Shown here one piece after another: positions 1 to 50,903 of a stretch of 50,903 nt of DNA. Source of the DNA: Candidatus Nitrotoga sp. CP45. GTDB taxonomy: Bacteria; Pseudomonadota; Gammaproteobacteria; Burkholderiales; Gallionellaceae. The stretch's first letter is position 1. Every line of letters starts with the position of its first letter. A model generated the notes under the pieces. The model saw nothing but the letters and a program-made list of their open reading frames with translations, was not told the DNA's origin and searched no databases. The stretch covers positions 1 through 50,903 of the forward strand of contig QFXJ01000014.1 of assembly GCA_003402375.1 (NCBI GenBank), in the 5' to 3' direction. Position numbers and translations under genes: made by a program.

Positions 1-6
1 TTGATC

Positions 7-114
7 CGGCCTGATTTATCCGCGACTCATGTATGAGAGACACTCGTGCAAGTCAATAAATGCAAGTTCTATGAGCAATTTAAACTGGGTGACTCACGGA
101 TAAATCGGGCCGAG
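7..114. repeat. Inverted-repeat element, possibly a MITE or IS end
   Basis: Two arms of about 16 bp, CGGCCTGATTTATCCG at 7-22 and CGGATAAATCGGGCCG at 97-112, are inverted copies with one mismatch, and looser matching continues a few bases into the GACTC motifs beside them. They enclose about 75 bp without coding potential. The layout resembles a miniature inverted-repeat element. The window edge lies only 6 bp away, so a larger element or further copies to the left cannot be excluded. Confidence 0.5.
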
Positions 115-153
115 TCTATAAGAACTTAGACCATTGAGATGCGAGGATTGTGT

Positions 154-519
154 ATGGATAGCAAAATTACATTTATCAAAACCAGTAAGGGTCAGGACGA
201 AAGTAATAGGATTACTAGCTACTTATCCGGTGACATCAAGCGTGCTTTCTGTTTAATTGATAACAAGTCCACTGTGAAAGAACTAATGAAACGGGCTGCG
301 CCCAGCTTACGTGAATCGCTTGAATATATGCTGCAGGAACTGATCAATGAAGGTTTTATTCAAGATAAAGACAAGGTGGATTGCGTTACTAATATTGCGA
401 TTCCACGCGACAGACGTGTGAATAGCGGTGACAAGGTTTATCTTGGCCGAGAAAGGCGTAAGGCGACACCCTTACGGCCTGAGTGCCAGATAGGCTCACA
501 AAAAATACGGTCAATTTGA
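154..519 (+). CDS. Small hypothetical protein with a winged-helix-like middle
   Basis: A 121-residue soluble protein. The central part (about residues 25-75) is predicted helical and carries a pattern, LIDNKSTVKELMKRA followed by LQELINEGFI, that resembles the short winged-helix-like modules in front of some betaproteobacterial signalling proteins. Here the module stands alone, followed by a basic tail. I chose the ATG at 154 because AGGA lies 6-7 bases upstream; the in-frame ATG at 139 has no ribosome site. There is no signal peptide or membrane segment. The function is unknown, and the signalling link is only inferred from the fold-like pattern. Confidence 0.65.
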   Translation: MDSKITFIKTSKGQDESNRITSYLSGDIKRAFCLIDNKSTVKELMKRAAPSLRESLEYMLQELINEGFIQDKDKVDCVTNIAIPRDRRVNSGDKVYLGRERRKATPLRPECQIGSQKIRSI

Positions 520-792
520 TTAATACAACTGAACCATTATGAATACCGACCTAATCGAATTTTAATATTTACAAACCCATTAAACCCATATATTGAAAAA
601 TCCAGAGACGGTATTCGCAATATAAAACAAATTTTTTATCTTGATTGTCAGCTATACGCTGCGTTTGCTGTCGTTTAGGTTTCGCAAGTCAATTTCAGCA
701 ACCGGCCAAAAACTTTTTTAACCTCAGGCGAGAACTGCATTTACTCCTGCTGCACGCGCTGAGCCGTTCAATCGCAATAGAAAGAAATCAAC

Positions 793-1359
793 ATGTCTAT
801 GATTATTTTCGTCGGTATCATTGCCATAGTATTGTTCTATGGCATCACTTTGTATAACCACTTGGTAAATGTCAAAAATGCTGTTGCCAAGGCTTGGGCC
901 AACATCGCCGTACTGCTAAAACAGCGCCATGACGAGCTGCCAAAACTAGTTGAAGTTTGTAAACAATACAAACAATTCGAGCAATCCACCCTGCAAAAAG
1001 TTATTGAGGCGCGTTCACAGGTGCAGTCTGCAGGGGACAGTCAAGACATGGACGCCCTCGGGCAGGCGGAAGGGATGCTGCGCGCTGGACTAGGTAGAAT
1101 CTTCGCCCTTGCTGAAGCTTACCCGGAGCTGAAAGCTAATGAAAGTTTCATGCAGCTGCAGAACCGTATTAGCACACTTGAAAATGGAATCGCTGACCGC
1201 CGTGAATTTTATAACGACGCAGTGAACATCAATAATGTACAAATTGAAATCTTTCCCGCCAATATTCTCGCGAAGATGTTCGGCTTTGATGAAAAACCCT
1301 TGCTGGTATTCTCCGCAGAAGAAAAAATGGATGTAAATCTCCAACAATTATTTAACTAG
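793..1359 (+). CDS. lemA: LemA family protein
   Basis: A 188-residue LemA-type protein. An N-terminal hydrophobic segment (about residues 3-20) is followed by the typical YNHLVNVKNAVAKAWANIAV stretch and a long helical region. The family has a membrane-anchored helix with a helical-bundle domain outside the cytoplasm; its biochemical role is not settled. About 110 bases downstream lies a GIDE-like membrane protein, a pairing that recurs in proteobacteria and suggests joint function. The ribosome site (AGAAAG) is weak. Length agrees with the family. Confidence 0.9.
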   Translation: MSMIIFVGIIAIVLFYGITLYNHLVNVKNAVAKAWANIAVLLKQRHDELPKLVEVCKQYKQFEQSTLQKVIEARSQVQSAGDSQDMDALGQAEGMLRAGLGRIFALAEAYPELKANESFMQLQNRISTLENGIADRREFYNDAVNINNVQIEIFPANILAKMFGFDEKPLLVFSAEEKMDVNLQQLFN

Positions 1360-1470
1360 CGACCACGGCAAATATATCTTGCCTGTTAATAAATTACCCA
1401 TGCCTGCTTTTTATTACCTCTGGCTGGTAAGGCCCGTGCGAATCGTTTTGCCATATTCACGATAGTCCCC

Positions 1471-2370
1471 ATGCTGGATTGGCTACGACGCAAATATGCG
1501 CAACTCATTACCTCAGGTGCGCAACTGTCGTTGCTGTTTGTCGGCATCAGCCTGCATTCCCGTAACGGCTGGTTGTCTTGCCTGACTGCAATTGCCTTAA
1601 TTAGCTTTTATGCATGGATATCTTCGCTATATAGGCTGCGTACCTTAAACAACACACCTACATCAAAGATTGCTTCTGCCGCACAGGGTCATGTTGAACT
1701 GGTGGGAAGTGGTCAACCATTCTGTGACCCCCCCTTGTTTAGCACATTAAGACGACTGCCTTGCTTATGGTGTCGTTATAAAATCGAACAACAAGAAAAA
1801 AATGGATGGAGAACAATAGAGAGTGGTGAAACTAACGACTCTTTCATACTGCGCGACAACACTGGTGAATGCGTGGTTGACCCGGAAAATGCAGAAATCA
1901 TCACTCAGGATTATGACCAGTGGCAAGCGGACGGCTATCGTTACACTGAGTGGAAATTGATCAAAGGTGAAACCCTCTACGTCATCGGGCGGTTTCGTAC
2001 GCTAGGCGGCAGCAATCAAGAGTTTGACACGCGCACTGAATTGAGCGCATTGCTGACTGAATGGAAGAAAAACATGCCCATGTTACTTGCACGCTTTGAT
2101 CTAAACAAAGATGGGGAGCTAAGTGTAGAAGAATGGGAGCTCGCCAGACAAGCGGCCAAACGGGAAGTGGGAAAAATGATGATGGATGTTCTGGCACAAC
2201 CCAGTACCAATATCATCAGTCGGTCTTCCGATGGCCAGCTTTTTCTTATTAGCAACCTTCCATCTAATAGATTGTCTCGCCGCTACTTACTCTGGGCCTG
2301 GGGGCATCTCCTGATTTTCTTTGGATCACTAGGTGGACTAGGGTGGGTGATGCAACATGTTAATTTGTAA
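1471..2370 (+). CDS. GIDE-domain-like membrane protein with an EF-hand
   Basis: A 299-residue membrane protein. Hydrophobic segments lie near residues 17-55 and 270-295, with the soluble part between them. Residues about 70-180 have the layout of bacterial GIDE-type domains (HVELVGSGQP, then LPCLWCRYKIE), named after a eukaryotic E3 ligase but without the RING finger. Residues 210-221 form a textbook EF-hand loop (DLNKDGELSVEE) with acidic ligands at the expected positions, so calcium binding is likely. It follows lemA on the same strand. The GIDE assignment is from pattern memory; the EF-hand is directly visible. Its role is unknown, perhaps an envelope process shared with LemA. Confidence 0.75.
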   Translation: MLDWLRRKYAQLITSGAQLSLLFVGISLHSRNGWLSCLTAIALISFYAWISSLYRLRTLNNTPTSKIASAAQGHVELVGSGQPFCDPPLFSTLRRLPCLWCRYKIEQQEKNGWRTIESGETNDSFILRDNTGECVVDPENAEIITQDYDQWQADGYRYTEWKLIKGETLYVIGRFRTLGGSNQEFDTRTELSALLTEWKKNMPMLLARFDLNKDGELSVEEWELARQAAKREVGKMMMDVLAQPSTNIISRSSDGQLFLISNLPSNRLSRRYLLWAWGHLLIFFGSLGGLGWVMQHVNL

Positions 2371-2422
2371 AACAAATAAATCGACCTGTCCCGGGTCGTC
2401 GCCTGCCAGTGGCGGGCAACCA

Positions 2423-2791
2423 TCATGGTTTTCCAGAAACCAATATCCCAACCCGGTATTTGACCAATAATTCGTCAGCATAGGCGGAGTGCGGACGCCC
2501 TTTGGTCTTGGTGTTATAAGCTTCAGTCGCTTCCTTGCCACACCAGGGCAGAAGGATATCCGGCTGAGATGGATGTTCGGGCAAATAAACGCTTAAATCA
2601 TAGACATTACCGCGAATGGCCACCCAGCAATTTTCTGGTGCTGTATGTTTGGCTAATTCAGTCAGTGTAATCGATTTATCAATAGCGATAGCGGCGCTTT
2701 TCTCAGCCGGTGGCAACCACAGGCTCCCGGCCCAGAAAGCGGTCACCAGCATCCAAAAAATAAGCGTAGCGGATAAGTAAAGTCGGCGCAT
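2423..2791 (-). CDS. Membrane-anchored cytochrome b5-like heme protein
   Basis: A 122-residue protein with an N-terminal membrane anchor (about residues 5-27) and a cytochrome b5-like domain (about 40-116). The two expected axial histidines are seen as H73 in LPEHPSQPD and H101 in RPHSAYA, with the b5-type WVAIRGNVYDLSVYL strand before the first. Its ATG overlaps the TAA stop of the upstream ferric-reductase-like gene by one base (TAATG), indicating translational coupling. The likely role is one-electron transfer with that flavoprotein at the membrane. The partner acceptor is not identifiable from the window. Confidence 0.85.
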   Translation of the reverse strand: MRRLYLSATLIFWMLVTAFWAGSLWLPPAEKSAAIAIDKSITLTELAKHTAPENCWVAIRGNVYDLSVYLPEHPSQPDILLPWCGKEATEAYNTKTKGRPHSAYADELLVKYRVGILVSGKP

Positions 2792-4056
2792 TATCGAAAC
2801 TCAAATTTTTCAAAGTGAATTTGGTGGGGCGTAACACCTCGGTTGTGCAGATCTTTTCTAAATGCTGCAACCATGCCCGGCGGCCCGCACAGATAGCACT
2901 CGTAATTTAAAAATCCTTGAGTATCGGGAAGGAGAGAATCGAGATCCGGCGCTTTGTCACCGGTAGCCAATGCCTTCAGGGAAATCAGTCGATCCCCCTT
3001 GGCGATGACTTGCAATTCATGTAAAAAAGCTGCGTCCACCTCGGTTCGATAAAGATAGAGGAGCGTTGTCGGCTGATTTACAGGGCCAGCCCGCAACAAT
3101 GCCAGGAAGGGCATAATACCGATGCCGCCGGCTACCCAGAATTGCGGCTTCGCTGGCCGGTCAGCCAGAAAAGTTCCGAACGCGCCATGCACCCGTACCA
3201 TCACGCCGGGCTCGACAGACTGGATGTGCCGCGTACAATCGCCTAGGGCTTTGACCGCGATACATATCTCATGGTTAGCCCCAATCGAACTGACGGTGAA
3301 AGGGTGGAATTCCCCGCAATCACGGAACGTCTGCCCCAAGAAAGCGACCAGTACAAACTGTCCCGGTGTTATGGCAGTAGGGTCTGCCAGAGGCTTCAGA
3401 GAAATTTCGACTATGCCTTCGGCAACTGACTTTACCGATCCCACGACGTATGGCCGCGCAGCCAAACCAAAGTCATCCCGAATAAGACGCCACCCCAAGA
3501 AAGAGATGGCAAGACCAAAAATCGGCAGAATAGGTTCACTGATCCCGAGTAAAGCAAGGTGAACCAAACCGAGGAGCACACCTACTCCCAGCCCGAAATG
3601 GAGCAAACGCCAAATCTGATAAGGAATGCGCATTATGAAGGTGGCAGCTAACCCGAGCATTAGAAACAGCAACGACAGCCAACCTGCCCATATTGGCCAG
3701 CCCTGACTGAATGGAGAAAGCGTCTGCCATGCCAGTAATCGAGAGTCCGGCCAAACATCGGCAGCGAGCACTAGGGGGTGCGCCAGTAGCACAACATAAG
3801 CCGTCGTGCCAGTCCAGTGATGCCATTGATACATCCGTTCCAGTCCACCTAACCGCTGGGCCAACCAGGTTTCCCGAAGCATCAATAACAGACTGGCAAG
3901 TAGGAGGCCACATCCAGCCCAACCCAAGACAATGCCCCAAGTGCGTGCCGTTGACAGCCCCTCAGGAAAAGCCCACCAAATAAGGCTGACCGTACAAGTT
4001 ACGATCAGTAGTGGGATAGATAGATTGCGCAGTATCATCATGAGGCCTATAGGCAC
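2791..4056 (-). CDS. Ferric-reductase-like transmembrane flavoprotein
   Basis: A 421-residue oxidoreductase. The first ~200 residues hold about six membrane helices with histidines suited to bind heme b (HHWTGTTAYVVLLAHP, HFGLGVGVLLGLVH), as in ferric reductase/NADPH-oxidase-like domains. The C-terminal half is a ferredoxin-NADP-reductase module: an FAD-binding HPFTVSS motif, a VAGGIGIMPFLALLR nucleotide loop, and a CGPPGMV motif near the end. It should move electrons from NAD(P)H through FAD to heme. The start given is a GTG; tandem ATG codons at 4041 and 4038 are alternatives. It is coupled to the cytochrome b5-like gene downstream. The physiological acceptor (ferric iron, oxygen or a partner protein) is not shown. 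Confidence 0.85.
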   Translation of the reverse strand: MPIGLMMILRNLSIPLLIVTCTVSLIWWAFPEGLSTARTWGIVLGWAGCGLLLASLLLMLRETWLAQRLGGLERMYQWHHWTGTTAYVVLLAHPLVLAADVWPDSRLLAWQTLSPFSQGWPIWAGWLSLLFLMLGLAATFIMRIPYQIWRLLHFGLGVGVLLGLVHLALLGISEPILPIFGLAISFLGWRLIRDDFGLAARPYVVGSVKSVAEGIVEISLKPLADPTAITPGQFVLVAFLGQTFRDCGEFHPFTVSSIGANHEICIAVKALGDCTRHIQSVEPGVMVRVHGAFGTFLADRPAKPQFWVAGGIGIMPFLALLRAGPVNQPTTLLYLYRTEVDAAFLHELQVIAKGDRLISLKALATGDKAPDLDSLLPDTQGFLNYECYLCGPPGMVAAFRKDLHNRGVTPHQIHFEKFEFR

Positions 4057-4247
4057 TCAATCTTCCAAGGGCTGGCGGATCCAATTTCGGTTTTCAGGCG
4101 CTCACAAATATCCTGCCATCCTCCGGGCAATAACATGCCCCGCTGCCTAGCCCGCTTTTCCATCAACTGATGATGGATTATCAGGTAGGCATGGCATTCC
4201 TCATGGATCTTAACGCCATGAATTTTGGATTGGTGTTCGATCCTCAC
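4047..4247 (-). CDS. Small hypothetical protein upstream of the flavoprotein
   Basis: A 66-codon frame starting at a GTG whose 3' end overlaps the GTG start of the ferric-reductase-like gene by 10 bases. The composition looks protein-like, with a His/Cys-rich start (HEECHAYLIIHHQLMEK) and an amphipathic remainder ending SPWKIECL. A GGAGG-like purine tract sits directly against the GTG, too close for a good ribosome site, so the true start is doubtful. No family was recognised. The overlap with the next gene is the best argument that it is real. Confidence 0.35.
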   Translation of the reverse strand: MRIEHQSKIHGVKIHEECHAYLIIHHQLMEKRARQRGMLLPGGWQDICERLKTEIGSASPWKIECL

Positions 4248-4401
4248 CTCCTACGTCATGAATTGCTAGCCCAATGTATTTAGTCTCATTGGCCAGCCAT
4301 GGCCCTCGTCCATAGACAGGCGCAACAGGATGGTGTAGTTGCGATGCTATAAAAAAGTTTGCATTTTTTGTTTGCCTAATCAAAGGCAGTTGTCACAGCG
4401 C

Positions 4402-4719
4402 TCACTTGAATTTGTAGAAATTTTGGTTGAGATAGGCTGAGAGGTCTAGTTTTTCCTGTTCGGTAATCTGTGAGGAAAAATTAGCACGCACATTACGAGC
4501 ACATACTACAACTACTGTCGATAACTGCTGTGGATCCTTCACCTTGCTGCCAGGGCGCGCGAAAATGGCATTGCCGTTACCGCCCATCATGCCGTTGTGG
4601 CAACTGTTACACTTATATTTGTCGAATACTTTTTTACCAGCTTCAGGGTGACCATCGGCAAAGGGATCAGCTTGTGCTGTACCACACAATAATAAGAATA
4701 TAGCAAAAAATTTCTTCAT
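4402..4719 (-). CDS. Small periplasmic monoheme cytochrome c
   Basis: A 105-residue protein with a cleavable signal peptide (about residues 1-17, ending AQA) and one heme c motif, CNSCH, near residue 40. The C-terminal helix (EQEKLDLSAYLNQNFYKF) matches the class I cytochrome fold. No methionine is present in the later half, where the sixth ligand usually lies; the only methionines after the heme motif are the MM pair immediately after CNSCH, and a conserved-looking VCARNVRA segment occupies that region. Heme coordination may therefore be atypical. AAGGAG lies close upstream of the ATG. It probably acts as a periplasmic electron carrier. Confidence 0.85.
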   Translation of the reverse strand: MKKFFAIFLLLCGTAQADPFADGHPEAGKKVFDKYKCNSCHNGMMGGNGNAIFARPGSKVKDPQQLSTVVVVCARNVRANFSSQITEQEKLDLSAYLNQNFYKFK

Positions 4720-5332
4720 GGCTAGGCTCCTTGTAAAGTTTGTGATTTGGTAGTACGCATCAAAGCAGGTGGTTGCGAGTTACAAAATCTAGAGTACACC
4801 CGATATGGCTAAATGACTAGCCTCCTTGTAAACCAGGCCGGCAACGACTCCGAGTATTTCCAGTTTGCCTTAGGGCCGGATATTCGAGAGATTCGGGTTG
4901 TCTGGAATGAGATGGGAGCCTTTCTTATCCTTTCCTGTCGACCGCTAGAGGTTTTTTTAGCTGACGAAAAAAAGGGGCTTTGGCGTCGTAAAATTTGATT
5001 TTTTCTTATACCAGTTCAATCTGATAAGTTACGTTTGATGTTGTGTTTATTTCCAGCTTCGTACTTAAGGATGCGCTGGTTAATTGCGTTTCAGAATTTT
5101 ACACATTTTCAAATAGTTAAACGATAAATTCCGCGAATTTTTTAATTAATCAGCGTCTCCTTAACACTGTATCGGCGAGACACCGGTTTCCACCTCACTA
5201 TTAATACTCAAACCACGATTATTTTCAGTTGGGGGGTTTTCTTGCCTGCATGGGCCATCTCCCGCGTGTTTAGTAGAGAGAGCAGCCTACCCATACTAAG
5301 CAAATATTTGATTATATTAATTAATATATATT
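4720..5332. other. Intergenic stretch before the chromate operon
   Basis: No convincing gene. A 61-codon frame at 4813-4998 on the plus strand lacks a ribosome site and resembles nothing known to me. A near copy (15/16) of the cytochrome gene's ribosome-site region recurs: CTAGGCTCCTTGTAAA at 4722-4737 and CTAGCCTCCTTGTAAA at 4817-4833. In the second copy, read on the minus strand, no start codon follows, so it may be the scar of a duplication. The last 100 bases become very AT-rich and should contain the chrB promoter. Confidence 0.5.
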
Positions 5333-5368
5333 TGTAGTAATTTCTACTATTATGTAGAATTTACTACA
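5333..5368. promoter_or_regulatory. Probable chrB operator, two tandem dyads
   Basis: Two copies of GTAG-N6-CTAC stand at 5334-5347 and 5354-5367, exactly 20 bp apart, and together form a larger near-palindrome from 5333 to 5368. The last base is the A of the chrB ATG. An AT-rich run (TTAATATATATT) just upstream supplies a plausible -10. No Shine-Dalgarno sequence lies between the dyads and the ATG. The two-turn spacing fits a cooperatively binding repressor; ChrB itself, a chromate-responsive regulator in other bacteria, is the obvious candidate (inference). Confidence 0.7.
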
Positions 5369-6318
5369 TGGAAAAATGGTTCTTATTTATCACTAGCCTT
5401 CCCACTGAAAACGCTACGGTTCGGATGAGGGTATGGCGTGCGCTCAAGGCATCTGGCGCTGCAGTGTTGCGTGATGGTGTCTATTTGATGCCGGATCGCA
5501 CTCCATGTCACGACACATTAGAAGCCATCGCTGCTGACGTGCGGGCTGGTGAAGGAACAGCACTCGTGTTGCGCATTGAAGAACCGAATGGTGCGAACTT
5601 CGTCAACTTATTCGAACGCAGCGAGGACTTCGCGGCGTTGCTGGCTGACGTAGCAAAGGCGCATGACGCACTATTTGCAGACAACGTGCAGGAGTCACTC
5701 AAACAAGTCCGCAAGCTGCGCAAAACATTCACTAGCCTTGCAGAGATTGATTTCTTTCCTGGGGAGGCTCAAAAGCAGGCAGATGCCGCGCTGCAGGATC
5801 TTGAACTGGCCACGGCCAGAGCGCTTGCACCAGATGAACCGCATCCAGTTCAAGGCGCAATTACGCGCTTACAAGTGGCCGACTATCAAGGCCGTCTCTG
5901 GGCAACACGCCGTCGTCCCTGGGTTGACCGGTTAGCCAGCGCTTGGCTGATCCGACGTTTCATTGATCCACAAGCTCAACTGCTCTGGCTGGCGTCCCCG
6001 AGCGACTGCCCGGTCGATGCTCTAGGCTTCGACTTCGATGGCACGACATTCAGCCACTTTAGCACTCGCGTTACCTTTGAAGTACTAATGGTGAGCTTTG
6101 ATTTGGAGTGTCCAGCCCTCAAGCGACTGGGCGCGTTGGTGCATTACCTTGATGTCGGGGGCATTCAGCCACCCGAGGCTGCCGGTGTGGAGAGCGTGCT
6201 TACCGGGTTGCGTGAGGCCATCCCCGACGATGATCAACTGTTGGCGAGCGTGAGCGGCGTTTTCGACGGCCTACTCACCGCATTCGGTAAAGGAGCACCA
6301 ACCCATGAACCAACCTGA
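5368..6318 (+). CDS. chrB: Chromate resistance regulator/protein ChrB
   Basis: A 316-residue ChrB homologue. The N-terminal half (about residues 1-150) has the family opening EKWFLFITSLPTENATVRMR and the RVWRALKASGAAVLRDGVY segment of the DNA-binding region. The C-terminal half (about 170-310) is the ChrB C-terminal domain, beginning RRRPWVDRLASAWLIRRFID. In Ochrobactrum, ChrB acts as a chromate-sensitive repressor of the chr operon. The start matches family N-termini although no ribosome site precedes it. The gene overlaps chrA by 14 bases. Expression is probably controlled through the double dyad that covers its start codon. Confidence 0.93.
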   Translation: MEKWFLFITSLPTENATVRMRVWRALKASGAAVLRDGVYLMPDRTPCHDTLEAIAADVRAGEGTALVLRIEEPNGANFVNLFERSEDFAALLADVAKAHDALFADNVQESLKQVRKLRKTFTSLAEIDFFPGEAQKQADAALQDLELATARALAPDEPHPVQGAITRLQVADYQGRLWATRRRPWVDRLASAWLIRRFIDPQAQLLWLASPSDCPVDALGFDFDGTTFSHFSTRVTFEVLMVSFDLECPALKRLGALVHYLDVGGIQPPEAAGVESVLTGLREAIPDDDQLLASVSGVFDGLLTAFGKGAPTHEPT

Positions 6319-7669
6319 TGCGCGCACCATCGAGTGCACCGATACCCAACCTCAGCTGGTGAGCTTCCGGCAAGCCTTTGCCTTTTGGTTCAAGCTCGGC
6401 TTCATCAGCTTCGGCGGCCCGGCTGGACAAATATCCCTCATGCACCAGGAACTGGTCGTGAACCGACGTTGGATTTCCGAGCGGAGATTTCTGCACGCGT
6501 TGAACTACTGCATGCTGTTGCCGGGTCCGGAAGCGCAGCAGCTCGCTACCTACATCGGCTGGCTGATGCATCGCACTTGGGGTGGCATCGTCGCTGGAGC
6601 CCTGTTCATGCTGCCTTCGCTGCTGATCTTGATTGCGCTGTCGTGGGTCTATATTGCCTTTGGTAATTTACCTCTGGTCGCGGGGCTGTTCTATGGCGTC
6701 AAGCCCGCTGTAACGGCCATCGTGGCGCAAGCGGCGTACCGCATCGGCTCGCGAGCGCTCAAGAATAATGCGCTTTGGGGAATTGCCGCTGCGTCTTTCG
6801 TTGCGATCTTTGCCCTCAATGTGCCGTTCCCTGCCATCGTGGCAGGGGCGGCCATCATCGGCTACCTCGGAGGACGCATTGCACCGGACAAGTTCAAGGC
6901 AGGTGGTAGCCATGGCAAGGCCGACAAATCCTTTGGTCCAGCGCTGATCGATGATGACACGCCAACGCCTGAGCACGCCCGCTTCCGTTGGGGCAAGTTG
7001 GTCAAGGTGGTCATCGTTGGCGGTGTGTTGTGGGCTGTGCCGATGGGGTTGCTGACTGCCGCCTACGGCTGGCATCACACACTTACGCAAATGGGCTGGT
7101 TCTTTACCAAGGCCGCACTACTGACTTTTGGCGGAGCCTATGCGGTGCTGCCTTACGTATATCAGGGAGCGGTTGGACATTATGGCTGGCTCACGCCCAC
7201 GCAGATGATCGACGGCTTGGCGCTCGGTGAAACGACACCAGGGCCGCTCATCATGGTGGTGGCCTTCGTTGGCTTCGTCGGCGGTTACGTGAAAGTGCTG
7301 TTCGGGCCAGACTCCCTGTTCTTAGCCGGAGCAGTGGCGGCCACGCTGGTAACGTGGTTCACCTTTCTGCCCTCGTTCCTGTTCATTCTGGCGGGTGGCC
7401 CTTTGGTCGAATCCACGCACGGCGACCTCAAATTCACGGCGCCATTGACGGCTATCACTGCCGCCGTGGTGGGCGTGATTCTCAATCTGGCTCTGTCTTT
7501 CCTCTATCACGTACTGTGGCCGCAGGGATTTACTGGAACCTTCGACTGGATCTCAGCTGTCATCGCATTGACTGCTGCCGTCGCTTTGTTCCGCTTCAAG
7601 CGGAATGTCATCGAGGTGATCGTCGCCTGTGCGACGGTCGGTTTGATCCTGAAAATACTGATCCTGTGA
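6305..7669 (+). CDS. chrA: Chromate efflux transporter ChrA
   Basis: A 454-residue long-chain CHR-family transporter with two homologous halves of hydrophobic helices separated by a hydrophilic loop (about residues 200-235). Family signatures are visible in both halves: FGGPAGQISLMHQELV and LPGPEAQQLATYIGW in the first, FGGAYAVLPYVYQGAV and LGETTPGPLIMVVAFVGF in the second. ChrA exports chromate from the cytoplasm. A GGAG ribosome site lies inside the chrB 3' end ahead of the ATG, and the 14-base overlap with chrB implies coupled translation. Confidence 0.96.
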   Translation: MNQPDARTIECTDTQPQLVSFRQAFAFWFKLGFISFGGPAGQISLMHQELVVNRRWISERRFLHALNYCMLLPGPEAQQLATYIGWLMHRTWGGIVAGALFMLPSLLILIALSWVYIAFGNLPLVAGLFYGVKPAVTAIVAQAAYRIGSRALKNNALWGIAAASFVAIFALNVPFPAIVAGAAIIGYLGGRIAPDKFKAGGSHGKADKSFGPALIDDDTPTPEHARFRWGKLVKVVIVGGVLWAVPMGLLTAAYGWHHTLTQMGWFFTKAALLTFGGAYAVLPYVYQGAVGHYGWLTPTQMIDGLALGETTPGPLIMVVAFVGFVGGYVKVLFGPDSLFLAGAVAATLVTWFTFLPSFLFILAGGPLVESTHGDLKFTAPLTAITAAVVGVILNLALSFLYHVLWPQGFTGTFDWISAVIALTAAVALFRFKRNVIEVIVACATVGLILKILIL

Positions 7670-7677
7670 GGTGAATT

Positions 7678-8115
7678 ATGAAGTGGATTACCTGTGAACG
7701 CCCGAAAATCGACCGCATTGCTTGCCCTTGGCTAATCGCACGATTCATCGATAAGGAGCCAGAATTCCTCTACGTACCCGCAGGTGACGTATTGCACATC
7801 GCCGACGAAACCGGCGCGATCCCCTACGACATACCGGGCGTCGAGCTAACACATGACGGCGAGTTCTGCAGCTTCGACGCTTTCTTGAAAAAGTATAAGC
7901 TCAAAGATGCAGCCTTGCAGCAACGGGCCGTCATCGTGCGCGGTGCGGACACCTCGCGGCACAATCTTACGCCACAGTCGTCAGGACTCTATGCCCTGTC
8001 GCTCGGTCTGTCGCAAAATTTCAGTGACGACCACGAGATGCTCAAACACGGCATGGTGATGTACGACGCGCTCTACACTTGGTGCAGGCACTGCCAGCAG
8101 GAAATGCACAACTAG
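7678..8115 (+). CDS. Stand-alone ChrB C-terminal-domain protein
   Basis: A 145-residue protein homologous to the C-terminal half of ChrB but lacking the DNA-binding part: compare KIDRIACPWLIARFIDKEPEF here with PWVDRLASAWLIRRFIDPQ in ChrB. Such short ChrB-domain proteins recur in chr operons. The function is not established; it may bind chromate or help reduction or detoxification (inference). A GAGG ribosome site lies before the ATG and only eight bases separate it from chrA. Cysteines at about 6, 16, 64, 135 and 138, the last two in CRHC, could be redox active or bind metal. Confidence 0.88.
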   Translation: MKWITCERPKIDRIACPWLIARFIDKEPEFLYVPAGDVLHIADETGAIPYDIPGVELTHDGEFCSFDAFLKKYKLKDAALQQRAVIVRGADTSRHNLTPQSSGLYALSLGLSQNFSDDHEMLKHGMVMYDALYTWCRHCQQEMHN

Positions 8116-8172
8116 CCCCCTTTAATGCGCTAATTTCCCCCGTTTTCCTTTACACAATACAAGGAGATTCCC

Positions 8173-9096
8173 ATGTTACGTTTCATTTTCTGTAGACGCT
8201 TCATTGTTGCGACAGCACTCGCTTTCAATTTGGCTATGGCCCATGCAGCGGATAAAGCGAACGTTTTGGATACCGCAAAGATTGAGCAGTTGACCGGTCT
8301 CAAAGGAAGTTTTTCCAAGGAAGAAAGTGTTTTCAAGGTATCCAAGCCGCGCAGCGACGTCAAAATTCAGGTCGACAAATGGCCCATGCCGACCTTCATG
8401 GGTCTCACGTCATGGGCTGCTTTTACCCCGGCCCATAATGGGCAAGCAATGATGATGGGCGATACGGTCGTGTTCGAGGATGAAGTCAATCCGGCCATGA
8501 GTGCTGCCTTGAATGCTGGTCTTGAAGTTACCGCGCTCCACAATCATTTCTTCTTCGATCAACCCAAGGTCTACTTCATGCACATCAGCGGCATGGGCAG
8601 CGCCGATCAGTTGGCAACCGGTGTAAAGAAAGTCTATGACAAGATTGCCGAAATTCGTGCAGCTCGTCCTACGCCTGCTACAGCATTTCCGAGGGCAATC
8701 GCCAGTGACAACAAGATCACCCCCGCTCCTTTGGCGGCGGTGTTTGGCATGAAGGGACAGGCAAGCAACGGGATGTTCAAAGTCGTAATTGGTCGTGAAG
8801 CCAAAATGCATGACATCGTTGTAACCAATCAAATGGGTGTTAGTACTTGGGCTGCATTTGCCGGCTCTGATGATGAAGCGGTCGTCGATGGCGATTTTGC
8901 ATTGCTCGAAGACGAACTACAGCCAATCCTGAAGACCATGCGGGCCGAAGATGTCAATATTGTGGCGATCCACCAGCATATGACGCAGGTGCAGCCGCAC
9001 TACCTGTTCCTGCATTACTGGGGTAAGGGCAAGGCAGTCGATCTGGCAAAAAGCATTAAAAAAGCGCTGGATGTCCAAGCGGCTTTGCATCGATAA
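8173..9096 (+). CDS. Secreted DUF1259 protein of the chromate operon
   Basis: A 307-residue exported protein with a signal peptide (about residues 1-25, ending AHAAD). It holds two DUF1259 (LppY/LpqO-like) units in tandem: both contain a TSWAAF or STWAAF strand, an acidic FEDEVNP or LEDELQP segment and a histidine-rich ALHNHFFFDQPKVYFMH or AIHQHMTQVQPHYLFLH segment. The HxHF/HQH pattern suggests metal binding in the periplasm. AAGGAG precedes the ATG. DUF1259 genes often sit with chrA/chrB, so a role in chromate handling is plausible but unproven. Confidence 0.9.
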   Translation: MLRFIFCRRFIVATALAFNLAMAHAADKANVLDTAKIEQLTGLKGSFSKEESVFKVSKPRSDVKIQVDKWPMPTFMGLTSWAAFTPAHNGQAMMMGDTVVFEDEVNPAMSAALNAGLEVTALHNHFFFDQPKVYFMHISGMGSADQLATGVKKVYDKIAEIRAARPTPATAFPRAIASDNKITPAPLAAVFGMKGQASNGMFKVVIGREAKMHDIVVTNQMGVSTWAAFAGSDDEAVVDGDFALLEDELQPILKTMRAEDVNIVAIHQHMTQVQPHYLFLHYWGKGKAVDLAKSIKKALDVQAALHR

Positions 9097-9145
9097 CTTC
9101 TGCGATGGTGTGAATAAAGAGCACGCTTTGCATCATTTTTTCGGG

Positions 9146-10189
9146 TCAGGTTTTACACGTGTTTGTTTTTCCCGCTTCGTACCAACCATGGCTACGCTTG
9201 ACCAGATACACCACAGACAGCATTACTGGTACCTCAATCAACACACCGACCACGGTGGCAAGTGCCGCACCGGATTCGAAGCCGAACAGGCTGATGGCGG
9301 CAGCGACTGCTAATTCGAAGAAGTTACTCGCACCGATCAGTGCTGATGGACCCGCTACGCAGTGCGCTTCACCGAAGCGGCGATTCAGCCAATAGGCCAA
9401 GGCGGAATTGAAATAAACCTGAATGATGATGGGTACGGCGAGCATGACGATAATGAGCGGTTGCTCGACGATGGCTTTACCTTGAAAGGCGAACAACAAT
9501 ACCAGCGTGAGCAACAGTGCGGAGATGGAGAGCGGGTTTAGCTTGGACAGGGCATGCTGTAGCGCTGCCGTCCCGCCGCGTGACAACAGGAACTTGCGCC
9601 AAACCTGTGCCACCAAAACGGGCAGCACGATGTATAAAACCACCGATACCAGCAGCGTATCCCAAGGCACGATGATGGATGAAATGCCCAGCAACAGCGC
9701 CACCAGCGGCGCAAAGGCGAACACCATGATGGCGTCGTTTAGCGCGACTTGGCTCAGGGTGAATAGCGGCTCACCGTTCACCAGCCGGCTCCACACGAAC
9801 ACCATCGCGGTGCAGGGTGCGGCGGCAAGCAGTATGAGGCCTGCAATGTAGCTGTCGAGTTGCTCCGCTGGCAGATACGGTGCGAACAATTGCCGGATGA
9901 ACAACCAGCCAAGTAACGCCATGGAAAAGGGTTTGACTGCCCAGTTGACGAACAGCGTGACACCGATGCCGCGCCAGTATTTGCGCACTTCGTGCAAGGC
10001 CATGAAATCTATGCGTAACAGCATGGGGATGATCATTACCCAGATCAGCAGTCCGACGGGGATGTTGACCTTAGCGATCTCCAATTCACCCAGCCAGTGA
10101 AACGGTGCAGGGACCAGTTGTCCCAACACCACCCCGACGATAATGCACAGAAAAACCCAAATAGTTAAATAGCGCTCGAAAATGCTCAT
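9146..10189 (-). CDS. acr3: ACR3-family arsenite efflux transporter
   Basis: A 347-residue integral membrane protein with about ten helices. ACR3 signatures include LVPAPFHWLGELEIAKVNIP near the N terminus, AAPCTAMVFVWSRLVNGEP with the conserved cysteine thought essential for transport, and GASNFFELAVAAAISLFGF late in the protein. It exports arsenite using the membrane potential. The ATG at 10189 has AGGA upstream and is preferred over an in-frame TTG 24 bases earlier. It is the last gene of the ars operon and starts five bases after the stop codon of a 28-codon frame. It converges on the chromate operon, with about 50 bases between the gene ends and no clear terminator. Confidence 0.95.
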   Translation of the reverse strand: MSIFERYLTIWVFLCIIVGVVLGQLVPAPFHWLGELEIAKVNIPVGLLIWVMIIPMLLRIDFMALHEVRKYWRGIGVTLFVNWAVKPFSMALLGWLFIRQLFAPYLPAEQLDSYIAGLILLAAAPCTAMVFVWSRLVNGEPLFTLSQVALNDAIMVFAFAPLVALLLGISSIIVPWDTLLVSVVLYIVLPVLVAQVWRKFLLSRGGTAALQHALSKLNPLSISALLLTLVLLFAFQGKAIVEQPLIIVMLAVPIIIQVYFNSALAYWLNRRFGEAHCVAGPSALIGASNFFELAVAAAISLFGFESGAALATVVGVLIEVPVMLSVVYLVKRSHGWYEAGKTNTCKT

Positions 10190-10193
10190 GGTG

Positions 10194-10280
10194 TTAATCC
10201 TTGATGTGTCCAATTTCGGCTAGCTTTTCATTAAAACTGTCAGCACGTAATAGCAGCATTTTGTATTGCTTTTTTCTCAT
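10194..10280 (-). CDS. 28-codon ORF between arsA and acr3
   Basis: A short frame coding for a basic 28-residue peptide beginning MRKKQYKMLLLRADSFNEK and ending HIKD. A good ribosome site (GGGAG) lies six bases before the ATG. The stop codon is four bases before the acr3 ATG, and the acr3 ribosome site overlaps the end of this frame. These features suggest real translation and coupling to acr3. It may work as a peptide or simply as a leader that loads ribosomes onto acr3. I do not recognise a family. Confidence 0.55.
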   Translation of the reverse strand: MRKKQYKMLLLRADSFNEKLAEIGHIKD

Positions 10281-10305
10281 GACAGGCTCCCTTCGGAATA
10301 AGGAT

Positions 10306-12063
10306 TTATCCGGTAGCCAGTTCCAGCAAGCGTGCTACGCCAACAGGCTCATCCTTGAGCAAGGGTACAACCGCATAACGCTGTGCATATTGATTTGCGA
10401 CGGTATTGATTTCGCGAAGTTCATTCGCGGCCCTGCTACGCAGCAAGGGCGAGATGACAGAAGTTGCGGCAACACTGTTGTTGATGATCCATGCCCAGGG
10501 TTCGATCTTCGCTCGGCGCAAATCAGCTTGCAGACTTGCCGCCTCTAGCACTGGTGTTGTCTCGGCAAGCGTAACAATCAGCACCTTGGTCTGCTTGCTG
10601 TCCTGCAACTGCATCATGGGTGTGGTGTAGTGCAAAATACTGTTGCTGCTCATTTGGCGCGCGACCTCACGGTGGTAAGCGCCGGTCGCATCAATCAGCA
10701 TCAAGGTGTGCCCGGTTGGTGCGGTATCCATCACTACGAACTTTTTTCCTGCTTCATGGATAATACGGGAGAAGCCTTGAAACACGGCAATCTCCTCGGT
10801 GCATGGGGAGCGCAGATCTTCCTCAAGAAGTGCGCGACCCTGGGTATCGAGTTTCGCCCCCTTGGTCTCCAGTACATGCTGACGGTAACGTTCGGTTTCA
10901 GTGTGCGGGTCGATGCGGCTGACAGTTAGATTGTCCAGCGCTCCTTCCAGCGTTTCGGTAAGGTGTGCCGCCGGGTCAGAGGTGGTGAGGTGTACCGGCA
11001 ATCCACGACGCGCCAACTCCACGGCGATAGCCGCAGCCAGCGTGGTTTTTCCGACACCGCCTTTACCCATCAGCATCACCAGACCATGGCCATCAGCAGC
11101 GATTTCATCCATTAAGTCGGACAGGCGGGGTTCGTCTAATTCAATGGGCACTTCAGCCACGAATTTTACGCCCACAGGGGTATCGGCCAGCAAGTGACGC
11201 AACGCATCAAGACCAACCATGTTGAACGATTTGAGCGTGACATAATCGCGCGGCAAAGCGCTTAGTGCTTCTGGAATGGCATGTAGCGCGGCCTGTTCCC
11301 GCTCATGAATGGCTGCAGCCAGTGGATCGTTGGTGGATTCGGTAGAGGGCAGTATGCCGTTGATAACCAGATATTGGTGGGTCAGCCCTATTGCGGCAAG
11401 TTCTTCGCGTGTCCTCGCCACTTCACGCAATGTCGATTGCTGGGCGCGAGCCACGAGTATCAGGCGCGTCATGCTGCCATCGGTCAAGGCATCGACGGCA
11501 GCCTTGTATTGTTCCCGTTGTTTCTCCAAACCTGCCAAGGGACCGAGGCAGGAAGCGTCACCTTTGCCTTCTTCCAGAAAATTGCTCCAGGCACCGGGCA
11601 ATTGCAACATGCGGATAGTATGTCCCGTTGGCGCAGTATCGAAAATGATGTGGTCGTAGTCGGCGAGCAGGGCCGAATCGGTCAGCAATGAGGTGAATTC
11701 GTCGAAGGCCGCAATCTCCGTGGTGCAGGCGCCTGAAAGTTGCTCTTCAATCCCCTGAACCACGGCTTCGGGCAGCACTCCACGAACCGGGCCAACGATG
11801 CGGTCGCGATAGACCTGAGCCGCCGCTTGCGGATCGATTTCCAGCGCGGCTATTCGCGGCACGGCAGGGATGGTAGTAATTTGGTTGCCGATGGTGATGC
11901 CGAACACTTGCCCGACGTTGGAGGCCGGATCGGTACTGACCAGCAGCACGCGTTTCCCGGCTTCCGCCAACTGAATTGCTGTGGCGCAGGCAATCGAGGT
12001 CTTGCCCACTCCACCCTTGCCGGTGAAAAACAAAAAGCGCGGTGGCTGATCGAGGAACTTCAT
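10306..12063 (-). CDS. arsA: Arsenite efflux ATPase ArsA
   Basis: A 585-residue ATPase of two homologous halves, the usual length for bacterial ArsA. Each half has a P-loop (FFTGKGGVGKTS near residue 12; LMGKGGVGKTT near 320) and the DTAPTGHT signature. Three cysteines that bind arsenite in the plasmid R773 enzyme are present in SGACTTEIAAF (C113, same number), GDASCLGPL and RSPCTEEIAVF. ArsA energises arsenite export by binding the transporter, here the ACR3 protein encoded just downstream. The ATG at 12063 has GGAG upstream, while the earlier in-frame GTG has none. The gene lies 33 bases after arsD, its metallochaperone. Confidence 0.96.
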   Translation of the reverse strand: MKFLDQPPRFLFFTGKGGVGKTSIACATAIQLAEAGKRVLLVSTDPASNVGQVFGITIGNQITTIPAVPRIAALEIDPQAAAQVYRDRIVGPVRGVLPEAVVQGIEEQLSGACTTEIAAFDEFTSLLTDSALLADYDHIIFDTAPTGHTIRMLQLPGAWSNFLEEGKGDASCLGPLAGLEKQREQYKAAVDALTDGSMTRLILVARAQQSTLREVARTREELAAIGLTHQYLVINGILPSTESTNDPLAAAIHEREQAALHAIPEALSALPRDYVTLKSFNMVGLDALRHLLADTPVGVKFVAEVPIELDEPRLSDLMDEIAADGHGLVMLMGKGGVGKTTLAAAIAVELARRGLPVHLTTSDPAAHLTETLEGALDNLTVSRIDPHTETERYRQHVLETKGAKLDTQGRALLEEDLRSPCTEEIAVFQGFSRIIHEAGKKFVVMDTAPTGHTLMLIDATGAYHREVARQMSSNSILHYTTPMMQLQDSKQTKVLIVTLAETTPVLEAASLQADLRRAKIEPWAWIINNSVAATSVISPLLRSRAANELREINTVANQYAQRYAVVPLLKDEPVGVARLLELATG

Positions 12064-12096
12064 GGCAGTTGGCTCCACAGGTTGATTGAGGTTGAT

Positions 12097-12453
12097 TCAG
12101 CAGCATTTACTGCCGCTGCCGCCTGCTGGTTTGATTTCATTGATCAGGATTGTGATGCCGACCCAGCGCGCCAATTCAACGCGATTCGGATAGCGACCCG
12201 CCAAGGCGAATTCGCCATCGACCAAGATCAGTGGCAATGCTTCTTGCCCTGAACGCTCCAGAAATCCTTTCACGACCGGATTATTCGCAAAGTCCATCGG
12301 CTGTTGCGCCAAATTGAAGCGTTGGATCTGTGCGCCGTTCTGTTTGGCCCAATCGACATCTGCAGCAAAATTGACTAGTTGTTGATCCACATCTACCCCG
12401 CATACGCCGGTGTTGCAGCACATGGCCGGATCAAAAACTTGTATCGATTTCAT
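12097..12453 (-). CDS. arsD: Arsenic metallochaperone ArsD
   Basis: A 118-residue ArsD with the three cysteines needed to carry arsenite to ArsA at the canonical numbers C12, C13 and C18 (DPAMCCNTGVCGVDVD). A vicinal cysteine pair closes the protein (GSKCC). The family has a thioredoxin-like fold. It delivers As(III) to ArsA and is a weak repressor in some systems. It lies 11 bases after arsC in the operon. Confidence 0.96.
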   Translation of the reverse strand: MKSIQVFDPAMCCNTGVCGVDVDQQLVNFAADVDWAKQNGAQIQRFNLAQQPMDFANNPVVKGFLERSGQEALPLILVDGEFALAGRYPNRVELARWVGITILINEIKPAGGSGSKCC

Positions 12454-12464
12454 GATGACACTCC

Positions 12465-12944
12465 TTAAACAATGATGTTGGCAATCTTGTCCATTTCGGC
12501 CTTGAGCGCGGCCTTGTCATGCTGCAGTACATCCAGATTCAGTGCGAAAAATGCTTCGATGCGGGCACGCAGGATGCGGTAAGCCTGCATGAACGCCGCG
12601 TCGATCTCGTCATCCGTGCCCGTTGCATGCGCCGGGTCTTCCACGCCCCAGTGCGTGCGCAGCACTGGGCCGAGGTAGGCCGGGCAAGTTTCTCCCGCCG
12701 CACTGGCACAAACGGTGATGACTATATCGGGCGCGGCGGGTAGATTCTCCCAAGACTTACTGTAATAGCCTTCGGTGGAGATGCCTTCGCTCGCCAGTAA
12801 TGCCAGCGAACGCGGATGCACCTTGCCGGTGGGCTTGCTGCCCGCGCTCATGGCATGCCAACCAGCCGGCGCAAGATGGTTGAAGGTGGCTTCACCGAGG
12901 ATGGAACGGCAGGAGTTGCCAGTGCAGAGAAAGAGTACGTTCAT
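12465..12944 (-). CDS. arsC: Arsenate reductase ArsC, low-molecular-weight phosphatase type
   Basis: A 159-residue protein of the low-molecular-weight protein-tyrosine-phosphatase superfamily. The CX5R loop is at the N terminus (FLCTGNSCRS), and further cysteines lie in VITVCASAAGETCPAY, where the redox relay cysteines of this arsenate reductase class occur. The WGVEDPAHATG segment is typical. It reduces arsenate to arsenite for export by ArsA/ACR3. It starts 14 bases after arsR. Confidence 0.95.
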   Translation of the reverse strand: MNVLFLCTGNSCRSILGEATFNHLAPAGWHAMSAGSKPTGKVHPRSLALLASEGISTEGYYSKSWENLPAAPDIVITVCASAAGETCPAYLGPVLRTHWGVEDPAHATGTDDEIDAAFMQAYRILRARIEAFFALNLDVLQHDKAALKAEMDKIANIIV

Positions 12945-12958
12945 GTTCAGGGTTTAAA

Positions 12959-13318
12959 TTAAGTTGGGGGAATTGGTAAGAGAACGCTTGTGGAACGGGC
13001 CGATGCCGTTAGCAAATCAATACACTGCTGAGGATTGCCGGAACAGCATTCCTCGGTCAGGTAAGCAATAAGATCCATCATCAAGGGAATATTGGCACGA
13101 TAACGCTGGTAACGGCCCTCCTGTTGAACTGTTAGCAAGCGTGCGTGCGTCAATGCTTTCAGGTGGAAGGAAATATTGGTGGGCGGCAATTCAAGCATTG
13201 TCGCGATTTCACCCGCCACCATACCGTCCAGCCCTTTTTTGACCAACAGCCGAAACACGTCCAACCGCACACCGGAAGAAAGCGATTCGAATACTGAAGT
13301 TGCAGTAAGTTTATCCAT
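12959..13318 (-). CDS. arsR: ArsR family arsenite-responsive repressor
   Basis: A 119-residue winged-helix repressor with the helix-turn-helix near residues 35-60 (EIATMLELPPTNISFHLKAL) and the wing QQEGRYQRYRAN. The classical CxC metal site in the recognition helix region is missing. Instead three cysteines, C91, C92 and C99 in EECCSGNPQQC, lie in the C-terminal helix, close to the atypical arsenite site described for Acidithiobacillus ferrooxidans ArsR. It is the first gene of the operon and should bind the promoter just upstream. No strong ribosome site precedes the ATG. Confidence 0.94.
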   Translation of the reverse strand: MDKLTATSVFESLSSGVRLDVFRLLVKKGLDGMVAGEIATMLELPPTNISFHLKALTHARLLTVQQEGRYQRYRANIPLMMDLIAYLTEECCSGNPQQCIDLLTASARSTSVLLPIPPT

Positions 13319-13332
13319 ATTTTAATAATACA

Positions 13333-13362
13333 ACAATAATTGAAGTATTGCAATACAGTCAA
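13333..13362 (-). promoter_or_regulatory. ars operon promoter and candidate ArsR operator
   Basis: On the minus strand TTGACT (13357-13362) and TATTGT (13333-13338) are separated by 18 bases and form a sigma-70-like promoter about 15 bases upstream of arsR. The spacer contains the perfect 12-bp palindrome GTATTGCAATAC (13345-13356), well placed for repression by ArsR. The promoter and the palindrome are read directly; the assignment to ArsR is inference. Confidence 0.6.
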
Positions 13363-13656
13363 AAATGCAATCTATAGTGCCCGCACAAACTCCTACATAC
13401 TGCATAACTAAATTTGCCCAGATTAAAATCTTTCATTTAACCTTAATTTCTAGATCGTGAAACACTAAGCTGTTGGCATGGCTAATTCGGACACTTTGTG
13501 CTTTATAATGGCAACACTGCGTTAGCAATTAAATAATTAGATAGCAAACGACACAATGCGACTGCCAAAGTAGGCAGGGCAAAAATATTAGGTTATTTAG
13601 CAATAATCAGGACAGCGTCACGCAACTGCGTGTGGGTAGATAACGCAATTTAACAA
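13363..13656. other. Intergenic region between arsR and the Sel1 gene
   Basis: About 300 AT-rich bases without coding potential. A TATAAT hexamer is at 13504-13509, but no good -35 lies at the proper distance. It separates divergent genes and should carry the promoter of the Sel1 gene. Confidence 0.4.
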
Positions 13657-13690
13657 CATAATAATTTTTTATTTTTTAAAAATTATTATG
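13657..13690 (+). repeat. AT-rich 13-bp inverted repeat ending in an ATG
   Basis: CATAATAATTTTT (13657-13669) pairs perfectly with AAAAATTATTATG (13678-13690) over an 8-base loop. The last three bases are the first possible start codon of the Sel1 gene. The hairpin would hide this start, which favours a start further downstream. Confidence 0.6.
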
Positions 13691-14413
13691 TTATACAGGG
13701 AGAACAATTATGCAGCTGTTAGTAGTGATAGGCGTCATATGGTAGCGCTAACACATCCAAAGTTAACTGAAGATTTTGAAGAAGGAATGAAGTTTGTCGC
13801 TAACAAGGATTACACCAAAGCGGCAGAGTTATTTAAGAAAGCCGCAGAACAAGGACACGCGGAAGCGCAGTTCTATCTAGGGCTTATGTGCGAAGGGGGT
13901 CAAGGCCTCACAAAAGATGACCAGCAAGCTGTGTCTTGGTGGACCAAGGCCGCAGAACAAGGGCACGTACTAGCACAAAACAATCTAGGACTTATGTACG
14001 AACAAGGGAATGGTGTTACACAGGACTACCAGAAGGCTGCATCTTGGTTCCGTATGGCCGCAGAGCAGGGAGATGCGGAAGCACAATATACTTTAGGATT
14101 TATGTACGCAAATGGCGAAGGCGTTTCACGGGACTACCAACAAGCCATGCTTTGGTTGAGTAAAGCCGCAGAACAGGGAGATGTGGCGGCACAATTCAAG
14201 GTGGCCAAATTAAATTTAGGGTCCATATATACACCAGACAACAACGTTCAACAGGATTTTATTGAAGCATACAAATGGTTCAGTATTGCTGGCGTAGATG
14301 GTGATGCAAATGCAAAAGACGGCTTAGAGATTGCAGAATCGTACTTGACACCATCTGCCGTTGAAGAAGCACAACGACGGGCAGACGAATGGATAGCGAA
14401 AAATAAAAAATGA
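13688..14413 (+). CDS. Sel1-repeat protein, signal peptide apparently broken
   Basis: A 241-residue frame holding about five Sel1 (TPR-like) repeats of ~36 residues between residues 45 and 215, each with an AEQGxAxAQ-LGxMY pattern. Such repeats form superhelical scaffolds for protein contacts. The N terminus is odd: residues 1-20 are hydrophilic, whereas a strong AGGGAG site directs translation at an ATG at 13710 in another frame, giving the hydrophobic MQLLVVIGVIW before a stop at 13743. A one-base deletion near 13740 would have split a signal peptide from the repeats. Start choice is therefore uncertain; ATG 13739 in frame is another option. It resembles the Sel1 protein at 49.1 kb. Confidence 0.75.
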   Translation: MLYRENNYAAVSSDRRHMVALTHPKLTEDFEEGMKFVANKDYTKAAELFKKAAEQGHAEAQFYLGLMCEGGQGLTKDDQQAVSWWTKAAEQGHVLAQNNLGLMYEQGNGVTQDYQKAASWFRMAAEQGDAEAQYTLGFMYANGEGVSRDYQQAMLWLSKAAEQGDVAAQFKVAKLNLGSIYTPDNNVQQDFIEAYKWFSIAGVDGDANAKDGLEIAESYLTPSAVEEAQRRADEWIAKNKK

Positions 14414-14550
14414 ACTCATGAACAAAACGATCGTCAATGACTATGGCAATTTTTTAAATTGAGCATTCTTTATTACGAACGCACTGATAAGCTACCATAA
14501 ATAGCGGAACTGCAAGGCAGTGGAATGAAGACAGTATCTACCATCGCACT

Positions 14551-14571
14551 ACCCCCCTGATATCAGGGGGT
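14551..14571. terminator. Perfect GC-rich palindrome between convergent genes
   Basis: CCCCCTGATATCAGGGGG is a perfect 18-bp palindrome 12 bases beyond the end of the minus-strand DsrE-like gene and between convergent genes. No T-run follows on either strand, so a factor-independent terminator is plausible but not certain. Confidence 0.4.
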
Positions 14572-14581
14572 AAATAAACGG

Positions 14582-14941
14582 TCAAAACGTCACATTACGG
14601 TCTCGTTCGGCCACTGCCTTGATGTAATCCGGCATTCCTTTAATTGATGCGCCAGTCACTAAATCCTCTACCATAATCTGCCGAGCCACGGCGCAGGCGC
14701 CGCAGACCCAAATCTGCACGCCTGCCGCCTGTACCGTAGCTAGCAGTTCTTTCAATGGAGTCAGATTCACACCGTGGATATAATCGGCCGTTCCTTTACG
14801 GCCAAGTGTCACGGCTTCGTTCCAGAGCCAGAGCACCACATCATGCCCCTGCTCCTTTGCCGTCTTCGCAGCCATGAAGGGCAACGTGGCCATCGTTGGA
14901 TCGTCTGTACCTCGACTGCCGGATATTATGAAGGTCGCCAT
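14582..14941 (-). CDS. DsrE/F-like sulfur-relay family protein
   Basis: A 119-residue cytoplasmic protein of the DsrE/DsrF/TusD fold family: FIISGSRGTDDPTMATLPF at the N terminus, a hydrophobic GHDVVLWLWNEAV strand and a VQIWVCGACAVARQI segment with a cysteine pair where sulfur-carrying members have their active cysteine. GGAGATAAACG precedes the ATG. Members move sulfane sulfur or have unknown roles. No other sulfur-oxidation genes lie in the window, so its partner is not visible. Downstream genes on the same strand encode none; the upstream Cu/Zn SOD and tetraheme cytochrome are also minus strand. Confidence 0.85.
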   Translation of the reverse strand: MATFIISGSRGTDDPTMATLPFMAAKTAKEQGHDVVLWLWNEAVTLGRKGTADYIHGVNLTPLKELLATVQAAGVQIWVCGACAVARQIMVEDLVTGASIKGMPDYIKAVAERDRNVTF

Positions 14942-15026
14942 CGTTTATCTCCTCTCTCATTCATTCGTAAAAAGACAGATCCATCATCATGCGTCATTCA
15001 TGATTCTGCCCTTTCATTTTCTTGCG

Positions 15027-15653
15027 TCACTTCTTCAGAACAATCACCCCACATGCAATCCTGGGGCCACCTGGGGCATCTTTAGTCGGAGGATCGGGAA
15101 GGAATTTGTCTTCAAGTTCATGAATAATAAACGCAGTTCCATCCGCATCGAAAAGGGTCGTTAATCCGGGAGTAAGCGTGACCCGGCTCGTGATGGCATA
15201 CAACGTTCCTTTGCGGTTCTCATCAACCACAAGATTCGGCAGATCGCCTAAATGATAGGGATGATTTCCAAGGCCTGGACTGACATTCGCCTGCGGGTTC
15301 ACCTGCGGATTGATATTGCCATCGTAATGGCCTTTTGCCGCAGCAAACGATGGTTCGCATGCTCCTGTCTCGTGGAAGTGAACCGCGTGTCGCCCGGGCG
15401 TTAACTTACTGTCAGGCGCACCTTGTACCATCATCTTGATTCTGACGAGCCCATCATGTTCCTCATACAGATGAGCTTCTCCGGTAATGCCCGGACCAGC
15501 GATGGTCGCTTCTGCACGAAGCTTTTTCTCTACTTTTCCTGCGGGAGGCCCATCTTCTTTTCCTGCGTGATGCTCAGCTTCTGCAAAAACTGGACTAGTG
15601 ACGCTGCCCACGATCAATGCCAATGCCAGCGGTAACTTAGTAACAAATTTCAT
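15027..15653 (-). CDS. sodC: Periplasmic Cu/Zn superoxide dismutase family protein
   Basis: A 208-residue exported protein with a signal peptide (residues 1-24, ending VFA). The Cu/Zn SOD metal ligands are visible: HFH in GRHAVHFHETGACEP, the bridging region GHYDGN, NHPYHLGDLPNL with the zinc His and Asp, and IHE late in the chain. The disulfide partners are in TGACEP and GPRIACGVI. A His/Asp-rich segment before the domain (EAEHHAGKEDGPP) may hold metal. It converts superoxide to peroxide and oxygen in the periplasm. It sits beside exported cytochromes, suggesting protection of a periplasmic electron chain (inference). An AGGAG lies upstream of the ATG. Confidence 0.93.
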   Translation of the reverse strand: MKFVTKLPLALALIVGSVTSPVFAEAEHHAGKEDGPPAGKVEKKLRAEATIAGPGITGEAHLYEEHDGLVRIKMMVQGAPDSKLTPGRHAVHFHETGACEPSFAAAKGHYDGNINPQVNPQANVSPGLGNHPYHLGDLPNLVVDENRKGTLYAITSRVTLTPGLTTLFDADGTAFIIHELEDKFLPDPPTKDAPGGPRIACGVIVLKK

Positions 15654-15744
15654 GTGTATCTCCTATTGATTAGTTGAAAAAATGGTTATATGTTGCCGCC
15701 TATCTGCATCTGTCGTATTGCCGCCATTGTTCGGCGTCCTCTGA

Positions 15745-17232
15745 TCAACGTGCCAGTGACCGAATGTAATGAATCAGCTGCCACACCTTATCATCGGACA
15801 AACCGGAAAATGACATCATGCCGGTTCCAGGCGAACCTTTCTTGATAATCCAGAAAAGCTGGCCATCTGGAATATCCTTCATCATGGCATTGCAGGTAAA
15901 GTTTCTCGGGGGTGGCGCCAAAGCTGCCCCCATCATGCCCTTTCCATCGCCTTTCTCTCCATGACACATGGCGCAGGCGGCAGGCTTGGCGGATTTCTGG
16001 AACAGCGTTTTCCCAGCCTGCAGTACTTCGGCAGAGGCAGAAAGTGGATTCGTCATAGCCAAGAAACTATCCGGTGCCTTGACTGTCTTGCGCGGCTGCA
16101 CACAAGCATCCGACTGGCCTCCACCTGAGGAAATTGCAGTGACTCCAGCTGGAACGGCAATGGCAGCAGCTTTAGTGGGCATTACGCTGGTAGCTGCGGC
16201 TGGTGTGGTACTAGCAGCAGCCCCGTTAGGTACGCCCTTAAATGTCGCCTTGAGGTAGGCGATCACATCAGCTACGCCTTGCTGGCCAATAGTCAGGTTC
16301 CAGTAGGGCATATTCGGTGATTTACCTATCGCCGGGCCACCATGGTTGATCACGTTGTACAGATATTCCATTGGTAGCTTCTCAAATGGAATATTGGCAT
16401 GAATTGCCGGTTTTGGATCTAAACCAGATGCTGCTGGCCCATCTCCTTTGCCTGTCGCCCCGTGGCATTGCGAGCAATATTCCTTGTAGAGGGTTTTGCC
16501 GCGACTGACGCTAGCCTTGTCAAATTCCGCACTTGTCCAAGGCTCGTAATACTTAAAGTCATTCACGCCCTGTGACATCAAGTACCCGATTACGGCACGG
16601 AGCTGTGGATCGGTCGCATCCGCCAAAAACTCGCCACTATGCGGCACGAAATCCTGTGGGTTTAGTCCAAAACGATAGAGCCAATCTTTGTCATACCGCT
16701 GTCCAGATGCTTGGAGCGCAGTACTTTGAGGTCCCCCAATGATTTTCCCATCTTCATTAATCGTATGACAGCCGAGACAGGCGTGAGCCTTAAAGGCCAT
16801 TGCACCAAAATCAGCTTCATATTTCGTCACTTTTGAAACATCAAATGCGCCGACGGTAACTCGTGGATCCTTGTTGTGCTCAGCAAAATAATCAGCGATC
16901 GCGTTAGCGTCAGAATCGGTAACAACTGGGTGTTTAGACGATACCTCGGTCAGATCCCAACGATACCCTTTAGCGTAGAGCGGTGCTTCTTTGCCAGTCA
17001 ACCAGCCAATCAACCAGGGGCGCCGGTATTTGCTCCCGGCCCAAATGAGATCGGGCGCCTTGAGATTAAAGCGGGAATCGGGTTTGCCTTCTAACCGATG
17101 ACATTGAATGCAGGTCTGCTGGAGAACTTCCTTTGCGCGCGATTGATCACTCGCGGATACCCCGGAGGATAACATCAGTCCCATTAAAGCAATGAATGCG
17201 CTTCCAATAACCATTCCTCTTCTCATATTCAT
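15745..17232 (-). CDS. Periplasmic tetraheme c-type cytochrome
   Basis: A 495-residue exported protein with a signal peptide (about residues 1-28) and four heme c motifs: CIQCH at 41-45, CLGCH at 152-156, CSQCH at 253-257 and CAMCH at 420-424. Each lies in a class I cytochrome-like module, so the protein looks like four fused monoheme domains. An Ala/Thr/Pro-rich linker (about 334-366) separates the third and fourth. Methionines in PNMPYW and GTGMMSFSGL are candidate axial ligands. It probably shuttles electrons between a periplasmic enzyme or donor and a terminal oxidase; the partner is not encoded here. It is followed by sodC about 90 bases downstream. Confidence 0.9.
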   Translation of the reverse strand: MNMRRGMVIGSAFIALMGLMLSSGVSASDQSRAKEVLQQTCIQCHRLEGKPDSRFNLKAPDLIWAGSKYRRPWLIGWLTGKEAPLYAKGYRWDLTEVSSKHPVVTDSDANAIADYFAEHNKDPRVTVGAFDVSKVTKYEADFGAMAFKAHACLGCHTINEDGKIIGGPQSTALQASGQRYDKDWLYRFGLNPQDFVPHSGEFLADATDPQLRAVIGYLMSQGVNDFKYYEPWTSAEFDKASVSRGKTLYKEYCSQCHGATGKGDGPAASGLDPKPAIHANIPFEKLPMEYLYNVINHGGPAIGKSPNMPYWNLTIGQQGVADVIAYLKATFKGVPNGAAASTTPAAATSVMPTKAAAIAVPAGVTAISSGGGQSDACVQPRKTVKAPDSFLAMTNPLSASAEVLQAGKTLFQKSAKPAACAMCHGEKGDGKGMMGAALAPPPRNFTCNAMMKDIPDGQLFWIIKKGSPGTGMMSFSGLSDDKVWQLIHYIRSLAR

Positions 17233-17695
17233 GCCGCAATCCCTTTCACATTTTAATGACCTTACCTGATCCCTCCTTTTGCAAGGAAAACTGGGTCGTT
17301 AAGGAAAAATTGAAATTTATCTACTACAGGTTTGAGCCTATCATAATTTTTAAAATTTTGTTTGTGTGGTACCGCACATTGCAATGCAATTAAGATTAGC
17401 CTGAGTCAGGCTGTAAAAATAGGGCCATAGATGTTTATACTATGCTTAAAATAAACAACTTAGCTGGCGCTAAGCCCGCAAACAAAAGTTTCTGAAATAA
17501 GCAATGCGCCTGCATAAATCGGATGAAATGACGATACCCGTATCGTGTTATAGAAGGCTTTCGTCGTGGGAACATCCTACAACCCACTTCAATTCCTTAC
17601 TAATGACTTTTCGAGGAATATATGTATGCCAAAACAAATTTGTTTAAAATGCACAACGTGTACCCTAAACAAATTTTTTATTAAATGGAGAAAAA
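17233..17695. other. Intergenic region between divergent cytochrome genes
   Basis: About 460 AT-rich bases serving two divergent cytochrome genes. An inverted repeat ACGATAC-CC-GTATCGT occupies 17531-17546, a possible regulator site. The last 60 bases carry a direct repeat of AAACAAATTT. No convincing gene was seen. Confidence 0.45.
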
Positions 17696-18013
17696 GTGAA
17701 TTCTATTACCATAAGCATGCTCGCAACAGTAAGCTTGATTTCAGGTTTCGCACTGGCAGCAGATATGCCAACAGAAGGCAAGGCCAAGTGTGGTACTTGC
17801 CACACCATTGATAAAAGTAGCGTTGCTCCGTCTTTTATGGAAATTTCCGAAAAATACAAAGGCGATAAAGACGCAGCACGAAAAATCGCCGCTAACATTA
17901 CTATGGGAGGCGCATTCGGCTGGGAATTTGGAGAAATGCCGGCAAAAGGCTTGAACGCAAATGATGCTGAAATTCAGTCCCTTGCAAAGTTTATTGCTGA
18001 CTTAGCAAAATAA
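17696..18013 (+). CDS. Small c551/c552-type cytochrome c
   Basis: A 105-residue exported monoheme cytochrome. The start is GTG, five bases after TGGAG; the in-frame sequence from it gives a proper signal peptide ending LAAD at about residue 23. The heme motif is CGTCH near residues 32-36 and the distal methionine is in FGWEFGEMPAKG. The helix EIQSLAKFIADLAK closes the fold. It should carry single electrons in the periplasm, perhaps to or from the divergently encoded tetraheme cytochrome (inference from location). Confidence 0.93.
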   Translation: MNSITISMLATVSLISGFALAADMPTEGKAKCGTCHTIDKSSVAPSFMEISEKYKGDKDAARKIAANITMGGAFGWEFGEMPAKGLNANDAEIQSLAKFIADLAK

Positions 18014-18098
18014 ACTTAAACATCGTAGAATCAGTCTACTAATAATGCGCTCACAATTCACGGGGAACGCTGAAACAATCGTGCTTATGGACTAAATT

Positions 18099-18869
18099 CT
18101 AAATAGACGTACTCAAAAACAAACGATGAAAGTTTTCCGTAGTAGCGCGTCCCACCTCTAAAAGAGAAATACCACGCAACTTGGCTATTTCTTCCGCTAC
18201 ATGCTTAACATAGGCGGGCTGGTTGAGTTTGCCGCGATATGGCACCGGGGCGAGATAAGGTGAGTCAGTTTCAATCAAAATGCGCTCTAGTGGAATATGT
18301 CGCGCCACTTCTTTTAGCAAAATAGCATTCTTGAAAGTGACGATGCCAGAAAAAGAAATATAGAAGTTCATTTCAATAGCTGCTTGGGCAACTTCAAGGC
18401 TTTCGGTAAAACAGTGCATGACGCCACCAATTTCGGCAGCGCCTTCTTCCGCCATAAGACGCAGGGTATCCTGGGCCGCCTCACGGGTATGAACAATCAA
18501 AGGTTTGCGGCACTCACGTGCAGCGTGAATATGGGTGCGGAAGCGCGCACGCTGCCACTCCAAATCACCTTTTAAACGAAAATAATCGAGGCCAGTTTCC
18601 CCGATGGCAATCACTTTAGGGTGTTGTGCCAGCTGTACCAGTAGCGCTTGCGTTGGCTCGGTATCTGATTCGTGGTCTGGGTGCACACCAACCGAAGCAT
18701 AGATGTGTTCATATTGCTCTGCGAGCATTTGAATTTGAGGAAAATCCTCTAAATTTACCGAAACGCACAGTGCATGAGAAATTTCGTTCTGGCGCATGTT
18801 TGCCAGAACTTCATCGAATATTTTGGTTAGTTCCGGAAAATTGATATGGCAATGCGAATCTATAAACAT
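18099..18869 (-). CDS. tatD: TatD family metal-dependent deoxyribonuclease
   Basis: A 256-residue TatD/YcfH-type hydrolase. The metal ligands are present: FIDSHCHINF at the start, IGETGLDYF, IVHTRE, VMHCFTES and ETDSPYLAPVP. Members remove nucleotides from DNA 3' ends or act in quality control. It lies 52 bases downstream of holB, a common order in betaproteobacteria, where pilZ often stands between them; pilZ is missing here. Confidence 0.95.
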   Translation of the reverse strand: MFIDSHCHINFPELTKIFDEVLANMRQNEISHALCVSVNLEDFPQIQMLAEQYEHIYASVGVHPDHESDTEPTQALLVQLAQHPKVIAIGETGLDYFRLKGDLEWQRARFRTHIHAARECRKPLIVHTREAAQDTLRLMAEEGAAEIGGVMHCFTESLEVAQAAIEMNFYISFSGIVTFKNAILLKEVARHIPLERILIETDSPYLAPVPYRGKLNQPAYVKHVAEEIAKLRGISLLEVGRATTENFHRLFLSTSI

Positions 18870-18921
18870 AAAGTATGATCAGGTAATAAATTGTTATGGC
18901 GCTCTTGGTAATCATCCAGCG

Positions 18922-20007
18922 TCATCTATCAGCTCCCAACATCATGTGCCGGTAAGATAACAAAATAGATTCAAATAATAGCTTAGGGTTTAAAGGATGC
19001 AACGCCTCACGTTTTGCGGTTATTAACTCATTTTGATAACGCAACAGATCGAATATAGCAATATTACTTGATAGATTTTTTATTAAATCAGCAAGATAAG
19101 GATGGTATCTAACCTTTCCCGTGAGTTTTGCGCTGCCCAGGTCGTAACACCATTGTTGCAGCCAGTGGATGACATGAAACGGTTCTATGCGTTGCAACTG
19201 TTCGGCCAAAGCAAATACATCAAATTTAGCGGGCTGTTTGATTTCCTGCAAAAAAAGACCATACTCCCCTTCCCCTGTAGCTTCCTCAGCCAGGCGTGCC
19301 GCCAGTAACGGAGCAAAGCCAGCCTGTGCCAACATCGCTACTGGATCGGCATATTTCTGCTGTTGCAACCAAGTAGAGCTGGCCTCAAGTGACGGCATTG
19401 GAGCCGCGAGCATCAGGCAGCGGCTTACGATGGTGGGTAGCAATTGCTGTGGTTTATGGCTAACCAAAATGATCAACATCCGGTCGGGCGGCTCCTCCAG
19501 CGTTTTGAGTAATGCATTGGCTGCATTGGCATTCATTGCTTCTGCGGGATGAATCAGCACTACACGATGGCCACCCTGATGTGTGGATAGATTGATGAAA
19601 TTCGCGAGTGAGCGCATTTGATGAACAGAAATCTCTTTACTCGGTTTTTTTCCTTTCTTCTGTTGTTCGTCTAGTGCTTCTTCAGCGATTCTCTTGGCCC
19701 AACTCTTCAATATCAAAGATACTTGAGTTTCACTGGATTCCTGCATTTCGATCGACTGCGCGCCCGACAGCAGCAAACGAAAATCAGGATGGGTGCCTTG
19801 TTCAAACCAGCGACAGGAAGCGCAATCTTGACAAGCCAATTCGCTACCAAGTGATTTTTTGCATAACAAAGAACGGGCAAGATTCATGGCGAAATCTAAT
19901 TTGCCGATTCCTTGCGGTCCTTTCAATAAGATTGCATGCGGCAAACGTGCACGCAATCCGATCCAGCGGTGCCAAAGTTCATCTTGCCATGCGTACAGTT
20001 CATTCAT
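18922..20007 (-). CDS. holB: DNA polymerase III subunit delta prime
   Basis: A 361-residue clamp-loader subunit. It has the P-loop-like LLKGPQGIGKLDFA, four zinc-binding cysteines in LCKKSLGSELACQDCASC, the LLKTLEEPP segment and the SRC motif (TIVSRCLML). It works in the clamp loader of the replicative polymerase. The gene lies between rseB and tatD on the same strand, with an intergenic gap of 67 bases after rseB. Confidence 0.95.
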   Translation of the reverse strand: MNELYAWQDELWHRWIGLRARLPHAILLKGPQGIGKLDFAMNLARSLLCKKSLGSELACQDCASCRWFEQGTHPDFRLLLSGAQSIEMQESSETQVSLILKSWAKRIAEEALDEQQKKGKKPSKEISVHQMRSLANFINLSTHQGGHRVVLIHPAEAMNANAANALLKTLEEPPDRMLIILVSHKPQQLLPTIVSRCLMLAAPMPSLEASSTWLQQQKYADPVAMLAQAGFAPLLAARLAEEATGEGEYGLFLQEIKQPAKFDVFALAEQLQRIEPFHVIHWLQQWCYDLGSAKLTGKVRYHPYLADLIKNLSSNIAIFDLLRYQNELITAKREALHPLNPKLLFESILLSYRHMMLGADR

Positions 20008-20074
20008 TAACGAATTACATTAATTTCAAAATAAGTAGGAGTAAATCACAATCATCCTCACTACTTCAATATGA

Positions 20075-21049
20075 TCACTGCCCTTTATAACGAACGGAAT
20101 CGGCGACCTGCATTACTGTACGTGGAGGTACTTCGCCAACCACTGTTACCAAATAATCGCCCTTTTCTTTACTGTAAACATGGATTGCACCTCGGCTGGA
20201 TAGACCAAGTTTTCTAGTAAAATGATTTCCCAATGTTTCGATAAACACTGAGATGCCAGCCAATCCGTCGGAAAATACAAAATGGAGTACATCTGTCTTC
20301 TTACCAGGCAGCGGGCGACGCATTTCCATAATTTTCTTAAAACCGGAAGGAACGGCAACAACCTTCCAATCGTTCATTGCAGTCTGTGTGTTGATTTCGG
20401 ACGGCGTGGCATGGGATTGTTGTTGTAACGTGGTAGTGGATTGACCCATTACCACCTGCGTACGCTCAATGTCACCGCCTATTTTTAGCTGGATAAAAGT
20501 ATATTGCTCCACCATCTGTCTACGTTCGTCCAGCACGACAGCTTTTAACAACAGGCCGGAATCCCTGTGCGCCCACATTTTATGAGCATAGCGCAGAGTA
20601 TCTTTAGGCTGGAATACGATGGCCTGAGTGTCAAAACCTGCGATGCGTGCCTGCTCGGCGGTATGAATAAAGTAATTCTCATTAAGCGCGGATAGTTGCT
20701 CCGGTAGTAGAGCCGGGAAACTTTTACCGCTATATTGCCTTTCAACCTGCACGGCTTTGTGGTCACCCAAATACCACAAAATTTCATTGTTATTACGGAT
20801 GAACTCACGACGTGGGCCTTCCAGGTTTTCAAGCTTCTCGTGCTCACCGTTCTGGTCGGAAATGTGAGTAATCCGCGCGGTCTCCATATGACCGTTACGC
20901 TGATATACAAAAGTCCCACTGTAATCTGTTTGGTGCGTAGCAAAAGCAATAGTTTGTAGCCAATCCAAGTCAACCTGCCTGCCAGTGTCGCCGAATGCTG
21001 GAGCGACGGCAAAAAATGAAACCACGATCAGCGCAAACCTGGCCTTCAT
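20075..21049 (-). CDS. rseB: Periplasmic regulator RseB/MucB
   Basis: A 324-residue exported protein with a signal peptide (residues 1-20, ending AFG). The MucB/RseB N-terminal domain is seen in THQTDYSGTFVYQRNGHMET and the smaller C-terminal domain follows. It binds the periplasmic part of RseA and shields it from proteolysis until envelope stress. It starts two bases after rseA, with the GAGGG ribosome site inside the rseA 3' end. Confidence 0.95.
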   Translation of the reverse strand: MKARFALIVVSFFAVAPAFGDTGRQVDLDWLQTIAFATHQTDYSGTFVYQRNGHMETARITHISDQNGEHEKLENLEGPRREFIRNNNEILWYLGDHKAVQVERQYSGKSFPALLPEQLSALNENYFIHTAEQARIAGFDTQAIVFQPKDTLRYAHKMWAHRDSGLLLKAVVLDERRQMVEQYTFIQLKIGGDIERTQVVMGQSTTTLQQQSHATPSEINTQTAMNDWKVVAVPSGFKKIMEMRRPLPGKKTDVLHFVFSDGLAGISVFIETLGNHFTRKLGLSSRGAIHVYSKEKGDYLVTVVGEVPPRTVMQVADSVRYKGQ

Positions 21050-21051
21050 GG

Positions 21052-21543
21052 TTACTTACCCTCCTGCTGGTGTGCCACTGTATGGACATAGGAAGTCATG
21101 CCATACACGTCTAAGCTAGGTGAAAACTCTTGATGCGCCACCAGATAATCGTCCAAGCCATTCGCAGGCAGGTTAACTGAATGCACCACACTTGACTGCT
21201 GCATGGCGATTTGCGGAGCGGTTTCCGACCCAATTTGCACCGATAACCATGCTACCAATGTGAACGCCATCACCGATGCGGCGGCAGAAAGCGCAAACCA
21301 TCTGACATTATGGCTGGCACGGCTACGCGGCGCGAGAACCGTCGGTTCGGCCTGCAAACGTTCTCGTATGGCAATATTAATGTTGGCATGAACATGATCC
21401 GGTTGGCGCAATACATCGCTAATCAGATGATAGGTTCGCCATTCGTCATGTTTGTCCGGATTTCGCTTCAATTTGTCGAGAACCGCTTCCGCATCGTCGT
21501 CAAATAACTCGCCATCCATTAATGCTGAAATTTCCTGCTTCAT
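21052..21543 (-). CDS. rseA: Anti-sigma factor RseA
   Basis: A 163-residue membrane anti-sigma factor. The cytoplasmic RseA domain begins MKQEISALMDGELFDDDAE and continues into WRTYHLISDVLR. One membrane segment lies near residues 88-108. The periplasmic tail would contact RseB. ATG 21543 has AGGTGG upstream and starts two bases after the rpoE stop, better than a GTG nine bases earlier. It holds RpoE inactive until its cleavage on envelope stress. Confidence 0.93.
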   Translation of the reverse strand: MKQEISALMDGELFDDDAEAVLDKLKRNPDKHDEWRTYHLISDVLRQPDHVHANINIAIRERLQAEPTVLAPRSRASHNVRWFALSAAASVMAFTLVAWLSVQIGSETAPQIAMQQSSVVHSVNLPANGLDDYLVAHQEFSPSLDVYGMTSYVHTVAHQQEGK

Positions 21544-21545
21544 GT

Positions 21546-22145
21546 TCACCACCTCTTATCTTTACTAGTTCCCAGCAATGGCCGTAAATTTGTTGCAATC
21601 GCTTCACGCGCCCGAAAAATACGGGAACGCACGGTACCGACCGGGCAATTCATCGCGGCTGCGATTTCCTCATAACTTAACTCTTCGATTTCACGCAAAG
21701 TAAGTGCGGTACGTAGATCCTCAGGCAACTCTTGTAGAGATGAGTTCACTACATCAATAACTTGTTTACTCATTAATTGATTTTCAGGCGTACTAACTTC
21801 ATGTAACAACCCCGCATCCTCAAAGCCCTCAGACTCTTCCGCATCAAATAGGGTCGTGATCGGAATACGTCTCTTAAACACCTGCAAATGATTTTTCGCT
21901 GTATTAATACCAATGCGATATAGCCAAGTGTAGAACGCACTTTCTCCACGAAACGTCGGCAAGGCGCGATACGCCTTTATAAAAGCTTCTTGAGTAACGT
22001 CCTCGACCTCGACTGAATCGCGCACAAAACGCGAGATTAATCGCGCCAGCCGACGCTGGTACTTGGCGACCAGTAATTCAAAGGCGTGTTTGTCTCCGCG
22101 CTGCGCGCGATCAACCAATTGCTGATCGATTTCCCTCTCGCCCAT
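21546..22145 (-). CDS. rpoE: Sigma-E type RNA polymerase sigma factor
   Basis: A 199-residue group 4 sigma factor. Region 2 is seen in RFVRDSVEVEDVTQEAFIKA and FRGESAFYTWLYRIGINTAKN, and region 4 in LREIEELSYEEIAAAMNCPVGTVRSRIFRAREAI-type sequence near residues 150-185. It directs transcription of envelope-stress genes. It heads the rpoE-rseA-rseB run and is tightly linked to its anti-sigma factor. I saw no clear sigma-E promoter in the short region upstream. Confidence 0.96.
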   Translation of the reverse strand: MGEREIDQQLVDRAQRGDKHAFELLVAKYQRRLARLISRFVRDSVEVEDVTQEAFIKAYRALPTFRGESAFYTWLYRIGINTAKNHLQVFKRRIPITTLFDAEESEGFEDAGLLHEVSTPENQLMSKQVIDVVNSSLQELPEDLRTALTLREIEELSYEEIAAAMNCPVGTVRSRIFRAREAIATNLRPLLGTSKDKRW

Positions 22146-22968
22146 TCTGTTACCCTAAGTTTTATCATACCGCCCCAGAGGCGAGTCGTTTAATACTACA
22201 TTCTTGATAAATACCCACACAGCAAACTGCTATATCTCAAAACAATGCAAGCCAATGGTTCGAATGTAATTTATGATACTCATTACCTTGATACTTGACA
22301 TACTTACCTGTTATGACTTCATCATCGACACTGGCGTCGTCTCCGAATTTTTCCCATCGCAGTGATCCTTTTGCCTGACTTTGCTCTGAAGCACAATACC
22401 GAATGCTCGACACACCATCGGTGCTCATAAAGAAACTAAAATCACCCTATAAAAAATGGCGATCAGAAGTCACCAGTGTTCCGCCGGTTTTCCTGCGGTG
22501 AAATATGCTGCGGCAATTTAAAGTGTCATGTAGCTGATAGCTGCGTCTACGGAGCGCAATCATACACCATCAACGCACCAGTAATACCTGACGCTGGAGG
22601 CATTTGAAATCGTTATTACTTCGGCAAGTTTACTCCCGACTTTGCCGACTCAGAAGTCCAGCACACAGACGAAACCTCCAATATACCTTGCCCTCTTCGT
22701 CGTAACTTAAAATTCCGCGCCACTTATGTAACAATCAGCCCGCGTAAGATTTAAGCGAGACGAGCTCCAGATCAATCGCCTATGATTTTTGAATGCCACC
22801 AAAACCGTATAGGGGAAAAAAGACCATTCCCCATCACTGCCGCTCTGTTAAAACGTTAATCAATTCATATTATTGTGAAGCGCACCCTCTCATGAAATGT
22901 AGTCGCTGCCAAAAATACTTGCTGGATGAGCATTTTCTCGAACAGGGTGAGTGAGTGAAAATATCTGC
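22146..22968. other. Degenerate stretch between rpoE and tRNA-Pro
   Basis: About 820 bases without a convincing gene. A 63-codon minus frame (22237-22428) is protein-like in part (GDDASVDDEVITGKYVKYQG) but has no known family and no clear ribosome site. Reading frames throughout are broken. With the recombinase relic that follows, it looks like the worn remains of an integrated element. Confidence 0.5.
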
Positions 22969-23165
22969 AACACACGAGGACATCGAGCTGGTGCAAACAC
23001 GATATGGGTAGCCAAGCAACTTGACCACGCCACCATGCGATAGTTTGGACGGTCTATTCCAGGTATATTGATGGTGTAGATAAGAGCCAAGAACGCGGGA
23101 AAATTGACGCAATGTTGCGGCTGATAGCCACAGCAAAGCCACTAAAACCACTTAACACGCCTTGA
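22969..23165 (+). pseudogene. C-terminal relic of a tyrosine recombinase (integrase)
   Basis: Translating 22969-23040 gives NTRGHRAGANTIWVAKQLDH followed by ATMR and a stop. After a frame change, 23055-23165 gives YSRYIDGVDKSQERGKIDAM and runs to a TGA. Together these match the end of phage-type integrases: the box with W-V-A-K-Q-L-x-H, the catalytic tyrosine in VYSRYIDG and the closing DK-x-x-ER-x-K-x-DAML. A stop and a frameshift separate the pieces, and nothing recognisable of the N-terminal part remains. It ends 10 bases from the 3' end of tRNA-Pro, where such integrases normally act. Confidence 0.75.
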
Positions 23166-23175
23166 TTGATTTATT

Positions 23176-23252
<77 letters not shown>

Positions 23253-23320
23253 AAGCTGGGTATTATAGCAGAGCAAAAAATGCACGGATAAAAAAGTTGG
23301 CTAAGTACACTTCAAGAAGA

Positions 23321-23394
23321 TGGAGGCGGGGGTCGGAATCGAACCGGCGTACACGGCTTTGCAGGCCGCTGCATGACCACTCTGCCACCCCGCC
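23321..23394 (-). tRNA. tRNA-Cys(GCA)
   Basis: A 74-base tRNA with encoded CCA; acceptor GGCGGGG, anticodon loop CTGCAAA giving GCA, and T arm GGTTCGATTCC. It lies between tRNA-Gly and tRNA-Pro and should be co-transcribed with them. Confidence 0.96.
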
Positions 23395-23450
23395 ATGTTG
23401 CGCATGCTTTAAGCAAAAATGAGAGAAAGTAAGGTACTCTCCCAAGAAGG

Positions 23451-23526
<76 letters not shown>

Positions 23527-23542
23527 AAAAAATGAAGTCCGC

Positions 23543-23570
23543 ATTATAGTGATATTACTACCAGTGTCAA
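23543..23570 (-). promoter_or_regulatory. Consensus promoter of the Gly-Cys-Pro tRNA operon
   Basis: On the minus strand a perfect TTGACA (23565-23570) and a perfect TATAAT (23543-23548) are 16 bases apart. The -10 ends 17 bases before the 5' end of tRNA-Gly, followed by a GC-rich discriminator, as expected for a stringently controlled stable-RNA promoter. Confidence 0.85.
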
Positions 23571-23631
23571 GAAAACGAGGTAAGTTAATTCATTAATTAT
23601 TCGGTTTTATTAAGGAATAATTACGATGTTT

Positions 23632-23661
23632 TTGCTAACACAACGAGCATCTCTGTATAAT
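23632..23661 (+). promoter_or_regulatory. Promoter of tRNA-Leu
   Basis: TTGCTA (23632-23637) and a perfect TATAAT (23656-23661) with an 18-base spacer and a GC-rich discriminator (ACGCGTCG) lie about 55 bases before tRNA-Leu. The same TTGCTA -35 is used before rpsT. Confidence 0.7.
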
Positions 23662-23715
23662 ACGCGTCGTGCAATGGGTCTGTAAATATTCCTCATTTCA
23701 AACTTGCTTTATCTC

Positions 23716-23804
23716 GCCCGGGTGGTGAAATTGGTAGACACAACGGACTTAAAATCCGTCGGGGAGAAATCTCTGTACCGGTTCAAGTCCGGTCCCGGGC
23801 ACCA
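23716..23804 (+). tRNA. tRNA-Leu(TAA)
   Basis: An 89-base class II tRNA with encoded CCA. Acceptor GCCCGGG pairs with CCCGGGC, the anticodon loop ACTTAAAAT gives TAA, and a long variable arm (TCGGGGAGAAATCTCTGTA) is present as in leucine tRNAs. Confidence 0.96.
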
Positions 23805-23829
23805 ACAACTAATAAGCTACAGCGTTCCT

Positions 23830-23848
23830 ACCACTTATGAGTGGTTTT
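23830..23848 (+). terminator. Likely terminator of tRNA-Leu
   Basis: ACCACT-TATG-AGTGGT forms a 6-bp stem with a 4-base loop and runs into TTTT, 26 bases past the tRNA. The stem is short, so the call is moderate. Confidence 0.5.
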
Positions 23849-24165
23849 AGCTACGCATCATGCAAACACTGTGTAAGCAATCAGGGAGCAATGAATAATT
23901 TCGATGTTGTAATTAAATGCAACGATCAGCTTTGCAAAGCTGTCGCCGAAATTAACTGAACGGCAGTGAAAACGCTTACGCCAAACATGAAACAGAATCA
24001 GTTCTGCAATCATTAGGGTAGACAAGGCACAGCTTCCATTTAATGTACAAGCCAATTTTCTGCTTTAGCTTTGCTCAGCCTATCCAAATATTCCCCTAAG
24101 CGTTGCCGCAAACCATTTTTCACAGTGTTAGCGGGGATGAAATTTGGATTTTTAAAGGTATCCAA
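23849..24165. other. Intergenic region before rep, possible phasin-like relic
   Basis: No complete gene. At 23891-23959 a short plus frame reads NNFDVVIKCNDQLCKAVAEI before a stop, and the same frame continues TAVKTLTPNMKQNQF. This loosely recalls the start of phasin-type proteins, so it may be gene debris. The match is weak and I do not call a gene. Confidence 0.25.
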
Positions 24166-26154
24166 ATGCTGAGTAAACTCAATCCCTCACAATACGAAGC
24201 AGTTAAGTATCTGGATGGCCCCCTGTTGGTGCTGGCTGGCGCAGGCAGCGGAAAAACACGTGTTATCACCCATAAGCTAGCCTATCTGGTCGAGCAATGC
24301 AGTTACGCACCACGCAACATCGCCGCAATCACCTTTACCAACAAAGCTGCGAATGAAATGCGTGAGCGCGTGGGCAAGCTATTAACTGGGCACAATGCCA
24401 AAGGTTTAACCATTTGCACCTTCCATGCGCTGGGTATGCAAATCTTGCGTGAAGAGGCTAGTCTGCTCGGTTACAAAAAACAGTTTTCTATCTTCGATAG
24501 TGCTGATACAGCAAAGATCATTAGTGAGTTGCTGGGTGCGCCGGACAAACAAGATATCCGTATTGCACAAAGTGTCATGTCCAAATGGAAATCCTCTTTC
24601 ATCTCGCCGGAACAAGCGTTAAGCCTGGTAGAAAACGAGGCAGATCAACGCACTGCATTACTTTATGGACGTTATCAGGAAACATTACGCGCCTACCAGT
24701 CTATGGATTTTGATGACTTGATCCGTTTGCCAGTGGATTTGTTTCAGGCTTTTCCTGAAGCCCTGCTGCGCTGGCAGCAACGTTTTCGTTATTTGTTGAT
24801 CGACGAATATCAGGATACCAACGATTGCCAGTATCAAATGACTCGCTTGCTGGCGGGCAGCCGCGCAGCACTGACAGCAGTGGGCGATGACGATCAGGCA
24901 ATCTATGCCTGGCGCGGAGCGAGCACCGCGAATTTGCAGAATTTACAAAATGACCACGTGAATTTACGCGTAATCAAGCTGGAACAAAACTACCGTTCTT
25001 CACAACGCATTTTGACCTGTGCCAATCATTTAATACGTAACAATACCAAGCTATTCGAAAAAAAATTGTGGAGCGACCATGGACCGGGCGACCCTATCCG
25101 CGTATTCGCAGCCAAGGACAGCGATAACGAAGCAGAGTCCGTAGTAATGCGTTTGCTGGCCCATAAATTTGAACACAATACACGCTTTTCTGACTACGCC
25201 ATCCTGTATCGCAGCAATCACCTATCGCGTACTTTTGAGGAACAACTGCGTGGGCAGAAAGTGCCCTATACCGTCAGTGGCGGCAGCTCCTTCTTCGATC
25301 GCGCGGAGATCAAGGATCTCACTGCCTATTTGCGCTTGATTGCTAACACGGATGACGATCCGGCCTTTATTCGCGCCATTACCACGCCTAAACGAGGTAT
25401 TGGCAACCAGACACTGGAGAAGCTTGCGGGCTATGCCGGCACACGCAACATCAGTCTGTTCGCAGCAGCTTTCGAAAGCGCCATGGCACATCAACTTCCA
25501 GCACGACAGCACGAAGAGTTACTAACCTTTTGCAATTTCATTAATCGCATGGAAGCGCGTGCCGACAAAGAAGAGTGCGCGACGGTGATGGCAGATTTAA
25601 TGAACGCTATCGATTACGAGGCATGGCTGTTCGACAGCCATGAACCGCGTCAGGCGGAAAGCAAATGGGCAAATGTTACGGATTTTGTCGGCTGGATCAA
25701 CCGCAAATCGGAAGCCGACGGCAAAACGTTACTGGCGATGACACAAACTATCGCGCTGATGAACCTGCTCGAATCCCGCGAAGAAGAAGTAGATGCTGTC
25801 TCATTATCCACTCTGCATGCCGCCAAGGGTCTGGAATTCGGCCATGTGTTCATGGTTGGAGTAGAAGAAGGCACTCTGCCGCACCACCAAAGCGAGCACC
25901 CGGAACAAATTGAGGAAGAACGTCGCCTGATGTACGTAGGCATAACTCGCGCGGAGCGTTCGCTGCAAATCAGCTACTGCACCAAACGCAAACAAGGAAA
26001 AGAATGGCAGACGTGCGAAGCAAGCCGCTTCCTGCAAGAATTGCCCGCAGATGAACTAATCTATTCGGGTGTATTACCAGCAGGTAGTACACCTGAAGTC
26101 AGTAAGGATGCGGGGATGGCGAAATTAGCGCGGTTGAAGGCGATGCTAGGTTGA
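24166..26154 (+). CDS. rep: ATP-dependent DNA helicase Rep
   Basis: A 662-residue UvrD/Rep superfamily 1A helicase. Motifs appear in order: Q motif LNPSQYEAV, Walker A GAGSGKTRV, Ia ITFTNKAANEMR, Walker B LLIDEYQDTN, III GDDDQAIYAWRGA, IV EQNYRSSQRIL, V TLHAAKGLEF and VI RRLMYVGITRA. Length and end fit Rep (E. coli 673 residues). It unwinds DNA 3' to 5' and helps forks pass bound proteins. ATG 24166 has AAGG eight bases upstream and aligns with family starts; an in-frame start 63 bases earlier has neither. Confidence 0.96.
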   Translation: MLSKLNPSQYEAVKYLDGPLLVLAGAGSGKTRVITHKLAYLVEQCSYAPRNIAAITFTNKAANEMRERVGKLLTGHNAKGLTICTFHALGMQILREEASLLGYKKQFSIFDSADTAKIISELLGAPDKQDIRIAQSVMSKWKSSFISPEQALSLVENEADQRTALLYGRYQETLRAYQSMDFDDLIRLPVDLFQAFPEALLRWQQRFRYLLIDEYQDTNDCQYQMTRLLAGSRAALTAVGDDDQAIYAWRGASTANLQNLQNDHVNLRVIKLEQNYRSSQRILTCANHLIRNNTKLFEKKLWSDHGPGDPIRVFAAKDSDNEAESVVMRLLAHKFEHNTRFSDYAILYRSNHLSRTFEEQLRGQKVPYTVSGGSSFFDRAEIKDLTAYLRLIANTDDDPAFIRAITTPKRGIGNQTLEKLAGYAGTRNISLFAAAFESAMAHQLPARQHEELLTFCNFINRMEARADKEECATVMADLMNAIDYEAWLFDSHEPRQAESKWANVTDFVGWINRKSEADGKTLLAMTQTIALMNLLESREEEVDAVSLSTLHAAKGLEFGHVFMVGVEEGTLPHHQSEHPEQIEEERRLMYVGITRAERSLQISYCTKRKQGKEWQTCEASRFLQELPADELIYSGVLPAGSTPEVSKDAGMAKLARLKAMLG

Positions 26155-26192
26155 CCCAATATTAAGAATACAAAATAACTGAATAGTGGTTC

Positions 26193-26522
26193 TCAGCAGC
26201 AACGTTGAATGCCACTCCATTTTTTCCGCTGCTGGTAAAGATAGAAATCTTTGCGCGTCAGCGGTGTAATGCCAGGAGAACTGGTGGTATGTTGAGCGAT
26301 GTAACGTTCGTAAGCATCGTCCCCACTCAATTCACGTATCACACGCCATAGATAAGACAATAACTGAAATGGTTTGACACAGATTTCTTCGTTTGCAGTG
26401 AGTGTACCGCTTTGCGCGACACACTGATTTAGATCCCGGCCAGTTTCTAACGCCGGCAAACTAGAATCACTTACCACAGAAAATGATTCACCCACGCCTC
26501 TCTCAATCAATCCCGTACCCAT
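26193..26522 (-). CDS. YbdD/YjiX-like protein with an N-terminal extension
   Basis: A 109-codon frame. Residues about 50-109 match the small YbdD/YjiX family usually encoded after cstA: YLWRVIRELSGDDAYERY, then TPLTRKDFYLYQQRKKWSG and a final IQRCC. Family members are only about 65 residues. Here about 48 extra residues precede the domain and begin within the last 16 bases of cstA. No internal ATG exists, so either the extension is real or a TTG near residue 53 is used. The family is thought to support CstA peptide or pyruvate uptake. Confidence 0.8.
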   Translation of the reverse strand: MGTGLIERGVGESFSVVSDSSLPALETGRDLNQCVAQSGTLTANEEICVKPFQLLSYLWRVIRELSGDDAYERYIAQHTTSSPGITPLTRKDFYLYQQRKKWSGIQRCC

Positions 26523-28579
26523 GCTTTCTCCATTCTAGTCAACTGGTGCGACACCTCGGATAACGGAGGTACTGGCTTGCCATTTAGGTAGCGGACGCAG
26601 ACACGCAGCATGTCGAATACGATTAGCCATAACATGCAGACAAAAAACAAGGTCAGCACTGCATCAAGACGCTGGTTGAAGATAAGCTGCGGTGCGATGG
26701 CCGCCTTTTCTGGGGAAAGAAGACCTGATGCGAGTTTTGCGGCGAGGTCATTGGCAGCAGCGAGGAAACCGATACGTACATCGGTGCTGGTGATTTTTTC
26801 CCACACTGCACTGCTGGTAATTATGATCAACCAGGTAAGCGGCAAAGCCGTGATCCAAGCATATTTTAGCTTGTCGGATTTAACCAGGATACCCGTAGCA
26901 ACACACAACGCGATGGCAGCCAGAATTTGATTCGAGATACCGAACAACGGCCACAGGATGTTGACACCACCATTGGGATCAATCACGCCAATATATAAAA
27001 AATAGCCCCAGGCAGCCACAATAATACCGCTACTCAACAATACTGATGGATACCACGAGGTGTGGCCCAACGGTTTCCAAATATTGCCTAGCATGTCTTG
27101 CAACATGAAGCGGCCGACACGCGTACCTGCATCCAGCGTTGTGAGAATGAAGATAGCCTCAAACATGATGGCGAAGTGATACCACATGGCAAGCATGCCT
27201 TGACCAAAGGCACTACCGAAAATACTGGCCATGCCAACCGCCAGCGAGGGCGCACCACCAGTACGCGCGAACAGGGTAGCTTCACCCATCTGCTGCGCCA
27301 ACAAATTCATCTGCGCCACCGTAACTGGAAAACCCCAACTGGAAATTTTGGCCACCGCATCTGCCGCTTCTTTGCCAACGACACCCGCAGGAGAATTGAT
27401 AGCAAAGAACACGCCGGGGTCTAACACCGTAGCTGCAATGATCGCCATTATTGCAACGAAAGATTCCAGCGCCATGCCACCGAAGCCAATCATACGGATG
27501 TCGCGCTCATTGCTGAGCAGCTTAGGCGTAGTGCCAGAGGCGATCAGTGCATGAAAGCCAGAAATTGCGCCACAAGCGATGGTGATAAACACGAAAGGAA
27601 ATAATTTACCTCCAAAAATAGGGCCGGTCCCGTCGACGAACTGGGTGAATGCGGGCATTTTTACGCTCGGTTGCATCCACACAATGGCCAGCATCAATAG
27701 GATGATCGTACCGAGTTTCATGTAGGTAGACAGGTAATCGCGTGGCGCGAGCAGCAACCATACTGGCAGGATAGCTGCTGCAAAACCGTAAGCAATTACC
27801 ATCCAAGCCAATGGCAGACCGGGATAATCAAAAAACTCGCGTAGATTTTGTTGGTGCTCAATCCATCCACCACCCGCCACAGCTAACAGCAACAAGATAA
27901 CGCCCAGTAACGAACCTTCAAGCACACGGCCCGGGCGGATAGAACGCATGTATAGGCCTACCAACATAGCGATGGGGATAGTGGCAGCCACAGTAGAAGT
28001 AGCCCAGGGGCTATGTTTCATGGCATTGACCACTACCAAACCGAGCACCGCGATGAGAATAATCATGATAAACAGCGTGGTGGTTAGCGCAGCAACACCA
28101 CCAATAGCACCCAGTTCGTCTCGCGCCATTTGCCCCAAGCTACGGCCATTACGACGGGTGGAATAAAACAACGTAACCATGTCCTGCACACAGCCGCCAA
28201 GTACTGCGCCGAACAATATCCACAGCGTACCTGGCAAGTAACCAAACTGTGCAGCCAGAGTCGGTCCGACCAGAGGCCCTGGTCCCGCAATAGCGGCGAA
28301 ATGGTGTCCAAATACGATCCAGCGATTGGTTGGAATATAATCACGTCCGTTATCGAGTCGCTCTGCGGGTGTAGCGCGAGTTGGATCAATGAGCAGGACT
28401 TTGGTGGCAATCCATGTTGCGTAGAAACGATAGGAAATTGCGTATACGCACAGCGCGGCTGTGACAAACCACAGCGCGTTGATCGACTCGCCGCGATTCA
28501 GCGCTATACCGCCCAATGCGGCAGATCCAAGCAAGGCAACGGCAATCCAAACAAAGATGGCCACCAATGAATTTTTCAT
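26507..28579 (-). CDS. cstA: Carbon starvation protein CstA family transporter
   Basis: A 690-residue membrane protein with about 16-18 helices. CstA signatures include NRWIVFGHHFAAIAGPGPLV and LAAQFGYLPGTLWILFGAVL near the N terminus and LWPLFGISNQILAAIAL towards the C terminus. E. coli relatives import peptides and pyruvate. ATG 28579 fits family N-termini (MKNSLVAIFVWIAVAL); a TTG 30 bases earlier is unlikely. The ribosome site is weak. The next gene, YbdD-like, overlaps the 3' end by 16 bases. Confidence 0.95.
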   Translation of the reverse strand: MKNSLVAIFVWIAVALLGSAALGGIALNRGESINALWFVTAALCVYAISYRFYATWIATKVLLIDPTRATPAERLDNGRDYIPTNRWIVFGHHFAAIAGPGPLVGPTLAAQFGYLPGTLWILFGAVLGGCVQDMVTLFYSTRRNGRSLGQMARDELGAIGGVAALTTTLFIMIILIAVLGLVVVNAMKHSPWATSTVAATIPIAMLVGLYMRSIRPGRVLEGSLLGVILLLLAVAGGGWIEHQQNLREFFDYPGLPLAWMVIAYGFAAAILPVWLLLAPRDYLSTYMKLGTIILLMLAIVWMQPSVKMPAFTQFVDGTGPIFGGKLFPFVFITIACGAISGFHALIASGTTPKLLSNERDIRMIGFGGMALESFVAIMAIIAATVLDPGVFFAINSPAGVVGKEAADAVAKISSWGFPVTVAQMNLLAQQMGEATLFARTGGAPSLAVGMASIFGSAFGQGMLAMWYHFAIMFEAIFILTTLDAGTRVGRFMLQDMLGNIWKPLGHTSWYPSVLLSSGIIVAAWGYFLYIGVIDPNGGVNILWPLFGISNQILAAIALCVATGILVKSDKLKYAWITALPLTWLIIITSSAVWEKITSTDVRIGFLAAANDLAAKLASGLLSPEKAAIAPQLIFNQRLDAVLTLFFVCMLWLIVFDMLRVCVRYLNGKPVPPLSEVSHQLTRMEKAWVRD

Positions 28580-28807
28580 AGTAATTTCTATGCAAGAAGG
28601 CAACCGCAAATTATGACATGCCTCACAACTTAGATGGAGTTGATAAAGATTATTATCTTTAATGTTTATATTAAATTCAATTTAATATAAACATATTTTG
28701 ATCGGCATTAAACTGAACTTTAACCCAAATTCTTGAGCGCCCCCCTTTGCCTGACTAACAAACACTGTCAGAATGTCCACATAATTCATCGCGTAGGAGA
28801 TATTGCT

Positions 28808-29791
28808 ATGAAAGCACCTATCCGCATCGCCATCACTGGTGCTGCTGGTCAGATCAGTTACAGCCTGTTGTTTCGCATCGCCAATGGCGAGATGCTGAAA
28901 CACGAACAACCCATCATCCTGCAACTGCTAGACATACCACAAGCGCAGCAAGCGTTGCGTGGCATAGCGATGGAGTTGGAAGACTGCGTATTTCCCATGT
29001 TGCAGCAGGTTATCATTACCGATGACCCCAAGGTCGCCTTTCGCGACGCAGAAATTGTCCTGCTGGTTGGCGCGCGTCCGCGTAGCAAGGGCATGGAACG
29101 CAGTGAACTAATCGAGATTAACGCCAGTATTTTTGCCGAACACGGCAAAATTCTCAATGCATACGCCGCACCACATGTCAAAATTTTAGTGGTAGGCAAT
29201 CCGGCTAATACTAACGCACTAATTGTCATACATAATACCCCCGACCTTAACCCGAAGAATGTTAGCTCTATGATGCGGCTTGATCACAACCGCGCTATCG
29301 CGCAAGTAGCGCGTAAGCTTTCCCAGCCCATAGGTAGCATCAAAAAAATGGTGGTGTGGGGCAACCATTCCTGCACACAATATCCCGATCTGTCACATGC
29401 CGAAATACAAGGACGCAAAGTCCTCGACATTCTGCCGGATGATAATTGGGTTGAAAGCGAATTTATCCCGACTGTGCAAAAGCGCGGCACAGTGGTGATC
29501 GAAGCGCGCGGCTTGAGTAGCGCTGCCAGCGCTGCCAACGCAGCCATTGGCCATATGCATAATTGGATACTTGGCTCGCACCATGATGACTGGGTCACCA
29601 TGAGCGTACTATCGGATGGTAGTTACGATATACCAGCAGGCGTGGTGTACGGCTTTCCGGTTATTTGTCACAACGGCGACTACCAAATTGTGCAAAACCT
29701 GCCCATAAGTGAAATCGGTCGCCAACATATGCTGGAAAACTATCGTGAATTATCGAAAGAAAGAGAACAAATCAAACATCTACTGGGTTAA
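28808..29791 (+). CDS. mdh: Malate dehydrogenase
   Basis: A 327-residue NAD-dependent malate dehydrogenase of the cytosolic-like group. The nucleotide loop is [19 protein letters not shown], the substrate arginines lie in [16 protein letters not shown], the NPANTNAL segment and catalytic region [13 protein letters not shown] follow. It interconverts malate and oxaloacetate in the TCA cycle. ATG 28808 has GGAG eight bases upstream; the frame extends further upstream only by 25 unlikely codons. Confidence 0.97.
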
Positions 29792-30357
29792 ATAATAACT
29801 ACTATCCATATAGTTATATTAGTTTTAACCCCGCTATCTGAATACACAAAAGCTAAAAAATAACAAAATGGGACAGTATTCCTATTTTTATACTAACTTA
29901 ACTCCCACCTACTAAAAACGTTATCAGTTTACTGGCGTTGAATATCCAATGACTGGCAATCAAGGAAGCTGCTATCCCCGGCCTAATTGCTATTGCTGTA
30001 CTTTTTTGTACCTGCTCACGTTATCCGCTGATCAGCACATTGCTATATAACCAGCCATTATTCATATTGAAAATCACACAAAAACTCGTTTAAAATGACG
30101 ATACTGAAGCCTTTAAAACCGGTTTATTAAATGCCACCTACCTACTTGGCGCTACTTTTTTTCTTCGGGGATGAACTACATTCTCGCAAAGTGGGTTGTT
30201 GCCCTACAGATAGTTTTGCCTTCAATGAAGCGTGGAAACAACTAACTTTCCATGCTCATGATGATGATTTTTTATTATTTGTGGCACACCATTTCCAGCA
30301 TGGTTGGGCTTGCTCTGGACAATGTGCTCGCATCCAAAAAACTTAAAGGTAAAAAAC
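29792..30357. other. Non-coding stretch after mdh
   Basis: About 560 AT-rich bases. A 71-codon plus frame at 30131-30346 lacks a ribosome site and family resemblance and I do not support it. The end of the stretch should carry the promoter of the small membrane peptide. Confidence 0.4.
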
Positions 30358-30477
30358 ATGAGTAGCGTATGGCGTAGCATCTGGGCCTTCATCATGCTGA
30401 TTGCTGTAATCATCACGATTTTTGTGCTAATCGGCGTGCTTAGTCTTGTCGTTTTCCCGTCACACTGGCTCTCTTAA
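30358..30477 (+). CDS. 39-residue single-span membrane peptide
   Basis: A short frame beginning MSSVWRSIWAFIMLIAVIIT with one continuous hydrophobic helix (about residues 8-32) and ending FPSHWLS. AAAGG lies about eight bases before the ATG. Composition is that of a genuine small membrane protein rather than noise. No family was recognised, and no neighbour on the same strand explains it. Its best use would be as a small regulator or subunit in the membrane (inference). Confidence 0.5.
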   Translation: MSSVWRSIWAFIMLIAVIITIFVLIGVLSLVVFPSHWLS

Positions 30478-30656
30478 TGTCTATTTGAAGTATGGGCTTG
30501 AAAGATACCCAATTTTGGGTGAACGGAAAGCTGGCTATCGCCAGCACCGGTCTTACGGCTGCGACATCCCTGATTTGCCGTGCATCGACGGGTAGAACTC
30601 GAATGCCAACAAGCCTTTGACGAACAATGGCACTTCAAAATAACGTACAAGCCTAC

Positions 30657-33600
30657 TTAATCCAACACTGGATGACCATTAACAAATATTGCAAATTCTT
30701 CAGCTGGCAGCGGATGGCTATAATAATAGCCTTGGATCTCATCGCAGCCTCGAGCGCGTAAAAAATCCAGCTGTTCCAACGTTTCCACTCCTTCCGCGAT
30801 GACCTGCAATTTAAACTGGTGGCCCAAACTAATGATGGAACGCACGATAGCCGCGTCATTTTCATCAATAGCAACGTCACGTACGAAGGATTGATCCACC
30901 TTCAGTCGATCAAGTGGCATTTTCTTCAAGTAACTAAGGCTAGAATAACCAGTACCAAAGTCATCTATGGCCAATTGCACTCCAAGCTCATGCATCTGTG
31001 TCAGAAAAGCCATTGACGCTTGAGCCTCGTTCATCATGACGCCTTCAGTAATTTCCAACTCCAAGTCCCCTGGATGCAGCCCCGTTTCTTCTAATACGGC
31101 GATGATCATTTGCACAAGCTGAGGTTGACGTAATTGACTGGTGGATAAATTTATGGATATCGGGAATATGGACATCCCTTGCCGCCTCCATTCGGCTAGT
31201 TGCGCGCAAGCTGAGCGCAGCACCCATTCGCCTATAGGTATAATCTGCCCGGTCTCCTCGGCCACTGGAACAAATTCTGCTGGCGCAACAAAGCCCTTCT
31301 CTGGATGTTTCCAGCGCAGTAATGCCTCCGCACCGCACACCATTCCATTGACCAAGTTTACCTGGGGCTGATAATGCAATGTGAACTCATTGCGCTCCAA
31401 CGCCAGGCGCATGTCATTTTCCATAGAAAACAGTTGATGGGCACGGAAATTCATTTCCGGCGCAAAAAACAGAAAGTTACTGCGGCCCTCAGCTTTTACA
31501 CGATACATCGCCACATCCGCATGCTTGATCAATGTATTAATTTCGTCCTCACTATCCGCGTTGTCAGGATAGATACTGATGCCGATGCTAGCATGGGTGG
31601 CGATTTGTAGAGCGCCGACATCACAAGGAGTAGTCAGCGTCCTGAGTATCTTGCCAGCTACTCGTGCCGCACCCTTTGCATCAGTCTCACGCAGTAATAC
31701 GATAAATTCGTCGCCACTGATCCGTGACACGGTGTCTACTTCACGCACACATTCCTGCAAACGCAACGCCACTACCTGCAATAATTTGTCGCCCACCGCA
31801 TGGCCCATCGAATCGTTTACATACTTAAAGCGATCAAGATCGATGAATAGCAATGCAAATTTATGCTTGTCGCGATGTGATTCAGCGATCAGCTGTCCGA
31901 GACGGTCATGCAGCAAGGTACGGTTAGGCAGAGCAGTCAACACATCGTAGTAGGCAAGGGACTGGATGTGCTGCTCAGATTCCTTACGTTTGGTGATGTC
32001 AACCCTAACCGATATGTAACGTACAATTTGCCCGCTCGCATCTTTGAGCGGCACGATAGCGCTATCCACCCAATACAGTGCGCCGCTTTTTGCGCGGTTA
32101 CAAATTTCACCGCGCCAGATGTCACCACGGGCGATGGTAGCCCACATCTCGACGAAAAAGGCGCTTGAATGCATCCCGGAATTAACGATACGGTGGTCAT
32201 GGCCGAGCACCTCCTCCCGGCTGTAACCGCTTACTTCACAAAATTTATCATTGGCCTGAATGATGCGCCCAAAAGGGTCGGCGACGGAAACGAGGGCGTG
32301 CTGGTCGATGGCCTGGATATAGCTGATTAACTCTGCAGAACTCCGCTCAGCACCTTCTTTGGCACGCAGCAGCAAACTTTGAGTTTGCTTGCGTGCTGTG
32401 ATGTCGTGGATGAAGGCACAGAATTCATACTTATTTTTCTGCTTGACCGGAGATATCGCCAATTCGATGGCAAATTGGTGGCCATCGCGATGCAAGCCTG
32501 CTATCTCTATACGCTTATTCAGTGCAGGTCCCTCGCCGGAAGCCAAAAAATGTTTCAAGCCCTGAATGTGCGCATTACGATACTGCGGCGGGATGATCAT
32601 ATCGTGCAGCATGTGTCCGATGGTTTCTTCCCGGGTCCAGCCAAAAATCTTTTCTGCCTGACCATTCCAGCCTGTGAGAATGCCCTCGGAATTCATTAAC
32701 ACCACGGCGTCCGGGGCAGCATCAATAATGGTACGCAATCTCGTATCGATCTCGGCCAGCTCCATTTCCTCCAGTTTTTTGCTGGTCATATCCTGAACCA
32801 CACCCAGCATCTTCAGTGGGGTTCCATCTGTATCGCGTATTACACCGCCACGTTGATGTAACCAGCGTACCGTGCCATCCGGCCAAATAACCCGGTGCTC
32901 TATGTTGTATCTAGTGCTTTCCTCAACGCAGGCATTCATTGAATTAATTACGTTCTGACGGTCATCAGGATGTATGTTGCTCAGGAAATCTTCATAAGTA
33001 CCATTCTGTTTTCCTGCAGGGCAGGCCATAAGGGCAGAAATATGGTCGCACCAATACAGTTCGCTAGTGCGAATGTCCAAATCCCAAGTGCCGATCTCGC
33101 CATACATCAGACTAAGGCGTAAACGCTCCTCGCTCTCGATTAATCGTTCATTCATCTTCCGCGCAGTTCGAAGAGCGCGTTCCCGACCCTGCACTAGCAA
33201 TCCTGTGAATAGCCCTAGCAATATACTCACAGCTAAGCCAACCACGACAATCGATTGCGACTTTTCTTCGGCCAGCTGCGCCTCAAAGCTGGGGAGAGAG
33301 CTAGCAGCCATTGTCCAGGTGTGTCCAGCAATTTCAAGGCGTTTGGAGGCATGGAAGAACGGATCTACGGCACTGATTTTGTTGGTGCTGTCGGCAGCAT
33401 GCATGAGCATCTTGCTCGACATGTTTTCGCCATCGTAGATTTTGATGTTAACGTCAAGAACACGTGCACCGAGAATGCCACGTATAAGATCATCCATCCG
33501 AAATAGAGCACTAACCCAGCCAATAAGATTGGCGCGGCGCTCAGCCGAAGTAGCATATGGCGCACCGTTTTTATAAACAGGCAAATACATCAAAAAACCA

Positions 33601-34229
33601 GTCTGCGCGCTTTCGCCATATTTTTGTATCAGTTTTGTCTTGCCAGTGATAACAGCTTTATCGTTATCACGCGCTTGCTCCATTGCAAAGCGCCGTACTG
33701 GATCGGAATACATATCGTCACCAAAAATACGTTGAATATCCTCTGAGAATGGCTCGATGAAGATGACAGAGGTAGTGATATCTCGCTTCCCACCAGGACT
33801 AATGGTGTATGCGGGAATACCTTCCTTGTAAGTGGTGGTAGTGTGTTTGTCTTGCTTCGCCGCAGGTACAATTAGCGAAAAACCCACACCCTGTATACCA
33901 GGGAAACTCTCCACAATATGTTGAGCGACGATGTAGGCATGGAATTCGTCGCGCTCTACGCTGGTGGAAGCGGCAAATAGGCCTTGCACGCCCCGCAGCG
34001 CTTGTTCCAAAGATTGCATACGTTGTTCAATGCGGTTACTGGCATTCAGCAAACGAAAATCGAAATCATATTGCAATTCCCGTACCGCTTCATAGCGTGC
34101 ATTTTTCCACAACTGATGGGTTACAACTAAAGAAACAATCACGACCAACCATGGTAAAAATCGGACAGCAGGAGACCATGATAGTAGCTGCTGAATGGGA
34201 TTAATGCGTGATGCTAATGAGGTCACCAC
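30657..34229 (-). CDS. CHASE-PAS-PAS-PAS-GGDEF-EAL cyclic di-GMP protein
   Basis: A 1190-residue membrane signalling protein. An N-terminal helix (about 22-40) and a second near 335-355 bracket a periplasmic CHASE sensor domain (about 80-300, with GVQGLFAASTSVERDEF). Three PAS domains follow (about 370-490, 500-625 and 640-755, two with PAC ends DMTSKK and DITARKQ). The GGDEF domain (about 765-925) has RISGDEFIVLL, where the first glycine is serine, a change many active cyclases tolerate. The EAL domain (about 940-1185) keeps EALLRWKHPEKG and DDFGTGYSSLSYLK. It may make and break cyclic di-GMP in response to a periplasmic ligand. The GTG start has no clear ribosome site. Confidence 0.93.
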   Translation of the reverse strand: MVTSLASRINPIQQLLSWSPAVRFLPWLVVIVSLVVTHQLWKNARYEAVRELQYDFDFRLLNASNRIEQRMQSLEQALRGVQGLFAASTSVERDEFHAYIVAQHIVESFPGIQGVGFSLIVPAAKQDKHTTTTYKEGIPAYTISPGGKRDITTSVIFIEPFSEDIQRIFGDDMYSDPVRRFAMEQARDNDKAVITGKTKLIQKYGESAQTGFLMYLPVYKNGAPYATSAERRANLIGWVSALFRMDDLIRGILGARVLDVNIKIYDGENMSSKMLMHAADSTNKISAVDPFFHASKRLEIAGHTWTMAASSLPSFEAQLAEEKSQSIVVVGLAVSILLGLFTGLLVQGRERALRTARKMNERLIESEERLRLSLMYGEIGTWDLDIRTSELYWCDHISALMACPAGKQNGTYEDFLSNIHPDDRQNVINSMNACVEESTRYNIEHRVIWPDGTVRWLHQRGGVIRDTDGTPLKMLGVVQDMTSKKLEEMELAEIDTRLRTIIDAAPDAVVLMNSEGILTGWNGQAEKIFGWTREETIGHMLHDMIIPPQYRNAHIQGLKHFLASGEGPALNKRIEIAGLHRDGHQFAIELAISPVKQKNKYEFCAFIHDITARKQTQSLLLRAKEGAERSSAELISYIQAIDQHALVSVADPFGRIIQANDKFCEVSGYSREEVLGHDHRIVNSGMHSSAFFVEMWATIARGDIWRGEICNRAKSGALYWVDSAIVPLKDASGQIVRYISVRVDITKRKESEQHIQSLAYYDVLTALPNRTLLHDRLGQLIAESHRDKHKFALLFIDLDRFKYVNDSMGHAVGDKLLQVVALRLQECVREVDTVSRISGDEFIVLLRETDAKGAARVAGKILRTLTTPCDVGALQIATHASIGISIYPDNADSEDEINTLIKHADVAMYRVKAEGRSNFLFFAPEMNFRAHQLFSMENDMRLALERNEFTLHYQPQVNLVNGMVCGAEALLRWKHPEKGFVAPAEFVPVAEETGQIIPIGEWVLRSACAQLAEWRRQGMSIFPISINLSTSQLRQPQLVQMIIAVLEETGLHPGDLELEITEGVMMNEAQASMAFLTQMHELGVQLAIDDFGTGYSSLSYLKKMPLDRLKVDQSFVRDVAIDENDAAIVRSIISLGHQFKLQVIAEGVETLEQLDFLRARGCDEIQGYYYSHPLPAEEFAIFVNGHPVLD

Positions 34230-34427
34230 GTTAATACTTTAGCATCATAATTTTTACATGAAAATTCATAATTGCAGTGTGGCTGAGCATAGTTATGCCG
34301 AGCTGCTTCTATAACTTGCGACAATCTATAGCAATACTTTAGAACCCCCCACTACATTACGTTGCTCAAAGACGGTTATGGCAGTAAGACAGTGCACAAC
34401 TCTACGCCTTTAGTAGCACCCTAAATA

Positions 34428-34451
34428 AATATCCCGGCATGCCGGGATATT
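34428..34451 (-). terminator. Terminator after pntB
   Basis: A perfect 24-bp palindrome built on ATATCCCGGCATGCCGGGAT, 27 bases past the pntB stop. Read on the minus strand it runs into ATTTATTTAG, a weak U-tail. It resembles the hairpins at 37535 and 41418. Confidence 0.75.
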
Positions 34452-34477
34452 ATGCTGAAATAAAATCACGTAACAAC

Positions 34478-35860
34478 TTAATGCTGCAACGATTTGATTA
34501 TATCCTCGACTACCTTTTTCGCATCGCCAAACACCATCATGGTTTTGTCTAAATAGAACAAGTCATTGTCCAGTCCAGCATAACCAACAGCCATACTGCG
34601 CTTAACCACCAGAATAGTGCGCGCCTTATGCGCATCAATAATCGGCATACCATAAATAGGACTGTTCGGGTCGGTCTTAGCTGCAGGATTCACCACATCG
34701 TTGGCACCAATAACCAGCACTACGTCAGTATCGGCAAATTCGTTATTGATCTCATCCATTTCTAATACTTGATCGTAAGGTACTTCAGCCTCAGCCAGCA
34801 ACACGTTCATATGCCCCGGCATACGCCCGGCCACAGGGTGGATGGCATAACGCACTTTGACGCCCTTGCCGATTAAATGCTCGGCCATTTCGTTGATCGC
34901 ATGTTGTGCCCGCGCCACCGCCAAACCATAACCGGGCACGATGATGACGCTATCCGCATTCCCCATTAGAAACGCAGCATCATCCGCACTACCGCTGCGC
35001 ACTGGTCGTTGTTCGACCTCGCCAGCCCCCCCCGCTTCGCTATCACCACCGCCAAAGCCACCAAGAATCACATTAAAAAAGGAGCGGTTCATCGCCTTAC
35101 ACATAATGTAAGAGAGAATCGCGCCAGAACTACCCACTAACGAACCGGCAATAATCAGCATATTATTATTTAGGGTAAAGCCAATGCCCGCCGCGGCCCA
35201 CCCGGAATAGGAGTTAAGCATGGATACCACGACCGGCATGTCCGCCCCACCAATCGGCATAATCAGTAATACGCCAAGCAATAGCGCCAAAGCAATCATG
35301 ATCAGGAATGGTGTCCAGCTTTCCGTAAAAATGAACATGATGCCAAAGGCGATCATCACAACACCCAGAAACAGGTTGAACCAGTGCTGCCCAGCAAAAT
35401 GCAGCGGTTTGCTGCCAAGCTTGCCGGACAGTTTTCCGAAAGCGATGATGGAACCGGTGAATGTAATCGCACCAACAAACGTGCCGATGAATAACTCAAT
35501 CAGATTGCTGGCGTGCAGCGGTGAGATGCCGTAGGCGACTGGGTTATAAAACGCGGACATAGCGACCAGCACCGCCGCCAGACCGACCAGCGAGTGCATT
35601 GCCGCCACCAATTCCGGCATGGCAGTCATTTGAATGCGCCGGGCGACCACCGCACCTACCGCTCCGCCCACGATGATGGCAAGCGCAATATAAATCAGGT
35701 TCTGGGTGATAGTCAGTGTGGTGAGCACCGCAATGGCCATACCTATCATGCCAAACATGTTTCCACGCCGTGCGGAAATGGGAGAACTCAAGCCTTTCAA
35801 CGCCAGAATAAAAAGAACTGCGGCGATCAGATAGGCTAATGCAACAAAATTTGCCGACAT
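34478..35860 (-). CDS. pntB: NAD(P) transhydrogenase subunit beta
   Basis: A 460-residue subunit with about nine membrane helices (residues 1-265) and the soluble NADP(H)-binding domain III (about 285-460). Domain III has VIIVPGYGLAVARAQHAI and the DVVLVIGANDVVNPAA loop. With the two alpha subunits it couples proton entry to hydride transfer from NADH to NADP. It is last in the pntAA-pntAB-pntB operon and is followed by a hairpin terminator. Confidence 0.96.
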   Translation of the reverse strand: MSANFVALAYLIAAVLFILALKGLSSPISARRGNMFGMIGMAIAVLTTLTITQNLIYIALAIIVGGAVGAVVARRIQMTAMPELVAAMHSLVGLAAVLVAMSAFYNPVAYGISPLHASNLIELFIGTFVGAITFTGSIIAFGKLSGKLGSKPLHFAGQHWFNLFLGVVMIAFGIMFIFTESWTPFLIMIALALLLGVLLIMPIGGADMPVVVSMLNSYSGWAAAGIGFTLNNNMLIIAGSLVGSSGAILSYIMCKAMNRSFFNVILGGFGGGDSEAGGAGEVEQRPVRSGSADDAAFLMGNADSVIIVPGYGLAVARAQHAINEMAEHLIGKGVKVRYAIHPVAGRMPGHMNVLLAEAEVPYDQVLEMDEINNEFADTDVVLVIGANDVVNPAAKTDPNSPIYGMPIIDAHKARTILVVKRSMAVGYAGLDNDLFYLDKTMMVFGDAKKVVEDIIKSLQH

Positions 35861-36013
35861 AATTTTTCCTTGATTATTTTTTTTGTAACTGCTTTACCCC
35901 GCAAATCAGGTGAAGCATCGTGATGCTCAACAAAAAAATAGGGAACCATTCCAGATTAATGGCTGATAGTGCTCCACCGTACCTCTTTGCGTCTGAGCAT
36001 CGACGTTCTGGCT

Positions 36014-36310
36014 TTATTTACTTTTCTTTTTGAACATACTCAGCATGCGCTGTGTTACCAGAAAACCACCGAATACATTAACTGCCGCCAGCATAACTGC
36101 GATTAACCCCATTACTGTGCCGGCGTCGAGTTGCTCAGGCCCCGCCGCCAGCATGGCGCCAACAATGATAATGCCGCTAATTGCGTTGGTCACTGCCATG
36201 AGCGGCGTATGTAGCGCAGGCGTGACATTCCATACCACGTGATAGCCGACCACCACGGCCAGTACAAATACGGTCAGGTTGATAATGACAGGATCAACTG
36301 CACTACTCAT
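36014..36310 (-). CDS. pntAB: NAD(P) transhydrogenase subunit alpha part 2
   Basis: A 98-residue membrane subunit with three helices, containing [20 protein letters not shown], the signature of transhydrogenase domain II alpha. In E. coli this is joined to the soluble NAD-binding part; here they are separate genes, as in Rhodospirillum. ATG 36310 has GGAG upstream; the frame extends further upstream over the pntAA end without support. It lies about 75 bases after pntAA. Confidence 0.95.
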
Positions 36311-36386
36311 TTCAAAACTCCTATGTTGAGATTGGCAAGCCTTAACCTTTCCCAGCTCACTTTCTGAGGGGGAAAGATTAATGTAT

Positions 36387-37511
36387 TTATTTAATAACCA
36401 CTTCTCCATCGATACACAACAACGATCCGGCAATAATGTCGTCAGCACGATTGATGTTCATCTTTCCGCCGCTTTTGGGGTCGCATAATAAATTTAGGAA
36501 ATTCAATAAATTACGTGCATACAAAGCGCTAGCATCTGTAGAAACCAAAGCAGGCAGGTTGTCTTCACCCACCAGCGTGATGCCATGCTTGACCACTGTC
36601 TTCCCCAACTCGGACAACGGGCAATTTCCGCCTGCTTCAACAGCCATATCCACGATCACAGAGCCTGGCTTCATGGATTTGACCATATCTTCAGTCACCA
36701 GCACGGGGGCGGCTTTACCCGGAATCAATGCAGTGGTAATAACAATATCGGCTTGTGCCACACGTTTGGCAACCTCTACCTTCTGACGTTCCATCCAACT
36801 GGCCGGCATGGAGCGGGCATAGCCGCCAACGCCTTGGGCAATCTCCCGCTCCTCATCAGTTTCATAAGGCACATCAATGAATTTTGCACCCAGGGACTCC
36901 ACTTGCTCTTTCACTGCAGGACGCACATCGGAGGCTTCAATCACCGCACCCATACGCTTAGCAGTGGCGATAGCCTGCAAACCAGCCACACCCACGCCTA
37001 ATATCACCACGCGCGCTGCCTTCACCGTTCCGGCGGCCGTCATTAGCATCGGCATAAACCGTTTATATAAATTAGCCGCCACCAGCACCGCCTTATATCC
37101 GGCAATATTAGCTTGCGAGGACAAAACATCCATAGCTTGCGCGCGTGAGGTACGCGGCAGCTTTTCCATGGCAAAAGCGGTAATACCCTGTTTAGCGTAG
37201 GCTGCAACCAAGTCCGCCTGAAAAGGTGAAAGCAAGCCGATCAGTACGGTTTGGGGCGCCAGCTTTGCTAGCTCGTCTTCAGTTGGGGCCTTCACCCTAA
37301 GCATGATTTCCGCTTGAGCATAAACTTCCGCAGCGCTGACCAAAGTGGCACCTGCCGCCTGATAGTCGGCATCAGGAATACTCGCTCCCGCTCCCGCTCC
37401 CTGCTGTACCATGACTGCATGGCCAGCGGCCAACATCTTTTTCACCGTTTCTGGCGTTGCCGCGACACGTGTTTCACCTGCGCGCGTTTCCGTAGGAATG
37501 CCTATACGCAT
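36387..37511 (-). CDS. pntAA: NAD(P) transhydrogenase subunit alpha part 1
   Basis: A 374-residue NAD(H)-binding domain I protein of the alanine dehydrogenase/PNT family. It begins [20 protein letters not shown] and has the Rossmann loop [20 protein letters not shown], followed by [25 protein letters not shown] ribosome site precedes the ATG. A hairpin with a T-tail stands about 24 bases upstream of the ATG and may terminate the preceding gene or influence pnt expression. Confidence 0.96.
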
Positions 37512-37534
37512 GAAACATCTCCCATTTTAAAAAG

Positions 37535-37551
37535 GCCCGAATATGCCGGGC
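37535..37551 (-). terminator. Hairpin with T-tail between the oxidoreductase gene and pntAA
   Basis: On the minus strand GCCCGGCATATTCGGGC is followed by CTTTTTAAAA. It lies 150 bases after the oxidoreductase stop and just before the pntAA ribosome site. It probably ends the upstream transcript, but its closeness to pntAA also allows an attenuation role. Confidence 0.6.
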
Positions 37552-37703
37552 AGAAGTAACTATTCAAGTCACGCAAACATAATTCCCGTTCCCGCAGGTT
37601 TAAAAAAGCCTTGACTGGCCACGGCCTTCCCTACAGGTTAAATTATTTGGGCGAAAAATTTTTTAATTGTTTGCTGTGAACCCATAACCGAGTAATTTTA
37701 TCA

Positions 37704-40700
37704 TCAAGATGTACCCGTTATCATGTCATCTCGTTCGAGGCAATGTGCTATCCATTGCGCAGTAAGTTTTTCCTGCACGGTATTTTGTTTGAGCCGTGCA
37801 TTCAAACCGGGGAAATTTACGCAGTCTAGTCTTTGATCCTGGTTAAAACATGAGAATACATAGGTCTTTTCCCCGGTTACGATGTCAAAATGCTCCTGAA
37901 TGCACTGGCCACAAATCTCTTTCATCATGCATTGCATTGGTGAGTTGATGGAACCATATGCATGGTGATCCGGTTTCATATAGGGCTTCAGTTCGCCATG
38001 ACGGGCCGCCGCAACCGCAGCCATCATCCTATCTGAACCAATCACAATAATACGGTCGACCTGATTCACCTCAATTTCTGGCCGCCCTAATTCGCCGCTG
38101 GCATAAGCTTTAATGGCCTGCACAATATTGCCTACATAAGTTCGATCTTGGGGACGACTCGGTATAAAGCCAGGTGCTTCATCGCTGCACCAAATCACCA
38201 CATCAGCGGCCAACTCGATGTCGTCCACCTTATAGCGGTCTATCATTTTTTTATAGCCAGCAAAATAAAGAACTTTAGAGCCAACACTTCTAAATGCCTT
38301 GCCTATAGAAAATAATACGGCGTTACCCAACCCCCCACCAACCAGCAATACAGTTTCTTCCGGAACAATTTCAGTAGGGGTACCGGTTGGCCCCATAAGC
38401 ACTACTGGTTCACCATGCTCCAGCTTGGAGCATAGTTGCGACGAGCCACCCATTTCCAAAACGATGGTGGAAAGCAGTCCTTGTTCGGCATCAACCCAGG
38501 CCCCGGTCAAAGCTAAACCTTCCATGACCATGCGCGTACCCTCTACTTGTGCAGCATGCGTCTCAAAATTCTGCAAACGGTAAAATTGCCCTGGCTGGAA
38601 GCTGCGCGCCGCAGCAGGAGCCTTAACGATTATTTCAACAATATTGGGAGTAAGACGAACCACTTGATGTATCGTGGCACGCAGGTCATTGCCCAACCTG
38701 GCAAGGAATACGTCATCATTTTCTTTACTTGCCGCGGCAACTTGTGACAACACCCTGCTCAACACGGGATACCCCTGCTTGGCACTACCCATAGCCTTGA
38801 CCACGTTGCCCGAATAAGAAGGATGCAGGTCACCGAAAAAGCTGACGAAACGGCCATCATGGTACTTATACTGAAGCACGTGTGCCTTAGCCGGCTTGGC
38901 ATTGCTCCGCTCCGGCTTGACAGGCTCTCCCTGTTCGTCACATGCTTGGAAGTAGCGCCCATCCAACTTGAACTGTTCGGGAAACTCGCGTGCCAGCACG
39001 GTATTCGGCTGGGTACCCGCAGCCACAAAAATGGTGCGCGCCGGCAGATGGATTTGCCCGGCTTTCTGCCAGACTCCCTCGGCATCTAATACCTGGTTCA
39101 TCACTACCATGGCAGTCGCATCGCCATTTGTATCGATCTCTACCCGCACCGGCGTCATACCTTCGGCAAAATAAATTCCTTCCTCTAAGGCTTTCTCTAC
39201 TTCCTCATGATTGAGGGTATAGGAAGGACTATCGATCAGTCGTTTGCGATAGGCCAAAGTAACGCCTCCCCAGGATTTGATAAGCTGAAGGATGTTGGGT
39301 TTTCGTCCTTCAATTGCGGCCTGAGTCCGCTCCACACGTATAGCCCGGGCATGGCTCAGAAATTCTTCGCCAATAATGACTTCTGCCGCCGACCACATAC
39401 CGCGCACTGCCGCCTCTCCCTTTTCCGCTACTAACGTTTCATAGCGGCAAAGAAATTTTTCAACTTGCACCGGATAATAGGCGAGTGACTCAGTGGCTGT
39501 GTCAATCGCAGTCAAGCCGCCGCCAATTACCACAACCGGCAAGCGAACTTGCATGTTAGCAATGGAGTCAGGCTTGGCGGCACCCGTCAATTGCAACGCC
39601 ATAAGAAAATCCGACGCAGTGCGAACACCGCATGCCATGCCGTTTGGTATATCGAGTAATGTCGGGCGGCCAGCGCCAGCAGCCAGCGCAATATGATCGA
39701 AGCCCAGCCCAAAAGCACTTTCGGCAGTAATGGTTCCGCCAAAACGCACACCGCCGAATAGCGCGAACTGCGCGCGCCGCTCCAGCAGCAGGCGAATAAT
39801 TTTAAGGAAATTCTTATCCCATCGAACCGTAATACCATATTCTGCCACCCCGCCAAAACCGGCCATAACCCGATTATCCAGCGGCTCCGTCAATATGCTT
39901 GCATCATAGATTGGGCTAAACGCCACTCGATTGCCGCCCGTATCCACACCGGACAACTCACCCGGCAACGGCTCAATCTTCAATCCATCGACACCGACAA
40001 CGGTATGCCCGTCATTCATCAAATGGTGTGCCAACGTAAAGCCGGCAGGACCCATACCAACGACAAGCACACGCTTACCGGTGCCTATTTTCGGATAGGG
40101 ACGCCAGAAATTAAGTGGATTCCACCTGGTAAGCAGACTGTAAATTTCAAAGCCCCACGGCAATTCCAGAACATCCTTCAATGACCGGGTTTCAGCCTGT
40201 GGAATGTTTACAGACTCCTGCTTTTGATAAATGCAAGATTTCATGCAGTCATTGCATATACGGTGCCCCGTTGCAGCGCACATCGGGTTATCTACCGCGA
40301 TGATAGCCAACGCACCCAGTGCAAAACCAGACGCTTTGACCTTATGGAATTCTGAAATTTTCTCATCCACAGGACAACCCGCCAGCGGAATACCGAAAAT
40401 GCTTTTCTTGAATGGCGGAGGAGAACCCTCAACTCCGGCTTTTTCCCGCATACCGACCGAGCAGGAATCCTTGCCTTGCTCATGGCACCAAATACAGTAA
40501 TTCGCTTCACCCAAGGCACCAGCCAAGTCCGTACCTTTATCTGTAAGGGCAAAACCTTCGCGATGGCGGAGATGGCTATCCGCGAGACGATGCGCAGTAT
40601 AGGGAACGTTCTCAACAGGAATGATAGGCACCAAGCGCTGAAAATCAAGCTTGGCTGGAACCCTGAACAATACACCCTGTCCATGACGCTTTTTTCCGGC

Positions 40701-41288
40701 AGTGGTATGCACAGCCCAAGCCGCATATCGCATGGCAGTATCGATCCGGTCAATATTTTCTGCCTCAGCGTCAAGCCAACTATTAATTTTTTGGGCGAAA
40801 AGTAATTCACTCATTTCACTAGTAGAATCACCGAAAGCCTGCAACAACTCGGTTCTGAGGATATCGCCATCAAAAGCCGCTGCATCCGCCGCCTTATATT
40901 TCTGTACCGCCTTACGCTGGACAAAAATACGTTTGCAGTGAAATAACGGCGCTAACTCATTGTGTCGCTCTGCCAACTCCCGAACCGCAGCCTGAATATT
41001 AAATAATTGCCCCAGAAAATCTTCCAAATGCGGAGCCAGCCCAATAATGAGCTGCGATTCTTCCAAATGCGACATTTGATCTGGAGCATTACGTGCTGCC
41101 GCCAGCTTTTCTGCCAGCAATGGTTCGCTTTTAGCAAGTTCAGTCAAAAAACAGGAATCGATGCTGGGTAACCCATCGCAACTGTAGAGGTCTTCAAATT
41201 TCTTTCCAAATCCCAGTTTTAAAACTGGGGGTGGAGCTATTCCAGTATCAGCACCTGTGCTACGTTGCTGAGAATTTAAGCTTTCCAT
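37704..41288 (-). CDS. Large fused flavo-iron-sulfur oxidoreductase (GltD-like plus PyrK-like)
   Basis: A 1194-residue soluble protein. Residues 1-255 have no family I recognise. Residues about 260-360 carry eight cysteines as in GltD-type proteins: C266, C269, C277 and the GCPVDEKI cysteine C306, then C338, C346, C349 and C353, enough for two [4Fe-4S] clusters. Residues about 400-860 form an FAD/NAD(P) module with VLVVGMGPAGFTLAHHL and VVVIGGGLTAIDTATE. Residues about 900-1195 form a ferredoxin-reductase/PyrK-like module with FQPGQFYRLQNFE, VLLVGGGLGNAVLFS and a C-terminal cluster motif C1121, C1127, C1130, C1148. One chain thus joins two flavin sites and about three clusters, an arrangement suited to electron bifurcation or NADP/ferredoxin exchange (inference). 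Start ATG 41288 has GGAG upstream. Confidence 0.85.
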   Translation of the reverse strand: MESLNSQQRSTGADTGIAPPPVLKLGFGKKFEDLYSCDGLPSIDSCFLTELAKSEPLLAEKLAAARNAPDQMSHLEESQLIIGLAPHLEDFLGQLFNIQAAVRELAERHNELAPLFHCKRIFVQRKAVQKYKAADAAAFDGDILRTELLQAFGDSTSEMSELLFAQKINSWLDAEAENIDRIDTAMRYAAWAVHTTAGKKRHGQGVLFRVPAKLDFQRLVPIIPVENVPYTAHRLADSHLRHREGFALTDKGTDLAGALGEANYCIWCHEQGKDSCSVGMREKAGVEGSPPPFKKSIFGIPLAGCPVDEKISEFHKVKASGFALGALAIIAVDNPMCAATGHRICNDCMKSCIYQKQESVNIPQAETRSLKDVLELPWGFEIYSLLTRWNPLNFWRPYPKIGTGKRVLVVGMGPAGFTLAHHLMNDGHTVVGVDGLKIEPLPGELSGVDTGGNRVAFSPIYDASILTEPLDNRVMAGFGGVAEYGITVRWDKNFLKIIRLLLERRAQFALFGGVRFGGTITAESAFGLGFDHIALAAGAGRPTLLDIPNGMACGVRTASDFLMALQLTGAAKPDSIANMQVRLPVVVIGGGLTAIDTATESLAYYPVQVEKFLCRYETLVAEKGEAAVRGMWSAAEVIIGEEFLSHARAIRVERTQAAIEGRKPNILQLIKSWGGVTLAYRKRLIDSPSYTLNHEEVEKALEEGIYFAEGMTPVRVEIDTNGDATAMVVMNQVLDAEGVWQKAGQIHLPARTIFVAAGTQPNTVLAREFPEQFKLDGRYFQACDEQGEPVKPERSNAKPAKAHVLQYKYHDGRFVSFFGDLHPSYSGNVVKAMGSAKQGYPVLSRVLSQVAAASKENDDVFLARLGNDLRATIHQVVRLTPNIVEIIVKAPAAARSFQPGQFYRLQNFETHAAQVEGTRMVMEGLALTGAWVDAEQGLLSTIVLEMGGSSQLCSKLEHGEPVVLMGPTGTPTEIVPEETVLLVGGGLGNAVLFSIGKAFRSVGSKVLYFAGYKKMIDRYKVDDIELAADVVIWCSDEAPGFIPSRPQDRTYVGNIVQAIKAYASGELGRPEIEVNQVDRIIVIGSDRMMAAVAAARHGELKPYMKPDHHAYGSINSPMQCMMKEICGQCIQEHFDIVTGEKTYVFSCFNQDQRLDCVNFPGLNARLKQNTVQEKLTAQWIAHCLERDDMITGTS

Positions 41289-41417
41289 CAATGCAAACTC
41301 CTGAATTTATCATGCGCTGTGAATTTAAAACCGGGATGTCATACGTCCAGCGGCAAGCGAGGCATCTTGCTTACATACGGGCAAAAATTCTGCGCTCCAG
41401 TCACTTATATTAAAAAA

Positions 41418-41433
41418 CCCGGCTATACCGGGC
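41418..41433 (-). terminator. CCCGG hairpin with T-tail
   Basis: On the minus strand GCCCGGTATAGCCGGG runs into TTTTTTAAT, the form of a factor-independent terminator. No minus-strand gene ends just upstream, so it either stops antisense transcription from the mutL side or belongs to the leader of the oxidoreductase gene. Confidence 0.55.
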
Positions 41434-41539
41434 AATAATAATTTTTGTTAACTTGAGATTATACGATTTTATCTCCGCCACCGCACTGCCATAGCATGAA
41501 AAAGTTATAATTCAGTACCTACAACCTGAAGCACTTTAT

Positions 41540-43429
41540 ATGTCCGCCATACAGCTTTTACCTGATCTGCTCATCAACCAAATCGCTGCGGGCGAAGTTA
41601 TCGAGCGTCCTGCTGCCGCGCTTAAGGAGATGTTGGAAAACAGCCTGGATGCGGATGCCACTGAAATCATCGTGCAGCTGGAAGGCGGCGGCATAAAGCT
41701 GCTGCGTGTGCGCGACAATGGTAATGGTATCGCGCCGGAAGAGTTACCGTTCGCCCTGATGCGCCATGCGACCAGTAAGATTGCCTCATTAGCCGACTTG
41801 CAACGTGTCGCCAGCATGGGTTTTCGCGGCGAGGCTTTGGCCAGCATGGCGGCAGTGGCGCAGGTAACGCTTACCAGCCGCAAGACGGAAAGCCCACATG
41901 CTTGGCAGATTCAATCTGGGGATGGCACACAAAGCGAAGTTACTCCTGCTGCGCACGCCCAAGGCACCAGCGTGGAAATACGCGAACTGTATTTTAACAC
42001 CCCGGCACGACGCAAATTCCTCAAGTCCGAAGCCACCGAGCTCGCATATTGTGAAGAAACCTTCAAACGCATCGCACTGTCACGTCCAGATGTCGCCTTC
42101 AGCCTACAGCACAACAACCGCATGATGTGGCAATTACCCACGCTATCACGCTCAAACCATGCATCCCTTGCTTCAATCCCCCAGCTTTCTGAAGTAAGTT
42201 GGGAAGAGAAAGCAGATGCATTGCCAAAGCGCATCGAAGCCATGCTAAGCAAAGAATTTGCGCAAAGTGCAGTGCCTGTCTCTCGTAAGGCAGCTGGATT
42301 GCATTTATACGGCATGGCTTCTTTGCCCGCTTATTCAAAAGCATCACGCGAAGCTCAATATTTTTTTGTGAATGGACGTTTTATCCGCGACAAGATAGTC
42401 GCCCATGCTATCCGACAAGCCTATCAGGATATCCTTCATCACCAGCGCCATCCCGCCTTTGTACTGTTTTTAAATATGCCACCAGAATTGGTGGACGTGA
42501 ATGTGCATCCGGCCAAAAACGAAGTTCGCTTTCGTGAAAGCCAGGCCATTCACCAATTCGTGTTTCATACGCTTCAACAAGTGCTGAGCGCGCCCGTGGC
42601 GCTGACAGAAAATACGTCCGACTTATCAAATCAACCAACCCAAATTTCATCCGTGCAACGGACCACGTCGATACAACAGCCAATGCAGCAGCCTATGCGG
42701 TTGCACATGGCATCACAGCCACTGGCTTTTTACGATACTCTTTTTGGCAAGAAAGAAAACAGGGGGGAAGAGGAGGGAAAATTCAATGACGCGCCCTTTT
42801 CAAACATTCAACCTCACTCTCAATCTTCCCCATCAGAAACTGAAATTCCACCGCTCGGCTTTGCCTTGGCACAGCTTACCGGTATCTACATACTGGCGCA
42901 AAACGTACATGGGTTGATAGTAGTGGACATGCATGCCGCCCACGAGCGTATCGTATACGAAAGACTTAAAACGGCCTTTGATGGACAGCAAATTCCCATG
43001 CAACCGCTGCTAATCCCGGTGAGCTTTACTGCCGAAGCATTGGACATTGCCACAGCCGAAGAAGAGCACGCAGCCATGGCACAACTCGGTTTTGATATCG
43101 CCCCATTGTCGCCGACAACGCTGGCAGTAAGGGCGATGCCTGCTATGCTTAAACAGACTCACGCCGAAGCTGCCGCACGTGATGTATTGCACGAAATGCG
43201 TGAATACGGCGCCACTCGAGTGCTGACCGAACGACGCAATGAACTGCTGTCTACGCTGGCCTGCCATTCCGCGGTACGCGCCAATCAAATCCTGACCGTG
43301 CCTGAGATGAATAATATCCTGCGTGAAATGGAACGTACAGAACGCTCCGGCCAGTGCAATCATGGTCGTCCAACTTGGTTTCAAATGAGTATTGCAGAAT
43401 TGGATACGCTGTTCATGCGGGGAAAATGA
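41540..43429 (+). CDS. mutL: DNA mismatch repair protein MutL
   Basis: A 629-residue MutL. The GHKL ATPase motifs are [30 protein letters not shown] and [10 protein letters not shown], and the GRFIRDK and [11 protein letters not shown] segments follow. After a variable linker (about 340-435) the C-terminal domain contains [12 protein letters not shown], the form of the endonuclease motif found in Pseudomonas-type MutL, so it may nick DNA itself. No mutH is seen. The stop overlaps the miaA start (ATGA). Confidence 0.96.
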
Positions 43430-44364
43430 ACACACTGCCTCCCGCTCTTTTTCTTATGGGCCCTACTGCCAGCGGAAAGACCCAGGTGGCTGTAGAACTA
43501 GCACAGCAGCTACCAGTAGAAATTATTAGCGTTGATTCGGCGCTGGTGTATCGGGATATGAATATTGGTACTGCCAAACCCGAGGCTGCCGTCCTCGTTC
43601 ATGCGCCCCACCACCTAATCAATATAATTGACCCAACCGATGCTTATTCCGCCGCCGCTTTTCGCCATGACGCATTGCGCTTGATGAATGACATCACCCA
43701 ACGCGGACGCATTCCTTTGTTGGTGGGCGGTACCATGTTGTATTTCCATGCCTTGCGCTTTGGTCTGAATGAACTACCGCAGGCAGACTCTAAAGTGCGT
43801 GCCGCTTTGGACGAGCAATCCGACCGTATCGGTTGGCCTGCCTTGCATGCCGAATTAGCCCAGGTTGATCCCGAAACGGCAGCACTTCTAAAGCCAAACG
43901 ACGCGCAACGTATCCAGCGTGCGCTGGAAGTTTACCAACTCTCCGGCCAACCGATGTCCGCGCTGTTCAAACAGCAAAATAAATATCCACTGCCCTATCA
44001 CGTCATGCAAATTGCGCTCATTCCGAGTGAACGCAGCAAGTTACATGCACGTATCGCCTCACGATTTGTTGCCATGCTTAAACTCCGCTTGGTAGATGAA
44101 TTGCTCGCACTTAAAGAAAAATATTCGTTGCATTCCGACCTGCCCTCCATGCGCTGTGTTGGCTATCGTCAGGCATGGCAGTTTCTCGCCGGAGAAATAA
44201 ACGAAACAGAGTTATTGGACAAAGGCATCGTGGCCACACGCCAACTGGCTAAGCGTCAGCTTACCTGGTTGCGCGGCATGCCGGAAATTATCGAATTTGA
44301 TTGCTTATCCCACAATCTTGCGCAGCAAGTACTTGCCGCCGTGCGTCAGCTACAGAATATCTGA
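43426..44364 (+). CDS. miaA: tRNA dimethylallyltransferase MiaA
   Basis: A 312-residue enzyme that adds the isopentenyl group to A37 of tRNAs reading UNN codons. The P-loop [15 protein letters not shown], the [16 protein letters not shown] motif and the RMRCVGYRQ-like [11 protein letters not shown] segment are clear. The ATG overlaps the mutL stop codon by ATGA, so translation is coupled. Confidence 0.97.
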
Positions 44365-44433
44365 CCCTCAAAGTAGGTGAAGGATTTTACTTTTTAAAAA
44401 GCAGGGACGTAGTTTGTCGGGTGCGCATAGGTC

Positions 44434-45252
44434 TTATTCTTGCGCACCGACCATAACTTTCACTTCTTCCGGATGTATATGTAGAAGTTTGCCGATATCA
44501 ATATAATCATCGGGCAGAGCCGCATCGGCCCAGCCATTGGCAGAATGACGCGCAAGATTGACAGCAAGTACGACATTACGCACACGCTGTTGATTGGCAC
44601 ACTCACCATCCATCAACGTGATTAGCAACTTGGGTAATGACCATTTAAGTGCCAACGCAGATTGCAAATGAAACAATGTAAAACCCAATACCCGTTCCTG
44701 CGCAACATTGCTACGTAATGATTTATCCTGTTGTTGCATGGCACGGATTTTCAACATATCTACAGGCGCAAAACACCACATTAACAGTTCGGCAATATCG
44801 AATAACAACGCAGCGATACGTACTTCTTCAAAATGCATATCGTTCAAGCGTACCGCCCAATCCACAGCGAAAGTGGACGCGCGGTTTGAACGATTCATTA
44901 CTCGCAACAAACAACTCAAGGCATCTATCTGCCCGCTTAACACTGTTTCTGCCAAAAGTTCTGCCGGCACTTTTTTAAAAAATACATCAAGACCTAGCAT
45001 CATTAATGCTTGATCGATCTGCAACACCTCATGCTCTTGCCTAGAATGCTTTTTCTGTTGCAGATAACGCAGTAACTTAACGGTCATCATTGAATCATGC
45101 CTGATAACATAAGCAACACCCCGCGCACTAAGGTTTTTTTCATCTTGGTGCAACACAGACAGATTCCGCGCAGTTTGCTTCAATACTGGAATATCAACTT
45201 GACTGAGAAACTCCACCCACTCGGCCAATTCCCGCATTTTATGATGTTGCAT
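44434..45252 (-). CDS. HDOD domain protein
   Basis: A 272-residue protein of the HDOD class, found in bacterial signalling. Recognisable parts are KLLRYLQQKKHSRQEH, the ALMMLGLDVFFKKVPAELLA helix and AALLFDIAELLMWCFAP. The catalytic HD pair of phosphodiesterases is not evident, as usual in HDOD proteins. ATG 45252 has GGAAGG upstream; the frame extends 69 codons further with no ribosome site. Its regulatory partner is not in the neighbourhood. Confidence 0.85.
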   Translation of the reverse strand: MQHHKMRELAEWVEFLSQVDIPVLKQTARNLSVLHQDEKNLSARGVAYVIRHDSMMTVKLLRYLQQKKHSRQEHEVLQIDQALMMLGLDVFFKKVPAELLAETVLSGQIDALSCLLRVMNRSNRASTFAVDWAVRLNDMHFEEVRIAALLFDIAELLMWCFAPVDMLKIRAMQQQDKSLRSNVAQERVLGFTLFHLQSALALKWSLPKLLITLMDGECANQQRVRNVVLAVNLARHSANGWADAALPDDYIDIGKLLHIHPEEVKVMVGAQE

Positions 45253-45869
45253 AACATTTCCTTCCCTTACCATTACTAATCTATCGGATATCTCGACACA
45301 CCAAAGTAAATCTTTAAGAATCAACAAAAGAACCGCTAAACAAGTCCACGCGATAACGCCCTTATGCCTATAGGCGAAGGCCATTGACAGCGAGCCGGAG
45401 ATGAAACAACAAACACTGGCAACAGGCGGATTTGAGGCATACCGCAAGACCACCCGCAAAGCGGAATTCTGTCGCGCATGGGCAAACTTGTGCCGACTGC
45501 TGAATTCTTTAACGTCATTGAACCCCAGTATCCCAAAGCGGGAGACGGCGCGAATTGTGCAGCCCGCAGCGGGAAGAAATCGGAATTATTTTAGGGTGGA
45601 ATTGACAACAGAATGATTACAATCAATCATTGTTTATCAATTTATTTGTATATAACAACAGTAATATCAAATGGTTACTTTGCTATTCGTCATTTTTATG
45701 AAAGACTCAGGCTACGAGCTTGTCGGACTTCTAGCGTAACCCATCGACCGCATTACATACGCCTACTTATTATTCATATCTATCAAAAATATACTGCACA
45801 ACCACAAAATTCGAAGCCCGACAGTCTAAGTTTACTGGAGCAGTTGATTTACTCGTCATAAACAAACAA
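45253..45869. other. Non-coding region between the HDOD gene and rpsT
   Basis: About 620 bases between divergent genes. Frames of 60-82 codons occur on both strands but none has a ribosome site or family resemblance. The left third is more GC-rich than the AT-rich remainder, which may reflect old gene debris. Confidence 0.4.
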
Positions 45870-45898
45870 TTGCTAAAGTTAGCAAGCCTTCGTATAAT
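45870..45898 (+). promoter_or_regulatory. rpsT promoter with a dyad over the -35
   Basis: TTGCTA (45870-45875) and a perfect TATAAT (45893-45898) are 17 bases apart, about 40 bases before rpsT. The -35 is one arm of the dyad TTGCTAA-AG-TTAGCAA (45870-45885), possibly a control site. Confidence 0.75.
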
Positions 45899-45936
45899 TC
45901 GTCTTTTATTGCAAGAGAAATTCTCAAGGAGTTGCC

Positions 45937-46200
45937 ATGGCAAACACTGCACAAGCTAGAAAACGCGCAAGGCAAGCAAACAAACAGCGCGAACATAACA
46001 CGAGCTTACGCTCTGAACTTCGTACTGCGATTAAAAAAGTGGCGAAAGCTATTGAAATAGGCGACAAAGCTGTGGCACGAGCTGTTTTCATCGAATCCAC
46101 CAGCATCGTTGATTCTATCGCTGACAAGAAGATCATTCATAAAAATAAAGCTGCGCGGCACAAAAGCCGTCTGTCTGCTGCCATCAAGGCAATGGCCTAA
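45937..46200 (+). CDS. rpsT: 30S ribosomal protein S20
   Basis: An 87-residue basic protein starting [20 protein letters not shown], with the [17 protein letters not shown] tail of S20. It binds 16S rRNA early in 30S assembly. AAGGAG precedes the ATG, a consensus promoter lies upstream and a strong terminator follows. Confidence 0.98.
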
Positions 46201-46218
46201 GCTGCACGCATTCCCAAC

Positions 46219-46256
46219 AAAGCCGACAGCACATGCTGTCGGCTTTGTGTTTTGGG
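46219..46256 (+). terminator. rpsT terminator
   Basis: AAAGCCGACAGCA and TGCTGTCGGCTTT form a perfect 13-bp stem over a 2-base turn, 19 bases past the stop, followed by GTGTTTTG. Confidence 0.85.
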
Positions 46257-46329
46257 TGGATTCAAACTTGCAGTGCAACGGCTAGTAATAACTTGATGTA
46301 ACGCATCTCCGCCGCGAATAATACTGAGG

Positions 46330-47176
46330 TCCGGTATCAGTAGTGGATACCTGCGGGTTCATACCTCCAACCTACTTTCATAAAATTGGTGCTCAAATGC
46401 GATAAGAAACAGATATCCGAAACGTGCCTATTGATGCTGCCGCCAGTAAATACGATGTATTCTATGATGACCTGAATGGCCTCGGCGCAAGCTTTAAAGC
46501 GCCAGTGATGTATATTTATTTTGGCAATCCTTAGAGGTTTTCCATGGGGGGCGTTGTCGTAGCAGCTCCTCCAGCGCGACATTAATGGTGCCATGCCGAA
46601 CTGATCGAACAATTTTCTGTACTTATGGACGAGATATTGGCTACCCTGACAAGCCTTCCTGGAGTCGATTTGGACCATGGGTCTCTCGGTTCGCTGGTGA
46701 GCAGCTCGGATTTCCACTTCCAGCACCCCGCCTCCTGTGCCCATTTCAATGGTAAACGCCCAAGCCAAGCGTAATACCCGTTCCGCGAAACTTTGTAGAT
46801 ATGGCACATAAATAGCGTCGGGTAATCCCCCTGTAATTCCTTCCTTATCGCTTACTTCACCGCACTTCCCTGGCAAAGTACGCTCAATTCCCGTTTGGTC
46901 TTGGCCAGTTCGAGTTCAATCCCGGTTTAACGCAGCTTTCCATTGCGGATCGGCATCGCGCATTTCCCATCTACACGGCCTTTAACCAGTACTCCAATAT
47001 GTGGAAACAAGCATATCGACAAGCGCTGCTGCACCGGCTTCCCTCAGGTTTAACTCTTCTTCTGTGACTTACTTCACCGCTTGTTCACGAAATTTTTTGC
47101 TGTAAACTGCACTTGGTACTTTCTGTTTTATCACACGCCTCCGTTTTCAAGTTTAACAAAACGGGGATGTTCATTT
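46330..47176 (-). pseudogene. Decayed IS3-family insertion sequence
   Basis: Fragments of both IS3 transposase genes survive on the minus strand, in different frames and with stops. Near 47100 an OrfA-like start (KKFREQAVK, then EEELNLREAGAAAL after small changes) is seen. Near 46800 MCHIYKVSRNGYYAWLGR is the usual OrfB start, followed by EIRAAHQRT. Near 46550 MSRWRSCYDNAP and, near 46480, AEAIQVIIEYI are the catalytic-end segments; the usual MESFW after DNAP is lost. A likely left end with GAACATCCCCGTTTT is near 47176. Frameshifts and stops show that it cannot move by itself. Confidence 0.8.
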
Positions 47177-47280
47177 TTCCCAGCCTATTTTAAAAACAGA
47201 GTACCGAGCAAATCACCAATGTTGGCCAACAGCAACAACGTCAGCACAAAAAATAATTAAAACACATACACAGCATATAA

Positions 47281-47322
47281 ACTACAAGGCCAGCATTGCT
47301 GCTGGCCTTGTAGTTTAATTTT
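47281..47322. terminator. Strong bidirectional hairpin
   Basis: AACTACAAGGCCAGCA (47281-47296) pairs perfectly with TGCTGGCCTTGTAGTT (47301-47316) over a TTGC loop. It lies 40 bases past the stop of the minus-strand secreted-protein gene and runs into T-rich sequence on both strands. Confidence 0.8.
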
Positions 47323-47355
47323 TACTTAAACACCAGGGTGTCATGTTACCAAGTA

Positions 47356-47784
47356 TTATCTAGGAGTATAAAAATTTCTTCCAGAACTAGAAGGGTATGC
47401 ATTATGACAAGTACCTGATGGATTATTCGTCGCTGCCATACAATGGAAATCATTGGATTCAACTTTTGGCTTTACCGCATTATGACCTACAAAGAACGGA
47501 TTGGGTTGGCCATGCATTGCCCTTACCCCATGCTCTCTATCACCTACACTTGGCATGTCTTCAGCCATATTATAGGGAAGACGAACTCCTTTCGCATCAA
47601 CCTTAATATTTTGTGCCTGACCAGATATATCTGCTTTTTTGAAATAATCATCCGAAGTAGCATGAGCATGCCCATCATTAGTACTGGCAGCTTCATGCCC
47701 ATTCCCATGGCTAGAAGCTTGTGCTAATGAAATACCAAATGCGAAACAGGAAACGACAGCTAAATTCATAACAGTTTTTTTCAT
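47356..47784 (-). CDS. Secreted His-rich hypothetical protein
   Basis: A 142-residue exported protein. The signal peptide covers residues 1-23 (ending AQASS) and is followed by a His-rich stretch (HGNGHEAASTNDGHAHATSD) that could bind metal. Later segments are GVRLPYNMAEDMPSVGDREHG and a cysteine pair in FHCMAATNNPSGTCHNAYP, that is C-x10-C-H. This could be a disulfide or, less likely, an expanded heme-attachment motif. AAGGAG precedes the ATG. No family was recognised; a periplasmic metal or redox role is inference. Confidence 0.75.
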   Translation of the reverse strand: MKKTVMNLAVVSCFAFGISLAQASSHGNGHEAASTNDGHAHATSDDYFKKADISGQAQNIKVDAKGVRLPYNMAEDMPSVGDREHGVRAMHGQPNPFFVGHNAVKPKVESNDFHCMAATNNPSGTCHNAYPSSSGRNFYTPR

Positions 47785-49086
47785 TATTAAGCTCCTTTAA
47801 TATCAAATCTTACGAGGATAATTGAGTGGGGTGAAATGTGCCTCACTCCTTCAAGCTTTCACTGCTACTGCGTTGAGTGTGCAAATAATCATCATGGAAG
47901 TAAATCAATATACAAGCTTACTGTAGCACCAAACAATAATTTATTGATTTAACAATAAACTTAACTCATTGATACTAAAATTAAGATTCACCGGGCACAG
48001 AAAAAAACATACGTATAAAGTATTCTTCTGACAAATCCCTGTTCCATTTTATATTAAATGCACAATACATAACATCTTGTTGCAATTAAGTACCATGTCC
48101 ATTTGATCAATTACTATAGACCACATGGCATTAGTAGATCTAGCAACCTACAGGCGGCATTGTACAGCCCCTCCGTCTTACAACAACTACGTATACAACT
48201 TGTTACGCCACAATCAACTTCATGGAGTTTTCGGTAAGTGCCTTTAATCGTTTAATTAAGACAACCAATCGTCAACTTTAATCCCGCTCAGTTTCGTGCG
48301 CCTCACCTTTACTTACACATACCGATGAGAGCCGCATAATAGGACGATGTCTATAAAAAGTAAATAAGCAAATTATTTAAGCCACACGAATATCCCTACC
48401 ATATTAAAGATGGATAATAAAATTTATATTCACTAGGCCGAGGAACACGTGGATTCCACGGCAATAGTGAACTCGTCTCAATCAGAAAGGATTGGAAAAT
48501 CTTTGAGGCTGGTTGACGACAAAATTGTTCAACGGATTAAACAACAAACTCTTTTTAAAAATATCGCTGCGTGAGTCTGGTATTAAATGGGCGCTTCGTG
48601 AAACCTCTCGGTAATGCTTACAGAACCAGATTTGTCGTCATACGCTCGCTCATGGAATAGCTGTTCACCATTGACACACCCTTCAGGCCAGCCAAGTATT
48701 CTACTTGCCTTGAACGACAACGGACGATCTGATCAGGTGTAAAATCCGGCCCCTCAACGCCACGGAAATATGCTGTCAACATTTTGCCATTCTTCTCTAC
48801 TCCACTGCGACTCCTTTACACAGTAGGTCGCCATTTTTTAGGGGTATCCTGCAGTTTACTCACTCGAAAATTTAGACAGTTAGAGGACACAAAGCAATAC
48901 AATAAGACTCTACGGCGCAAATATTTTAGGACTAGCAAGTCTTACAGCGTGCTGCACAAAACCAATATGAATACTATATTTATTCACATCATTAGCCCTC
49001 ACTGGTTCTTAATTAATTCTACCTGTATGAGGCTCGTAATGCCCTAATCTAAGCCACCATTAGCTATTCGCACAATGAGATAACCA
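47785..49086. other. 1.3-kb stretch without a supported gene
   Basis: AT-rich and mostly broken in all frames. A 54-codon minus frame (48618-48782), starting MLTAYFRGVEGPDFTPDQIV, looks protein-like but has only a weak ribosome site and no known family. An 87-codon plus frame (48784-49047) has neither. Probably decayed genes or insertion debris; the right end must contain the promoter of the Sel1 gene. Confidence 0.4.
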
Positions 49087-50652
49087 ATGAGACAACAACT
49101 GTTCTGTATATTTACTACGCTACTGTTAAGCGTTGGTACAACGTGGGCTGACCCATTCAAAAACGGCTTAGCTGCACATAAGCATGGCAACCCCATAGAC
49201 GCAGTGAACAATTACCATAGAGCCGTAGCGCGTGGGAACGCAAACGCACAATTCAATCTTGGCCGTATGTATGACAAAGGGAAAGGCGTTTCGCAGAACT
49301 ACGCAAAAGCAATTACATTGTATCGATTAGCAGCAACCCAAGGGCACGCGAATGCGCAGTACGAACTTGGTTTGAAATATGCCAACGGACAAGGTCTTAC
49401 ACAGGATTATGCGGAAGCAGTGAAATGGTACCGTCTAGCAGCAATCCAAGGGAATGCAAATGCGCAGTACGAACTTGGTTTGAAATATGCCAACGGACAA
49501 GGTCTTACACAGGATCATGCGGAAGCAGTGAAATGGTACCGTCTAGCAGCAACCCAAGGGAATGCAAATGCGCAGTACGAACTTGGTTTGAAATATGCCA
49601 ACGGACAAGGTCTTACACAGGATCATGCGGAAGCAGTGAAATGGTACCGTCTAGCAGCAACCCAAGGGAATGCAAATGCGCAGTACGAACTTGGTTTGAA
49701 ATATGCCAACGGACAAGGTCTTACACAGGATCATGCGGAAGCAGTGAAATGGTACCGTCTAGCAGCGGCCCAAGGGTACGCGAATGCACAATTCAATCTT
49801 GGTTATATGTATGACAAAGGAAAAGGCGTTCCACAGGACTACACAGAAGCGGTGAAATGGTATCGTCTAGCAGCGGCCCAAGGGAATACAAATGCGCAAT
49901 TCAATCTCGGCTTGAAATATGCCAATGGGCAAGGTCTTACGCAGGACTATACCGAAGGACTGAAATGGTGGCGCCTAGCGGCAGCAGAAGGGCAAGTTGA
50001 GGCGCAATTCAATCTCGGTGTGAGCTATATGAATGGGCACAGCGTCCCGCAAGACTACACTGAAGCAGTTAAGTGGTATCGCTTAGCGGCAACACAGGGT
50101 AATGCGCATGCGCAAAACAATCTCAGTATGATGTATTACAACGGGCAAGGCGTCCCGCAAGATTACCTTGAAGCTGCTAAGTGGTATCGTCTAGCTGCAA
50201 AACAAGGGGATCATCTAGCGCAATACAATCTTGGCTATATGTACAACAAAGGGCAAGGCGTTGCGCAAAACTACACAGAAGCAGTCAAGTGGTGGCGGTT
50301 AGCAGCAGCCCAAGGGCAAGCAGAAGCGCAATTCAATCTCGGTATGAGTTATAAGGCAGGGCAAGGCGTCCCGCAAGATTACGCTGAAGCAGTACGATGG
50401 TATCGCCTAGCAGCAGTGCAAGGTAATATGAACGCGCAATACAGTCTCGGCGCGATGTATGAAGAAGGACAAGGCGTTGCGTTAGACTATATTCGTGCAC
50501 ACATGTGGTTCAATATTAGTGCAGCATCAGGATATGGAGACGCAATAAAGGAGCGCGACATTGTTACAAAACAAATGACATCACAGCAAATCACAAAAGC
50601 ACAGAAAATGGCAAACAATTGCCAGCAGCAAAATTTAAAAATATGTGACTGA
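49087..50652 (+). CDS. Exported Sel1-repeat protein
   Basis: A 521-residue protein with a signal peptide (about residues 1-21, ending TWAD) and about twelve Sel1 repeats of 36 residues covering residues 40-490, each like YANGQGLTQDHAEAVKWYRL. Sel1 arrays fold into a TPR-like solenoid that holds partner proteins. Three internal repeats are almost identical at DNA level, a sign of recent duplication. The C-terminal 40 residues include two cysteines. No clear ribosome site precedes the ATG. A partner is not visible. Confidence 0.9.
   Translation: MRQQLFCIFTTLLLSVGTTWADPFKNGLAAHKHGNPIDAVNNYHRAVARGNANAQFNLGRMYDKGKGVSQNYAKAITLYRLAATQGHANAQYELGLKYANGQGLTQDYAEAVKWYRLAAIQGNANAQYELGLKYANGQGLTQDHAEAVKWYRLAATQGNANAQYELGLKYANGQGLTQDHAEAVKWYRLAATQGNANAQYELGLKYANGQGLTQDHAEAVKWYRLAAAQGYANAQFNLGYMYDKGKGVPQDYTEAVKWYRLAAAQGNTNAQFNLGLKYANGQGLTQDYTEGLKWWRLAAAEGQVEAQFNLGVSYMNGHSVPQDYTEAVKWYRLAATQGNAHAQNNLSMMYYNGQGVPQDYLEAAKWYRLAAKQGDHLAQYNLGYMYNKGQGVAQNYTEAVKWWRLAAAQGQAEAQFNLGMSYKAGQGVPQDYAEAVRWYRLAAVQGNMNAQYSLGAMYEEGQGVALDYIRAHMWFNISAASGYGDAIKERDIVTKQMTSQQITKAQKMANNCQQQNLKICD
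49339..49770 (+). repeat. Four tandem 108-bp units inside the Sel1 gene
   Basis: Units at 49339-49446, 49447-49554, 49555-49662 and 49663-49770. The second and third are identical base for base, the fourth differs only at its last positions, and the first at a handful. Each codes one 36-residue Sel1 repeat, so gain or loss keeps the reading frame. Confidence 0.92.
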
Positions 50653-50730
50653 ACCACATAGGGAATGTGCTACGTATCAATTAACTAACTAAGCTAGCTC
50701 AAATCTGATCTAACAGTTACCTAATTTTTA

Positions 50731-50903
50731 GGGTGTATGTCAGATTAAATTGGGTTTAGATTTTTGCCATACCAAACCGGTTGAGCCTGTCAGAATTTTT
50801 GTGTGAAAGAAGTCATACGATGATAATGAGTTTCAATAGAAAGGACTCGTATGACGACACTAGACCCCTCCATCCTGGACAAGCTACTTGAAGGGATAAA
50901 TCC
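50731..50903 (+). mobile_element. Left end of an insertion sequence, probably IS256 family, cut by the window edge
   Basis: The stretch before the partial transposase contains CTGTCAGAATTTTTGTGTGA, typical of the ends of IS256-type elements. The outer boundary is not certain. The rest of the element lies beyond the window. Confidence 0.5.
50851..50903 (+). CDS. Start of a transposase, probably IS256 family (partial)
   Basis: The frame reads MTTLDPSILDKLLEGIN before the window ends. AAGGA lies about six bases before the ATG. The opening with a short helical leader resembles mutator/IS256-type transposases, but 17 residues are too few for certainty. Confidence 0.5.
   Translation, partial: MTTLDPSILDKLLEGIN

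Follow-up and report, generated by a model that had tools for sequence, protein, structure and literature searches.

Fpr is a small flavoprotein of about 250 amino acids without clusters. For Nfn, structures are available (PDB 4ylf, 5jca and 5vj7). The accessible part of PMC6405883 lists four Nfn patterns, of which pattern C is a fused Nfn of Actinobacteria and Proteobacteria; in our own mapping, pattern C corresponds to PRK12779-type proteins such as L146. For electron delivery to sulfite reductase, the consulted portion of PMC13188885 describes a system in Ruegeria pomeroyi consisting of the sulfite reductase SPO2634 with a ferredoxin and the ferredoxin reductase FNR SPO2637. Many bacteria possess a sulfite reductase hemoprotein without CysJ, and the protein described here provides a concrete candidate for the electron supplier. 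We propose that it is probably a one-chain NADPH:ferredoxin oxidoreductase of the Nfn superfamily that replaces Fpr and feeds sulfite reductase as well as other ferredoxin users, with NADPH supplied by the transhydrogenase Pnt.

The window, i.e., the whole analyzed stretch of 50,903 nucleotides from the nitrite-oxidizing Candidatus Nitrotoga sp. CP45, contains the fusion gene as a single intact open frame on the minus strand, with an ATG at 41288 and a stop codon at 37704-37706. Pfam and NCBIfam profiles place it directly upstream of pntAA, pntAB and pntB, i.e., the proton-translocating transhydrogenase operon that a preliminary description of this DNA had noted as its neighbor. The features are as follows:

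37704..41288, minus strand: fusion gene, 1194 aa, composed of N-terminal helical, NfnL/GltD-like and NfnS/PyrK-like parts (open frame; NCBIfam PRK06567; Nfn folds)
40503..41288, minus strand: residues 1-262, all-helical N-terminal domain (helices from about residue 31) plus linker, of no recognized family (no Pfam or PDB match; AlphaFold2 model)
38691..40502, minus strand: residues 263-866, NfnL/GltD-like module with predicted FAD site G411-G416 and NADPH site G589-A594, Y680 and R681 (Pyr_redox_2 at 406-788; fold matches)
40191..40496, minus strand: residues 265-366, presumed ligands of two [4Fe-4S] clusters, C265, C268, C276, C305, C345, C348, C352 and E366 (100/100 rows)
39273..39473, minus strand: residues 606-672, helical insert in the NADPH subdomain (DSSP of the model; gap in the profile alignment)
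37707..38690, minus strand: residues 867-1194, NfnS/PyrK-like module with predicted FAD site, NAD site at 984-988 and [2Fe-2S] ligands (PRK12778, PRK06222 and PyrK profiles; fold)
37848..37931, minus strand: residues 1120-1147, putative four-Cys [2Fe-2S] motif C-x5-C-x2-C-x17-C (conserved Cys)
36387..37511, minus strand: pntAA, located 192 bp downstream of the fusion gene and encoding the NAD-binding portion of the alpha subunit of transhydrogenase (AlaDh_PNT N and C, PRK09424)
36014..36448, minus strand: pntAB, 4TM part (PNTB_4TM at residues 57-141), its true start probably further in at about residue 50
34478..35860, minus strand: pntB, transhydrogenase beta (PNTB, E 1e-197)

Both profile and fold comparisons confirm the 1194-residue fusion of GltD-like and PyrK-like modules recognized in the preliminary description. 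In an AlphaFold2 model of the whole protein (pLDDT 91, pTM 0.92), the predicted folds of the two halves match both Nfn subunits, with Foldseek target TM-scores of 0.77 (5jca_L) and 0.80 (4ylf_B) for the NfnL-like half and 0.89 (5jca_S) for the NfnS-like half. The N-terminal domain is modeled with a pLDDT of 89.5, and its predicted fold finds no counterpart in the PDB (best Foldseek E 1.8); a Pfam scan gave no match, and a profile search against the PDB returned nothing at E<=1. That the first 255 residues belong to an unknown family, as initially stated, therefore holds for Pfam and the PDB and fails for NCBIfam, where the PRK06567 match begins at residue 23. This family (NF005128) shares the architecture of the fusion, N-terminal region included; the window protein scores 748 bits, below the cut-off of 1072. 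Literature searches on the family name found no paper. Among 150 genomes of the same order, 49 of 51 matches lie in frames of at least 1063 aa.

Conservation was counted in alignment A2, comprising the window protein and 77 of 99 homologue frames, and in 100 rows comprising the window protein and all 99 (L077 and L143, both among them, are one contig). The cluster cysteines are invariant in the 78 rows of A2. All 11, together with E366, are likewise invariant across the 100 rows, except that the last three [2Fe-2S] cysteines following C1120 (itself 100/100) are counted in 99, one frame being cut; no homologue has lost them. In alignments, C305, C345, C348, C352 and E366 have counterparts among the GltD/NfnL residues, which in Nfn act as cluster ligands. 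The set fits two [4Fe-4S] clusters and one [2Fe-2S] cluster, in agreement with the earlier estimate of about three, the cofactor contents being predicted by homology. G411, G413, G416, G589, G591, Y680 and R681 are present in 100/100 rows. The NAD motif is found in 96 rows and is lost in four that retain the NADPH site; one protein without it, from G399, scores 631 bits against PRK06567. Together with the Nfn fold, these predicted sites support the idea that a cofactor set of bifurcating or transhydrogenating type resides on one chain.

The automatic family name (glutamate synthase/2-polyprenylphenol hydroxylase) agrees with the GltD-like profile matches and would make the protein either the small subunit of glutamate synthase or a hydroxylase. 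We consider this extremely improbable and reject both roles: a Pfam scan of seven neighbors in the window revealed no GltB, four further genomes from this genus (G014, G016, G017, G018) contain ordinary GltD-like frames of 475 aa, and the C-terminal part resembles NfnS/PyrK instead. The GltD cut-offs are far from reached (41.7 of 447.7 bits for TIGR01317, 37.1 of 483 for TIGR01318). The name is misleading for a widespread protein.

The fusion occurs in all 18 other genomes of the genus, near full-length in 15 and only in pieces in three (G002, G003, G014), with a best identity of 98%, and searches of named genomes confirmed at least 580 related stretches, of which 80 loci were kept for analysis; it is therefore not a chance open reading frame. 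A quickly built homologue tree contains long branches for L131, L132 and L024. The preliminary description had linked the gene to lithotrophy. This link is not borne out as such, since Azospirillum, Bryobacterales and Paludisphaera also carry the gene and lithotrophy is thus not the common factor; within the same family, 18 genomes of other genera yielded no full-length copy, although one is present in a metagenome-assembled genome labeled Candidatus Gallionella acididurans (L049).

The distribution is instead nearly complementary to that of Fpr. In the order sample of 150 genomes (18 first-look candidates scored per genome, so that absences are not absolute), 38 carry only the fusion, 70 only Fpr, 12 both and 30 neither, i.e., 50 with the fusion and 82 with Fpr (Fisher p 1e-7, a test that ignores relatedness). 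With one genome per family, Fpr was found in 5/19 genomes with the fusion versus 23/32 without (p 0.003); when a family was scored by any of its genomes, the anti-distribution reached only p 0.08. In a phylum sample of 398 genomes (2 or 6 candidates per genome), Fpr accompanied the fusion in 1/17 cases as compared to 228/381 genomes without it (p 8e-6, again ignoring relatedness, with 8 of the 17 fusion-positive genomes from one family). Of the 18 family members from other genera, 16 gave a match to neither protein, and a 17th (G025) contained only a broken Fpr fragment. Because these 16 and the 30 order genomes have neither, other ferredoxin reductases must exist.

Gene contexts in the 80 loci were obtained with codon-usage gene calling (with a simpler version, the anchor gene went uncalled in 10 of them); outside the Nitrosomonadaceae, 32 loci are flanked by 5 kb or more in both directions and 44 have 5 kb or more upstream. 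Most of the 80 have no nearby cys gene or fdxA. A CysI match lies near the fusion in 17, of which 14 are Nitrosomonadaceae, and ten Nitrosomonadaceae loci share the order cysI-cysH-cysD-cysN-fusion-pnt. Related arrangements comprise cysI, a CysG-N-terminal-like gene, cysH, cysD, cysNC and the fusion with a 2-nt gap before it (L130), cysD-cysNC-fusion with a 4-nt overlap (L134), and a NIR_SIR gene directly upstream (L094). The fusion gene is thereby found, in several lineages, within operons for assimilatory reduction of sulfate. In five loci (L084, L092, L110, L116, L144), fdxA is located immediately upstream on the same strand at 6-87 nt, family membership being confirmed for L092, L116 and L144, and the same arrangement is seen on pTcM1 of A. 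caldus. A heme A synthase gene is divergently oriented directly upstream in L085, L087, L095, L121 and L140, and one gene further away in L094 and L097. In Nitrotoga itself, the cys operon and FdxA are encoded elsewhere in the genome, which gave no match to CysJ. As a separate observation, a cluster of FrdA/AprA-like, 4Fe-4S, HEAT, FdxA and ABC genes is found near the fusion in A. caldus and Burkholderiales.

The operonic link with cysI, cysH, cysD and cysN in several lineages could also be read as that of a CysJ analogue, an NADPH-dependent partner dedicated to sulfite reductase, which would bypass ferredoxin and deliver electrons straight to the hemoprotein, the N-terminal domain perhaps serving for docking. 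CysJ is indeed scarce, with 8/76 genomes at E<=1e-30 and 1/76 over the cut-off, and the L130 CysI scores above the cut-off set for a model with "NADPH-dependent" in its name, which would suit such a direct route. We nevertheless regard this reading as unlikely in view of fdxA directly upstream in several lineages, the anti-distribution with Fpr, and linked hemoproteins of different types: those of Nitrotoga and L094 best match NirA/ferredoxin-nitrite reductase, below cut-off, whereas that of L130 is of CysI type. Moreover, fusion-bearing G399 has no NIR_SIR gene, as is the case for G294 (only 70% complete), so sulfite reduction is not the sole use of the fusion. Pfam scans at E<=0.01 and E<=1 detected no FMN-binding flavodoxin domain, as in CysJ, in the protein. 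Across the 76 genomes, the CysJ and NIR_SIR profiles do not discriminate: 71 encode a NIR_SIR protein, some being nitrite or dissimilatory sulfite reductases, and fusion-bearing G173 and G198 have CysJ-like proteins below cut-off.

Ferredoxin is indicated as the partner by the Nfn fold, the FdxA and cys neighbors and the near mutual exclusion with Fpr. Along with the pnt link, which recurs in Nitrosomonadaceae, and the higher frequency of pntB in fusion-bearing order genomes (44/50 versus 64/100), this evidence favors the joint role in NADPH or reduced-ferredoxin supply suggested at the outset. The complete Nfn cofactor-site set and the adjacency to and co-occurrence with pnt would also suit the opposite direction known from anaerobe-type Nfn, in which reduced ferredoxin and NADH are oxidized to yield NADPH, complementing Pnt. 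This we hold to be quite improbable: NADPH is already made by Pnt, the neighbors are ferredoxin consumers, and four of 100 members have lost the NAD motif while keeping the NADPH site. To our knowledge, an aerobic nitrite oxidizer has no obvious source of reduced ferredoxin.

For the favored NADPH:ferredoxin oxidoreductase, NADPH would reduce the FAD of the NfnL-like half, and FdxA or another ferredoxin would receive the electrons by way of the two [4Fe-4S] clusters. A second branch, able to exchange electrons with NAD(H), might be formed by the NfnS-like half with its FAD, [2Fe-2S] and NAD sites; the reaction may therefore be bifurcating in most members (2 NADPH + Fd + NAD+ -> 2 NADP+ + reduced Fd + NADH, or the reverse). 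Assimilatory sulfite reductase would then draw on the reduced ferredoxin, as would other users, possibly including heme A synthase. The proton-driven Pnt encoded next to the fusion in Nitrotoga and Nitrosomonadaceae could keep NADPH reduced, and the N-terminal domain perhaps docks ferredoxin or a partner enzyme. A bolder version, in which nitrifiers and numerous further aerobes would reduce ferredoxin at the expense of the proton motive force, is offered as a tentative and somewhat doubtful possibility: Pnt would raise NADPH/NADP+, the fused Nfn would use flavin-based bifurcation to send NADPH electrons to NAD+ and to ferredoxin, the resulting low-potential ferredoxin would support sulfite reduction even in chemolithoautotrophs that are fully aerobic, and the N-terminal domain would dock ferredoxin or a sulfite reductase complex. 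If the favored reading is correct, an Nfn-type enzyme would have replaced Fpr, perhaps with electron bifurcation in aerobic nitrifiers.

In its proposed physiological role, the fusion resembles Fpr, from which it differs in size, in its predicted clusters and in its complementary distribution. The Ruegeria pomeroyi system, as far as described in the consulted portion of PMC13188885, likewise has a bacterial sulfite reductase that depends on ferredoxin, with NADPH as the electron source and a ferredoxin reductase in between, the latter being an ordinary FNR. With Nfn, the fusion shares the fold of both halves, the cysteine sets for two [4Fe-4S] clusters and one [2Fe-2S] cluster, an aligned glutamate after the [4Fe-4S] cysteines, and the predicted two FAD, NADPH and NAD sites. 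It differs in being a single chain in L-S order with an extra N-terminal domain and a helical insert, in four-Cys [2Fe-2S] ligands instead of Asp and three Cys, in a sequence identity of 19-23% in fold alignments, and in its occurrence in aerobes. PRK12779-type proteins (L146) share the NfnL-NfnS order on one chain, with a profile match probability of 99.8% from residue 243, yet the fusion reaches only 89 bits against the PRK12779 cut-off of 1519. Their N-terminal regions are unrelated (profile probability 0.2%, based on only three near-identical PRK12779-type proteins), the 606-672 insert is absent from these three, and an Asp occupies the position of C1120. The fusion would represent a further Nfn architecture, beyond the four patterns listed in the accessible part of PMC6405883.

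The fusion gene and the pnt genes beside it, which encode a proton-translocating transhydrogenase, share a strand; a gene for a CHASE-PAS-GGDEF-EAL protein adjoins the pnt operon:

37704-41288, minus strand: fusion gene, a single intact frame with its ATG at 41288, 1194 amino acids
192 bp downstream of the fusion gene, same (minus) strand: pntAA, pntAB and pntB, assigned by domain and family profile matches
30657-34229, minus strand: 1190-residue CHASE-PAS-GGDEF-EAL protein adjoining the pnt operon

At E<=0.01, Pfam recognized only Pyr_redox_2 (406-788) and a sub-cut-off Fer4_20 (303-366) in the fusion protein. The NCBIfam model PRK06567, named 'putative bifunctional glutamate synthase subunit beta/2-polyprenylphenol hydroxylase', matched it in three stretches spanning most of its length (748 bits against a cut-off of 1072), and a literature search on PRK06567 or this name found no paper. 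A profile of 78 sequences compared with solved structures matched NfnL (5vj7_A, 6e-23; 5jca_L, 9e-21) and NfnS (4ylf_A, 2e-17). For an AlphaFold2 model (pTM 0.92, pLDDT 91.4), the top Foldseek match was 5jca_L (target TM 0.77); 4ylf_B reached 0.80 and 5jca_S 0.89, with DPD, StnABC, NfnABC, GltD and adrenodoxin reductase at lower ranks. Because of these profile matches and this ranking, we assign the modeled protein as NfnL-NfnS in a single chain, with a predicted helical insert inside residues 592-672 of the NADPH subdomain and an N-terminal helical domain.

The N-terminal region had no Pfam match in the window protein and no match to PDB sequences at E<=1, and the best match of its confident model to PDB folds reached only E 1.8. 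In a search of 150 genomes of the order, scoring up to 18 candidates per genome, the domain occurred in 50 genomes. Among its 51 matches, 49 lay within frames of at least 1063 residues and two in shorter frames (genomes G537 and G557) that we take to be contig-end cuts; no clear stand-alone version was seen.

Cluster ligands are strictly maintained. C265, C268, C276, C305, C345, C348, C352 and E366 are invariant in 78/78 alignment rows and in 100/100 rows of a larger set, in which the window protein is joined by 99 homologue frames. We take this group, of which the GltD/Nfn alignments span C305 to E366, to be the GltD/Nfn ligand set of two [4Fe-4S] clusters, in which Glu is the eighth ligand. 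The second, PyrK-like group (C1120, C1126, C1129 and C1147) is likewise invariant in 78/78 rows; in the larger set, C1120 is retained in 100/100 and the other three in 99/100 because one frame (L046) is cut. The NADPH-side residues G589, G591, Y680 and R681 persist in all 100 rows, whereas the NfnS half has lost its NAD motif in four (L024, L131, L132 and L133), which points to the NADPH-to-cluster half as the conserved core. L131:8281-11349, from the 1.4 Mb genome G399, encodes a 1023-residue version whose PyrK part is without the NAD motif.

Among the matches listed, the closest named relative comes from 'Candidatus Nitrotoga sp. LAW' (98% identity). All 18 other genomes of the genus carry the gene, 15 near full-length and three in pieces only. 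No full-length fusion was found in 18 Gallionellaceae genomes outside the genus, which gave weak local GltD-type matches or nothing; one is present in a MAG labelled Candidatus Gallionella acididurans (L049). Among the other genomes searched, G128 has the fusion split over two contigs (C11:24692-26857 and C68:76-1410), one piece having an internal TAA stop, and G041 holds two full-length copies (C2:442476-445961 and C6:68242-71727).

The wider distribution of the fusion opposes that of Fpr, the ordinary small ferredoxin-NADP+ reductase, searched for with E. coli K-12 Fpr at E<=1e-12 and compared by Fisher tests that ignore relatedness and use hand-copied presence lists. When 24 families of the order were represented by a single genome each, nine had only the fusion, 12 only Fpr, two both and one neither (p 5e-4); the 150-genome order sample gave 38, 70, 12 and 30, respectively (p 1e-7), one of the 12 double carriers, G454, having a weak match. 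Across 51 families (a number inferred from family codes), again one genome each, Fpr occurred in 5/19 with the fusion versus 23/32 without (p 0.003), an exclusion that weakens to p 0.08 if any genome per family is scored. In a phylum sample of 398 genomes, Fpr was found in 1/17 with the fusion, eight of these 17 being from a single family (f57), versus 228/381 without (p 8e-6). Both states occur within family f19, where G485 and G561 have the fusion without Fpr, and G054 and G525 the reverse. The fusion is thus probably an Fpr substitute, a role that is new as far as we can see, and testable. Counter to replacement, however, 16 of the 18 other-genus genomes of the Nitrotoga family have neither enzyme, and a 17th (G025) has only a broken Fpr fragment. 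A further point against it is that one of the 19 genomes of the genus has an Fpr match besides the fusion (G010:C283:7314-8054, 46% to E. coli); this sole match could be contamination, since the assembly consists of 330 contigs and its completeness is 83%.

Gene contexts were compared across 80 named loci. In 14 of them, some others having little downstream DNA, pnt genes follow the fusion; by titles and identities, all 14 belong to Nitrotoga relatives or Nitrosomonadaceae, two separate groups on a quick protein tree with modest support. In the order sample, pntB was more common with the fusion (44/50 genomes) than without (64/100; p 0.002). Ten Nitrosomonadaceae loci share the order cysB (opposite strand), cysI, cysH, cysD, cysN, fusion, pntAA, pntAB, pntB, with intervening genes in some; L066, L076, L079 and L081 show it in part, and two quite different cysI types occupy the same place. 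At a Nitrosomonas-like locus (L129), an EAL/response-regulator gene adjoins the fusion. Elsewhere, L130 reads cysI, a CysG-N-terminal-like gene, cysH, cysD, cysNC and, after 2 nt, the fusion; L134 reads cysD-cysNC-fusion with a 4-nt overlap; L094 has a NIR_SIR gene immediately upstream; L116 has cysH and cysI close downstream on the opposite strand; and in L114 a distance of 8-10 kb separates cys genes from the fusion. The cys link amounts to six changes on the tree, where L130 and L134 may represent a single event because they are sisters. Nitrotoga itself keeps a cys operon (cysI with a NirA-type best match, DUF934, cysH, cysD, cysN) on a different contig from the fusion, and its FdxA gene on a third:

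L127:8383-10125, contig C22: Nitrotoga assimilatory sulfite reductase gene; best matches to ferredoxin nitrite reductase/NirA models, sub-cut-off

Ferredoxin genes are a further partner. fdxA lies immediately upstream of the fusion in L084, L092, L110, L116 and L144 (gaps of 6-87 nt; family confirmed by profile for L092, L116 and L144) and on A. caldus pTcM1. A. caldus, L053, L059, L063 and L077 also share a fusion-linked cluster of a GntR regulator, an FrdA/AprA-like flavoprotein, a 77-residue ferredoxin, a HEAT-repeat protein, FdxA and an NMT1-like ABC transporter (the 77-residue gene was not called in L053, nor FdxA in L063), even though the fusion protein of A. caldus is only distantly related to the others. 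The cluster looks like a reductase system:

L024:6361-10425 and L143:11525-19417 (the L077 contig): the cluster on the A. caldus plasmid and in Burkholderiales; 77-residue member a 4Fe-4S protein

A heme A synthase gene, from sub-cut-off profile matches, stands divergently and immediately upstream of the fusion in L085, L087, L095, L121 and L140; in L094 and L097 a single gene lies between the two. These loci include Azospirillum and others, the named ones mostly alphaproteobacterial. Most other loci have no recurring partner gene.

The fold, the neighbouring fdxA, cys and heme A synthase genes and the distribution of Fpr are together most simply explained if the fusion is an NADPH:ferredoxin oxidoreductase, whose NAD branch may permit electron bifurcation. 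In the accessible part of a study of Ruegeria pomeroyi, NADPH, FNR and ferredoxin drive a ferredoxin-dependent bacterial sulfite reductase (PMC13188885), so this step needs such an enzyme. In the Nitrotoga genome paper, a figure legend mentions assimilatory sulfite reductase together with CysH and CysND; 'transhydrogenase' and 'ferredoxin' are both absent from its main text as available (PMC6050957). It seems unlikely that the fusion instead hands electrons directly to sulfite reductase, as CysJ does; in favour of such a handover, and against the ferredoxin reading, the L130 CysI scores above the cut-off of a model with 'NADPH-dependent' in its name. Since G399 carries the fusion and gave no match to a NIR_SIR gene, ferredoxin supply would be the more general role of the oxidoreductase rather than sulfite reduction. 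The same ferredoxin reductase may supply heme A synthesis as well.

We conclude that this fused Nfn-type enzyme is real, conserved and widespread; our literature search found no study of it. A review of Nfn, in the sections available, sampled homologues that share 40-90% identity with C. kluyveri NfnAB; it distinguishes four patterns, with no description of this family found there (PMC6405883). Its pattern C combines C-terminal NfnA domains with about 200 additional residues, and we map PRK12779-type proteins to it. One of them has Asp at the position of C1120, and those compared differ from the fusion in being without the helical insert in the NADPH subdomain and in carrying a long N-terminal stretch of their own, unrelated by profile.
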